Below are positions 1 through 46,084 of a stretch of 46,084 nucleotides of DNA, in pieces. The position numbers and the translations under genes are program-made. This DNA comes from Chloroflexota bacterium (GTDB taxonomy: Bacteria > Chloroflexota > Anaerolineae > Anaerolineales > VGOW01): contig VGOW01000026.1 in the NCBI GenBank assembly GCA_016875735.1, positions 1-46,084 on the forward strand. The letters are read 5' to 3'. The notes under the pieces are model-generated. The model was not told where the DNA came from, did no database searches, and saw nothing but the letters and a program-made list of their open reading frames with translations. Numbering within the stretch: position 1 is the stretch's first letter; the number at the start of each line of letters is the position of its first letter.

Positions 1-226
1 TGCGGGCGCGGGCCGAAACAACCGGATTGGTTTCGGTAGAGATGATGACAGTGTGAATGCCGAGTTCCCGCAACTTGCTCAAGCCGATCCCGTCGGCGCG
101 GGAGCAACGCACCGCCTCGCGCCCATCCTCGAAGACGTACACCAGATTATCGGTGAAAACGCCGTCGAAATCGAAGGCAACGAAGCGGATGCGGCGAATC
201 AGTTGCGAAAGCGCCGGCTCGATCAT
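1..226 (-). CDS. HAD-family sugar phosphatase, KdsC/nonulosonate type (partial, N-terminal part)
   Basis: Reading the reverse strand from an ATG at 226 gives about 75 residues containing FDFDGVFTDN, the HAD motif I of KdsC-like phosphatases (KDO-8-P phosphatase and the 9-phosphate phosphatases of nonulosonate pathways), followed by a typical SRADGIGLSKLRELG stretch. The nucleophile is the first Asp of DFDG. The gene runs off the left edge, so the C-terminal motifs cannot be seen. The start lies 9 nt after the stop of the NeuB-type gene, with a GGCGGG stretch upstream, so it is the distal gene of the polysaccharide operon. Family knowledge: such phosphatases remove the phosphate left after NeuB-type condensation of a 6-phospho sugar, or belong to Kdo synthesis. 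The pairing with NeuB favours a nonulosonate role (inference). Confidence 0.8.
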   Translation of the reverse strand, partial: MIEPALSQLIRRIRFVAFDFDGVFTDNLVYVFEDGREAVRCSRADGIGLSKLRELGIHTVIISTETNPVVSARAR

Positions 227-235
227 GCCCGCCGA

Positions 236-1285
236 TCAGCTCAAATCGGCGAAGACGATGTTTTCGTCTTCCTGCAAAGCGCGTTGGAGCGTTTTGCCAA
301 CGACGTTGTCGAACTCGTAAGGCGGCAACCCACCGTCGGCGGGGGACTTGATGGCAATATCGCTCGGCGCAAGCGTGTGGCCGGCGGGCAGGCTGCGGGC
401 GGCAACCAACTTCTTGCCCATCTTGGCAATGGGGCTGACCTCGGTAGGATAGACGTGCTTCACCCCGTCGCCCAGCGCGGCGCGCACCCGGCGCAAGTCG
501 CGCACCAATTTCCTCATGCCAATCGGCTCTAGCGAAAAGGCGTGGTCAGTGCCCTTCCAGGTGTGATTGAGGGTGAAGTGTTGCTCGACAATTCGCGCGC
601 CCAGAACATAGGCGGCTACCGCCATAGCGATGCCATTCTCATGATCGGAGAGACCAATGACGATATCTGGAAACGCTTCGCGATAAGTCGTGATGACGCG
701 CAAGTTGAGTTCTTCAGGGTTTGCCGGGTAAGCCGCCGTGCATTGAAGCAGGGATAATTGCGAGTTAATGGGCATGATCGTGTCATAGGCGCGGCGCGCA
801 TCTTCGAGTGTGGCTCCGCCGGTGCTCACGATCATCGGTTTGCCGAGTCGGGCAACGTGTTTGAGCAGTGGCGTGCTCTTGAGATCGCCTGAAGCGATCT
901 TGTATGCTGGCATGTCCAGTTCGGCCAGAAAATCGGCGCTGGGGACATCGAAAGCGGTGGCGAAAAAGATCAGGCCTAGTTCTTTTGCGTATTGCTGCAG
1001 CTCAACATACTCGGCCTTGCCAAACTCCAACGCTTCGCGGTGCGCGCCATAGGTGTCGCCAAAACTGTTCTCGTTGTCGTAAGGTCTATCATAGGCGGCG
1101 CGGGTGAACAACGTCTTGTTGTCGCGTTTCTGCAGTTTCACCGCGTCCACGCCACACTCTTTGGCCGCGTGGAACAACTGCTTGGCCTTCTCCAAACTGC
1201 CCTGATGGTTATGGCCGATCTCGGCGATGACAAAGCAATCAGAGTCGTCGTTGATCTCGACCGGGTTGACTTTCAGAGTTCGCAT
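236..1285 (-). CDS. neuB: NeuB-type N-acetylneuraminate/nonulosonate synthase
   Basis: A 349-residue protein with the NeuB TIM barrel (start EIGHNHQGS, VDAVKLQKRD, the IVSTGG and LSDHENG motifs) and a C-terminal SAF/antifreeze-like domain of about 60 residues (VAARSLPAGHTLAPSDI). The family condenses phosphoenolpyruvate with N-acetylmannosamine or a related hexose to give sialic, legionaminic or pseudaminic acid. The ATG at 1285 is chosen over the one at 1309 because GGAGAAGAGG lies just before it. The HAD phosphatase follows 9 nt downstream. Together with the NeuD-like acetyltransferase and DegT aminotransferase upstream it suggests that the polymer carries a nonulosonic acid. The exact sugar cannot be read from sequence, and no CMP-sugar synthetase (NeuA) is visible in the window. 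Confidence 0.88.
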   Translation of the reverse strand: MRTLKVNPVEINDDSDCFVIAEIGHNHQGSLEKAKQLFHAAKECGVDAVKLQKRDNKTLFTRAAYDRPYDNENSFGDTYGAHREALEFGKAEYVELQQYAKELGLIFFATAFDVPSADFLAELDMPAYKIASGDLKSTPLLKHVARLGKPMIVSTGGATLEDARRAYDTIMPINSQLSLLQCTAAYPANPEELNLRVITTYREAFPDIVIGLSDHENGIAMAVAAYVLGARIVEQHFTLNHTWKGTDHAFSLEPIGMRKLVRDLRRVRAALGDGVKHVYPTEVSPIAKMGKKLVAARSLPAGHTLAPSDIAIKSPADGGLPPYEFDNVVGKTLQRALQEDENIVFADLS

Positions 1286-1311
1286 AACCTCTTCTCCACA
1301 ATTGCGCAAAT

Positions 1312-2370
1312 CTATGCGCCAATACCCAAGATGCTGTCCAACGTTGCAAACGCCCGTTCTCGCAACGCGGTATTGGGGTCACCTTCAGGGTACGGTTGCA
1401 TGCACCTGTCTAGAGCCTCGCTGAACGATGCCCTTGAGTTAACATCCACAACAATGCAGAACGGAAGGACTTCCATCGGCAGGCGTCGGCACAGTTTCTC
1501 GGTCACCAGCACGTAGCACTTATTATAGATGGCATCCAGCAGTTTCGTCTTAAATCCGAACCCGTAGTCCGATAGGATTGCTACCGCGCGAGACTGAGCC
1601 AATAGTCCGTCTGGACTCTCCAGATAGCCGGTCAATTTGATGCGTTGAGGAAAAGCAAGAAGATCGGTTGGCAAAGAGCCAGTGATAATAAAGCTCCACC
1701 CTGCCGCTCCTTGACTCAAGCCCGCCACGGCTTTCGCAAAATTTTGGGCCGCATCCAGCAGAAAGGGGTTGACCCCCCCCGAGGACAGCAAACACACACA
1801 TTGTAAAGATTTATGGGTTGTCGGTATCTCGTGCTGATATGCCTCCGGCGTGAAATATGGCACACAGCGCGCTGTGCCTGCTCCGGCAATGTAGCGCCAA
1901 TAATGAGCCTGCTCCCAGTCAGTGATGCTGAGCACATAATCGGAGCGGCGGGCACACGTAAAGTCCAGGCGCAGCCGCCAGAAGGCTGTTCTGAGCGCCG
2001 TCATAGTTTGCAACGGGTTGTGCATTCCGTTCAGGCAAATGTTGGTCAGTAATGCGTGTAGATGATGATAGAAATCGGCGTTGATTGGGCGTGTGATACG
2101 TTTGACATGAGGAAAATGTTTACGGAGGAAAGAAAGTGAGTTGGGATATGTCGGCAACTCGAATAGAGCCGCGTCGTGCCTGCGCAGATCCTGCTCTTTC
2201 AGAGCTGACAGCACGAAATCATCGGATCGCGATTCTGCAACCAATGTGGTATAGCCAAGGGCGCGCGCCTCGAAATACTCTGTCCGACCGTGAATATCTT
2301 TTGTGCTCCCAAGATAATATCCACGAGGAGTAGTGACTGTGTCCGGAACGATATGTAATATGGAAGGCAT
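1312..2370 (-). CDS. Putative GT4-like glycosyltransferase
   Basis: A 352-residue protein starting MPSILHIVPDTV, an N-terminal Rossmann strand as in GT-B glycosyltransferases. The C-terminal half contains WSFIITGSLPTDLL, an IKLTGYLESPDGLL-type segment and GFGFKTKLLDAIYNKC, the usual donor-binding region of GT4-like enzymes. No strict EX7E motif was identified, so the donor and acceptor sugars are unknown. It sits between the acyltransferase gene (24 nt away) and neuB (26 nt away) in the same operon. A run of eight G on the coding strand (8 C at 1773-1780) interrupts the reading frame region for LLSSGGVNPF and could allow slippage. Confidence is moderate for the fold and low for the substrate. 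Confidence 0.65.
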   Translation of the reverse strand: MPSILHIVPDTVTTPRGYYLGSTKDIHGRTEYFEARALGYTTLVAESRSDDFVLSALKEQDLRRHDAALFELPTYPNSLSFLRKHFPHVKRITRPINADFYHHLHALLTNICLNGMHNPLQTMTALRTAFWRLRLDFTCARRSDYVLSITDWEQAHYWRYIAGAGTARCVPYFTPEAYQHEIPTTHKSLQCVCLLSSGGVNPFLLDAAQNFAKAVAGLSQGAAGWSFIITGSLPTDLLAFPQRIKLTGYLESPDGLLAQSRAVAILSDYGFGFKTKLLDAIYNKCYVLVTEKLCRRLPMEVLPFCIVVDVNSRASFSEALDRCMQPYPEGDPNTALRERAFATLDSILGIGA

Positions 2371-2393
2371 TTAGCGTTTAGCGTGGGCCGGGT

Positions 2394-2951
2394 TCATCCA
2401 AAAAATGGAACCCACGGATCGAAATGGAGAGAGTATTGCAGGTCGCGGGAGCGTTCGCGAACGAAAACGGCGGGGTTCCCGCCGACGACATGGAATGGCG
2501 GCACATCTCTTGTGACCACACTCCCCGTTAACACAACGGTGCCTTTGCCAATACTAACCCCCGGCAGAATAATAGCATTCGCGCATATCCAGGCATAATC
2601 GTCCACCGTCACCGGCGCGCCTTGTGTCCGAAAGTCGGGTGAGTCCATATCGTGCCCTTTGGTCAATATCATCGCGCCGTAAGTGATCGATACGTTGTTT
2701 CCAAGTCGGATCGGAAATCGATTATCGAAACGGCAGCTGTTATTGATGACCGTGTGATCGCCAATGGTGAGGTTGGACATTTGCGCCACCTTGAAGTCGG
2801 TCAGGATCGACGAGTGCTGGCCGATTTCAAACCGCATGACGCGCCGATACCACCAGAGGCGGATGCGGCTGAACAGGATGCGCGCAATCACGTGGTTGGT
2901 TATATAGACAAGCCCCCGGCCATGCCGAAGTGGCGGTGGCACTAAGAACAT
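2394..2951 (-). CDS. Left-handed beta-helix (hexapeptide repeat) O-acyltransferase
   Basis: The 185-residue protein has imperfect hexapeptide repeats across residues 60-165 (LTIGDHTVINNSC, IRLGNNVSITYGA, VSIGKGTVVLTGSVV) and the acetyltransferase-type ending VVGGNPAVFVRER. The His in ILTKGHDMDSPDF is placed like the catalytic His of the WbbJ/maltose acetyltransferase group. Its likely role is to transfer an acetyl or similar group from acyl-CoA to a sugar of the surface polymer. It lies 11 nt downstream of the capsule-type GT gene in the operon. The substrate cannot be told. Confidence 0.8.
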   Translation of the reverse strand: MFLVPPPLRHGRGLVYITNHVIARILFSRIRLWWYRRVMRFEIGQHSSILTDFKVAQMSNLTIGDHTVINNSCRFDNRFPIRLGNNVSITYGAMILTKGHDMDSPDFRTQGAPVTVDDYAWICANAIILPGVSIGKGTVVLTGSVVTRDVPPFHVVGGNPAVFVRERSRDLQYSLHFDPWVPFFG

Positions 2952-2962
2952 CTCTGCAATTC

Positions 2963-4609
2963 CTATTCGCCTTCCGCTCTCAGCACAAAAGGCGCCCCGG
3001 TTAGAATGCCGTCGCAGATCACATCCAGGCCCCTAAATCTGCCCGGCCCCAAAGCCTCCAGGCTGTCCACATCCAGAGTCAGGTCTTCCCGAATGAAGGG
3101 CAGTTCTATCATCCGGCGGAAAAAAAAGTGAAAGGCATACTTGCGCGCGCGCTCCAGCTCTTCCGGCGTCAGGCCATCGGGCAAAGGCAGTCGATCCAAG
3201 AGTTGAAAATAGCCCGTCGGGTCGCTTGCGTCCAGCGAGAATCCCTTGCCGCGGATCCACGCCTCGCCCGCCACAATCACCGGGATGCCCATGCTCGAAA
3301 CTTCAATGCCCGTTTTTGTGTTGTAGATAATGACCGCGTTGCATTTCTCCATCAGTGCATAAGTGCTCACCTGGCTTTCGGGCGGAACGACGAACACATT
3401 GCCCGGAAGCACTGGAAATGCACGGCGAATCTCAGGCGCGAGCGGCTGGCGCGATGGCGTTGCGCCGCGGACCTCAGCCGGATGCACGCGAATCACCAGT
3501 TGCAATTCGGGTCTCTTAGCGAAGTATGAGATGGTTTCCAGTACCCATGCCAGCATGTCCGGGAACGCGTTCGACTTGTAATGCAGTCGCGCATCCCACA
3601 TCACGTTCGTTAGCAGCCCAATGCATGGGCGTGAGAAATCAATGCCGGTCTCCTTGGCGATCGTATCCACGTCTTCTTGCGGCTTCTCGTGAAACCATAT
3701 CCAATCCTGCGTGCCCTGCCAACGGCTTTTGAGATATTCCAGCGTCATGGCCTCTAAATCCAGCCGCCACCCCATAGTATCCCAAACGCTCGTCGGCTCG
3801 GAAATCATCGTGTGATGATAAGAATCCCCGTGGCTAAAAATGAAGCAGTGCTTGCGGTAGGCCGGATTCCAGTTCACTACCCGCACCCCTCGCTGGCGGC
3901 ACACTTCGCCAATTAACCCTTGCGGAACATAGATGCCATGGTGAAAGCAAGCCGCATCGTAGGCATTGCGATTGAGAATCTCTCGAACGGCATAGACCGT
4001 CAGCAAAGCCGCCCGCAAATAGCGCCGAGCAATGGCTTCGGCTTGAGGTTCGTTTTCGAGATCGCCGCGCGCAAAATAGCGCAAAGCGCCTGCCGATGCG
4101 TGCTCGCCCACAGCCAGGCCGTCAAGCTCGTAGTTCCCTATTTCTTCCCACGAAACACTCTCGGCGATCTGTTCAGCCGCTTTCGCTTGTTCTGCTGTCA
4201 CCAACTGGCTGTACCAATAGATGGGCAAGCCGAGCGGCTCAAAAGTCTCTTTGCCTGATTGAAAACAAGATCGACACCGCGGTTGAATGCGCTCGGCTAT
4301 GAGTTGTTCCGGCATCGTCGAAGCGCCGATTTTGGTAAGCTGACACGCAGGTAAAAAACTGTCGCAGAGCAGTATATCTACTTCGGCTCCGCGCAGAGTA
4401 AGAGCAACTGCCAGCACGCTCTCCAACGCTGCCGCATGAGGGTAACCGCCCATGCTGGTGGCAATGAGAATGCGGGGACTGGCTTGAGTTGATGCTTGGG
4501 CAATTCTCCAGATGGCGCTGCCAGAGCGCAAGAGAGACTTCCAGAGATGCGAGAGATCAGACGGGTTATCGCTTCGCAGGAAACCGCGCAATTTGGATAA
4601 AGGATTCAT
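2963..4609 (-). CDS. Capsule-type GT-B protein, Kdo-transferase/capsule synthesis-like
   Basis: A 548-residue protein. The N-terminal half has ILIATSMGGYPHAAALES, a Rossmann start, and a small Cys cluster (CRSC near residue 110). The C-terminal half has QLVIRVHPAEV, ESQVSTYALMEKCNAVIIYNTKTGIEVSSMG and a GEAWIRGKGF segment, which match the capsular polysaccharide synthesis/Kdo-transferase style C-terminal domain, where the RVHP and Y-TKTGIE stretches bind the donor nucleotide. It probably acts at the cytoplasmic face of the membrane in polymer assembly. It is separated by 19 nt from the upstream GT2 gene. Exact linkage unknown; a glycerol-phosphate or Kdo-type transferase is possible. Confidence 0.65.
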   Translation of the reverse strand: MNPLSKLRGFLRSDNPSDLSHLWKSLLRSGSAIWRIAQASTQASPRILIATSMGGYPHAAALESVLAVALTLRGAEVDILLCDSFLPACQLTKIGASTMPEQLIAERIQPRCRSCFQSGKETFEPLGLPIYWYSQLVTAEQAKAAEQIAESVSWEEIGNYELDGLAVGEHASAGALRYFARGDLENEPQAEAIARRYLRAALLTVYAVREILNRNAYDAACFHHGIYVPQGLIGEVCRQRGVRVVNWNPAYRKHCFIFSHGDSYHHTMISEPTSVWDTMGWRLDLEAMTLEYLKSRWQGTQDWIWFHEKPQEDVDTIAKETGIDFSRPCIGLLTNVMWDARLHYKSNAFPDMLAWVLETISYFAKRPELQLVIRVHPAEVRGATPSRQPLAPEIRRAFPVLPGNVFVVPPESQVSTYALMEKCNAVIIYNTKTGIEVSSMGIPVIVAGEAWIRGKGFSLDASDPTGYFQLLDRLPLPDGLTPEELERARKYAFHFFFRRMIELPFIREDLTLDVDSLEALGPGRFRGLDVICDGILTGAPFVLRAEGE

Positions 4610-4628
4610 GACTGCTGGGAGGCTAAGG

Positions 4629-5498
4629 TCAGGCTGGCTTGCCTACTCTCATCAAGAGCCGGAGCATTCCCCACATTGCGATAGGCGCGTATAGCTTGCG
4701 GTGAAAGGGGACCAATCTAGAATTCACAATCGCCCGGCCTAACTGAAGAGCGGGTTTCAGAGAGCGCCACAATGGTTCGTGAGCAAGACGGGCAAAATTC
4801 TCATCAGGGTATCGCTCGTAAGGTGATAGAGCCTGTTCAGTTCGGATATACAAGAGGCGATCGACGTATCGGAAACGAGTAGCCAGTGCCATGTGAGAGA
4901 TGAACAATCGATCTCCAACATAGGTATCCTCGAGGAAGCCGATTGCCCGGGCCAACAATTCGCGCCGGAACAGGCCATAAATATAGAAGTTATATTTCGT
5001 CTTCGCTCGCCCCCAGCCTATCAGTCGGAGCAAAAGTTGGAAGTGATTCAGAAGGTTTGGATTGTTATCACCATCAAAGCGTACTGTCCTAAGATACTTG
5101 CCGCTTTGATCAACTATTTGAGTTGCTGACATCGCTATCCCTGCTCCAGGATCAACTTCCAATTCTGCAGCCAGAGAGCTCACAAAGTCGGGCAACCACA
5201 TATCGTCGTGGGCGGCCCACATGAAGTATGTGCCGCTGGCTAGTTCCAGCGTTCGCTTGAAATTCCAAAGCCCGCCTCTGTTCGTTTCACTGCGCAAGTA
5301 TTGGATGCGTTTATCATTCAGAATGTATTGCTGGCAGATTTCGCCAGTGCGATCAGCCGACGCATTGTCCGAAACGATCAATTCAAAGTTCCCGTACTCC
5401 TGGGCTAGCAATGAATCTAGCGCTTGCCGGATAAATCTCTCGCCGTTGTAAACCGGCAGCCCAATACTCACCAGCGGTTTATCATAATTTTGCATCAT
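4629..5498 (-). CDS. GT2-family glycosyltransferase
   Basis: The 289-residue protein begins with the classic GT-A opening PLVSIGLPVYNGERFIRQALDSLL, followed by FELIVSDNASADRTGEIC, where the Asp residues bind nucleotide sugar, and AAHDDMWLP, the DXD-like metal site. The length fits a soluble or peripheral GT2. There are no clear membrane segments apart from a weak hydrophobic C-terminus. It overlaps the DegT aminotransferase end by 17 nt (5482-5498), indicating translational coupling in the polysaccharide operon. The sugar specificity cannot be assigned. Confidence 0.85.
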   Translation of the reverse strand: MMQNYDKPLVSIGLPVYNGERFIRQALDSLLAQEYGNFELIVSDNASADRTGEICQQYILNDKRIQYLRSETNRGGLWNFKRTLELASGTYFMWAAHDDMWLPDFVSSLAAELEVDPGAGIAMSATQIVDQSGKYLRTVRFDGDNNPNLLNHFQLLLRLIGWGRAKTKYNFYIYGLFRRELLARAIGFLEDTYVGDRLFISHMALATRFRYVDRLLYIRTEQALSPYERYPDENFARLAHEPLWRSLKPALQLGRAIVNSRLVPFHRKLYAPIAMWGMLRLLMRVGKPA

Positions 5499-6648
5499 AG
5501 GGCCCGTTCCGTAACAACGCCTTTAGACTGTCAACCACGCGTTCGACGTGCGCTTGAGTCAAATTTAGGCCGCTCGGCAGGTTGATCGCATAAGGTGAAA
5601 TGCCGTACGCGATTGTATTGCGAGAGTGCGCTACAGCCGCCTGCTCAAGGTGCTCATAGGCCGGAAGCGAACTCAGCGGATAGAAAAATGGCCGGCAATC
5701 AATCGCGCGCTCGGCCATCGCCGCAATGAGTCGCTCCTTGGTCCAGCCCATTTTGGCATCCAATACCGCCGTCACCATCCAGTACGTATTCTTGACCCCC
5801 GGCGCTTCACTGTTCAGAACAATATCTTCGGTATCGGCCAGCGCCTCCTGATACCAGCTAAATATCTGCCGCTTACGCTCAACCAATTCTTCGATCCGCT
5901 CCAACTGGGCCAGCCCCAGGGCGGCTTGCATACTCGACATTTTGTATTTGTGCGCCACCGCCGTGTTCCAGAACTGCTTTTCGCCTGGCGCGCGCCCATG
6001 ATCCCGCAGGAACAAACATCGCTGGTGCACATCCTCATCATCAGCCAGCAGCATTCCACCTTCCCCGGTAGTTAACGTTTTGGAACCGTGGAAGCTAAAG
6101 GCGCTGGCTAACCCGAAACTTCCTGCTTTACGGCCTTTGTATTCTGATCCAATGGACTCAGCCGCGTCCTCGATGACGGCGATGCCATGCCGCCGGGCAA
6201 TCTCCAAGATTGCGTCCATGTCCGGCATATTGCCGTATAGATTCACGACAATCACCGCTTTTGTTTTGGGCGTGATGTTTGCCTCCAACGATCCGGCATC
6301 CAGACACCACGAATGTGAATCGATGTCGGCAAAAACTGGCGTTGCGCCAACATATGAAACAGGCGCCGACGTGGCAATCCATGTGGCATCTGGTACGATT
6401 ACCTCATCGTCTATCCCGGCACCAGAAGCTAGCAAAGCTAAGTGCAAGGCTGAAGTGCAGGAGGGTAAAGCAATCGCATACTTACGGCCAACATAGGCGG
6501 CGAAAGCTTTTTCAAAACGCTCGTGGAACATATTGGCATTGCCATACCAGGCATTGGTGACGGCATCGGTGACGTATTGGATCTCTTTTTCCGTGATCCA
6601 GGGTCCGGCGACGGGAATTCTTTGCAAGGGAGTCAATCCTTTACACAC
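5482..6648 (-). CDS. DegT/DnrJ/EryC1/StrS PLP-dependent sugar aminotransferase
   Basis: A 388-residue protein with the full DegT fold. It has IALPSCTSALHLALLASG near residue 60, VIEDAAESIGSEYKGRKAG near 155 and FSFHGSKTLTTGEGGMLL near 185, where the Lys of GSKTLTTGEGG forms the PLP Schiff base. The family aminates keto-sugars bound to nucleotides (glutamate donor) or, more rarely, dehydrates them. In this operon, with NeuB and a NeuD-like acetyltransferase, it could supply the amino group of a legionaminic/pseudaminic acid precursor or of another deoxyamino sugar. The start overlaps the end of the CmcI-like gene by 16 nt. Confidence 0.88.
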   Translation of the reverse strand: MCKGLTPLQRIPVAGPWITEKEIQYVTDAVTNAWYGNANMFHERFEKAFAAYVGRKYAIALPSCTSALHLALLASGAGIDDEVIVPDATWIATSAPVSYVGATPVFADIDSHSWCLDAGSLEANITPKTKAVIVVNLYGNMPDMDAILEIARRHGIAVIEDAAESIGSEYKGRKAGSFGLASAFSFHGSKTLTTGEGGMLLADDEDVHQRCLFLRDHGRAPGEKQFWNTAVAHKYKMSSMQAALGLAQLERIEELVERKRQIFSWYQEALADTEDIVLNSEAPGVKNTYWMVTAVLDAKMGWTKERLIAAMAERAIDCRPFFYPLSSLPAYEHLEQAAVAHSRNTIAYGISPYAINLPSGLNLTQAHVERVVDSLKALLRNGPYDAKL

Positions 6649-7370
6649 TTCACGTAGCCATCAGGCACCACAGTGATGAGCAGTTTACTGCCGATCTCTT
6701 CGTCTATCTCAAAACGATCGTTGTTTTTCAAAAATCCCCGGACGGCAGTTCTGGGATTACTTTCCTTTCCCCAAGGTCGATTTGGGAAAAACCCTTCGGG
6801 TCTATCCGCTATTGCTGTATCCATCACAATAATATAACTGCCCTTCCTAACAAGCGGGCTATAAAGATCAAGTTCTTTTGAGACATGCTCATGAGTATGA
6901 TCAGAATCAAGAATAACCAAAACTTTGTCCCCTGGCGTGATGTGTTTTCTTACTTGAACTAGTGTCTCCGCGTCAGTTGACGAGCCTTGAATTAAATGAA
7001 TTCGAAATGCCAAAGGGTGCTCCATGATGGATTTCCAATTGTGCTCTCGAATATCAATGTCAATGCCAACGACCCTTCCATTTCCATTCAAAATATGGAG
7101 AATTGATGCACTTAATATCAAGGAGCCGCCCCGGGCAACACCTGTTTCAACAATCACATCGGGCTTTACTTTCCAAATGATTTCCTGAACAGCCACAATA
7201 TCTTGTGGAAGTTGAATTATTGGCAGCCCCAACCAATCAAAGTTATACGTGTACTGAAAAAAAGCAGATTGTTCAACAAAATCAGATGCCAATTTATTGA
7301 GCGCCTCTGATTTTCCTAGCAATTTGATGTTTTCTTTTCTTGCTTTGTAGAACAGATCCCGATCATCCAC
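6633..7370 (-). CDS. CmcI/cephalosporin hydroxylase-family SAM-dependent methyltransferase
   Basis: The 245-residue protein contains VIVETGVARGGSLILSASIL (the SAM-binding GxxxGGS loop of the CmcI/RhmI group), VVGIDIDIREHN and VLVILDSDHTHEHVSKEL (acidic metal site), then the family's MDTAIADRPEG and NPRTAVRGFLKNN segments. Members found in polysaccharide clusters are thought to O-methylate sugars in a metal-dependent way. The coding region is clearly more AT-rich than the nos region and begins an AT-rich island. It overlaps WbqC at the 5' end by 8 nt and DegT at the 3' end by 16 nt. Confidence 0.8.
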   Translation of the reverse strand: MDDRDLFYKARKENIKLLGKSEALNKLASDFVEQSAFFQYTYNFDWLGLPIIQLPQDIVAVQEIIWKVKPDVIVETGVARGGSLILSASILHILNGNGRVVGIDIDIREHNWKSIMEHPLAFRIHLIQGSSTDAETLVQVRKHITPGDKVLVILDSDHTHEHVSKELDLYSPLVRKGSYIIVMDTAIADRPEGFFPNRPWGKESNPRTAVRGFLKNNDRFEIDEEIGSKLLITVVPDGYVKCVKD

Positions 7371-8088
7371 GAATAAAATCCTCCCATTGTATGGTCCGTG
7401 ATTTTAGAAAATTCATACTATCTACGTCATTGTTGGCAATTAAGTCAATAACGCTAACATAAGGTGTAAACTCTCCGTACAACTGTTGGTAGGGCAAAAT
7501 GTTGTAGTCCAGATATTCAACCTCAACACCTGCTTCCTCGAACAACCTATGATCCAAATAGTTTTTAGCCCCGTGCCCCGTAATATAGGTTTGCCCTTTG
7601 ACGCTCTTGACAATGTTCAACAATTTGGAAGAAGAGCTTCCGCCAACATTCAAATCAGATGATTTAAGAAAGACTCGCTCCAACCTCAAGTAAGAGGCTA
7701 TTGTTTCAATAGCGTTGATATTGAAGTCGGATAACTTATCGCTCTTAAAAGAGTAAATCTGCTCCAGAAGCCCAATGGCCTCCGCCCAAAATGGAGTTTT
7801 GGCAAGATACTGAGAAAAGGTCCTCAAATGAAGATTTCGCCAATCTGAAGACTCATCCATTTGAACGTCTTTGATCAAACCGCGAGATGAACGAACAAGT
7901 GGAACCGTCATCCATTGTTGTCCTCGCGGTGTTTTTATTTGAACGCGATTAGTAAAATGACGCCCCTGGGGCAGCTGAACATCGTCAAAATGAACAAAAA
8001 TATCACATAACTTGATCTGTTCAAAAAAACCTACCCAGGGCAGGTACATGGGCTGCAGAATTACAACCTTTACACCGGGTACGCTCAT
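7363..8088 (-). CDS. WbqC-like family protein
   Basis: From the ATG at 8088 the protein is about 241 residues. It opens VKVVILQPMYLPWVGFFEQI and continues DIFVHFDDVQLPQGRHFTNRVQIKT, which is diagnostic of the WbqC family found in O-antigen and capsule clusters; the biochemical role of the family is poorly known. The longer open frame (to 8214) starts inside the upstream gene and is rejected. The ATG at 8086-8088 overlaps the stop of the beta-propeller gene (ATGA), showing translational coupling. AT-rich like its neighbours. Confidence 0.8.
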   Translation of the reverse strand: MSVPGVKVVILQPMYLPWVGFFEQIKLCDIFVHFDDVQLPQGRHFTNRVQIKTPRGQQWMTVPLVRSSRGLIKDVQMDESSDWRNLHLRTFSQYLAKTPFWAEAIGLLEQIYSFKSDKLSDFNINAIETIASYLRLERVFLKSSDLNVGGSSSSKLLNIVKSVKGQTYITGHGAKNYLDHRLFEEAGVEVEYLDYNILPYQQLYGEFTPYVSVIDLIANNDVDSMNFLKSRTIQWEDFIRG

Positions 8089-9023
8089 CTCAAAAAATTC
8101 TCGCTTATGGCGTAACCAATGCCGCCTTTGCCGACCTGGTTGCCAGAGTAAAACATATACAGCAGGTCGCCATACGGGAAAAACGATGGATAGCAGATCA
8201 TCTCCGAGTCCCAACCGGACTCGGACCTTTCAATACCCACTTCATCATCCATTCGTTTCCACACAATTCCGTCATCCGACTCGGCATAGCCAATAACATA
8301 ATTTTTTGCTTCTTTTGTGGCGCTCCCCCGAGTCGAATACCACATATGATATCGTGAGCCAGCCTTCAAAACCCAGGGAGCAGATATAACCTCTCCATCA
8401 AACTTATAATCGATTGCAGGTTCCTTAAAGGGAGTCCAATTAATGCCGTCATCTGATTCTGCATAGTGCACACGATAAACTGGTTCTGGATTTCCATTAA
8501 TGACCCTCCATTCAGTGCCTGAGCAATACCACATTCTAAATTTCTTCTCGCTATAAAGAACAAAAGGTCCCGCGGTTAAAAAGGGGTGGTCCTTATCTTG
8601 ACCTAATATCGGTCCTTCAAACGCTCTCTCAAAAGTCATATGTGGGCGCTTAACTCGACACAATCCGATAGATAACTCAAATGTCACATTAACTCGCCGT
8701 CTTTTCCAACCGTTGTAATATGCAAGAATCTCATCTTCGTAATCAACCATACAACCCAAACTTATCCCCGAATCATCAAAAGTGCCAGGTTTTCCTAAAC
8801 CAAGAAGTGGCTCTCTATTAACAAACAATATTCTGGCAGGGTTTTCAATATCAACGTCAATATATGTTGGAAGCATTCTGTCATCGCTATCACGTGACGA
8901 AAAATATATGCGCAACACCTTGTCGTCAATGTGATAAGGTATTGGCCGAGTAGCATGGGTTTTGAAAAAACCATCTCCGCTTGGAACGTAAATAAGGCCT
9001 TTCTTCTCCCAATGGACTTTCAT
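8085..9023 (-). CDS. Five-bladed beta-propeller, glycosidase-like protein
   Basis: A 312-residue protein with repeated blade signatures: YHIDDKVLRIYFSSRD, FLTAGPFVLYSEKKFRMWYCSGTEW, VHYAESDDGINW, KAGSRYHMWYSTRG, IGYAESDDGIVWKR and GDLLYMFYSGNQVGKGGIGYA. These resemble the GH43/GH32/GH130-like propellers; the YAESDDGI-W stretch occurs twice. Proteins of this type occur in polysaccharide clusters, often without proven activity. There is no signal peptide, so it is probably cytoplasmic and may process or bind a sugar intermediate (inference). The start ATG overlaps the stop of the NeuD-like gene (ATGA at 9020-9023), and its own stop overlaps the WbqC start. Confidence 0.7.
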   Translation of the reverse strand: MKVHWEKKGLIYVPSGDGFFKTHATRPIPYHIDDKVLRIYFSSRDSDDRMLPTYIDVDIENPARILFVNREPLLGLGKPGTFDDSGISLGCMVDYEDEILAYYNGWKRRRVNVTFELSIGLCRVKRPHMTFERAFEGPILGQDKDHPFLTAGPFVLYSEKKFRMWYCSGTEWRVINGNPEPVYRVHYAESDDGINWTPFKEPAIDYKFDGEVISAPWVLKAGSRYHMWYSTRGSATKEAKNYVIGYAESDDGIVWKRMDDEVGIERSESGWDSEMICYPSFFPYGDLLYMFYSGNQVGKGGIGYAISENFLR

Positions 9024-9673
9024 TTAGCCGCCTCTTTCACTATGACTTTCTGTCCTGACAGATCCGGTAAAACCAACGAGTAATCGGGGCAATCCTCCAT
9101 AACCAGTGCGCCGGCGCCTACGATAGTGTGCGCTCCAATCGTGACATTATCTCTCAAAGTTGAATTCACTCCCAGAAAGCAATTTTTCTTAACCGTACAA
9201 ACGCCAGAAACAACGACGTGGGAACTAATAAAACAATTCTCCATAATCACCGAATGGTGGCCGATGTGATTACCAGACCACAACGTTACATTGTTCCCAA
9301 TCGAAACGAATGGTTGAATAACGTTATTTTCAAAAATAAAGCAATTCTCGCCGACTGGCGTGCCATAATAAGTGGCCTTGGGGCTGATATAAGTCTCTAA
9401 TTGATACCCCTTTCGTTTTGCTTCCAAAAATCTTTGCTCCCGAATTTTGTTGCGATCTTTATACCCTATAGCAATGAATAGAGAATAATCACTGGGGGGG
9501 TAGTGTTTTTCTATATCTTCGAAAGGCACCACGGATAGGCCTGAAAATGTAGTCTCTTTAATAAAATCCTGCCCATTTGTAAAGGATACGACTTGACGCT
9601 CAGTGTCATTCTTAAAATAGAAGTAAGCAAGTTCCGCAATTAAACCGGTCCCAAAAATTACTATCCGTTTCAT
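9020..9673 (-). CDS. NeuD-like sugar O/N-acetyltransferase
   Basis: The 217-residue protein starts RIVIFGTGLIAELAYFYFKND, the nucleotide/sugar-binding Rossmann-like N-terminal domain of NeuD/PglD proteins, followed by a left-handed beta-helix (VSIGNNVTLWSGNHIGHHSVI, VTIGAHTIVGAGALVM). The HH pair in GNHIGHHS is in the place of the catalytic His of PglD-type acetyltransferases. It probably acetylates an amino-sugar in nonulosonate or related synthesis. It ends in an ATGA overlap with the propeller gene. A run of seven C on the coding strand (G at 9495-9501) lies in the codons for HYPPSD. Confidence 0.8.
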   Translation of the reverse strand: MKRIVIFGTGLIAELAYFYFKNDTERQVVSFTNGQDFIKETTFSGLSVVPFEDIEKHYPPSDYSLFIAIGYKDRNKIREQRFLEAKRKGYQLETYISPKATYYGTPVGENCFIFENNVIQPFVSIGNNVTLWSGNHIGHHSVIMENCFISSHVVVSGVCTVKKNCFLGVNSTLRDNVTIGAHTIVGAGALVMEDCPDYSLVLPDLSGQKVIVKEAAK

Positions 9674-9687
9674 GTGAATGTCTCCTT

Positions 9688-10857
9688 CTATCTATACACA
9701 TACAATGTGTATTCATAAAGGCCATAGGAATGGTCCAACCTGACGTTTCGGCTTATTTCTGACAGGCAGTAACCAAGCATCTCTGCCGGATGCTTATAGT
9801 AAAGGTTTGGAGCAAAGAAATTAACATAGGTTGACATGACATTGAAGGCAATGCCTTTACTACATAAGTCAAACATCCTCCTTATTAGCCTTTTTGCAAA
9901 TCCATCCATATCCAACAGGCTCGCGCCCAGTTTCTGAGTCAATATTCCATTACAAACGATAAACTCAAATCTCCGTTCGTCAAAGCCGTATTGCATAAAA
10001 TCGCCCTCAATAAATTCGCCGTTCTCCAAATGCTGTCGCGCCCAATGAATCATGTTAGAGGCCACATCAATGCCTGTATACTGTAATTTAAATCCTTTTT
10101 GCTGCGCATAGGCCAACAACCCTCCATAGCCGCACCCGACATCTAGCAATGTTATTGGTTTGCCAATATCAAGCAAGTCCCGAGCCAGCACCGCCAACAT
10201 TTTGTCGTAACGCAAGCGCACATCTTCGTCTTTGCTCCAATCTACCCCTTTGGACGTTGCGCCAAATTCAGCAAATTTCTGTGAATAATGGGTCTTCATC
10301 TCTTGAGTTATCGGACTCGATCGATCAGGTTCAGTAAACAATGGCCACCTCCGATCCTTATCAGAAATATCCCTCTCGGCCTCAGGCCAAACAATCCCAA
10401 AAGCGGGATCGTCCCAACGTACACCGCGCGCCGCTTCAGGGTGATAAAACTCGCTCATCTGGTAAAACACTTCGGTGTTATCTACCAGGGTTTGAAAGCC
10501 ATGCGCGAAACTTTCAGGGATGTAAAGAGCGCGGCGGTTTTCGGCAGTCAGCTCCACGGCCAGCCAGTGCTTGAATGTTTCAGAATCGGGGCGCAGATCA
10601 ATAACGACATCGTAAATTGCGCCTCTCGTGCAACGCACCAGTTTGGCTTCTTCGTATGGCGCAATTTGATAATGCATCCCGCGCAACGTTCCAGCTTTTT
10701 TATTGAACGAGATGTTACACTGCGCCAAGCGCGGGTTCAAACCGTGGGCCGCAAATTCGTCCCGGCACCACGTCCGGGCAAAAAAGCCGCGCTCATCCGT
10801 CAGCAGCTCCGGCTCGACGATGAACACGCCAGACAGCTTAGTCTTGCGGAAGATCAT
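9688..10857 (-). CDS. RmlC-like dTDP-sugar 3,5-epimerase fused to a SAM methyltransferase
   Basis: A single uninterrupted 389-residue frame. Residues 1 to about 180 are an RmlC cupin: VEPELLTDERGFFARTW, LRGMHYQ with the catalytic His, YVVIDLRPDS-type strand, and IPESFAHGFQTL. Residues from about 190 on form a class I methyltransferase with LLDVGCGYGGLLAYAQ and FEFIVCNGILTQ. RmlC normally ends near residue 180-190, so the second domain is an added enzyme. The two halves differ in base composition: the RmlC half is GC-richer, the methyltransferase half AT-rich like the following genes. Possible functions are sugar epimerisation followed by methylation in one polypeptide. A sequencing-masked separation is possible; the Met of EMKTHYSQKF could be an internal start. 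No RmlA/B/D genes are in the window. Confidence 0.8.
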   Translation of the reverse strand: MIFRKTKLSGVFIVEPELLTDERGFFARTWCRDEFAAHGLNPRLAQCNISFNKKAGTLRGMHYQIAPYEEAKLVRCTRGAIYDVVIDLRPDSETFKHWLAVELTAENRRALYIPESFAHGFQTLVDNTEVFYQMSEFYHPEAARGVRWDDPAFGIVWPEAERDISDKDRRWPLFTEPDRSSPITQEMKTHYSQKFAEFGATSKGVDWSKDEDVRLRYDKMLAVLARDLLDIGKPITLLDVGCGYGGLLAYAQQKGFKLQYTGIDVASNMIHWARQHLENGEFIEGDFMQYGFDERRFEFIVCNGILTQKLGASLLDMDGFAKRLIRRMFDLCSKGIAFNVMSTYVNFFAPNLYYKHPAEMLGYCLSEISRNVRLDHSYGLYEYTLYVYR

Positions 10858-10859
10858 CG

Positions 10860-12092
10860 CTAGACAATTTCAAGAGTCGGGATCGGGATGATGAATTTTC
10901 CGCCAACTTGCCGATAGGCATTCATTTGCTCCATCACTTCATTCTTGAAATTCCAGGCCAGCATCAAAGCGTAATCCGGCTTGTCGGTCAGCAGGTATTC
11001 TGGAGAATATATCGGCAAATGAACACCCGGCATATAAAGCCCCTGCTTGTGCGGACTGCGATCCACGACGTATTCCACCAGTTCCGGGCCGATGCCAAAG
11101 GCATTGAGCATGATAGCCCCTTTGGCCGAGGCCCCATAGGCGGCGATGCGCTTGTTCGCCGCTTTTAGCTCGTGCAAAAGCTTCAGCAAGGCATCTCGTT
11201 TAGCGGCCATATTTTTGGCAAACTGCGCGTAAGAGGCCAGGGTATCTACTCCCCACTCGCGCTCCCGTTCCAAAATTTTCGCCAGTCGCGCCTGCGGCCG
11301 GCCCTGTCCCGCATGTTGAACGAAAACCCGGATTGACCCGCCATGAATTGTGACCTCCTCGGCATCCACCACCTGCAACCGGTGCCGGGCAAACAAATGG
11401 GTCAGAGCCGTCAGAGAGTAATAGCAAAGATGCTCGTGATAGATCTGGTCGAACTCGCCGCGATCGACCGTCTCCCGCACATAGGCCGACTCGAACACCG
11501 CCAGCCCGTCCGATTTAAGCAGTAATTGCACGCCCTCGACAAATTCATGCAGGCGGGCGACGTGGGCCAGCACGTTATTGGCAATAATCACGTCGGCTTG
11601 TTTGCCCTGCTGGCATAATCGCTCTGCCAGTCGATCGTCAAAAAACTCATTAAGCGTAGGGATACCTTTGGCTTCAGCCACTCGGGCAATGTTGGCCGCC
11701 GGTTCAATTCCCAGCACCGGAATACCAGCCTGCTTGAAATACTGGAGCAAGTAGCCGTCATTGCTGGCAAGTTCAACCACCAAACTCTTGCCCGCCAATT
11801 CCCGCTCGCGGATCAGAACTTCAGCCAGCGACCTGGAATGGCTCAGCATCGTGTCTGAGAATGACGAGAAATACGGATAATTGCTGAAGAGCAATTCCGG
11901 CGGGACAGTCTCGGTAATTTGCACCAATGAGCAATTCGGACATAAAACCACGTCCAGCGGGAAGCGGGGCTCGGGCGCGGCCAACTGGTCGGCAGTAAGC
12001 AAGCCATTGGCCAACGGCAAATTGCCAAGAGATAGAACGGGAGCTAAACTGTTATTGTCGCAAATGCGGCAACCAACTAGCGGATTTGTCAT
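10860..12092 (-). CDS. Zinc-finger class I C-methyltransferase (NovU/TylC3-like)
   Basis: The 410-residue protein has an N-terminal zinc-binding domain (CRICDNNS near residue 8 and CPNCSLVQ near 52, four Cys), a central SAM-binding domain (VVELASNDGYLLQYFKQAGI with the E-x-x-x-N-D-G loop, VIANNVLAHV) and a C-terminal domain (IAAYGASAKGAIMLN, YVVDRSPHKQGLYMPG). This is the layout of sugar C-methyltransferases acting on TDP/CDP-keto-sugars, which add a branch methyl. It overlaps the Wzt gene by 4 nt (ATGA). With the RmlC fusion downstream it points to a branched or methylated deoxysugar in the polymer (inference). Confidence 0.85.
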   Translation of the reverse strand: MTNPLVGCRICDNNSLAPVLSLGNLPLANGLLTADQLAAPEPRFPLDVVLCPNCSLVQITETVPPELLFSNYPYFSSFSDTMLSHSRSLAEVLIRERELAGKSLVVELASNDGYLLQYFKQAGIPVLGIEPAANIARVAEAKGIPTLNEFFDDRLAERLCQQGKQADVIIANNVLAHVARLHEFVEGVQLLLKSDGLAVFESAYVRETVDRGEFDQIYHEHLCYYSLTALTHLFARHRLQVVDAEEVTIHGGSIRVFVQHAGQGRPQARLAKILEREREWGVDTLASYAQFAKNMAAKRDALLKLLHELKAANKRIAAYGASAKGAIMLNAFGIGPELVEYVVDRSPHKQGLYMPGVHLPIYSPEYLLTDKPDYALMLAWNFKNEVMEQMNAYRQVGGKFIIPIPTLEIV

Positions 12093-13378
12093 GCGGTTTC
12101 CTTGTCGTTATTCTGGTAACAACGAGTCGTCCATTTCAGCAGAGGTCTCACCACGCCAGGGTAGTGGCCAGTAAAATCGCCCCGCGCTGTGTCGCCAGCC
12201 AGTGAATCAACCACGTGGAAAGCCAAGGCACTTCGTTCGTGAAAATGCACTCTCTTAGGTTTGACAGTAGTCACAGCTACATCCACGAACATTTGACCTT
12301 CGGACAGAAAATTGCCCGGCACCCAAACCGTGCTCACAAAACAGCCTATAGCTCGAGGGTGTCTCTTCCAATCTGGGTCTTGATCTCCTGCGACGAATGC
12401 CAGCACTCCCGCCTCTGTATAAAAATGAACATTGGGTACCAACACGTGCCCCGCTTGCAACACTTCATACTCGATTTCGACGCCGATGGGCCGCCGGATA
12501 TCGAAGGCCTCGCGCGCTTCTCCTTCCTCGGTCACCACCCTCGCCGCTCGCAGCCGCACAATCTCATTGCCGGGCATATCTGTGGCGGGCCACACTTTTT
12601 CGGCCATGGTTTCGCGGCCGCCCACAAGATATTCGCCTACGACATCGTGAGAATAACCATCTGCTGCCACCGCGCCTTGCTTCAGCAAGATGGCCCGGGA
12701 GCATAATGCAGTGATGGCGGGCATATTGTGGCTTACGAACAGAACAGTTCGCCCTTCCTCTGCTACATTGCCCATCTTCCCCAAGCATTTCTTCTGAAAT
12801 TCCACATCCCCCACAGCCAACACCTCATCTACTACCAGTATCTCCGGCTCCAAATGCGCCGCCACCGAGAAGGCCAGCCGCATATACATCCCGCTGGAAT
12901 ATCGTTTGACCGGCGTGTCAATGAACTTCTCCAGTTCGGCAAAGGCCACTATCTCGTCGAACTTGCGCTCAATCTCGCGCCGCTTCATGCCCAGAATAGC
13001 GCCGTTGAGATAAATGTTCTCGCGCCCGGTGAGTTCCGGGTTGAAGCCGGTGCCGACTTCCAACAATGAACCCACACGGCCATGTATCACAGCGCGGCCG
13101 GTTGTGGGTTCGGTGATGCGCGAAAGGATTTTCAACAGCGTGCTTTTCCCCGCGCCATTACGGCCAATGATGCCCACCGCTTCGCCGTGCTTCACCTCAA
13201 ACGAGACATCCCGCAACGCCCAAATCATCTCGCTGGCTGTCCGGCCATTCGAGCGGAACGCATGCAGCGGGGCCATGAACGCTTCTGCTAGCGTGTCGCG
13301 CAATGTTTTATATGGCTCGCGCTGTCCGATGCGATATTGCTTGGATAGATTTTCGACCCGGATAGCAACGTCGCTCAT
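12089..13378 (-). CDS. wzt: ABC transporter ATP-binding protein for polysaccharide export with Wzt C-terminal domain
   Basis: A 429-residue protein. The ABC ATPase has Walker A GRNGAGKST near residue 75, signature YSSGMYMRLAFSVA and Walker B EILVVDEVLAVGD. After about residue 260 comes a beta-sandwich domain (VRLRAARVVTEEGEAREAF to YPGVVRPLLKWTT) like the Wzt C-terminal domain that recognises the terminal modification of O-polysaccharide. It couples to the adjacent Wzm permease to move a finished polymer across the inner membrane. Gene spacing is 3 nt from wzm and it overlaps the methyltransferase start by 4 nt. The carbohydrate-binding domain suggests that export depends on a capped, perhaps methylated, chain end. 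Confidence 0.92.
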   Translation of the reverse strand: MSDVAIRVENLSKQYRIGQREPYKTLRDTLAEAFMAPLHAFRSNGRTASEMIWALRDVSFEVKHGEAVGIIGRNGAGKSTLLKILSRITEPTTGRAVIHGRVGSLLEVGTGFNPELTGRENIYLNGAILGMKRREIERKFDEIVAFAELEKFIDTPVKRYSSGMYMRLAFSVAAHLEPEILVVDEVLAVGDVEFQKKCLGKMGNVAEEGRTVLFVSHNMPAITALCSRAILLKQGAVAADGYSHDVVGEYLVGGRETMAEKVWPATDMPGNEIVRLRAARVVTEEGEAREAFDIRRPIGVEIEYEVLQAGHVLVPNVHFYTEAGVLAFVAGDQDPDWKRHPRAIGCFVSTVWVPGNFLSEGQMFVDVAVTTVKPKRVHFHERSALAFHVVDSLAGDTARGDFTGHYPGVVRPLLKWTTRCYQNNDKETA

Positions 13379-13381
13379 CGC

Positions 13382-14227
13382 TTACACCACATCCGCATAC
13401 GACTTTTCCATTCGCCGGAAGTAGAACAACCCGCCGACCAACAGGAGCGCCACCACACTTACCGAGACTCCCAGCAAGGGCCACGAGAGATTGGCCGTTC
13501 CCAGCAACGCCCAGCGAAATCCTTCCACCACCCCGGCCATCGGGTTCAACCCATAGAGCGGGCGCAGGGCGGCAGGCACAATGCTGGTGGGATAGGCAAT
13601 GGGCGTAGCGAACAACCAGAACTGAGTCAGAAACGGAATCGTATAGGCCACGTCGCGATACTGCACGTTGAGCGCCGAGAGCCAAAGCCCTACCCCCAAC
13701 GCAGTGGCGATAGCCACCAGAACAAATAGGGGCAGAGCCAGAATCGCCAGAGTCGGCCTGATGCCATAAAACAGCATCATCCCAATCAGAATGACGAAGG
13801 CAATGGCAAAATCCACCAGCCCGGCCAGCACGCTGGAGGCCGGAACAATGAGGCGCGGGAAGTATACCTTCGTGATCAATCCTTGATTCGCAACCAAACT
13901 GTTGCTGGATTGGTTTAGTGAATAGGCGAAAAGTTGCCACGGCAATAAAGCGCAATAGGTGAAGATAGGGTATGGAATACCATCCGACGGCATCTTGGCG
14001 AGGCGGCCAAAGAAGATACTAAACACCACCATCGTGAAAAACGGCTGAATAATCGCCCACGCCGCCCCCAACACGGTTTGCTTGTAACGCACCTTCACGT
14101 CGCGCCACACAAGGAAGTACAGCAATTCACGGTATTCCCATATCTCGCGCAGCCGAATCGGAACCCATCCTTTGGATGGCTCGATAACTAACGTTGGTAA
14201 TTCTCCCGCATGTTGTTGAATGGTCAT
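13382..14227 (-). CDS. wzm: ABC-2 type polysaccharide export permease
   Basis: The 281-residue protein has the Wzm layout: an amphipathic N-terminal ELLYFLVWRDVKVRYKQTVLGAAW region, then about six membrane segments (IIQPFFTMVVFSIFFG, LLPWQLFAYSLNQ, LVDFAIAFVILIGMMLFYG, LAILALPLFVLVAIATALGVGLWLSALN, FLTQFWLFATPIAYP and a C-terminal pair). FLTQFWLFATPIAYP is typical of TagG/Wzm permeases. It forms the membrane pore with Wzt. It is the first gene of the polysaccharide operon; an AGGAC stretch lies 7 nt before the ATG. Confidence 0.92.
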   Translation of the reverse strand: MTIQQHAGELPTLVIEPSKGWVPIRLREIWEYRELLYFLVWRDVKVRYKQTVLGAAWAIIQPFFTMVVFSIFFGRLAKMPSDGIPYPIFTYCALLPWQLFAYSLNQSSNSLVANQGLITKVYFPRLIVPASSVLAGLVDFAIAFVILIGMMLFYGIRPTLAILALPLFVLVAIATALGVGLWLSALNVQYRDVAYTIPFLTQFWLFATPIAYPTSIVPAALRPLYGLNPMAGVVEGFRWALLGTANLSWPLLGVSVSVVALLLVGGLFYFRRMEKSYADVV

Positions 14228-14525
14228 TCACACTGTCCTAAATTGTTGCCAGCCGTGCAACGTATACCCCGCTCCGCGCAGGTTCATCGTCAAAGCTGCT
14301 TTCAGTTGGCACAAACACGGATGAGGCAACTGCCGGAAGGAATGGGTTGCTGCGGAGGCGATAGATGCGGTCTTCTTTGATAGACGACTTTTGCAACGGT
14401 ATTGTACCATACGCCCATGCTACTCACCCGAAGGGATTATAATCGCGCATATGGCAGGCACACCATTGGGCGAAATCCGTGCTCGTTCAGTCTTGCAAAG
14501 ATTGCGAGACTCCGAGGAGTTTTTC
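14228..14525. other. Intergenic region between wzm and the nucleotidyltransferase gene
   Basis: This 298-bp divergent spacer must carry the promoter of the long polysaccharide operon on the minus strand, but I see no convincing -35/-10 pair there. On the plus strand a TATAAT at 14438-14443 is followed 7 nt later by an ATG at 14451. No repeat or RNA gene was recognised. Confidence 0.5.
14438..14443 (+). promoter_or_regulatory. -10 box of the nucleotidyltransferase gene
   Basis: A perfect TATAAT, 7 nt before an in-frame ATG at 14451. If used, transcription would begin at about the A of that ATG (leaderless, giving a product 25 residues longer) or leave a 75-nt leader before the SD-preceded ATG at 14526. 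No good -35 box is visible. Confidence 0.5.
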
Positions 14526-15089
14526 ATGAAACAAGGGCAGGTTTTCAGCACATTGGAACGACTCGCCCTCCGCCTGAAAGAGGAGAGTATTCCTTATGCT
14601 CTCGTAGGCGGCTTGGCCCTCAACCTGCACGACTACGAGCGTATGACTCGCGACATTGACATATTGATGACACCTCAAGCCCTTGAGAAATTCATTGAGC
14701 GCTGTGTTGGCTTAGGCTATGTCCAAGCATTTCACGGCGCTCGCAAGTCTTTTCACGATACGGCCACGCAGACCCTCATTGAGATTTTGGTCACTGGCGA
14801 ATACCCTGGTGACGGCAAACCCAAGCCCGTCTCGTTCCCCGACCCGGAAGCGTCCTCCATCGAAATCGATGGCATTCGGGTCATCACCCTCGAAAAGTTG
14901 ATCGAGCTGAAATTGGCTTCCGGCCTTTCCGCCTCTCATCGGCTACGCGACTTGGCCGACGCTCAAGACCTCATCGTCATCCATCACCTCCCCCCAGAAT
15001 TCGCCGACAAGCTCGACCCCAGCGTGCGCGCTGAATATATGCGGCTGTGGGAAGGCGCGCAGACTGCCCCGCCTCAATCGGCTCGGTAA
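14526..15089 (+). CDS. DUF6036/AbiEii-like nucleotidyltransferase
   Basis: A 187-residue protein from the ATG at 14526, chosen because GAGGAG lies 6 nt before it; the in-frame ATG at 14451 behind a TATAAT is the alternative. The motif YALVGGLALNLHD followed by RMTRDIDILM gives the GG (residues 28-29) and two Asp (43 and 45) of the pol-beta nucleotidyltransferase active site. The rest, with LEKLIELKLASGLS and HRLRDLADAQDL, matches the small nucleotidyltransferase proteins that include antitoxin/AbiEii-like members. No partner HEPN or AbiEi-type gene sits next to it, so it looks like an orphan; its substrate is unknown. Confidence 0.75.
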   Translation: MKQGQVFSTLERLALRLKEESIPYALVGGLALNLHDYERMTRDIDILMTPQALEKFIERCVGLGYVQAFHGARKSFHDTATQTLIEILVTGEYPGDGKPKPVSFPDPEASSIEIDGIRVITLEKLIELKLASGLSASHRLRDLADAQDLIVIHHLPPEFADKLDPSVRAEYMRLWEGAQTAPPQSAR

Positions 15090-15146
15090 TTCGTCACCCC
15101 ATTCACCTCACAAAAGTCACATCCTTTCCGATCACCCTGTTGCGCT

Positions 15147-15185
15147 AGCACAAATATGATCAATGTCATATTTCCTATTTGTGCT
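15147..15185. repeat. Outer inverted repeat upstream of nosZ
   Basis: Ten-base perfect arms: AGCACAAATA at 15147-15156 and TATTTGTGCT at 15176-15185, enclosing 19 bp. It partly overlaps the 22-bp Crp-type operator. It could be a second overlapping site or a cruciform in the nosZ control region. Confidence 0.7.
15152..15173. promoter_or_regulatory. Crp/Fnr-family operator of nosZ (candidate)
   Basis: A perfect palindrome with 8-base arms, AAATATGA at 15152-15159 and TCATATTT at 15166-15173, around a 6-base core. The TATGA-N6-TCATA form is the spacing bound by Crp/Fnr/Dnr dimers. Its centre (15162.5) lies about 41 bp before the start site predicted from the TAACAA box at 15191-15196, the class II activator position. 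The regulator encoded at 22627-21929 is the obvious candidate partner. Confidence 0.65.
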
Positions 15186-15190
15186 TTGTG

Positions 15191-15196
15191 TAACAA
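15191..15196 (+). promoter_or_regulatory. Candidate -10 box of nosZ
   Basis: TAACAA (followed by T) fits the TAnnnT pattern loosely. No -35 box is seen, as expected for a promoter whose activator sits at about -41. The predicted start near 15203-15204 leaves a leader of about 66 nt to the nosZ ATG. Confidence 0.4.
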
Positions 15197-15269
15197 TCCG
15201 GACAAGTCTGGGCGCCAAATCAGACACCGTTATCCATTTCCCGAAAACCCAATTCTAAGGAGGCTTCCA

Positions 15270-17264
15270 ATGAAAAAACTGATTCCCTTACTGGTTGTGC
15301 TAACCGTCGTGTTAGCTGCCTGCGGCGGCTCCACCCCCACCCCTGCCGCCACCGGCGGCGGCGGCCTGCCCGCCGAGGCCGCCGCTGTCGCCGCTGAACG
15401 CGGCCTCACGCAGGACGACATCTATGCCGCCCTCAAAACCTACACCCCCTCCGGCCAACTCGATCCCTACATCATGTTCTCATCGGGCGGGCAGGGCGGG
15501 CAGGTGCTGGTCATCGGCGTGCCCTCCATGCGCATCCTCAAACTCATCGCCGTGTTCACCCCCGAGTCGTGGCAGGGCTACGGCTACGGCGGCTCGGGCG
15601 ATGAAACGCTGGCCGGCGGCTTCATGCCCAACGGCGACGAGATCAAATGGGGCGACACCCATCACCCCAACCTCTCCGAAACGGGCGGCGAGTACGATGG
15701 CGAGTTCCTTTTCATCAATGACAAAGCCAATGCCCGGTTGGCAGTGATTGACTTGCGCGACTTCGAGACGAAGCAGTTGATCAAGAACCCCAACGCCATC
15801 AGCGATCACGGCGGCGCGTTTGTCACCCCCAACACCGAATACGTCATCGAAGGCCCGCAGTACGCCACCCCCATCGGCTGGGAATATGCGACGCTCGATG
15901 AATACCAAGCCAAGTATCGCGGCCTGATCACCTTCTGGAAGTTCGACCGCGCCAAGGGCCGCGTGGATGAATCGAAGTCCTTCCAGATCGAACTGCCGCC
16001 CTACTGGCAAGACCTGTGCGACGCGGGCAAAGGCCCCAGCGAAGGCTGGTTCTTCTGCAACTCGATCAACAGTGAAATGGCGACTGGCGGCATCGAGTCC
16101 GGCGGCGAACCGTTCGAGGCTGGCACCACCAAGAACGACACCGACTACCTGCACATCTTCAATTGGAAGAAGGCTGAAGAAGTGGCCAACTCCGGCGGCG
16201 CCGAAGAGATCAACGGCATCAAAGTCATCCGCCTCGAAACCGCCATCGCCGAGGGCATCCTCTACTTCTCCCCCGAACCCAAGAGCCCGCACGGCTCGGA
16301 TGTGACCCCGGGCGGCGAGTTCATCGTCGTCGGCGGCAAGCTCGACCCGCACGTCACCGTTTACTCCTTCCAGAAGATTCAAGACGCCATTGCGGCCGGC
16401 GGCCTCGACACCGACACCTACGGCGTGCCGGTGATCCCGCTGGACAAAGCGATGGAAGCGCAAGTTGAAATCGGCCTCGGCCCGCTCCACACCGTCTTCG
16501 ACGATAAGGGCTACGCCTACACCTCCGTCTTCCTCGACTCGGTGGTGGCCCGCTGGACGCTCGGCGGCCCGTACGACGACAAGAACCCCGAAGAGGGCTG
16601 GACGCTCGTTCAGAAACTGCCCGTGCAGTACAACATCGGCCACATCGCCGCCGCCGAAGGCGACACCGCCTCCCCCGACGGCAACTACGTCGTGGCCCTC
16701 AACAAGTGGAGCATCGATCGCTTTGCCAATGTCGGTCCGCTCCTCCCGCAAAACTTCCAACTGGTGGACATCACCAAGACCGGCGACCAGATGAAAGTGA
16801 TCTACGACATGCCCATTGGCATGGCCGAGCCGCATTACGCTCAGATCATCAAGGCCGACAAACTCAAGCCGTTCGAGATCTATCCTGAGATCGGCTGGAA
16901 CCCTGAGACGATGAGCGTCGATCCCAATGCCGTCACCGACCCGGCCAACGCCCGCGTCGAGCGCAACGGCAGCAATGTCGAAATCTGGTCCACCGTCGTC
17001 CGCTCACACTTCACGCCGGAACACGTGGAGATTGAAGAAGGCGATCGCGTCGTTTGGCACTTCACCAGCCTCGAGCGCACCCGCGACGCCACACACGGTT
17101 TCGCCCTGGGCGGCTATAATATCAACCTGAGCCTTGAGCCCGGCGAGACTCAGACCATCGAGTTCGACGCCAACAAGTCCGGCACCTTTGTGTTCTACTG
17201 CACCGAGTTCTGCTCGGCCCTGCACCTTGAGATGCTTGGCTACTTCCTCGTAGAGCCGAAGTAA
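15270..17264 (+). CDS. nosZ: Nitrous-oxide reductase NosZ (clade II-like, lipoprotein signal)
   Basis: A 664-residue enzyme reducing N2O to N2 outside the cytoplasmic membrane. The ATG at 15270 is chosen because AAGGAGG lies 6 nt upstream. The N-terminus is a lipoprotein signal: LLVVLTVVLAAC with the lipobox Cys at 18, and no twin-arginine motif, as in Sec-dependent clade II enzymes. The beta-propeller carries the CuZ His motifs: GDTHHPNLSETGGEYDG (HH at 131-132), SDHGGAFVTP, SPHGSDVTPGG, GPLHTVFDD, NIGHIAAAEG and AEPHY. The C-terminal cupredoxin has a His in DATHGFALGG and the CuA motif YCTEFCSALHLEM (Cys 644 and 648, His 652, Met 655). All expected copper ligands appear present. It is followed by the maturation genes, and a GC-rich hairpin separates it from the next gene. 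Confidence 0.97.
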   Translation: MKKLIPLLVVLTVVLAACGGSTPTPAATGGGGLPAEAAAVAAERGLTQDDIYAALKTYTPSGQLDPYIMFSSGGQGGQVLVIGVPSMRILKLIAVFTPESWQGYGYGGSGDETLAGGFMPNGDEIKWGDTHHPNLSETGGEYDGEFLFINDKANARLAVIDLRDFETKQLIKNPNAISDHGGAFVTPNTEYVIEGPQYATPIGWEYATLDEYQAKYRGLITFWKFDRAKGRVDESKSFQIELPPYWQDLCDAGKGPSEGWFFCNSINSEMATGGIESGGEPFEAGTTKNDTDYLHIFNWKKAEEVANSGGAEEINGIKVIRLETAIAEGILYFSPEPKSPHGSDVTPGGEFIVVGGKLDPHVTVYSFQKIQDAIAAGGLDTDTYGVPVIPLDKAMEAQVEIGLGPLHTVFDDKGYAYTSVFLDSVVARWTLGGPYDDKNPEEGWTLVQKLPVQYNIGHIAAAEGDTASPDGNYVVALNKWSIDRFANVGPLLPQNFQLVDITKTGDQMKVIYDMPIGMAEPHYAQIIKADKLKPFEIYPEIGWNPETMSVDPNAVTDPANARVERNGSNVEIWSTVVRSHFTPEHVEIEEGDRVVWHFTSLERTRDATHGFALGGYNINLSLEPGETQTIEFDANKSGTFVFYCTEFCSALHLEMLGYFLVEPK

Positions 17265-17271
17265 TGGCACA

Positions 17272-17329
17272 ATGACAAGATGAAGGGGTGACACGGTGAA
17301 AGCAGTCCGCCGCCGTGTCACCCTGTCAT
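17272..17329. repeat. GC-rich inverted repeat between nosZ and the NosB-like gene
   Basis: Perfect 11-base arms GGGTGACACGG (17286-17296) and CCGTGTCACCC (17313-17323), extended outward by ATGACA (17272-17277) and TGTCAT (17324-17329). No T-run follows on either strand. It may be a dispersed intergenic palindrome, or a stem-loop that stabilises the nosZ end of the transcript and lowers expression of the downstream genes. Confidence 0.75.
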
Positions 17330-17351
17330 CGTGTCAGCGTGCCACCCCGTC

Positions 17352-18035
17352 ATGCAATCCTTTCTCGATCCGGATGTGAAAGTCCTTCTCCCCGATGGCA
17401 GCACCCGCCGCCTCACCGACTACCTCCTGCCCAGCGCCCTGCTCATGCTCTCCGCGCTGCTGCTGATGATCTCCATGTTCCTGCCCTATTGGAGTATGCG
17501 CATGGACGCGCCTCAATACCCCAAAGGTTTGAAAGTGGATGTGTACATCAACCGGCTCGACGGCGATGTGGACGAGATCGACGCGCTCAATCACTATCTC
17601 GGCATGCCCAAACTCGACGAGGGCGGGCGCTTCGAGCGCTCCATCTCTTTCATCTCCATCATCGCTTTTGGCTTCCTATTGATGGCCGGTGTGTTCGTCC
17701 ACAACCAACTGGCGGGTCTGCTCGCCCTTCCAGCCTTGGGCTTCCCCGTCGTCTTCATCGCCGACCTGTGGTGGATACTCTATCAGTACGGCCACAGCAT
17801 CGATCCCAAGTCGGCGCTCGGCGGCGCCATTGAGCCATTCACCCCGCCCGTCCTCGGGCCCGGAGTCGTCGGCCAGTTCGGCACCGTGGCCAGTTTTGAG
17901 CCCGGCTTCTACCTCTCCCTCCTCGCCGTATTGGTGATGCTGATCGCCCTGTGGTTCCATCGCGCCGCCTACAAACCCATCGTGGACGCGCGCAAAAAGT
18001 TGGCCGCCTCCGCCGCGCAGCCCCCTCGCGCATGA
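17352..18035 (+). CDS. NosB-like integral membrane protein of the nos cluster
   Basis: A 227-residue protein with about four membrane segments: LLPSALLMLSALLLMISMFLP near residue 28, ISFISIIAFGFLLMAGVF near 100, LLALPALGFPVVFIADLWWILY near 125, and FYLSLLAVLVMLIALWF near 190. Between the first two is an outside loop with YPKGLKVDVYINRLDGDV and ALNHYLGMPKLDEGG, a stretch I associate with membrane proteins next to clade II nosZ genes (NosB-type, function unknown). His and Met residues in NHYLGMPK could bind copper or contact NosZ (inference). The ATG at 17352 is preferred to 17331; neither has a strong SD. The stop overlaps the next start as ATGA at 18032-18035. Confidence 0.65.
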   Translation: MQSFLDPDVKVLLPDGSTRRLTDYLLPSALLMLSALLLMISMFLPYWSMRMDAPQYPKGLKVDVYINRLDGDVDEIDALNHYLGMPKLDEGGRFERSISFISIIAFGFLLMAGVFVHNQLAGLLALPALGFPVVFIADLWWILYQYGHSIDPKSALGGAIEPFTPPVLGPGVVGQFGTVASFEPGFYLSLLAVLVMLIALWFHRAAYKPIVDARKKLAASAAQPPRA

Positions 18036-20368
18036 ACCTTCGACTGCTCGCCGCGGGGATGTTGATTGCGCTGGCGGCGGCTCAACCCACCCTCGCCCAA
18101 CCGCTCTCGCCCAACCGCCTCACCGTCTCCCCCACCGGCCCCTACACGACCATCGAAGCCGCGCTGGCCGACGCCGCCGACGGCGACGCCATCGAAGTGC
18201 GCGGCGGAATCTATCCGACCCTCGTCGTCGAAAAATCGGTGACGCTCGAAGGCGTGGATTGGCCGGTGATTAACGGAGGCGGCGAGGGCACGGTTGTCAC
18301 CCTCAACGCCCCGAACATCGTCTTTCGCGGCTTCGAAGTCCGCAACAGCGGCATCGAGCCGGATCGCGATCACTCCGGCATCACCCTCACCGCGCCGGGC
18401 ATCACTGCCGAAAACAACCGCCTGCGCGAAGTGCTGTTCGGCATCTTCGTCGCCAAAGCCCACAACGCCGTCGTGCGCGGCAACGACATCTCCAGCAAAT
18501 CGCAATTCAACATCGGGCGCAAAGGCGACGCCATTCGGCTGTGGTTCAGCAAAGGCGTCACCGTCGAAAACAATCACGTTCACGACGCCCGCGATCTGGT
18601 GATGTGGTATTCCGAAGAAGTGATCGTGCGCGACAATGTTTTCGAGAACGGGCGCTACGGCATCCACCTCATGTATTGCGACGGCGCGCAGATCGAACGC
18701 AACCGCGTGCTCAACAACTCGGTTGGGCTGTTCGTCATGTATTCCAAAAACGTCGCCCTGCGCGATAACGACATTCGCGGACAGCGCGGCCCCAGCGGCT
18801 ACGCGCTCGGCTTCAAAGACGCCGACTTCGTCGAAGTCACCGGCAACGTGATCGTGGACAATCGCGCCGGAGTGTTCATGGATGGCACGCCGTTCAGCCC
18901 GCAGGGGTACGGCCTCTTCAGAGACAACATCTTCGCCTTCAACGACGTGGGCGCGATTCTCCTCACCGCCGTTCGCGGCAACACCTTCGAGGGCAACACC
19001 TTTTGGGAGAACGTCGAACAAATGGCGATACAGGGCGGCGGCCAAACCGGAGAGAACGTGTGGCGCGGAAATTACTGGAGCGACTACACCGGCTTCGACG
19101 CCGACTCCGATGGCTACGGCGACACGCCCTATCGCTCCGAGCGATTCTTCGAAAACCTCACCGACCGCGAGCCGATGCTTCGCGCCATCCTCTACAGCCC
19201 CGCCGCGCAAACCATCGAGTTCGCCGCCTCATCGTTTCCCATCGTCAAGCCTCAACCCAAATTCGTGGACGAGACTCCGATGATGTCGCCCCGCGCCATT
19301 CCGCCCTCGGCCCTCGCCCCCCAAGAATCGCCCGCGCCCATGGCCCTGCTGGGACTCGGACTGCTGGCGGCGGGCGTGGCCTGCGGCGGGCTGGCCTTTA
19401 TGAACCGCAAAGCGCGCGAGAGCCGCAAAGACTCTTTGCCCTCTCCACGCTCTCTGCGGTTGAATGAGTCAATGGCAGTCAACACTCCACTGGAAACGGC
19501 GGTGCGCGTCGAAAATTTAGTCAAACGCTACGGCAAAGCGGCCGCCCTCAACGGCGTCTCGTTCGAGGCGCGCGCTGGAGAGTCGCTGGCCTTGTGGGGC
19601 GAAAACGGCGCGGGCAAAACCACGCTCATCAAAGCCCTGCTCGGCCTCATCGACTATGAGGGCCGCGCAGAGATCGAAGGCAACGACACGCGCAGAAACG
19701 GCAAAGCCGCCCGCCGGTGCATCGGCTACGTTCCACAAGAAGCGATCTTTTACGATATGACCGCGCAAGCCACAATGGAATTTTATGCGCGGCTCAAAAA
19801 AGTGGATGTTGGCCGAATCTCCGCCCTGCTCGAAAAACTGGGGCTGGCCGAGCACGCCCGCAAACCCGTGCCGGCCCTCTCTGGCGGACTCAAACAGCGG
19901 CTCGCGCTCGCCGTGGCCCTCCTCGCCGACCCGCCCGTGCTTCTGCTCGACGAACCCACCGCCAACCTCGACGCCAAAGCGCGAAGCGATTATCTCGCCC
20001 TCCTCGCCGCGCTCCGCAAAGAAAAGAGAACCATCCTTTTCGCCTCGCACCGCATCGAAGAAGTGGAAACCCTCGCCGACCGGGTGTTGGTGATGGAATC
20101 CGGTCGGGTAATCGAGACGCTCACCCCCGGCGAAGTCCGTTTGCGACTCGCCCCCCACGCCACACTCACGCTCTGGGTGCCCGAAAGCGATCGTCAGCGA
20201 GCCGTCGCCGTGTTCGAGCGGCAAGGCTGGTGCGCGCATCTCAACGGGCGCGGCACGGTGGTCGTTTACGTCGAAGCCGAGCAAAAACTTCAGCCCCTCA
20301 CCCGCCTCGCCGAAGAGGGCATCGTTGTGAAAGACTTCGAGATGGAACGAGGCCGATTATGGAACTGA
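18032..20368 (+). CDS. nosDF: NosD-NosF fusion: beta-helix copper-site maturation protein joined to ABC ATPase
   Basis: One 778-residue frame holds two proteins that are normally separate. Residues 1 to about 430 are NosD: signal peptide (LLAAGMLIALAAAQPTLAQ) and a right-handed beta-helix with CASH repeats (GPYTTIEAALADAADGD, GIHLMYCDGAQIERNRV, WRGNYWSDYTGFDADSDGYGD), which acts outside the membrane in CuZ assembly. Residues about 435-458 are a membrane segment (APMALLGLGLLAAGVACGG). Residues about 481-778 are NosF, a cytoplasmic ABC ATPase with Walker A GENGAGKTT (523-531), signature LSGGLKQR (616) and Walker B VLLLDEPTANLD. The internal ATG at 19472 has no SD. The start ATG overlaps the previous stop (ATGA). 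The topology (outside helix, one membrane pass, inside ATPase) is self-consistent with a true fusion. The linker DNA resembles the local intergenic repeat. Confidence 0.93.
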   Translation: MNLRLLAAGMLIALAAAQPTLAQPLSPNRLTVSPTGPYTTIEAALADAADGDAIEVRGGIYPTLVVEKSVTLEGVDWPVINGGGEGTVVTLNAPNIVFRGFEVRNSGIEPDRDHSGITLTAPGITAENNRLREVLFGIFVAKAHNAVVRGNDISSKSQFNIGRKGDAIRLWFSKGVTVENNHVHDARDLVMWYSEEVIVRDNVFENGRYGIHLMYCDGAQIERNRVLNNSVGLFVMYSKNVALRDNDIRGQRGPSGYALGFKDADFVEVTGNVIVDNRAGVFMDGTPFSPQGYGLFRDNIFAFNDVGAILLTAVRGNTFEGNTFWENVEQMAIQGGGQTGENVWRGNYWSDYTGFDADSDGYGDTPYRSERFFENLTDREPMLRAILYSPAAQTIEFAASSFPIVKPQPKFVDETPMMSPRAIPPSALAPQESPAPMALLGLGLLAAGVACGGLAFMNRKARESRKDSLPSPRSLRLNESMAVNTPLETAVRVENLVKRYGKAAALNGVSFEARAGESLALWGENGAGKTTLIKALLGLIDYEGRAEIEGNDTRRNGKAARRCIGYVPQEAIFYDMTAQATMEFYARLKKVDVGRISALLEKLGLAEHARKPVPALSGGLKQRLALAVALLADPPVLLLDEPTANLDAKARSDYLALLAALRKEKRTILFASHRIEEVETLADRVLVMESGRVIETLTPGEVRLRLAPHATLTLWVPESDRQRAVAVFERQGWCAHLNGRGTVVVYVEAEQKLQPLTRLAEEGIVVKDFEMERGRLWN

Positions 20369-21186
20369 CACTGTTATGGACGATTGCCCTGCGCGAACTG
20401 CGCGAAGCCCTGCGCAACAAATGGCTTGCCTTTTACGCGGTGGGGTTTGCCGCGCTGGCCTATGCCCTTTCGCAAGCCAGCGTCGCATCCTCCGGCTACA
20501 GCGGGTTGGGAGGCTTTGGGCGCACCGCCGCCAGCCTCATCAACGCCCTGCTGTTGTTTGTGCCGCTGCTCGGACTCAGTGTGGGCGCGGGGGCGCTCGC
20601 CGGAGATCGTGAGCGCGGGACTCTGCTGTATCTCCTCGCCCAGCCGGTGAATCGCGCCGAAGTCTTTTTCGGAAAAGCGATCGGCTCCGGAATGGCCGTC
20701 ACCGCCGCATTGGCCGTCGGCTTCGGGTTGGCCGCCCTCACCCTCGCCTCGGCCAGCGAAGGCGACGCCTTCACCTACCTCGCCCTCGCCGGATACACCG
20801 TTCTGCTGGCCCTCGCCTCGATGGGGCTGGGCTTCATCATCAGCGCCCTCACCCGCAAAGGCGCCACCGCCATGGGCGCATCGCTGCTGCTGTGGCTCGG
20901 CCTCGTCTTCTTCGGCGACATCGGCCTCGTGGGCGCCACCCTCACCCTGCGCCCCACCCCAACCGTTCTGCTGGGGATGTTGCTCATCAACCCACTACAA
21001 GTATTCAAACTGGGCGCGATCTACAGCCTGCGCGCCACACTCGACACGCTCGGCGCAGCGGGGCAATTCGCCCTCTACAAATTCGGAGACGCCCTGCCCG
21101 CGCTGTTGCTGGGCCTGCTCGCCGGATGGATCGCGCTGTCGTTCGGCGCGGCCTTTGCCCTCTTCAGCCGCCGCGGCGATCTATGA
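20359..21186 (+). CDS. nosY: NosY, ABC-2 type permease of the nos maturation system
   Basis: A 275-residue membrane protein with about six segments and the NosY hallmarks: an N-terminal IALRELREALRNKWLAFYAVGF, GALAGDRERGTLLYLLAQPVNRAEVFFGKAIG near residue 80, and a C-terminal NPLQVFKLGAIYSLRATLDTLG. It pairs with NosF to supply the NosZ active site, possibly by sulfur delivery to CuZ (the family role is known in outline only). The ATG at 20359 overlaps the end of nosDF by 10 nt, and its stop overlaps nosL as ATGA at 21183-21186. Confidence 0.93.
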   Translation: MELTLLWTIALRELREALRNKWLAFYAVGFAALAYALSQASVASSGYSGLGGFGRTAASLINALLLFVPLLGLSVGAGALAGDRERGTLLYLLAQPVNRAEVFFGKAIGSGMAVTAALAVGFGLAALTLASASEGDAFTYLALAGYTVLLALASMGLGFIISALTRKGATAMGASLLLWLGLVFFGDIGLVGATLTLRPTPTVLLGMLLINPLQVFKLGAIYSLRATLDTLGAAGQFALYKFGDALPALLLGLLAGWIALSFGAAFALFSRRGDL

Positions 21187-21644
21187 AACCCAATCTATTC
21201 TTCTGCCTGCTTGCCTTTTGCCTCACGCTGGCCGCCTGCGCCCAACAGCCCGCCGAGCCTCAACCGCCGGAGATCATCTATGGGCAAGACTTGTGCGACA
21301 ACTGCGGCATGATCATCAGCGAAGCCAAATACGCCGCCGCCACCCTGCTCGTCGAAGGCGGATCGCACAAATTCGACGACATCTCTGACATGGTGATCTA
21401 TCACCTCGATCACCCCAACGAAGTGGTGAAGGCGTGGTTCGTGCACGACTACAACAGCGAAGCATGGATCCGGGGGGAGACCGCCACTTACGTGAGAGGC
21501 GACATCAACACACCGATGGGTGGGGGCATCGTTGCCTTCGAGAACAAAGCCGAGGCCGAATCAGTCGCCGCCGAAGTCAATGGCAAAGTGATGAACTTCG
21601 ACGAAATGCGCGTCGAGGTTCATGTCGTCATCCACGGCCAATGA
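21183..21644 (+). CDS. nosL: NosL copper-binding lipoprotein
   Basis: A 153-residue protein with a lipoprotein signal (CLLAFCLTLAAC, lipobox Cys near 19) and the NosL copper site GQDLCDNCGMIIS (CxxCGM). It continues with FDDISDMVIYHLDHP and WFVHDYNSEAWI, typical of the family. NosL delivers Cu(I) to NosD/apo-NosZ outside the membrane. It is translationally coupled to nosY through ATGA. Confidence 0.94.
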   Translation: MKPNLFFCLLAFCLTLAACAQQPAEPQPPEIIYGQDLCDNCGMIISEAKYAAATLLVEGGSHKFDDISDMVIYHLDHPNEVVKAWFVHDYNSEAWIRGETATYVRGDINTPMGGGIVAFENKAEAESVAAEVNGKVMNFDEMRVEVHVVIHGQ

Positions 21645-21689
21645 CGCAAGCCGCAAGCAGGGCAGAGAGCATGAAATGAGAGACTATCC

Positions 21690-21941
21690 ATGGCCGACAC
21701 ACAACCAGTTCCGCAAGAGCGGGTTGATCCGGTTACCGGCTTATCGCTTCCCGACCCGTTTCCCGAATACGTTCCCTGTCCGCACTGCGGAGAGCCCGAA
21801 GTTGAAGTGTATTGCTACGAGAAGATCGCGCGGTGCCGCAACTGCGGCAAACAGTTCCCGCACACATCGCCGCCCGATTGCGGCCTTTATCCGTTTTGCA
21901 AACGCGCCGTGGAGCCGGAGTCAGACGATCACGAGGGCTGA
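21690..21941 (+). CDS. Small zinc-ribbon protein, unknown function
   Basis: An 83-residue protein with CPHCGEPEVEVYCYEKIARCRNCGK, two CxxC knuckles 14 residues apart, and a further CGLYPFCKR. It starts 45 nt after nosL in the same direction, so it is probably the last gene of the nos operon. There is no signal peptide. It could handle metal or bind nucleic acid, but no function can be assigned. Its end overlaps the end of the convergent regulator gene by 13 bp. Confidence 0.6.
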   Translation: MADTQPVPQERVDPVTGLSLPDPFPEYVPCPHCGEPEVEVYCYEKIARCRNCGKQFPHTSPPDCGLYPFCKRAVEPESDDHEG

Positions 21942-22627
21942 GCCTGCCGCCGCAATTTATCCATGTTGGTGATCAAGAGATAGCCGCCGCGCCGAGTCTC
22001 GATGATGCCCTGCGCGCGGAACCGGGACATGGCGCGAATAGCGGTTTCGAGCGTGGTGCCGGCCATATCGGCCAAATCCTGCCGCGAGAGCGGGATCGTG
22101 ATCAATATCCCCTCCGGCTCGGAGCGCCCCAGCCGATCCGCCAGCTTGAGCAGAATGTGCGCCATGCGGCGCTCCACCCGCTCGCCGGCCAAAACTTGCA
22201 GCCCCATCATCGAATGCAGGCGATTGCCCAACATGCGGATCAGCCGGAGCGTCACCGCCGGGTGGCCGGACAGAAACTGCTGATAGGCCTCGCTCGACAG
22301 ACTGATCGTTTCGGAGTCTTCCATCGCCTTCGCCGTCGCCGGATGGTGAGGCATGAACAGCACCGCGCCGCCGAACACCTCGCCCGGCGAGATCATCTCC
22401 AAAATCACCTCTCGCCCGTCAACTTCGTGATACACGATTTTCACCTGCCCCTGCCGCAACAGCCACACGCGGTCGCACACATCGCCCTGATAGAAAATGA
22501 ACGCCTCGCGCTCGAAACGATCCACCCGCGTCTGCTCCGAGAGAGCGACGAGATCCACTTCGGGCAGGCTGGCAAACAAGGGGAGCCGCTGGAGCAGTTC
22601 GAGCGTGGGCGCGAGAATGGCGGACAT
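21929..22627 (-). CDS. Crp/Fnr-family transcription regulator
   Basis: A 232-residue protein from the ATG at 22627. The N-terminal cyclic-nucleotide-type sensor domain has LPLFASLPEVDLVALSEQ, FIFYQGDVCDRVWLLRQGQVKI and ISPGEVFGGAVLFM; then comes a long dimer helix and a Crp-type HTH (IPLSRQDLADMAGTTLETAIRAMSRFRAQGII). There is no N-terminal Cys cluster, so it is not an Fe-S Fnr. The cAMP-contact residues of Crp are not obvious, so a Dnr/NnrR-like nitric oxide or heme sensor is plausible (inference). Its place between nosL and the NnrS operon, plus the TATGA-N6-TCATA palindrome before nosZ, make it the likely nos regulator. It is divergent from the cupin gene with only 50 bp between. Confidence 0.88.
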   Translation of the reverse strand: MSAILAPTLELLQRLPLFASLPEVDLVALSEQTRVDRFEREAFIFYQGDVCDRVWLLRQGQVKIVYHEVDGREVILEMISPGEVFGGAVLFMPHHPATAKAMEDSETISLSSEAYQQFLSGHPAVTLRLIRMLGNRLHSMMGLQVLAGERVERRMAHILLKLADRLGRSEPEGILITIPLSRQDLADMAGTTLETAIRAMSRFRAQGIIETRRGGYLLITNMDKLRRQAQPS

Positions 22628-22639
22628 AGGGCGGAACAG

Positions 22640-22647
22640 ATTATACT
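22640..22647. promoter_or_regulatory. Overlapping divergent -10 boxes for the regulator and the cupin operon
   Basis: The minus strand reads TATAAT (22645 to 22640), 12 nt before the regulator ATG. The plus strand reads TATACT at 22642-22647, 30 nt before the cupin ATG. The same TATA core can therefore serve both directions. The regulator mRNA would have a leader of only a few nucleotides. Confidence 0.5.
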
Positions 22648-22677
22648 TCGGCCTCAGCCGACACACACGGAGATTGT

Positions 22678-22998
22678 ATGAGCGCCCCTTACTTTCATAT
22701 TGACCTCTCGGCACAGATGCAAGAAATTGCGCCGGACTCGATCATCAGCCGCACCATTCACAACGACGACAAAATGAAAGCGGTGCTGTTCGGCTTCGCC
22801 GCCGGGCAGGAACTCTCGGAACACACCGCCTCCGTGCCCGCCGTGATTCACATCCTCAGCGGCGAGGCCCGCCTCACGCTCGGCAGTGACGCGATGGACG
22901 CTCACCCCGGCACATGGGTGCGCATGACGGCCAACCTGCCGCACAGCGTGCGGGCCAAAACGCCGGTGATCATGTTGTTGTTGATGCTGAAACAATGA
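22678..22998 (+). CDS. Cupin-domain protein
   Basis: A 106-residue single cupin: KAVLFGFAAGQELSEHTASVPAVIHILSGEARLTLG followed by AHPGTWVRMTANLPHSVRAKTP. His residues in ELSEHTA and LPHSV match the cupin metal sites. It begins after a CGGAGAT SD and overlaps the DUF3054 gene as ATGA. Small cupins of this kind are often next to nitric-oxide or nitrosative-stress genes, which fits the NnrS-like gene two places on. Whether it senses or degrades something is unknown. Confidence 0.8.
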   Translation: MSAPYFHIDLSAQMQEIAPDSIISRTIHNDDKMKAVLFGFAAGQELSEHTASVPAVIHILSGEARLTLGSDAMDAHPGTWVRMTANLPHSVRAKTPVIMLLLMLKQ

Positions 22999-23426
22999 AA
23001 CAACCTTTCCACCAAAAATACTCCGCGCCCCTCATTTTGCTGGCCGGCGATCTGCTGGCCATGATCCTCTTCATCTTCTTCGGCCAGCGCGAGCATGAAC
23101 TGATCAACGCCGCCAACCCGATCTGGGGAGTGCTGTATTCCTCCGCCATCTTCGCCCTGCCGTGGGCCATCGCCGGGTGGCTGTTGGGCGCGTTCCCCCG
23201 CGCCGATTCGCTCACCGCCCGTTCATTGCTCACCCGCTCGCTCAACACATGGCTCGTGGCCGCGCCGCTCGGCCTCCTCCTCCGATCTTACGCGCTGGGC
23301 CGCGCCGTCGTGCCCACCGCTTTCATCACCGCCGCCCTCGCCTTCGGCGGGTTGTTCGTGCTGGGCTGGCGGATCGCATTCGTCGTGATCTGGAGTCTCA
23401 TCGCCCGCCGCAACCGCGCGCCATGA
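22995..23426 (+). CDS. DUF3054-like membrane protein
   Basis: A 143-residue protein with about four membrane segments (APLILLAGDLLAMILFIFFG, YSSAIFALPWAIAGWLLGAF, TWLVAAPLGLLLRSYALG, AFITAALAFGGLFVLGWRIAFVVIW). The GDLLAMILFIFFGQREH opening is characteristic of DUF3054 proteins, whose function is not known. It is coupled by ATGA to the genes on both sides, so it works with the cupin and the NnrS-like protein. Confidence 0.75.
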   Translation: MKQPFHQKYSAPLILLAGDLLAMILFIFFGQREHELINAANPIWGVLYSSAIFALPWAIAGWLLGAFPRADSLTARSLLTRSLNTWLVAAPLGLLLRSYALGRAVVPTAFITAALAFGGLFVLGWRIAFVVIWSLIARRNRAP

Positions 23427-24544
23427 AACCAACCCACTTCTCCCGACACATGCCGTTCATCGCCCTCGGCGGGCTGGCCCTCCTCGCCGGGATGTGGGCC
23501 GGGCTAGTGCGCATTGGCTGGGCCATCCCGCCACTGCAACCCGCCGCGCACGGCCCGCTGATGATCTCCGGCTTTCTCGGCGTGGTCATCAGCCTCGAAC
23601 GCGCTGTCGCCTTCGGCAAACGCTGGACGTTCGCCGCGCCCCTGCTCAGCGGGCTCGGGGCAGTGGCTCTCCTGCTCGGCCTCCCCGCCGAAATCTATTG
23701 CGGGTTGTTTGTCCTCGCCAGCGCTGTGCTGATCATCGCCTTTGCCACAACATACTATCAACACTATGGATCGAAGATCGAATGGTCGGGACTCACAATG
23801 ATCGGCGGGGCCGTGTTGTGGCTGGTGGGCAACGGACTCTGGTGGGCAGGCCGCCCCCTCGCGCAAGCCACTCCGTGGTGGATCGGATTCCTCGTCGTCA
23901 CCATCGCCGCCGAACGATTGGAACTTGGGCGCGTTCTCTTGCTGGGCAGAGTCTCGCGCATCACATTTCTGCTGTGTGTCGCGCTGTTTGTCGGCGGGTT
24001 GAAACTATCGCTGTTCGCCTTCAGCGCCGGACTGCAATTGAGCGGCGCAGGATTGATCGCCCTCGGCGCGTGGCTGCTCTATTTCGACATCGCCCACCGC
24101 ACCATTCGGCAAAAAGGGCTGACGCGATTCATCGCCGCCTGCCTTCTGCCCGGATACGCCTGGCTCATATTCGCCGGAGCGTTGTGGCTGATGTGGGCGC
24201 CCTATTTTTCCGGCGGGCCGTTTTACGACGCGATGCTGCACACCATTCTGCTCGGCTTCGTGTTCTCGATGATCTTCGGCCACGAGCCGATCATCATGCC
24301 CGCCATCGTCGGCGTCCCCATCGTATATCGCCCGGCGTTTTACGGCCACCTCGTTCTGCTCCATGCCTCGCTCATCTTGCGCCTTGTCGGCGACCTTGCC
24401 GCTCAACCCTCTCTGCGCATATGGGGCGGGATGCTCAACGTGATCGCAGTGCTGGCCTTCATCGGCAACACCGTCATCGCCGTGCGCGCGCAACTGCGCG
24501 CCCAAGCACAGCCGCCAACACAATCGTCCACGTCGCCCCGCTGA
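23423..24544 (+). CDS. NnrS-like multi-pass membrane protein
   Basis: A 373-residue protein with about 10-12 membrane segments and the NnrS-like motifs PAAHGPLMISGFLGVVISLERAVAFG near residue 40 and MLHTILLGFVFSMIFGHEPIIMPAI near residue 270, with conserved His at HGPLM, MLHT and GHEPI. NnrS is a heme- and copper-containing membrane protein that protects against NO and nitrosative stress, which suits a neighbour of nos genes. The ATG at 23423 overlaps the previous stop. The last 71 nt overlap the 3' end of the convergent YfhO-like gene. Confidence 0.75.
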   Translation: MKPTHFSRHMPFIALGGLALLAGMWAGLVRIGWAIPPLQPAAHGPLMISGFLGVVISLERAVAFGKRWTFAAPLLSGLGAVALLLGLPAEIYCGLFVLASAVLIIAFATTYYQHYGSKIEWSGLTMIGGAVLWLVGNGLWWAGRPLAQATPWWIGFLVVTIAAERLELGRVLLLGRVSRITFLLCVALFVGGLKLSLFAFSAGLQLSGAGLIALGAWLLYFDIAHRTIRQKGLTRFIAACLLPGYAWLIFAGALWLMWAPYFSGGPFYDAMLHTILLGFVFSMIFGHEPIIMPAIVGVPIVYRPAFYGHLVLLHASLILRLVGDLAAQPSLRIWGGMLNVIAVLAFIGNTVIAVRAQLRAQAQPPTQSSTSPR

Positions 24545-26783
24545 TCGTCCACCCAATCGCCAGCGCCTCGCTGTGAAAAGTGAAGATGACCACGCTGCGC
24601 CCTGCCGTAACGGGCACGGCGCGGAACGCGCCGTTGGCGCGATAGATCGCCGCGCGCTCCCCGTTCACGTCGGCCTCCCATCCCGGATACATCACATCGT
24701 TGAGCACCAACATCCCCGCCGCAGGCGACTCGGTTTCGGCGACGACTCGCAACGGCGTGTATTCGACGATGCGCGCCGTCGCGCCGTCGGTGTCGCCGCC
24801 CATCGAGTCGGGCGGGGAGGCCGCCTCCGTGTCGATCACCACCGCTATCGTCGGATCGAATGATGGATCGTTCACGAGGATCGACGCCTCGCGCGCGGTG
24901 GGCGCGATGATGACGCGGCCCACGACAACGGCGCGCGGCCAATAGTCGGGAAGTTCATACGCATTCAGCCCGCTCACCATTTGCGGCACTCCGATGTCGA
25001 GCGGGCCGTGAGCGTTCATGATGTATTGCACGCTCAATAGTTTGAGGCGGTGCGAATCGGTGGGGGCAATGTCGGCGTGCTCCACCGCGCCGCAACGATC
25101 TTCGGGCGGCGTTTGGTTGTTGAACTCGGCATACGTTGAGGGAATGATCGATGCGTACCCTTGCGCGTTGGCGGTGTGCGTTTGCATCGAGCCGTTGGCA
25201 AACATGTAGGGGAGGACGACGACGCGCGACTCGGCAGGGTTCACCGGCTCGATCCAACCGGAGGGATTGGACAGCGCGGCGAGCGGAACGGGCTGAACGA
25301 AGGCGCGGCTGAACAACCACAGGTCGCTGTAGAAGACGAGCAATAGCGTGCCGATGGCAAGTGTGTTGCGCGCCCGGTTGAGATGCCACAGCGCGAGAGC
25401 GGCCATTGCGTATCGTGGCGCGGAGAGTCCGGCAAGGATCGAGAGCAGTGAGCGCGAGTCGTTGCGCGGCACGAGATCGGCAAAGATCGCAAGTGCGGCC
25501 AACAGCAACGCAAACAGCCATAGCCAGCGATCAGTAATGGATCGAACAATGGGCTTAAGCCCATTGTCCCTTCGATGCCCATTGTTCATTCCCGTGATCC
25601 GCGCGATGAGCGAGTCGAATCCGAGAGCGGCGAGGCCCGCGCCCGCGAAACTGAGAAAGAGCATGAAACGAGCCGGGACGCGAAACGACGACACGCCCGG
25701 CAACAGCCGTTGATCGGTGAAAGGGATCGGCGGATTGAACCCGAACAGCAATCCGCAGAAGGCGAAGGCGATGAGCAGTGTTTTGAATCGCGCGCCGGGC
25801 GACTCTTTGGCGGCGAGTCCGGCGAGAGCCAACACCAAGCCCGCCGCGCCGAAATAACCGTTGCGCTCCCATGGGAGGAAGACATCGAAGGGAATTCTGG
25901 CGAGGGCGAGAGAGGCGAGGTCGCGCAATTGGAGCGCGGTGGGGAGGCCGCAATCACGCAAGAGTCCGGCGGCGTGAGTGGACAGCCGGATAAGTTGAAT
26001 GGTGGGCAGAAGTTGAAAAGCGAATCCGCCGAACACGATGGCGGCGGCAAGCGCGGCCAGCCCGGCGCGGCTGAGGAGTCGAACCAAGTCGCGGGTTCGG
26101 ATGTGCGGGATGGCCCAGTGAACGGTGGCGACAACCAGCGCGATGAGGGTGAGGGCGAGGGTGGCCGGGTGCCCGGCGAGGAATTGCAGACCGATGACGG
26201 CGGCGCTGAGGGTCATCGTCCGCCGCGATCCGGTTTGCAGAGTCCGTTGCCAAATCGCCAGCGCCCACGGAAACCATGACGCCGTGTATAGCAAATCCAC
26301 GTGCCCGGCCCCGGGGCGGGGGGCAATGAAGCCGCCGAGCATGAAAGCGACCGCGCCCACATACGCCCCGCCCACGCCGATGCCGTTGTAGCGGACGAGC
26401 CAATACATGCCGAGTCCCGCCCACCACATGTGTAGCATGTATCCGACGCCGAACGAATAGTGCAGGGGCAACAACCGGAGGGCGAGCGCCGGAGGGTAAA
26501 AGATCATCACTTGCGGGTTGCCCACTGCCGGATACCCGGCGAGGATGTACGGACTCCACAACGGCAAGTGGCCGGAGGCAAACTGCTCACGGGTGAAGTG
26601 TTCCCAGTAATAATAGATCAGCAGATCGTTGCCGTTGACGATGAGGCTGGGGCGCAGAAGGGCGTGGAGGAAAACGGGCAGGATGAGGAGCAGGAGGCCG
26701 AGCGCCGATTGCCGCCATTCGGGCCAGCGGCCAATAGTTTGCGCGGCGCGTTCCATCGCGCGCCAAAGTTGCGCCGGTCGCAT
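24474..26783 (-). CDS. YfhO-family membrane protein
   Basis: A 769-residue protein with about 10-12 membrane segments in the first 480 residues and an extracellular C-terminal region. Features are NGNDLLIYYYWEHFTREQFASGHLPLWSPYILAGYP near residue 52, the loop FNPPIPFTDQRLLPGVSSFRVPARFM near 355, and the C-terminal VLNDVMYPGWEADVNGE, all typical of the YfhO family (GT-C-like proteins linked to glycosylation of lipoteichoic acid or other polymers in Firmicutes). The substrate is unknown. A 22-bp perfect palindrome (25546-25567) lies in the codons of a loop near residue 410. The gene starts directly after the cyclase stop, so they form an operon. Confidence 0.75.
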   Translation of the reverse strand: MRPAQLWRAMERAAQTIGRWPEWRQSALGLLLLILPVFLHALLRPSLIVNGNDLLIYYYWEHFTREQFASGHLPLWSPYILAGYPAVGNPQVMIFYPPALALRLLPLHYSFGVGYMLHMWWAGLGMYWLVRYNGIGVGGAYVGAVAFMLGGFIAPRPGAGHVDLLYTASWFPWALAIWQRTLQTGSRRTMTLSAAVIGLQFLAGHPATLALTLIALVVATVHWAIPHIRTRDLVRLLSRAGLAALAAAIVFGGFAFQLLPTIQLIRLSTHAAGLLRDCGLPTALQLRDLASLALARIPFDVFLPWERNGYFGAAGLVLALAGLAAKESPGARFKTLLIAFAFCGLLFGFNPPIPFTDQRLLPGVSSFRVPARFMLFLSFAGAGLAALGFDSLIARITGMNNGHRRDNGLKPIVRSITDRWLWLFALLLAALAIFADLVPRNDSRSLLSILAGLSAPRYAMAALALWHLNRARNTLAIGTLLLVFYSDLWLFSRAFVQPVPLAALSNPSGWIEPVNPAESRVVVLPYMFANGSMQTHTANAQGYASIIPSTYAEFNNQTPPEDRCGAVEHADIAPTDSHRLKLLSVQYIMNAHGPLDIGVPQMVSGLNAYELPDYWPRAVVVGRVIIAPTAREASILVNDPSFDPTIAVVIDTEAASPPDSMGGDTDGATARIVEYTPLRVVAETESPAAGMLVLNDVMYPGWEADVNGERAAIYRANGAFRAVPVTAGRSVVIFTFHSEALAIGWTISGATWTIVLAAVLGRAVARARR

Positions 26784-27413
26784 TCAGTTTTCGTAGAGGA
26801 GGCGGAACGCAGATTTTGCGCCGGGCGGAATAGCGGCGATGGGCTCGAATCGCAAGCCTTCGATGCTTTTCGCTTCTTCGGCCACTGCGTCGGTGACGAG
26901 AATATCTCCGGCTTTGGCTGTGTCTTCGCCGAGTTTGCTGGCCGCGTTCACTTGCGGGCCGAACACGTCGGTGTCGCCGATGCGCAACATCAAGCCGTAG
27001 CCGATGCCCACGCCGAGGAGAATCTGTTCGGTTTCGGGTTTGCTCGCGTTGTAGCCTTTGAGCACGCCCATCATTTGAACGGCGCACTCGATGGCTTTGC
27101 TGGCGCGGCGGAAGATGACCAGCATGCTGTCGCCGTCCATCTTCAGCAAAATGCCGTCGTGATCGTCAATGCACGGCACGAGCAGCCGTTGCGACTCGTA
27201 AATGGTTTGCAGAAAGTGAATGATGCCGTATTCGGCGGCGCGGCGCGAGAACCCGGCCAGGTCGGTGAACATGATCGCCCACGTCTCGCCGAACAAATCC
27301 CAGATGCGGCTGTCGATCTCTTCTTTGTTCGCGCCGGGCTGCAATCGCTCGGCGATGAGATTCTCCAGCCGGTCTTGCGATGCGCTGATGCCGACTTGCA
27401 AAACGAAAGGCAT
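26784..27413 (-). CDS. Class III adenylate/guanylate cyclase-domain protein
   Basis: A 209-residue protein from the ATG at 27413, preceded by AAAGGA at 8 nt. It is essentially a short N-terminal helix plus one cyclase homology domain. FTDLAGFSRRA carries the first metal Asp, LLKMDGDSMLVIF the substrate Lys and second Asp, and GVGIGYGLMLRIGDTDVFGPQVNAASKL the purine and transition-state region. The usual N-x3-R of active enzymes reads NAASK here, so the transition-state Arg is Lys. It may be a weak cyclase or a nucleotide sensor. There is no membrane or HAMP domain. It is followed at once by the YfhO gene. Confidence 0.8.
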   Translation of the reverse strand: MPFVLQVGISASQDRLENLIAERLQPGANKEEIDSRIWDLFGETWAIMFTDLAGFSRRAAEYGIIHFLQTIYESQRLLVPCIDDHDGILLKMDGDSMLVIFRRASKAIECAVQMMGVLKGYNASKPETEQILLGVGIGYGLMLRIGDTDVFGPQVNAASKLGEDTAKAGDILVTDAVAEEAKSIEGLRFEPIAAIPPGAKSAFRLLYEN

Positions 27414-27493
27414 GGGATGAGTCCTTTCTGTGAGTAGTGCTTGTATCTTACGCCGATCACTCGCGCCTCGCAACCGCCCCTCACCCATTGCGG

Positions 27494-27499
27494 TATAAT
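27494..27499 (+). promoter_or_regulatory. -10 box of the chelatase chlI gene
   Basis: A perfect TATAAT 91 nt before the chlI ATG; the -35 region is not recognisable. Transcription from here would include the repeat-rich leader at 27521-27586. Confidence 0.45.
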
Positions 27500-27520
27500 C
27501 TCACCGCACTCTGTAGTGAC

Positions 27521-27586
27521 CAGTGGTTAGTGATCGGTAACCACTGATCACCGATCACTAATTACCGATCACCGATCACTGACTAC
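27521..27586. repeat. GATCAC-rich repeat in the leader of chlI
   Basis: Several direct copies of CCGATCACT/CCGATCACC, plus an 11-base inverted pair GTGATCGGTAA (27530-27540) and TTACCGATCAC (27562-27572). It probably belongs to a dispersed intergenic repeat family and could fold in the chlI 5' leader. Confidence 0.65.
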
Positions 27587-27590
27587 TGAC

Positions 27591-28685
27591 ATGCCCCCCA
27601 TCTTCCCATTTACTGCCATCGTTGGGCAGGAGCGCATGAAACGCGCTCTCATTCTCAACGCTGTCAATCCGCGCATCGGTGGCGTGCTCATTCGTGGCGA
27701 GCGCGGCACCGCCAAATCCACCGCCGCCCGCGCCCTCGCCGCCCTCCTCCCCGAAGTGCGTGTGGTGAAAGACTGCCGCTTCGGTTGTGATCCCGACCAG
27801 CCAACTCAGTGGTGCACCGAATGCCACGAGCGGGCCACCAACGGCTCCTTGCCCGCCGCCGCCAAACGCACCTCGTTCATCAACCTCCCGGTCTCCGCCA
27901 CCGAAGATCGTGTCGTCGGCACGCTCGACATCGAGCGCGCGATTCAAAAAGGCGAGCGCCACTTCGAGCCGGGCGTTCTCGCCGCCGCCAATCGCGGCCT
28001 GCTCTACGTCGATGAAGTGAACCTGCTCGACGATCACGTCGTCGATGTTCTTCTCGATTCGGCGGCCATGGGCATCAACGTCGTCGAGCGCGAAGGCATC
28101 TCCTTCTCGCATCCGGCGCGCTTCATCCTTGTCGGCACCATGAATCCCGAAGAAGGCGATCTGCGGCCTCAACTGCTCGACCGCTTTGCCTTTGCGGTGG
28201 AGATACACGGCCTCACCAACCCCGTTGACCGCGTCGCTATCATGGAGCGCAATCTCCGCTTCGAGGCCGACCCTGATTCGTTCTCTGCCGAATGGCAATC
28301 GAAAGAGAAAGAGCTCACCGAAGAGATCGAAGCCGCGCGCAAGATCGTCGAAAAGGTGACCTACTCACAACGCGATCTGCAATCCATCGCCGCCCTCACC
28401 ACCTCGATGGGGGTGGACGGCCACCGCGCCGACCTCGTCATCCTTCGCGCCGCGCGCGCGCAGGCCGCCTTCATGGGGCGCATCGCCATCACCGACGAAG
28501 ACATCGTGCTGGCCGCCGAGCTGGCCCTGCCGCACCGCATCAAACACGGCCCCTTCCAAAAAACTGAAGTGAGCGTGTACGACTTGCAGGAGCGGATGGA
28601 ACAAATCCGCGACGACACGGGCGCGACCGAAGGCAAGCCCACCCCCAGCGAGGACAAGTCGGCGGTAAAAAAAAACAGGGCGTAG
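27591..28685 (+). CDS. chlI: ChlI-type AAA+ subunit of a Mg/Co chelatase (zero-frame product)
   Basis: A 364-residue AAA+ protein with Walker A GERGTAKST (residues 36-44), the Cys-rich BchI/ChlI insertion CRFGCDPDQPTQWCTEC (residues 64-80), and Walker B LLYVDEVNLLDD, followed by a GTMNPEEGDLRPQLLDRF sensor region. It powers insertion of Mg2+ or, in non-phototrophs with CobN, Co2+ into a tetrapyrrole. No phototrophy genes are seen, so cobalt chelation for B12 is the likelier role. At its end (28667-28675) nine A run into A AAA AAC just before the TAG stop, and the -1 frame is open into the ChlD part. A GAGGA stretch (28650-28654) sits about 12-15 nt upstream. Confidence 0.9.
   Translation: MPPIFPFTAIVGQERMKRALILNAVNPRIGGVLIRGERGTAKSTAARALAALLPEVRVVKDCRFGCDPDQPTQWCTECHERATNGSLPAAAKRTSFINLPVSATEDRVVGTLDIERAIQKGERHFEPGVLAAANRGLLYVDEVNLLDDHVVDVLLDSAAMGINVVEREGISFSHPARFILVGTMNPEEGDLRPQLLDRFAFAVEIHGLTNPVDRVAIMERNLRFEADPDSFSAEWQSKEKELTEEIEAARKIVEKVTYSQRDLQSIAALTTSMGVDGHRADLVILRAARAQAAFMGRIAITDEDIVLAAELALPHRIKHGPFQKTEVSVYDLQERMEQIRDDTGATEGKPTPSEDKSAVKKNRA
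28650..28685 (+). promoter_or_regulatory. Candidate programmed -1 frameshift site
   Basis: SD-like GAGGA (28650-28654), then nine A at 28667-28675 with the zero-frame heptamer A AAA AAC (28670-28676), then the chlI TAG (28683-28685). After a -1 slip the frame reads through QGVASETREETPD directly into the ChlD-like protein. Weak hairpins lie further downstream (CATGGG 28714-28719 with CCCATG 28730-28735). Confidence 0.6.
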
Positions 28686-28714
28686 CTAGCGAGACCCGCG
28701 AAGAAACACCCGAC

Positions 28715-29644
28715 ATGGGGCAAGCCGAGCCCATGCCTCAGCAGGCATCGGACTCCGCGCGCGATTCGTATTGGTGGGAAGGCGGCAAAAAGATGAAGGC
28801 CGGCGAAGAATTCATGCCGCGCCGCCTCAACACTCCGCTCGACAAACTCACCCGCCACCTCGGCGGCAAACGCAGCCGCACCAAAACCGATCGCAAACGC
28901 GGGCGATACATTCAAGCCCGCCCGGCTCACGGCAAAACCTCCGACGTGGCTTTCGATGCCACCCTGCGCGCCGCCGCGCCCATGCAAGTGCGCCGCGAGC
29001 CTCAGCGCCGCGCAGCCCGTGTGGCCTTCGCCATTCGCCGCGAAGACCTTCAGCAAAAAGTCCGCGTGCGCAAAGCCGCCAATCTGATTCTGTTTGTGGT
29101 GGACGCCTCGTGGAGCATGGCCGTGGCCGAGCGCATGAGCGCCACCAAAGGCGCGATCATGTCTCTGCTCACCGACGCCTATCAACGGCGCGACCGCGTG
29201 GGGCTGATCGTCTTCCAAAAGAATCAGTCGCGGCTCATCCTGCCGCCCACCAGTTCGGTGCTGCTGGCTCAGAAGGCTATGGCCGATATTCCCGTGGGCG
29301 GCAAAACCCCGCTCTCGGCCGGGCTGGCCATGGCTCACAAAATTCTGTCGCAGGAAAAGCGACTGCACCCCGACGTGATGCCATTGATGATTGTGCTCAC
29401 CGACGGCGCGGGCAACGTGAGCATGACCGATCTGCCGCCGCAAGAGGAAGCCTACCGCATCGCCGAAAAGATTCACGACGAGACGATCCGCAGTGTGGTG
29501 ATCAACATGGAACATGCCGCGTTCGATCAGGGCCTGGCGCGCAAACTGGCCGAGCATCTCGGCTGTGATTGTTTGACTCTGCAAGAATTGAAAGCGGAGA
29601 CTCTTTACCGCACGGTGAGGGAAGAGTTGAACGCTTCTCTCTGA
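28715..29644 (+). CDS. chlD: ChlD-type VWA subunit of a Mg/Co chelatase
   Basis: A 309-residue C-terminal chelatase part: an acidic/basic linker with RRLNTPLDKLTRHLGGKRSR, the VWA domain with the MIDAS motif LFVVDASWSM (DxSxS as DASWS), TPLSAGLAMAH and VLTDGAGN. A normal ChlD has an inactive AAA+ domain in front of this; here the AAA+ domain is the chlI gene in another frame. The first ATG (28715) has no clear SD, while the frame is open back to the A9 run, so the protein is probably made as a -1 frameshift product of about 680 residues. A strong terminator follows the stop by a few nucleotides. Confidence 0.85.
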   Translation: MGQAEPMPQQASDSARDSYWWEGGKKMKAGEEFMPRRLNTPLDKLTRHLGGKRSRTKTDRKRGRYIQARPAHGKTSDVAFDATLRAAAPMQVRREPQRRAARVAFAIRREDLQQKVRVRKAANLILFVVDASWSMAVAERMSATKGAIMSLLTDAYQRRDRVGLIVFQKNQSRLILPPTSSVLLAQKAMADIPVGGKTPLSAGLAMAHKILSQEKRLHPDVMPLMIVLTDGAGNVSMTDLPPQEEAYRIAEKIHDETIRSVVINMEHAAFDQGLARKLAEHLGCDCLTLQELKAETLYRTVREELNASL

Positions 29645-29649
29645 GCAAA

Positions 29650-29681
29650 AGCCGGGCCTCAGCGATTGGCCCGGCTTTTTT
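29650..29681. terminator. Rho-independent terminator of chlI-chlD
   Basis: Perfect 9-bp stem AGCCGGGCC (29650-29658) and GGCCCGGCT (29668-29676) with a T-run to 29681 on the plus strand; the minus strand also ends in TTTT. The stop codon of the minus-strand permease (29659-29661) lies in its loop, so it can serve both converging units. Confidence 0.88.
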
Positions 29682-30845
29682 GATCCAGCCTTCCGGGCGC
29701 CGCGCGTTTCAACCACTGCCAAACTATCGAATGCAGCGGGCGCGGGTCGAGCAGTGAGTGAGCGTTGAAGACTCGTGTTGCCCATTTCAGCATCAGCCAC
29801 GCCCACGCCAGCGAGGCCGCCAGCCCGGCGGCTATTTGCCACGACGGCGCCCCTCCGGCGATGAAGATGCGCGCGATCATCGTCGTGGGCGCGAACAGCG
29901 GGAAGATGCTGAGGGCCACCGCCACTGCGCCCGTGCGCGCCGCGGAGCAATTCGCCCGCGAACACCAACGGAATGTAACCCACCAATGCCATGGCGCCTC
30001 GGATGCGAGAGGCCTGCTCGCCGTCGCGCGCGTACGCGGCGAAGATGGCCGAGGTGGCGGCATAGGCGAGATACGATCCGAACAACGAGAGGACCGCCGC
30101 CGCATAATCCGTGAAGGTAGCCTGTCGCAGTGGCTGGCCCATCGCCGTGAACATATCAGCAAAAAGATCGAACCCCGGCCCCGGCGTGCGCGTTCCCGCG
30201 AGCGAGGTTGTGAAGGCCGCCGGGTCGGCATCGGGGATGGCTCTGCCGCTGAGGCCCCCCACCCAGCCCGCCCACGCCAGCATTTCAATGAGGCTCACCG
30301 TCACGAGGCCGGTGAATTTTCCGGCCAGCAACTGCATGGGCGAGATCGCGCCGAACACCGTTTCCAGCACGCGCCCGTAACGGTCACGGGCGATGTTGGC
30401 GGCAAGCAATGTTCCGGCGGTCGAGGTAATGGTTGTGGCGGCCATGAAAATGTATATCGCCAACATGAGATGGCTGAAAGAGAAACTGCCGATGCCGCCC
30501 GGCCTTGGGGGCAGTTCGATGATGCGGGAGGTAAACGTGGGGCCGTCGGCGGCCCGGCGGGCGACGGCCTCCCCATCGGCCAATGCCAAGTTGAAAATGA
30601 TCAGCCGCTCGATCTGCGCGTCGGTTTCCACATATTGCACATTCTCCGGCGAGTAGAAAGTGATCACGCCGGCGGCGATGAAGTTGCGCGGGATGAGGTA
30701 GTAACCGGCGATCTCGCCGGAGGCCGTGGCGGCGCGCGCGGCGGCTTCGTCGGGGTAAGCCAGCAGTTGATCGGGCATGAGGCCTTCAGGAAAGTCAGTC
30801 AACAGCGATGCCTGATCCACATACGCCACCGGCTTGTCGGGGCCG
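29659..30845 (-). pseudogene. ABC-2 type permease, frame broken
   Basis: The minus strand encodes an ABC-2 permease in pieces. From about 30842 one frame reads KPVAYVDQASLLTDFPEG, AYPDEAAARAATASGEIAGYYLIP, FMAATTITSTAGTLLAANIARDRYGRVLETVFG, SPMQLLAGKFTGL, up to VGYIPLVFAGELLR. At about 29930-29945, in a GC-only stretch, the sense changes frame and continues AVALSIFPLFAPTTMIARIF to the stop at 29659. The 5' end joins out of frame to the preceding ORF near 30838-30845. Two single-base frame breaks suggest a decaying gene or sequencing errors in GC runs. With the ATPase upstream it would form an export system of unknown substrate. Confidence 0.7.
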
Positions 30846-32208
30846 CATTGCTGGAGATCACGACGCCCGGCGCGGGCAGTTTGCTGGGCTTCAATTCGAG
30901 GCTGCTCACCCAGCCAATGAGCGGGAAGAGGCTGAAGAATACGGCCAGCAGGCTGTCGGGCGCGGAAAAGGCAATGGCCAGCACGGGAACTCCGACGATG
31001 CCAAAGACGCTGGCGACGACGCTGAGTATCTGCTCGCCCCGATCCGAAAGATCGCTGAGGGAGTCGAGAGTCATGGCCAGCGCGGCGCTGGCGACGAAGG
31101 CCGGAGGGAGGAGGGCGGCGCTCAGGGCAACGATGCGAATCACGGGCCAAAGCGACAGGCCGATGTCCGACACGGCGGGGCTCAACGCCAAGAACGGAAG
31201 GCCGAATGCGATCAGAATTGCGCCGGGAAGGAAAGGGGTGAATGCGGCGGCCATCACCCCAAGGGCTTTGCCGGTCAGCATGGCTTCGACACTGATTGAG
31301 GTGAGCGTCAGATCGAGGGTGTCATAGGCATATTCTTCGGCCAATGCGCGCCTCATGTCGGAAAGAGAGGAATTGCTGGCTGATCGGATCGCGCGGCAAT
31401 AGCGCGGAACAACTGGCGGGGGGGTGGCCGACTCGGACAGGGTGAGCCGCCACTCGCCCTCGGCGATCTGTGCGCAAGCCGCCGCGCCGGGCAGGCCCCT
31501 AAAATCGCCCTCGCCCTCGATCAGCACATCCCGCCCGGCGAACTGCCGCTTCACGTCGCGCAGTGCGCCGTACACCACACGCCCACCGCCGTGGATCAAC
31601 AGTATCCGGTCGCACAGCGATTCGACGATGTGCAGTTGGTGGCTGGACATGATGATGGCTTTGCCGCGCGCGCGCATCTCAAGCAGAATATGCTTGATGA
31701 GGCCAATGTTCATCGGGTCGAGGTTGGCGAACGGCCCATCGACGATGAGCAGATCGGGGTCGTGCAGGGTGGCGGCGATGATCTGCGCTTTTTGCGCCAT
31801 GCCCCGACTGAGTTTTTCGATCTTCTTCTTGCGATGCTCCCACAGATTCAACCGTTTGAGAGCGGCCTCGACCCGCAGGCGAGCCTCTTTGGCCGGCAGG
31901 CCTTTGAGCGCGCCCATGTATTCCAAACACTCGGCCAACTTCATGTGCCCATACAACCCGCGCTCTTCGGGCATGTAGCCGATGCGATCTTTTTTGCGCT
32001 CGTCCATCGGGCCGCCGAACACTTCGATAGCGCCGCTGTCGGGCTTGAACAGGTCGAGCGCCATGCGAATCGTGGTCGTCTTGCCTGCGCCGTTGGGGCC
32101 GAGCAAACCGAAGATTTCGCCCGGCTCGACGGTGAACGACAGATCGCGCACGACGACCCGCTTGTCGAATGTTTTGGTGACGGAGTTGACGGAGAGGAGA
32201 GAGGCCAC
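30799..32208 (-). CDS. ABC transporter ATPase running into a permease fragment (probably damaged)
   Basis: The first about 280 residues are a good ABC-2 system ATPase: VTKTFDKRVVVRDLSF, Walker A GPNGAGKTT, signature LSRGMAQKAQ, Walker B LLIVDGPFANLD, where the usual DEP is DGP. After residue about 290 the frame runs into hydrophobic sequence (LTLTSISVEAMLTGKALG, LLAVFFSLFPLIG) that looks like the C-terminal half of an ABC-2 permease, and it ends out of frame with the next permease piece. In the +1 frame a natural-looking ATPase end (LFRAIAARSDQP) and a TGA overlapping an ATG are seen near 31358, so a frame break there is likely. A GTG start at 32208 avoids the repeat-derived upstream codons; no SD is seen. 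Confidence 0.6.
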   Translation of the reverse strand: MASLLSVNSVTKTFDKRVVVRDLSFTVEPGEIFGLLGPNGAGKTTTIRMALDLFKPDSGAIEVFGGPMDERKKDRIGYMPEERGLYGHMKLAECLEYMGALKGLPAKEARLRVEAALKRLNLWEHRKKKIEKLSRGMAQKAQIIAATLHDPDLLIVDGPFANLDPMNIGLIKHILLEMRARGKAIIMSSHQLHIVESLCDRILLIHGGGRVVYGALRDVKRQFAGRDVLIEGEGDFRGLPGAAACAQIAEGEWRLTLSESATPPPVVPRYCRAIRSASNSSLSDMRRALAEEYAYDTLDLTLTSISVEAMLTGKALGVMAAAFTPFLPGAILIAFGLPFLALSPAVSDIGLSLWPVIRIVALSAALLPPAFVASAALAMTLDSLSDLSDRGEQILSVVASVFGIVGVPVLAIAFSAPDSLLAVFFSLFPLIGWVSSLELKPSKLPAPGVVISSNAAPTSRWRMWIRHRC

Positions 32209-32272
32209 AGGATGAAGGATGAAGGGCGAAGGATGAAGAGTGAAGCGGTCTTCATCCTTCAAGATTCATCCT
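32209..32272. repeat. GGATGAA-type tandem and inverted repeat
   Basis: Copies of GGATGAAGG/GGATGAAGA on the plus strand facing TTCATCCTTC and TTCATCC copies, forming a hairpin-capable element between the ATPase and GNAT genes. A related pair, GAAGGATGAA/TTCATCCTTC, is found at 42401-42433. Confidence 0.7.
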
Positions 32273-32275
32273 TTG

Positions 32276-33181
32276 TTAGAAGAAGAAGGGTGGGCTGGCG
32301 AGAATGTAGTTCTCGAATTTGCCGAAGGGATGATCGCTCATGAAGAAAGCGAAGAAGGCATCCATTTTGCAGCCGCGAGCCAGCAGGTAATCGACGGCGG
32401 CTTTGTTGATGAGCGGCGTTTCCATGCCGAAGTCGCTGAGGCCGAGCGAGTGGGTGAAGGTTTCGGCGTGAGCGAGAACGGCAGGGAAGTCGTCGGCGTC
32501 CAACACGGCAAACGGGCCGCGCCGGTGGCCGGTGTACCCGTATCCGACTGCTTTGCCGTTGCGGCGATAGAGGAAGCCGTTTCGATCCGCCATTAGCCAG
32601 GCGTGATCAATGTCGCGCCGGTGGCCGAGAATGGCCAGATCGATCTCGGTGAGCGCGGTGAAGGTTTCGGGTGATTCGGCGAGCGGCTCGATGGCGAGAT
32701 CGGTGCAAACGGAGACGGGCTCGGGGGAGCGCGAGAAATAGTAAATGGGAAAGCGGGCGTACACGCCGGTTTTGAGGTAGAGAGCCTGCGCGCGAGGATC
32801 GGTGGTGGCGATGATGACTCGGTGGGTTGCGCCATCGCGCGGGAAGGCGCGCGAGAGGAGTTCGCGGCCCACGCCCGCCGATTGCTTGCCGGGCAGCACA
32901 AAGAATTCGGTGAGCTCGCGGCAACCGTCGCGCAAAATACTGCGCGCGTAGCCGATGGTGTGGCCGTCTTCCTCGGCAAGCCAAAACTGTTCGGCAGTGC
33001 GGGCGAGGTGTTCCCACATGGGCTTACGGGTTTCCCACAGCGAGGCGATCACTGCCGGGTCGTTGCCGTCGGTGATGGCTTGCACGCCGAGCCGCTGGCT
33101 GAGATCGTTGATGGATTGGAGAAAGACATCGAAGACGGCGGGCGAGTCGTGAGGGGTGGCGGGGCGGAGGGAGATGGGCAT
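32276..33181 (-). CDS. GNAT-family N-acetyltransferase, double-domain
   Basis: A 301-residue protein from the ATG at 33181. The first half is a full GNAT domain (ISLRPATPHDSPAVFDVFL, FWLAEEDGHTIGYARSI, LTEFFVLPGKQSAGVGRELLSRAF with the Q/R-x-x-G-x-G/A acetyl-CoA loop). The second half (FLYRRNGKAVGYGYTG, LLARGCKMDAFFAFFMSDHPFG) is a degenerate acyltransferase domain as in tandem GNAT proteins. The substrate is unknown. A TATAAT lies at 33208-33203, 21 nt before the ATG. The TTG at 33199 in the same frame would sit at or before the predicted start site and is not chosen. Confidence 0.8.
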   Translation of the reverse strand: MPISLRPATPHDSPAVFDVFLQSINDLSQRLGVQAITDGNDPAVIASLWETRKPMWEHLARTAEQFWLAEEDGHTIGYARSILRDGCRELTEFFVLPGKQSAGVGRELLSRAFPRDGATHRVIIATTDPRAQALYLKTGVYARFPIYYFSRSPEPVSVCTDLAIEPLAESPETFTALTEIDLAILGHRRDIDHAWLMADRNGFLYRRNGKAVGYGYTGHRRGPFAVLDADDFPAVLAHAETFTHSLGLSDFGMETPLINKAAVDYLLARGCKMDAFFAFFMSDHPFGKFENYILASPPFFF

Positions 33182-33264
33182 AGCTGTATTGCTGCGCAAC
33201 GAATTATAACTGCCGAAGCATTTTCAGGCAGTAACCCATGAGTGAACTCTAGCGCAATTAACCG

Positions 33265-34506
33265 CTATCCCCTCAACGGAATCACCAAATCTTTCCTAAA
33301 CTCCCCAATCGTCTCCAGTGTTTTCGTCTGCGGGTTGAGCCACACAAAATCTTCGATACGCACGCCGAAGCCTTTGTCGGGATAATACAGGCCCGGCTCC
33401 ACCGTGATGGCGACTCCCGGCTCGAGCGCGTCGGTGTTGCCTTCGTAATCGGCGAGCGAGGGCCGTTCGTGCACCTGCAAACCCACGCCGTGCCCCAAAC
33501 TGTGCACGTAACCCTCGGTTGTCTTGGGATGACTGCGCGTAGTGGGGTGACTGCGCTTCTCGAAATAATCATTGGTCAGGCGTTGGTATTGCCCGCACGG
33601 CGCTCCGGCTTGCATCGAGTCAGTGGAGATATTGAAAATTTCCAGCACCTCGTTGTAAACCTTTTCCACTTCGGGCGGGGCAAAGCCCACGCACCACGTG
33701 CGCGTGAAGTCAAAAAAGTAGCCGCCGCCCGCCTCGCAGGGAAAGATGTCGAACACAATGGTCTTGCCCAGTTCGATCACATCGGTTTCCGTGCCGCGCG
33801 AATGCGGCACACCTGCGTCGCGCCCAACGGCAAAAATAAAATCTTCGGGATGCTCGATGTTTTGCTCGACGCTCCACTGGCGGATTTGATTCTTCATATC
33901 GCCCACCGTGAGCGGGGAGCCGTCGTCTTTCAGAAGCACGCCGTCTTTCGCGCGGCGGCTGGCGAGATAATCCCAAGCCTTGCCCACGATGGTCATCGTC
34001 TTCTCCCCCACCGCGCGGATGCGGGCCACCTCGTCGGCGTCTTTGGTGTACCACGCGCGATCAAAGATCGTGTTGTTGTACTCGCCGACGATCTGTATGT
34101 TCGGGTGAATCGACATCAGCATATTCCACAATGCAAACGCCGCGCCCTGCTCCTCTTTGCCGTACACGGCCACGCGGCCCTTGGCCATGCCGAGCGAGTC
34201 GAGCATCTGGCCCATCAGCCGCGCCCGCGCCCGCAAAACGTTGCCCTTCTCCTCGTTGAGCATCTTCAGCGGATCGAACTGGCTGCGATCCACAACCTGT
34301 AGCCCGGATTTGGCCGCCTCGTCGCGTTCCATCGAATTGGCAAAGATGATCGGCGCCTCGCCGCGCTTTTTGATCACCGTGGTCACTTCGCCCACGTGCG
34401 CGCCGTTGATCAGGTAATACATCGTCGGGTTGGCGTGCGAGGGGCCGGTGACGATGAGCGCATCGAAGTTGCGTTCGGACATAAGACGATCTAAATCTGA
34501 CTTCAT
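33265..34506 (-). CDS. M24-family metallopeptidase (Xaa-Pro aminopeptidase/creatinase fold)
   Basis: A 413-residue protein with an N-terminal creatinase-like domain (RNFDALIVTGPSHANPTMYYL) and a C-terminal pita-bread domain. The metal ligands are visible: Asp in IVFDIFP, Asp in FFDFTRTW, His in HSLGHGVGLQVHE, Glu in ITVEPGLYYP and Glu in VRIEDF. The family cleaves N-terminal Xaa-Pro bonds with two Mn/Co ions in the cytoplasm. AAGGAT lies 5 nt before the ATG. It is in the same direction as selA, separated by a repeat-filled 120-bp gap. Confidence 0.9.
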   Translation of the reverse strand: MKSDLDRLMSERNFDALIVTGPSHANPTMYYLINGAHVGEVTTVIKKRGEAPIIFANSMERDEAAKSGLQVVDRSQFDPLKMLNEEKGNVLRARARLMGQMLDSLGMAKGRVAVYGKEEQGAAFALWNMLMSIHPNIQIVGEYNNTIFDRAWYTKDADEVARIRAVGEKTMTIVGKAWDYLASRRAKDGVLLKDDGSPLTVGDMKNQIRQWSVEQNIEHPEDFIFAVGRDAGVPHSRGTETDVIELGKTIVFDIFPCEAGGGYFFDFTRTWCVGFAPPEVEKVYNEVLEIFNISTDSMQAGAPCGQYQRLTNDYFEKRSHPTTRSHPKTTEGYVHSLGHGVGLQVHERPSLADYEGNTDALEPGVAITVEPGLYYPDKGFGVRIEDFVWLNPQTKTLETIGEFRKDLVIPLRG

Positions 34507-34533
34507 AGTTGATCCTTGTTTGAGTTTGATTTC

Positions 34534-34626
34534 ACCGCCGAGTCGCGGAGCACGCGGAGAGCGCAGAGATTATTCCCTCACCCTCACCCTAGCCCTCTCC
34601 CTGCGGGAGAGGGGACTCGCTTCCTC
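34534..34626. repeat. Intergenic repeats between selA and the M24 peptidase
   Basis: First a CCGCCGAG ... GCGGAGAGCGCAGAG stretch of the same family as 41655-41719, then a hairpin CCCTCTCCC (34593-34601) and GGGAGAGGG (34605-34613). The second may act as a weak transcription stop for selA, though no T-run is present. Confidence 0.65.
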
Positions 34627-35991
34627 CTACGGGGAAGGGTTGGGGATGAGGGGGTGAAACAAAGCCAAGCCAACGCTCTTCACCATTTCTTCTTCTTCCT
34701 TCTCGCTCACCGTGCGCGGATCGAACACGACGAGATCGCCCTCGACGCGGGCAATGATCGGCGTCGAGGCCGAGCGGAGTCGGGCGAGGAATCTATTGGG
34801 CGAGGGCACGGCGAGCGCGGCCAGTTTGGTGGGCAGGGTTTCGCCGGGCAGGCTTCCGCCGCCCACCGTGGATTGCCCGTCGATCACCGAGCCGCCCCAC
34901 GACTCGGCCCAGCGGCGCGCGCGCGTTTCGATTTCGTTCAACGGCACGGCGATCATTCGCCACACCGGAACTTTGCGAGTCGCTTCGTCTTTCAAGTAAT
35001 GCAGAAGAGTCGCGGCGAGCGGGGCGAGCGTGAGTTTGTCGGCGCGGAGGGCGCGAGCCAGCGGATGCTTTTTGAGTTTTTCGACGAGCGCCTTCTGCCC
35101 GACGATGATTCCGGCCTGCGGGCCGCCGAGCAATTTGTCGCCGCTGAAGATGACCAGCGCCGCTCCGGCCTTCACGCTCTCTTGCGCCATCGGTTCGTGC
35201 GCGAGGCCGAACGCCGCCGTGTCGAGCAACGCGCCGGAGCCGAGATCGTCGATCACCGGCAGATTGTGCTCGCGGGCAATGGCGGCCATCTCGTCGAGAG
35301 TCGGTTCGGTGGTGAAGCCGACGATTTTGAAATTGGAGTGATGGGCGCGGAGCAGAGCCGCCGTCTTTGGGGTAATGGCGTCGGCGAGATCGCGGGGGTG
35401 AGTCCGATTCGTTGTTCCAACTTCGACCAGTTTCGCGCCCGATTGTTTCATCACATCGGGCACGCGAAAGCCGCCTCCGATTTCGACCAACTGTCCGCGG
35501 GAAACGATCACCTCTTTGCCCTTCGCGAGTGCGCTGAGGGCCAGCAATAACGCGCTGGCGGCGTTGTTCACCACCAATGCCGCCTCTGCGCCGGTGGCTT
35601 GCGCGAGCAGTCGTTCGGCGTGGGCGCTCCGACTGCCGCGCTCGCCTTTGGCCAGATCGTATTCGAGAGTCGAATAATGTTGAGAGACGGAGACAAGCGC
35701 GGCGGCGGCTTCATCGGAGAGGAGCGAGCGCCCGAGGTTGGTGTGCAGAATCACGCCGGTGGCGTTAATGACAGGCCGCAGGGTGGGGGCCGTTCGGTGT
35801 TCGAGATCGGCGCGGGCGGCGGAGAGGAGTTGGGATGAGTCGGGGGTCGGCTTCCCCTCGCGAATCGCAACACGGGCCGAGTCGAGCGCGGCGCGGAGGG
35901 CGTCGAGAGTGAGCGGTCGCCCGTAGGCGTCGATCAGATCGGTGGCCGAGCCGAGAAGAGTCTCAACGCTTGGGAGGTGTCGCAGAGTCAT
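34627..35991 (-). CDS. selA: L-seryl-tRNA(Sec) selenium transferase
   Basis: A 454-residue PLP enzyme that converts Ser-tRNA(Sec) to Sec-tRNA(Sec) with selenophosphate. It starts TLRHLPSVETLLGS, the typical SelA opening, then NATGVILHTNLGRSLLS, VVNNAASALLLALSALAKGKEVIVSRGQLVEIGGGFRVPDV, and FSGDKLLGGPQAGII, where the Lys binds PLP. The upstream extension of the open frame is discarded because it runs into the next gene. The C-terminal tail (HPLIPNPSP) is encoded by an intergenic repeat. It implies selenocysteine use; selB, selC and selD are not in the window. It overlaps the membrane protein gene by 29 nt. Confidence 0.94.
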   Translation of the reverse strand: MTLRHLPSVETLLGSATDLIDAYGRPLTLDALRAALDSARVAIREGKPTPDSSQLLSAARADLEHRTAPTLRPVINATGVILHTNLGRSLLSDEAAAALVSVSQHYSTLEYDLAKGERGSRSAHAERLLAQATGAEAALVVNNAASALLLALSALAKGKEVIVSRGQLVEIGGGFRVPDVMKQSGAKLVEVGTTNRTHPRDLADAITPKTAALLRAHHSNFKIVGFTTEPTLDEMAAIAREHNLPVIDDLGSGALLDTAAFGLAHEPMAQESVKAGAALVIFSGDKLLGGPQAGIIVGQKALVEKLKKHPLARALRADKLTLAPLAATLLHYLKDEATRKVPVWRMIAVPLNEIETRARRWAESWGGSVIDGQSTVGGGSLPGETLPTKLAALAVPSPNRFLARLRSASTPIIARVEGDLVVFDPRTVSEKEEEEMVKSVGLALFHPLIPNPSP

Positions 35992-36379
35992 CGAAGGGGC
36001 GTTTGGATCGGTCGCGGAGGATGAGGAAGGCTTCGATGGCGGCAAAGGCGGCGGCGAGGAGGAGGGCGGCGGCCCAGTTGAGGGCGCGGCCCAACTGCAG
36101 CCAGGCGCACGTTGCGCCGAAGAGGCCGACCCAAATGGATTGGCGGAGGAGCACGGAGTCGGGCGGCACGGTTTTGGCGAAGCGCTGGTTGAGGTAGCGG
36201 GCGAAGGGAATGGCCGTGCCGGTGAGGGCGGTGAGCCACGCGGCGAAGAAGAGCCAGCGCGGGCCAACGGTGGGCAGAGTAAGGTTGGCGAGGGCGATGA
36301 GGCCTGCCCATCCGACGAGGGCGAGCGCAATGGAAGCGACAATGAGCGCAGGGCGGCGTTCGGGAGGGGGCGGAGTCAT
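35963..36379 (-). CDS. Small membrane protein, unknown
   Basis: A 138-residue protein with about four membrane segments (PALIVASIALALVGWAGLIALANL, WLFFAAWLTALTGTAIPFARYL, SVLLRQSIWVGLFGATCAWLQLGRAL, WAAALLLAAAFAAIEAFLIL). No family was recognised. It is the first gene of the selA unit: its ATG at 36379 is 7 nt after a TATAAT, so the mRNA is probably leaderless. Its end overlaps the selA start. Confidence 0.65.
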   Translation of the reverse strand: MTPPPPERRPALIVASIALALVGWAGLIALANLTLPTVGPRWLFFAAWLTALTGTAIPFARYLNQRFAKTVPPDSVLLRQSIWVGLFGATCAWLQLGRALNWAAALLLAAAFAAIEAFLILRDRSKRPFDDSATPPKR

Positions 36380-36385
36380 CGGTGG

Positions 36386-36392
36386 TATTATA
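36386..36392. promoter_or_regulatory. Overlapping divergent -10 boxes between the selA unit and the MNT-HEPN gene
   Basis: The minus strand reads TATAAT (36392 to 36387), 7 nt before the ATG at 36379. The plus strand reads TATTAT (36386-36391), 9 nt before the ATG at 36401. The whole space between the start codons is 21 bp, so both transcripts must begin at or next to the start codon. Confidence 0.6.
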
Positions 36393-36400
36393 CTTGCAGT

Positions 36401-37120
36401 ATGGCAACCGCTCCGAATTTTGCCGAGGTGGCGCGGATATTGAGGAAACTTCTGCCCGCGCATTATGGCGCAGTGTTGTTTGGCTCACGCGTGGCCGGCC
36501 ACATGCAACCCGGCTCCGATTGGGATGTGGGAGTCGTGGGGCCGGAGCCGTTGAAGAGCGAAGTGATCGCGGCAATCCGCGAGGAATTGGACGATCTGCC
36601 CACACTCCACACTTTTGACATTGTCGATTTCGCGGCAACGCCGGAGGCTTTTCGCAAATCGGCGCTCAGAGGCGCGCGGCCGATTGTTCCGGCGGCGGCG
36701 CTGGAAGAGTATGCTGAGGAGATGACGATGACTGCCAGCGACGAAGTGGATTTGACCGCCTTTGCGTCTGCACTGTTGCGGCTCAAGGGCGCATTGGCCG
36801 AACCAAAATCAGATCTGGTTCGAGACGCGGCTATTCAGCGATTTGAGTTCTCTTTCGAGTTGGCATGGAAGACGGCGGCGCGTGTGATGCGCAACGCAGG
36901 GGTCGACAGCGGCGCTTCGCCCAAGCAGGTTGTGAGGGCGGCTTTCAAGTTAGGCTGGATTGGCGACGATCGATTGTGGCTGGATATGCTGGAAGATCGG
37001 AACCGCACCACGCATATTTATGATGAAGAAATGGCGGATGAGATATACGCGCACTTGCCCGGCTATCATACGGCGCTGGCGAATCTGCTCGAAAGGTTGA
37101 AACTGGAATTGCAGTCTTGA
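36401..37120 (+). CDS. Fused MNT nucleotidyltransferase-HEPN protein (type VII toxin-antitoxin-like)
   Basis: A 239-residue single polypeptide. Residues 1 to about 105 are a minimal nucleotidyltransferase with GSRVAGHMQPGSDWD (the GS-x10-DxD motif of MntA). Residues about 115-239 are a HEPN domain of the HI0074/HepT group with FEFSFELAWKTAARVMRNAG and RNRTTHIYDEE, which holds the R-x4-H-x-Y RNase motif of HepT toxins. In the known type VII pairs the two are separate genes, and MntA adds AMP to the Tyr next to this motif. Here antitoxin and toxin would be covalently linked. No SD; a TATTAT 9 nt before the ATG suggests a leaderless message. A terminator follows. Confidence 0.85.
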   Translation: MATAPNFAEVARILRKLLPAHYGAVLFGSRVAGHMQPGSDWDVGVVGPEPLKSEVIAAIREELDDLPTLHTFDIVDFAATPEAFRKSALRGARPIVPAAALEEYAEEMTMTASDEVDLTAFASALLRLKGALAEPKSDLVRDAAIQRFEFSFELAWKTAARVMRNAGVDSGASPKQVVRAAFKLGWIGDDRLWLDMLEDRNRTTHIYDEEMADEIYAHLPGYHTALANLLERLKLELQS

Positions 37121-37134
37121 TTCAGCGGCAAATG

Positions 37135-37159
37135 ACCTCCCGGCAGTCGGGAGGTTTTT
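37135..37159 (+). terminator. Rho-independent terminator after the MNT-HEPN gene
   Basis: Stem ACCTCCCG (37135-37142) and CGGGAGGT (37148-37155) with a 5-base loop and a run of five T (37155-37159), 15 nt after the stop. Confidence 0.88.
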
Positions 37160-37175
37160 GTGTTCGCGCGCGCCG

Positions 37176-39146
37176 ATGCCTCTCCTCAACTTTTCTTCTC
37201 TCTCCAAATCATTCGGCCCCCGTGATGTGTTCCGCGATCTCAGCGGGGCCGTGCCGCACAGCGCGCGCATCGGAATCGTCGGGCCAAATGGGATCGGCAA
37301 AACGACTCTGCTCCGCATGTTCGCCGGACTCGAAGATCCATCGGGCGGCATGATCGTTCGCGCGCGCGGGTTGAGAGTCGGTTTCCTTCCGCAAGAGGCT
37401 ATCCCCTCCCCTGTCGGTGAAATCTCCGACGGGGGAGGGGCAGGGGTGGGGGTCACTCTTTGGGCCGAGATGCTCACCGCATTCTCTGATCTGCTGGCAA
37501 CCGAATCTGAATTGCGCCGACTCGAACACGAGATGGCCGACGCGGCGAAGTTTGAATCGGCGACGGAAAGATACGGCCATCTGCAAGAGCAGTTCGAACG
37601 CGACGGCGGCTACACCTACGAAACGCGAATCAAACAAACCCTCGCCGGTCTCGGCTTCGACGCCGACGATTATCAGCGCCCCGTCGCTCAACTTTCGGGC
37701 GGGCAAAAAACGCGGGCATTGCTCGCGCGGCTTCTGCTCGAAAGCCCCGATCTGCTCATCCTCGACGAGCCGACGAATCATCTCGACATTCGCGCGGTGG
37801 AATGGCTGGAGGAATTTCTGAGCGGGTGGAGCGGAGCGGCGCTCATCGTTTCGCACGACCGCTACTTTCTCGACGAAGCGGTGAACAAAATTTGGGACAT
37901 GACTCCGGCGCGCCTCGACGAATACAGCGGCAACTACAGCGCGTTCGTCGTCCAACGCGCCGAGCGGCGCGAGCGGCAAGTGCGCGAATACGAGGCCCAG
38001 CAAGAGTCGATGGCGAAAGAGGAGGATTACATCCGCCGCAACATTGCCGGACAGAACACAGCGCAAGCCAAAGGGCGGCGTCGGCGGCTCGAACGGCTGA
38101 AGGCCGCCGATGGCGCACTCGTCGAGCGCCCGCGCGAACTCGACACACTCAAACTTCGACTCCAAACCGATCTCCGCTCCGGCGACCGCGTGCTGGAAAC
38201 TCACGGCGCTGTCATCGGCTATCACGACGACGGCAAGCCGCTCTTTGCCGCGCCCGATCTTTTGCTGTGGCGCGGCGAAGTGGCCGCGCTCATCGGCCCC
38301 AACGGGGCGGGCAAGACGACGTTTCTCAAGACTCTGCTCGGCCAACTCCCGCCGCTCAAAGGCCGGGTGCGGCTCGGCGCGAGTCTGAAGATCGGCTACT
38401 TCGCGCAGGCGCACGAAGGACTAAACCCGGAGCGCACGGTGATCGAAGAGATTCAATCGGCGCGGGAGATGCCGTTGGGCGCGGCGCGCGATTACGCGGC
38501 CAAGTTTCTTTTCACCGGCGACGACGTGTTCAAGAAAGTGGAGGTGCTGTCGGGCGGCGAGCGCGGGCGAGTGGCGCTGGCAAAACTCGCGCTCGAAGGC
38601 GCAAACTTCCTCCTCCTCGACGAGCCGACGAATCATCTCGACATCCCATCGCAAGAGATTCTCGAAGCCGTGCTTTCCGATTTCGATGGCACGATTCTGC
38701 TCGTCTCGCACGACCGCTATCTCATCGACGCGCTCGCCACACAAATCTGGTCGCTCGAAGAGGGGCGGCTCGAAGTGTTTCGAGGAAGTTATCGGGAGTT
38801 TGTGGAGCACAGGAGTCAGAAGCCAGTAGATAGTAGTCAGAAGTTAGAAGTCAGAAATCAGAAGGCGGAAGGTAGAGACCGAAAGGGAGATGAGGGGAAA
38901 CGGCCACCGGCAAGCAACCGGCCATCACCCGACGAGCGCAAGCGGGCACAGCGTATACAGGAACTCGAAGCGCAGATCGACTCGCTCGAAAAACGGCTGG
39001 CCGAGATCGCCGCCGACCTCGAAGCCGCCGGGGCGGATGTGGCGCGGGTTCGCGCGCTCGGCGAAGAATACGCGCAGGTCGAAAGCGACCTCAACTCCCG
39101 CCTCTCCGAGTGGGAACAATTCTTGCAGGCTTCCCCTCTGCTATAA
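37176..39146 (+). CDS. ABC-F family ATPase
   Basis: A 656-residue soluble protein with two ABC domains: Walker A GPNGIGKTT, signature LSGGQKTRALLARLLL and Walker B LLILDEPTNHLDIRAVEWL in the first; GPNGAGKTT, LSGGERGRVALAKLAL and LLLDEPTNHLDIPSQE in the second, joined by a charged linker, and a C-terminal coiled coil (IDSLEKRLAEIAADLEAAG). ABC-F proteins act on the ribosome in translation or antibiotic protection; this is closest in layout to the Uup/YdiF type. Two low-complexity insertions are encoded by repeat DNA: residues about 75-94 (AIPSPVGEISDGGGAGVG) and about 545-575 (HRSQKPVDSSQKLEVRNQ). The ATG at 37176 is chosen by homology; SD is poor. Confidence 0.88.
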   Translation: MPLLNFSSLSKSFGPRDVFRDLSGAVPHSARIGIVGPNGIGKTTLLRMFAGLEDPSGGMIVRARGLRVGFLPQEAIPSPVGEISDGGGAGVGVTLWAEMLTAFSDLLATESELRRLEHEMADAAKFESATERYGHLQEQFERDGGYTYETRIKQTLAGLGFDADDYQRPVAQLSGGQKTRALLARLLLESPDLLILDEPTNHLDIRAVEWLEEFLSGWSGAALIVSHDRYFLDEAVNKIWDMTPARLDEYSGNYSAFVVQRAERRERQVREYEAQQESMAKEEDYIRRNIAGQNTAQAKGRRRRLERLKAADGALVERPRELDTLKLRLQTDLRSGDRVLETHGAVIGYHDDGKPLFAAPDLLLWRGEVAALIGPNGAGKTTFLKTLLGQLPPLKGRVRLGASLKIGYFAQAHEGLNPERTVIEEIQSAREMPLGAARDYAAKFLFTGDDVFKKVEVLSGGERGRVALAKLALEGANFLLLDEPTNHLDIPSQEILEAVLSDFDGTILLVSHDRYLIDALATQIWSLEEGRLEVFRGSYREFVEHRSQKPVDSSQKLEVRNQKAEGRDRKGDEGKRPPASNRPSPDERKRAQRIQELEAQIDSLEKRLAEIAADLEAAGADVARVRALGEEYAQVESDLNSRLSEWEQFLQASPLL

Positions 39147-39148
39147 TT
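39143..39148 (+). promoter_or_regulatory. -10 box of the LCP gene
   Basis: TATAAT overlapping the ABC-F stop codon and ending 8 nt before the LCP ATG; predicts a leaderless or nearly leaderless mRNA. Confidence 0.55.
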
Positions 39149-39156
39149 TTTCGCCG

Positions 39157-40599
39157 ATGGACAATCGCCGCGCTTCCAACATTCCACGCGCCGCCTCGCG
39201 CCGCCGCAAACAATCGCACCTGCCCAACTGGGCCGTCGGCGCGTTGGGCGCATTCTTTTTGCTCGCTACCCTCTTCTCGGCCTACCTCGTTTACATCACC
39301 GTGCGCGACTTCGTGGCCTCATTCGGCGGCGGCGGTGTGGATGGCCCGCTCGTCTCCGGCAACGGCGAAATCATTGGAGGCACGCTCGCCCCCGGCGAAA
39401 ACGGAAACGGGGTCGCGCCGAGCATCGACGCCCAGCCGTGGAATGGCACCGATCGCGTCACCGTTCTGGTGATGGGAATCGATCAGCGCGAGGTGGAAAC
39501 CGACACCGCCTATCGCACCGACTCGATGATGCTCGTCACCGTCGATCCGGTGGGGCGCACGGCGGGCATCCTCTCTATCCCGCGCGATCTGTATGTCGAG
39601 ATACCCGGCTTCCCCGACAAAGACAAGATCACCACCGCCAACTTCAAAGGGGATGCCTACCATTTGCCCGGAGGCGGCCCCCAATTGGCGATGGACACCG
39701 TCGAGATGAATCTCGGCATCCGCGTCAACTATTTCGTGCGCATCAACTTCACCGCCTTCGAGTCGCTCATCGATCTCATCGGCGGCATCGACGTCGATAA
39801 CCCTTACGACATCAGCGATCCCGAATATCCCGATTGCTGTTACGGATACGATCCGTTTTATCTCGCCGCCGGGCCGCAGCACCTCGATGGCCGCACCGCG
39901 CTCAAGTTTGCCCGCACGCGCCACACGCTGGGCGACGACTTTGGCCGCGCCGAGCGCCAGCAAATGGTAGTCATGGCCGTGCGCGATAAAGTATTGAGCG
40001 CGAACATGATGCCGGTGCTCATCGGCAAAGCGCCGCAATTGGTGAGCACCCTCAGCGGCAGTTACACCACCAATCTGTCGCTCGATCAAATGGTGAGCCT
40101 GTCCATGCTCGCCAGCGAAATTCCGCGCGACCAGATTCAAACGGCGGTCATCGATCAGGATTACATCGCCGAAATTTACAGCCCCGACGGCGTTCAACAA
40201 GTGTTGGTGCTCAACATCGAGAAGTTCCGCGAACTGCGCGACACGATGTTTTACACGCCGGAGCCGCCGCAGTTGAGCGTGCCCAACGCCGAAGAATTGC
40301 TGGCGAGCGAATCGGCGCGGGTGGAAGTGCTGAACGGCACCGCCACTCCGGGCTTGGCCGCCTCCGCCGCCGACTATTTGCGCGGCAAAGGCCTCAACGT
40401 CATCAGCGTGGGCAACGCCGAACGCTCAGATTTTGGATCGACGGTGATCTACGATTACACCGGCAAGCCCTACACGGCCAAATGGCTGGCCGACACCTTC
40501 CACGTTTCCTCGGCCAACATCATCGCCGGGAACGACCCCAACAGCGCCGTGGATGTGCGCGTCATCATCGGCGCAGATTTTGTCCTGCCAACTCAATAG
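39157..40599 (+). CDS. LytR-CpsA-Psr (LCP) family cell-envelope transferase
   Basis: A 480-residue protein with a basic N-terminus, one membrane segment (WAVGALGAFFLLATLFSAYLVY, about residues 25-47), an LCP domain outside (VLVMGIDQRE, YRTDSMMLVTVDP, AGILSIPRDLYVEIPG, KITTANFKGDAYHLPGGG, LDGRTALKFARTRHT, FGRAERQQMVV) and a C-terminal LytR_C domain (ARVEVLNGTATPGLAASAADYLRGKG). LCP enzymes attach undecaprenyl-linked glycopolymers to peptidoglycan or other acceptors; the conserved Arg and Asp residues of the active site are visible. It may link the polymer made by the 1-14227 cluster to the envelope (inference). No SD is seen; TATAAT is immediately upstream. Confidence 0.9.
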   Translation: MDNRRASNIPRAASRRRKQSHLPNWAVGALGAFFLLATLFSAYLVYITVRDFVASFGGGGVDGPLVSGNGEIIGGTLAPGENGNGVAPSIDAQPWNGTDRVTVLVMGIDQREVETDTAYRTDSMMLVTVDPVGRTAGILSIPRDLYVEIPGFPDKDKITTANFKGDAYHLPGGGPQLAMDTVEMNLGIRVNYFVRINFTAFESLIDLIGGIDVDNPYDISDPEYPDCCYGYDPFYLAAGPQHLDGRTALKFARTRHTLGDDFGRAERQQMVVMAVRDKVLSANMMPVLIGKAPQLVSTLSGSYTTNLSLDQMVSLSMLASEIPRDQIQTAVIDQDYIAEIYSPDGVQQVLVLNIEKFRELRDTMFYTPEPPQLSVPNAEELLASESARVEVLNGTATPGLAASAADYLRGKGLNVISVGNAERSDFGSTVIYDYTGKPYTAKWLADTFHVSSANIIAGNDPNSAVDVRVIIGADFVLPTQ

Positions 40600-40672
40600 A
40601 GCACAACTTCCAATTCCAAATTTCAAACTCCAAATTTTGAGATTTGGGGTTTGATCTTTTGAAGTTGCTTGT
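40600..40672. repeat. AT-rich imperfect inverted repeat between convergent genes
   Basis: CTCCAAAT facing ATTTGGGG with further CAAATTTCAAAC / GTTTGATCTTTTG pairing. It probably serves as a transcription stop for the LCP and RodZ-like genes, and resembles a dispersed repeat. Confidence 0.5.
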
Positions 40673-41608
40673 TTACGGCCTGCGCGTGGCAGTTGGCGCG
40701 CGTGTGGCGGTGAGTGACGGCGTGGGTGTGGGAGTCTCGGAGGGGGTGAGGGTGAGGGTGGGGGTGAGGGTGATCGTCGGCGTCACCGTGATTATTCCGG
40801 TGGGGAGATATTGACGGGTGATCACTTCGCCGCGATTGCCCATCAGCCCGAGGTCGCGCTGATTCAGAATCACGCGCACCGATGATCCGTCGCCAGTGGT
40901 CACTTCGACCACCGATTGCGCGACGAACTCTCGGCGCTCGTCGGGGAGCAGAATGCCCTCGAAGGCCACTGCGCCATCGGTGAGCACGCGCACGAATGTG
41001 CGCCGCTCGACGACGAGCGCGAGTTGAACGTTGGAGAAACTGACGACGGGCGGCAGTGGCGTGGCGCTGGGGGTGACGCCGGAGATGATGGTGGGCGTGG
41101 GCGTGTTGGTGGGGCCGAGCACTTCGGGTGTGGGGGTGACGGCTGGCGGGTTGAGCACGGTGTTAGCGATACGCAGTCCGCCCCACACGAAGAATCCGAT
41201 GACGACGGCGATGGCAATGGCGGCGATCAAAATATCGGGAGTGAAGAGGCGGCGGAGGCGGCGCACGGAGGCGACTGGCGATGTGGGGGAAGCCGACTCC
41301 GTTGTTTTGGCCGACGCGCGCGTTTGGCTTTTGCCGCGCGGTTGAAGCGAAGGCAAGAGTCCGCGACGAGCGGGTTTGAGCGCCTCGTCGAGTTGGGCCA
41401 GCACTTGATCGGGGTTAAGGTTGAGGTGCTGGGCATAGTTGCGGAGGAAGCCGCGCATTTGCAGAGGCGAGGGGAGCGAATCGACCTCGCCCGCTTCGAG
41501 CGCGGCCAGATACCGGGCGCGAATGCGCGTGGCCTTTTCCACTTCTTCGATTGTCCAGCCGCGCGCTTCACGCGCCGCGCGCAGGGTTGCGCCAATGGCC
41601 TCAAGCAT
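40673..41608 (-). CDS. RodZ-like HTH membrane protein
   Basis: A 311-residue protein with an N-terminal HTH_25 domain (IGATLRAAREARGWTIEEVEKATRIRARYLAALEAGE, residues 5-45, then LPSPLQMRGFLRNYAQHLNL), a Ser/Arg linker, one membrane segment (ILIAAIAIAVVIGFFVWGG, about 125-145), an outer DUF4115-like domain (VVERRTFVRVLTDGAVAFEGILLPDERREF) and Thr/Pro-rich tracts, of which the terminal one is encoded by tandem GAGGGT repeats (40740-40770). RodZ links MreB to the wall machinery in rods. No mreB is nearby. A TAACCT box 6 nt before the ATG hints at a leaderless mRNA. Confidence 0.82.
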   Translation of the reverse strand: MLEAIGATLRAAREARGWTIEEVEKATRIRARYLAALEAGEVDSLPSPLQMRGFLRNYAQHLNLNPDQVLAQLDEALKPARRGLLPSLQPRGKSQTRASAKTTESASPTSPVASVRRLRRLFTPDILIAAIAIAVVIGFFVWGGLRIANTVLNPPAVTPTPEVLGPTNTPTPTIISGVTPSATPLPPVVSFSNVQLALVVERRTFVRVLTDGAVAFEGILLPDERREFVAQSVVEVTTGDGSSVRVILNQRDLGLMGNRGEVITRQYLPTGIITVTPTITLTPTLTLTPSETPTPTPSLTATRAPTATRRP

Positions 41609-41654
41609 GATGCGAGGTTAAACGAGTTTTGCCCGAAAGGCAAATGGAAAATTA

Positions 41655-41719
41655 ACCGCCGAGAGCGCAGAGAGCGCGGAGATCAAAATCATCTCTGCGG
41701 ACTCCGCGCTCTCTGCGGT
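41655..41719. repeat. GC-rich inverted repeat between the RodZ-like and L9 genes
   Basis: Perfect 16-base arms CGCAGAGAGCGCGGAG (41666-41681) and CTCCGCGCTCTCTGCG (41702-41717) with a 20-base loop. The element starts with ACCGCCGAG, also at 34534-34542, and shares CGCTCTCTGCGGT with the nosD-nosF linker at 19448-19460. It belongs to a dispersed family. Confidence 0.85.
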
Positions 41720-41735
41720 GTAAGGATTTGTTTCT

Positions 41736-42263
41736 CTATTCGGATACGAGCGACTCGGTTGTCACTGCCTCTGTTTGCGGTTCGGTGGGCGCGGGCGCCG
41801 GGGGCGCTTCGGGCGCTTGGCCTTCGCGATGCACGGTGACGGCGACGTGCGCGATGAGATCGGCGGTGAGACGCACCGGCACTTTGTAGCTGCCTAACTC
41901 GCGGATGGGCTGATGCACGACGATGCGGCGATCGATGGTTTCGCCGAGCTCTCTGCTCAGCGCTTCGGCCACGTGCTGAGTGGTGATCGAGCCGTAGAGT
42001 TTACCCGTCTCACCGGCCTTGGCCCCGAAGTACAACTTGGCGGCGTTGATCTTTTCGGCCAGCCCGCCGAGTTCGGCGTTCATCTTCGCTCGCAGTTTGG
42101 AGGCGGCGGCGCGCAGAGTCTCGGCCTGTTTCACCGCGCCGGGCGTGGCCAGCGCCGCCATGCCGCGCGGCAGAAGATAATTGCGCGCGTATCCGTCGGC
42201 GACCTTTTTCACGTCGCCGGCGTGGCCCAGTTTATATACGTCTTTAAGTAGAAGCACCTTCAT
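41736..42263 (-). CDS. rplI: Ribosomal protein bL9
   Basis: A 175-residue protein beginning MKVLLLKDVYKLGHAGDVKKVADGYARNYLLPRGMA, the L9 signature, followed by the connecting helix and the C-terminal domain (YGSITTQHVAEAL). It binds 23S rRNA domain V. The Ala/Pro/Glu-rich tail after about residue 150 is an extension beyond the usual 150 residues. AAAGGG lies 10 nt before the ATG at 42263. The neighbours rpsF, ssb and rpsR usual for rplI are not next to it. Confidence 0.95.
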   Translation of the reverse strand: MKVLLLKDVYKLGHAGDVKKVADGYARNYLLPRGMAALATPGAVKQAETLRAAASKLRAKMNAELGGLAEKINAAKLYFGAKAGETGKLYGSITTQHVAEALSRELGETIDRRIVVHQPIRELGSYKVPVRLTADLIAHVAVTVHREGQAPEAPPAPAPTEPQTEAVTTESLVSE

Positions 42264-42333
42264 GGAGTCAAGCCCTTTCTTGCTTGTGAGGAATTTCGGG
42301 CGAAGGGTACAACGCCCTGATTGTGTGGGCGAG

Positions 42334-42362
42334 ATTCTACCAGAGTCGGATGATGTAATCAA
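42334..42362 (-). promoter_or_regulatory. Promoter of rplI
   Basis: TTGATT (-35, 42362-42357) and TAGAAT (-10, 42339-42334) with a 17-bp spacer, 70 nt before the L9 ATG. This is the best consensus-like promoter in the window. Confidence 0.65.
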
Positions 42363-42400
42363 CCCTCATATCATGTTGAGTCTCGGCTGGGGTTGTCCGC

Positions 42401-42433
42401 GAAGGATGAACCGGCATTCCGCATTCATCCTTC
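42401..42433. repeat. Inverted repeat GAAGGATGAA / TTCATCCTTC at the end of the DUF1786 gene
   Basis: Perfect 10-base arms (42401-42410 and 42424-42433). The stop codon of the DUF1786 gene (42425-42427) lies in one arm. It may act as a transcript end, and is related to the element at 32209-32272. Confidence 0.7.
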
Positions 42434-43558
42434 ATCGTTTTCCCACGGCGGTTTGCCCGCTTTGCCGTTCAGCGATTGGCGAATGGCAAGGCCGATTTCG
42501 GCGCTGGGCAGAACATCGGCCATTGCCGAAAGGACGCCGAAACACCCGGCGATCATCATGTCGCCGAAGGGAACGGCGAAGTAGGGTTTGTGGATCGAGC
42601 TGCGCATGAGACTGCGGCGCGGGCCGGTGACGATGAGCGGCGGCGCGGGCAGGGGGTCGGCGGAATACATCAGCGCACCGTGCCCCATGTCGTCGAACAC
42701 ATCGGCGTGACGCAGGGCGCCATCGGCGAGGCGGCTGATCAATGAATCGAGTTTGGGCAGATCGACTTCGCCGGTGTGATGCTCGAAGACTCCCTCGACG
42801 CCGCGCGGCCCCATTCGGAAGGCGAGGACGTGAAAGTTGCCCACGTTGCAAAAGATGGCGCGCGGGCGGGAAGCCGCCGCCGGATCGAACATTGCGCCGA
42901 GCACGGCGGCGGGCGCGGTGTCCATCACCACCAACGGGGCCGGGCCGCCGTACGATGAGGCCACCGATTGCAGGCGAGTCATGATCGGCGGGATGTGCTG
43001 CGCCGGATAGGCGAAGGCGGAGAGGCGGTTGAGTTCGCGGATGCGGCGGTCGAGGTAATCGAAGCGGAACTGACGATCCGAATAGCCGGGCGGCGCGTCG
43101 CCGTGATCGAAGACGGCCACCCCGATGGCGTCGGGGTTAAGTCTAACGCCGAAGGGAGCAAAGGCGGCAACCAGCGAGGCGAGGTCGAAATCTTTGAGCT
43201 CAATGTGCACGGCCACCGGCTGGGTGCTGGCTTCATCTTCGCTCACAATCTCAATGCCCATCTCGCGCCGAACGTATTCCAGATCGTCGTTGAAGGTGCG
43301 CGCGGCGCTGATGGTGGCGTAGAGGTTGTGTCCGGCGCGAACGTGATCGCGCGCCGCCCACTGGCTGGGGCCGCCGCCCATCATGAAACCGGTGAGCAAA
43401 ACATCGTCGCCGCGCCGGGTGGCCTCTTTGATTCGGCGGTGGACGATCATCGTGGGCGAGGGCATCACCAGCTTATAGCCGTTCTCAATGTCGAGCGCGG
43501 GATCGAAAAGAAAAACATCCTGCGTGCCGGTGCCAATGTCCACCGCGAGGATCTGCAT
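42425..43558 (-). CDS. DUF1786-family protein (ASKHA-like)
   Basis: A 377-residue protein starting ILAVDIGTGTQDVFLFD, the phosphate-1 loop of the sugar kinase/Hsp70/actin fold, with TGFMMGGGPSQWAARDH, the family's AIFCNVGNFHVLAFRMG and VTGPRRSLMR. DUF1786 proteins are sometimes annotated as putative pyruvate formate-lyase activating enzyme, but there is no radical-SAM Cys motif here, so I would not use that name. Function unknown. A TATAAT (43570-43565) ends 6 nt before the ATG and there is no SD, so the mRNA is probably leaderless. Confidence 0.8.
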   Translation of the reverse strand: MQILAVDIGTGTQDVFLFDPALDIENGYKLVMPSPTMIVHRRIKEATRRGDDVLLTGFMMGGGPSQWAARDHVRAGHNLYATISAARTFNDDLEYVRREMGIEIVSEDEASTQPVAVHIELKDFDLASLVAAFAPFGVRLNPDAIGVAVFDHGDAPPGYSDRQFRFDYLDRRIRELNRLSAFAYPAQHIPPIMTRLQSVASSYGGPAPLVVMDTAPAAVLGAMFDPAAASRPRAIFCNVGNFHVLAFRMGPRGVEGVFEHHTGEVDLPKLDSLISRLADGALRHADVFDDMGHGALMYSADPLPAPPLIVTGPRRSLMRSSIHKPYFAVPFGDMMIAGCFGVLSAMADVLPSAEIGLAIRQSLNGKAGKPPWENDEG

Positions 43559-43564
43559 GGGGAT

Positions 43565-43570
43565 ATTATA
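43565..43570 (-). promoter_or_regulatory. -10 box of the DUF1786 gene
   Basis: TATAAT on the minus strand with only 6 nt to the ATG; no recognisable -35 box. Confidence 0.55.
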
Positions 43571-43607
43571 GTCGGGGTTGGGAATTGGAGCGTGTATCGA
43601 CTCAAGT

Positions 43608-43700
43608 TAGGGCAATCGCATCAAAAGTGGGGTAAAACAAGGCTATCTAGGAAAAGAGGAGATAGCCTTGTTTTACCCCACTTTTGATGCGATTGCCCTA
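43608..43700. repeat. Perfect 41-bp inverted repeat (93-nt hairpin element)
   Basis: Left arm 43608-43648 (begins TAGGGCAATCGCATC, ends GGCTATCT) and right arm 43660-43700 are exact reverse complements, with an 11-base loop. It lies between the DUF1786 gene promoter and the terminator of the reductase gene, encodes nothing, and has no T-run. It looks like a mini mobile element or two joined ends of an insertion sequence. Confidence 0.95.
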
Positions 43701-43744
43701 GGGAGGGTGGGGGTTTGAGTTTGAGTTGGGGTTGAGGAATGAAA

Positions 43745-43779
43745 AACGCCGAGGGCTGAAGAGGCTCTCGGCGTTTTTT
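43745..43779. terminator. Rho-independent terminator of the ferredoxin-NADP reductase gene
   Basis: Stem AACGCCGAG (43745-43753) and CTCGGCGTT (43767-43775). The minus strand ends in five T and the plus strand in six, so it works in both directions. It begins 19 nt beyond the reductase stop. Confidence 0.88.
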
Positions 43780-43797
43780 GTCCGCGGAGATGGTTGG

Positions 43798-45186
43798 CTA
43801 TTTCCCCAATGCCTTCAACATATCTTCCATGCGAGTGAATTTGAGTCGCGGCCTGCCCTGCGCTTTGCCGTTCGCCAATTCCAGTTCGTCGAGTTTCAGC
43901 CAGTCGGCGTAAGTGATGTATTGGGGCTGGCGTTCGCGCACCAGTGCTTCGGCGGCGGCCGCTTCGGGGTGGGCCGGTTGCAGAATCGCGCCGCTGCCCA
44001 AATCTTCCAACATGCAGTTCACGGTTTCCACCGAGTCCGGTTTGTTGGTGCCGATGATGCCGCTGGGGCCGCGCTTGATCCACCCGGAGGTGTATTGGCC
44101 CACGCGCGATTGTTTCGTTTCGGGATCGACGACGCGGCCTTTCTCGTTGAGGATGACGCCCCACTTGTCGTGGAAGGGAACATCGGGGAGGGCGACGCCG
44201 CGATAGCCCACCGACCGGAAGACGAGGCCGACCGACAGTTCCTCGAACTGATCGGCGGCTTTGGCGCTCAGCGAGCCTTTGTCGTCGGCTACGAGCCGGT
44301 TGCGAACCAATTGCATGCCAACTACTTTTCCGTTTTCGTCGCCGCAGAGTTCCACAGGCGAGACGAGGAAGCGGATGGTGAGTTTGCGCGATTTGCCTTT
44401 GGGCTGGCGCGCGGCGTACTCGCGCAGGTAATCCACCTTTTTGTTCAATTCGCGGTCGTTGGCTCGTTCGAGTTCGGCTTTGCTTAAATCATCGAGCGCC
44501 ATTTCATCGGGCTGAGTCACGGTGTCGGCGTCGGCCATTTCGCCCACCTCTTTCACTTCGGGCGTGGTGAAGGCGGCCTGCACCGGCCCGCGCCGCCCCA
44601 GCAAATACACCTCTTTCACTTTGCTATGCCGCAGGGCTTCGAGCGCATGATCGGCGATGTCGGTGGCGGCTAGTTCTTCGGGAGTGCGGCAGAGGATGCG
44701 GGCCACGTCGATGGCGACGTTGCCCACGCCCACAACGGCGACTCGTTCCTGCGAAAGATCGAATTGCAGATCACGGTAATCGGGGTGGCCGTTGTACCAG
44801 GCCACGAACTCGGTGGCCGGGTGACTGCCTTTGAGGTCTTCGCCGGGGATGCCCATACGCCGATCGGTTTGCGCGCCGGTGGCGTAAAGAATTTGATGAT
44901 AGTGCTGTTTGAGATCGGCCAATGTGACGTGCTTGCCAAATTCCACGTTGCCGAAGAAACGGAAGCGAGGGTTGGCGGCCATCTTGTCGTAAACTTTGGT
45001 GACCGATTTGATTTTGGGATGATCGGGGGCGACGCCGCCGCGCACGAGGCCGAACGGCGTGGGCAAGCGGTCGAACATATCAACCTCGACGGCGAGGTTG
45101 GGTTGTTTGAGGAAATGTTCGGCGGCGTAAAAGGCGGCCGGGCCGGAGCCGATGATGGTAACTCGGAGCGGGTGGGGTTGAGTCAT
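43798..45186 (-). CDS. Ferredoxin/adrenodoxin-type NADP reductase (FprA family)
   Basis: A 462-residue flavoprotein from the ATG at 45186. It has the FAD motif VTIIGSGPAAFYAAEHFLK, DRLPTPFGLVRGGVAPDHPKIK, the YATGAQTDRRMGIPGEDL strand, the NADPH motif VAVVGVGNVAIDVARIL and the C-terminal YTSGWIKRGPSGIIGTNKPDS. These are the hallmarks of mycobacterial FprA/adrenodoxin reductase. It moves electrons between NADPH and ferredoxins. A TATAAT at 45247-45242 predicts a start near 45235, so the longer open frame from 45258 cannot be used. It might supply electrons to ferredoxin-dependent pathways; the partner is not in the window. Confidence 0.92.
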   Translation of the reverse strand: MTQPHPLRVTIIGSGPAAFYAAEHFLKQPNLAVEVDMFDRLPTPFGLVRGGVAPDHPKIKSVTKVYDKMAANPRFRFFGNVEFGKHVTLADLKQHYHQILYATGAQTDRRMGIPGEDLKGSHPATEFVAWYNGHPDYRDLQFDLSQERVAVVGVGNVAIDVARILCRTPEELAATDIADHALEALRHSKVKEVYLLGRRGPVQAAFTTPEVKEVGEMADADTVTQPDEMALDDLSKAELERANDRELNKKVDYLREYAARQPKGKSRKLTIRFLVSPVELCGDENGKVVGMQLVRNRLVADDKGSLSAKAADQFEELSVGLVFRSVGYRGVALPDVPFHDKWGVILNEKGRVVDPETKQSRVGQYTSGWIKRGPSGIIGTNKPDSVETVNCMLEDLGSGAILQPAHPEAAAAEALVRERQPQYITYADWLKLDELELANGKAQGRPRLKFTRMEDMLKALGK

Positions 45187-45241
45187 GTGAAGGGTGCTGG
45201 CCTTTCGTGATTTAGAATTCTGCGCAAGAAACGCAGTGCGG

Positions 45242-45247
45242 ATTATA
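45242..45247 (-). promoter_or_regulatory. -10 box of the reductase gene
   Basis: TATAAT on the minus strand, about 55 nt before the chosen ATG; the -35 region is weak. Confidence 0.5.
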
Positions 45248-45332
45248 GCGTGATTCACTACCGGACAGTTTTTGAATGACGGCTGACACCCATGTTATGC
45301 TTACCTTCCTACCACAGGAGAGGAGCATCGCC

Positions 45333-45877
45333 ATGAGTGACAGCCGCCGCGCCCATCGTGCCATAAAAACGAAATTGAAGCAACTGTATCCGCAAACCCC
45401 CCAGGTCAACCTGGCCCGCCACTTGGAAACCCTGGCCTTTATGGTGAGCGGCATCATCTTGAGCCAGAGTTGCCAGTTGCCGAAAATTGCCAGCAAAGTG
45501 CCAGGCGACGTGCACCCCGAGAGCCGGGTCAAACAACTGAGCCGCTGGGTTCAGAACGAATCACTTTTGGCCTGTATTTCTTGCCTTTTGTGCAACCCTT
45601 GCTGGAGCGGCTGGCCGTGGTGCGGCCGCTGGTGTTGGTCATGGATGGGAGCGCCGTCGCCCGTGACTGCGTCACCTTGATGGTCAGCGTCCTGTATGCC
45701 CATCGGGCCATCCCGATTGGCTGGCTGGTGGTAGCCGGGGAGAAGGGACATTTTGCGACGGAGACCCACCTGACCTTGCTGCGCGAAGTGAAAGGGCTGG
45801 TGCCGCCGACGGCAACGGTGATCTTTCTGGGCGATGGGGAATTCGATAGCCCGGAATTGCAAGCGGAAATGATTTAG
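45333..45877 (+). pseudogene. DDE transposase (IS4-like), frameshifted and truncated
   Basis: The ATG at 45333 after CAGGAGAGGAG starts SDSRRAHRAIKTKLKQLYPQ. The sense runs to VKQLSRWVQNE (about 45558), then continues in another frame as ITFGLYFLPFVQPLLERLAVVRPLVLVMDGSAV and GWLVVAGEKGHFATETH to VIFLGDGEFDSPELQAEMI and a stop. The first two catalytic Asp (VMDGS and LGDGEFD) are present; the catalytic Glu and C-terminus are missing. A single-base frameshift and loss of the 3' end mean it is dead. The 3' end abuts another insertion sequence. Confidence 0.85.
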
Positions 45878-45886
45878 AGCCTATTT

Positions 45887-46084
45887 CTTATAGGACTTAC
45901 GCAAAACTGGCTCTACCAGATTGGATGTGAAAAGGCGTCAGTTATGTAATCACAATATCTGATACCATTCGGCTATCTTTTCCGTGCGAGGGAAGCCCAT
46001 GGCTAACTATGACCTGCTCACCCAATTGCTCGACTTACCGAACGTCCGCGTTACTCATTACCAACTGGTCGGTCAGCAACGCTT
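45887..46084 (+). mobile_element. Left part of a second insertion sequence
   Basis: The stretch after the truncated transposase contains TATAGGACTTACGCAAAAC (from about 45890), which looks like the terminal repeat of an IS, followed about 95 nt later by a transposase start. The right end is outside the window, so ends and target duplication cannot be confirmed. Confidence 0.55.
45999..46084 (+). CDS. Transposase (partial, N-terminal 28 residues)
   Basis: An ATG at 45999 with GAGGGA about 7 nt upstream starts MANYDLLTQLLDLPNVRVTH, which resembles the N-terminus of ISL3-type transposases (family assignment tentative). The gene continues past the right edge. It is on the plus strand, as is the broken transposase it follows. 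Confidence 0.6.
   Translation, partial: MANYDLLTQLLDLPNVRVTHYQLVGQQR

Follow-up and report, generated by a model that had tools for sequence, protein, structure and literature searches.

A NosD-membrane-NosF fusion gene in a Chloroflexota nos operon and its recurrence among related loci

Here we report that a single gene encodes NosD, a membrane anchor and NosF in a Chloroflexota bacterium (contig VGOW01000026.1, analysed as one window of 46,084 nucleotides). The frame at 18032-20368 on the forward strand is a true NosD-membrane-NosF fusion gene; it lies within a nos operon, both of its domains are complete and the arrangement is conserved among relatives. NosD and NosF belong to the machinery by which nitrous oxide reductase receives its copper; they are normally encoded by separate genes and occupy opposite sides of the membrane. 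Taken as a whole, the observations are most likely explained by an anchored NosD that was joined to nosF in an ordinary clade II-type operon, the product serving in the usual NosDFY machine as a 2:2:2 assembly.

Results

A single frame encodes NosD, a membrane helix and NosF

Translation of 18032-20368 gave 778 residues without a stop, in the order signal peptide, complete NosD beta-helix, one membrane helix, disordered linker and complete NosF ATPase. The gene and its parts are as follows.

18032..20368, + strand: nosDF fusion gene; single open frame matching TIGR04247 and ABC_tran, in a layout common to 50 of 104 related loci
18032..18100, + strand: Sec-type signal peptide, residues 1-23, MNLRLLAAGMLIALAAAQPTLAQ; read from the sequence, with a putative cleavage site
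18149..19309, + strand: NosD beta-helix domain, residues 40-426; matches Pseudomonas NosD 7o0y_A
19334..19417, + strand: predicted transmembrane helix, residues 435-462, N-out/C-in; positive charges follow the helix
19418..19492, + strand: cytoplasmic linker, residues 463-487; pLDDT <50, variable among relatives
19472..19474, + strand: in-frame internal ATG, residue 481, candidate NosF start with weak Shine-Dalgarno pairing (-2.4 kcal/mol)
19493..20365, + strand: NosF ATPase domain plus C-terminal domain, residues 488-778; motifs intact, matches NosF 7o0y_B

The NosD model TIGR04247 (NCBIfam) matched residues 41-418 at 381 bits (cut-off 300) and covered model positions 1-376 of 377, and Pfam placed NosD at residues 155-354 and ABC_tran at 506-644. 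All motifs of the NosF half are intact, namely Walker A (GENGAGKT, 523), the Q-loop (567), the LSGG signature (616), Walker B (LLLDEP, 637) and the H-loop (SHR, 672). With 37 aligned fused proteins as input, AlphaFold2 gave a model (mean pLDDT 86, pTM 0.57) that shows the beta-helix, a helix at residues 435-462, residues 462-487 at very low confidence (pLDDT <50) and then the ATPase domain. In this predicted model the NosD half superposed on residues 31-429 of Pseudomonas NosD 7o0y_A with a Z score of 44.4 and an rmsd of 2.7 over 376 aligned residues, and the NosF half aligned with NosF 7o0y_B over 291 columns (TMt 0.79). Since each half matches a solved NosDFY chain along almost its full length, we regard both as complete. 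The model match, together with the signal-peptide-like sequence, suggests that the NosD half is an exported right-handed beta-helix, and the topology would place NosD outside, the anchor in the membrane and NosF inside. The uninterrupted frame and the Walker A and signature positions, which the initial annotation had proposed, were thereby confirmed, and its stated topology is supported; the membrane segment that it had placed at residues 435-458 is present, with a predicted extent of 435-462 in the AlphaFold2 model.

At the junction, a TGA-ATG in the +1 frame had been located at 19460-19466. It is present, its exact place being 19461-19463 for the TGA and 19464-19466 for the ATG. Codon-position GC bias is slight across the linker (19409-19489).

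The fusion lies within a clade II-type nos operon

The genes on either side of nosDF are as follows.

15156..17264, + strand: nosZ, encoding a Sec-dependent nitrous oxide reductase of clade II type; 836 bits with TIGR04246 (cut-off 625); the true start is probably at 15267 (MKKLIPLL)
17352..18035, + strand: nosB-like membrane protein, named nosB from its operon position; its stop and the start of nosDF overlap (ATGA)
20359..21186, + strand: nosY permease; ABC2_membrane_2, PDB 7o0y_D NosY E 1.1e-23; its start overlaps the nosDF end
21183..21644, + strand: nosL copper chaperone, lipoprotein-like; Pfam NosL 3.7e-19; overlaps nosY

The operon order is nosZ-nosB-nosDF-nosY-nosL, with overlapping stops and starts at three joints (nosB-nosDF, nosDF-nosY and nosY-nosL). 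Overlaps among nosD, nosF, nosY and nosL are known from Bradyrhizobium (PMC5582078), and among nosD, nosF and nosY from Marinobacter (PMC6152468). The features of a clade II-type cluster are all present, i.e., a Sec-dependent NosZ with nosB, nosD, nosF, nosY and nosL, as are both NosF-type features, the C-terminal domain seen in the 7o0y_B alignment and a neighbouring nosY. The order nosZ-B-D(F)-Y-L is identical in fused and separate loci elsewhere. A further NosF closely similar to that of the fusion was not found in the genome, where the best other match has 35% identity.

Other parts of the window also gave recognizable genes. Just upstream of nosZ, 14391-15089 (+ strand) encodes a nucleotidyltransferase-like protein (NTP_transf_5 / AbiEii-like). 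The frame at 9688-10857 (- strand) matches dTDP-4-dehydrorhamnose 3,5-epimerase followed by a methyltransferase domain, an apparent two-domain fusion in a region with ABC-2 transporter and polysaccharide-type genes, and 26784-27488 (- strand) encodes a small protein with a match to the adenylate/guanylate cyclase catalytic domain.

The fused frame recurs in many genomes

A spread sample of 400 Chloroflexota genomes contained a NosD match in 27; by open frame, 12 were fused and 14 were separate neighbouring genes. This sample was joined with a named genome collection (80 loci, some already present in the sample), and after removal of duplicates 104 related non-redundant loci were obtained, 50 with a fused single frame and 54 with separate adjoining genes. 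The layout, which the initial annotation had suggested looking for in Chloroflexota genomes, recurs in Chloroflexota/Thermomicrobiota and also in loci from several other phyla. Among congeners, G002 has the same single frame at 74% identity and G003 has the same frame cut by the contig end. Other families of the order carry the fused frame too, one of them as a single-frame, full-length homologue at 53% identity. Fusions were likewise seen in a single-contig Chloroflexota genome (G591), in a 4.0-Mb genome of 2 contigs that groups with a Sphaerobacter bin on the tree and is probably S. thermophilus (G717), and in the complete genome of a cultured isolate, Thermomicrobium roseum DSM 5159 (783 residues, WP_012643063.1, L160:4932-7283, NC_011961.1). 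The annotation of the T. roseum protein names NosD alone, although a NosF ATPase makes up its C-terminal half. Fused loci outside Chloroflexota are labelled Calditrichota, Planctomycetota, Omnitrophota, Armatimonadota and Tectomicrobia, mostly from metagenome bins whose labels may be wrong.

A sequencing or assembly error, by which a missing or extra base joined separate nosD and nosF genes, would be in keeping with the draft assembly of the window (150 contigs) and with the congener G001, in which nosD and nosF are separate and overlap by 4 nt (ATGA) with GAGGAG before the overlap. Single frames in two congeners, in 50 distinct loci, in a complete isolate genome and in a single-contig genome make such an error exceedingly improbable, and for the arrangement itself we rejected it on the strength of the 50 fused loci. 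Two outcomes had been named at the outset as speaking against a fusion, and neither appeared: the junction is in frame across many genomes, and the orthologues are not always two genes.

One fused frame (L081:139-2187) has no membrane-like segment between its halves, in contrast to its closest relatives, L076 and L077. Unless it reflects an assembly fault, the missing helix is a misfit with the topology, and it is either such a fault or a topology puzzle. A locus of Neisseria gonorrhoeae (L161:3803-6160, 86% coverage) was rejected as a fusion, as its nosD is broken in two frames and its nosF is separate and open; the NosD of this species has no C-terminal membrane helix. A scan of viral_contigs gave weak beta-helix matches only.

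A membrane anchor and adjoining genes are proposed preconditions of the fusion

A gene tree was built from the NosD and NosF domains joined together. Mapping the fused/separate label onto it takes 14 changes or more, of which well supported branches require 8, and a tree in which one split divides the fused loci from the separate ones was rejected (AU p 1.4e-6). The tree is unrooted, and the changes may be fusions or fissions. A transmembrane-like segment at the NosD end is found in 99 of the 104 homologues, fused or not, and carries more positive charge after than before it in 83; in most separate homologues NosF homology starts ~0-30 nt from the NosD stop. We propose that fusion recurs because these two features, the membrane anchor of NosD and a nosF start next to the nosD stop, are its preconditions. 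In these lineages NosD carries a C-terminal membrane anchor and nosD directly precedes nosF, their ends touching or overlapping. Loss of the intervening stop, e.g., by a small indel, would then join nosD to nosF at the cytoplasmic end of the anchor, the products of both genes having already been on the correct sides of the membrane before joining. The linker of the window reads TTTATGAACCGC at 19397-19408 and fused congeners keep similar letters there; the stretch may be a trace of a former nosD/nosF overlap.

The fusion bears on the stoichiometry of NosDFY

In PDB entries of the Pseudomonas NosDFY complex, NosD is present as 16 chains in 16 entries, and NosF and NosY as 34 chains each in 17 entries, which corresponds to 1:2:2. 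A NosD:NosF ratio fixed at 1:1, as put forward in the initial annotation, is a natural consequence of the fusion, but it conflicts with this solved ratio, a point that went unremarked there and is the most informative one of the finding. As the genome has no second close NosF, two NosD are expected per NosF dimer, so that the covalent fusion would predict D2F2Y2 (2:2:2) unless free NosF is also made. Whether fused lineages build a symmetric NosD2F2Y2 copper loader, with two obligatory NosD that may serve the two halves of the NosZ dimer, we judge to be an even question.

Free NosF, from internal translation or from proteolysis of the fused chain, would permit 1:2:2, and with an internal start one fused and one free NosF could rebuild the ratio of the solved complex. 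An ATG lies within 30 codons of the NosF core in 31 of the 50 fused loci, and 17 of these 31 have strong Shine-Dalgarno pairing. This proportion exceeds that of background ATGs (21%, Fisher p 7e-5) and is not clearly below that of true nosF starts (73%, p 0.14). However, such an ATG is missing from the other 19 fused loci, among them most of the Thermomicrobia group, the ATG of the window at 19472 is weakly paired, and the sites resemble leftovers of earlier start codons. We thus consider it unlikely that the fused gene also yields free NosF in this way; a conserved internal NosF start was rejected, the ATG being kept in only those 31 loci, and the 19 loci without it together with the weak candidate in the window rule out free NosF as a general requirement. 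Some lineages may still make it.

The linker is probably a flexible tether

By analogy with P. stutzeri, where NosL relays copper to NosD complexed with NosFY and NosZ receives it from NosDFY (PMC13068155), the fused chain would be exported as far as its anchor, NosD outside would take Cu(I) from NosL for NosZ, NosF inside would power NosY, and two fused chains with two NosY would form the transporter. The initial annotation had suggested that the fusion ties ATP hydrolysis mechanically to movement of the NosD helix. One covalent chain does span the membrane, in favour of such rigid coupling, but residues 462-487 are predicted to be disordered, the linker differs among relatives in both length (mostly ~40-95 residues, membrane helix included) and sequence, and close relatives are served by separate genes in the same operon order. 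Rigid coupling is therefore improbable, and the predicted disorder and variable length point to a flexible tether, not a rod or lever. The NosDFY machine probably functions in its usual way, except that each NosF dimer would necessarily bring two NosD domains.

Discussion

The components of the fused protein are known, and their covalent union across the membrane has no description in the open-access literature that we searched, in agreement with the initial annotation; most subscription journals lie outside that literature and an earlier mention is possible. The genome papers of T. roseum and S. thermophilus contain no mention of nos genes. In these groups a database entry named 'NosD' can conceal a NosF, so that surveys seeking a separate nosF may wrongly score such nos clusters as incomplete. 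NosD2F2Y2, if true, would be a working stoichiometry different from the only solved NosDFY. In the Pseudomonas structures the NosD:NosF ratio is asymmetric; the natural single-chain NosDF fixes it and offers a ready-made construct for asking whether a transporter requires one or two NosD.

Among known systems, T. roseum WP_012643063.1 has the same NosD-membrane-NosF layout and the same operon as the window, and the two proteins are ~39% identical over the matched part. The NosD proteins of Bacillus azotoformans have a C-terminal transmembrane helix (PMC3475470), as in the window, but nosF is a separate gene there; in the Gram-positive order, nosDYF, nosF does not directly follow nosD (PMC3475470). 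The NosD beta-helix, the NosF with its C-terminal domain and the NosY of P. stutzeri NosDFY (PDB 7o0y and related entries) all have counterparts in the window. The P. stutzeri NosD chain ends ~6-7 residues past the aligned domain, too soon for a membrane helix at its C terminus, and in the solved complex a single NosD accompanies two NosF and two NosY. In P. stutzeri NosD and NosF are made as separate chains, whereas in the window NosD, anchor and NosF form one chain.
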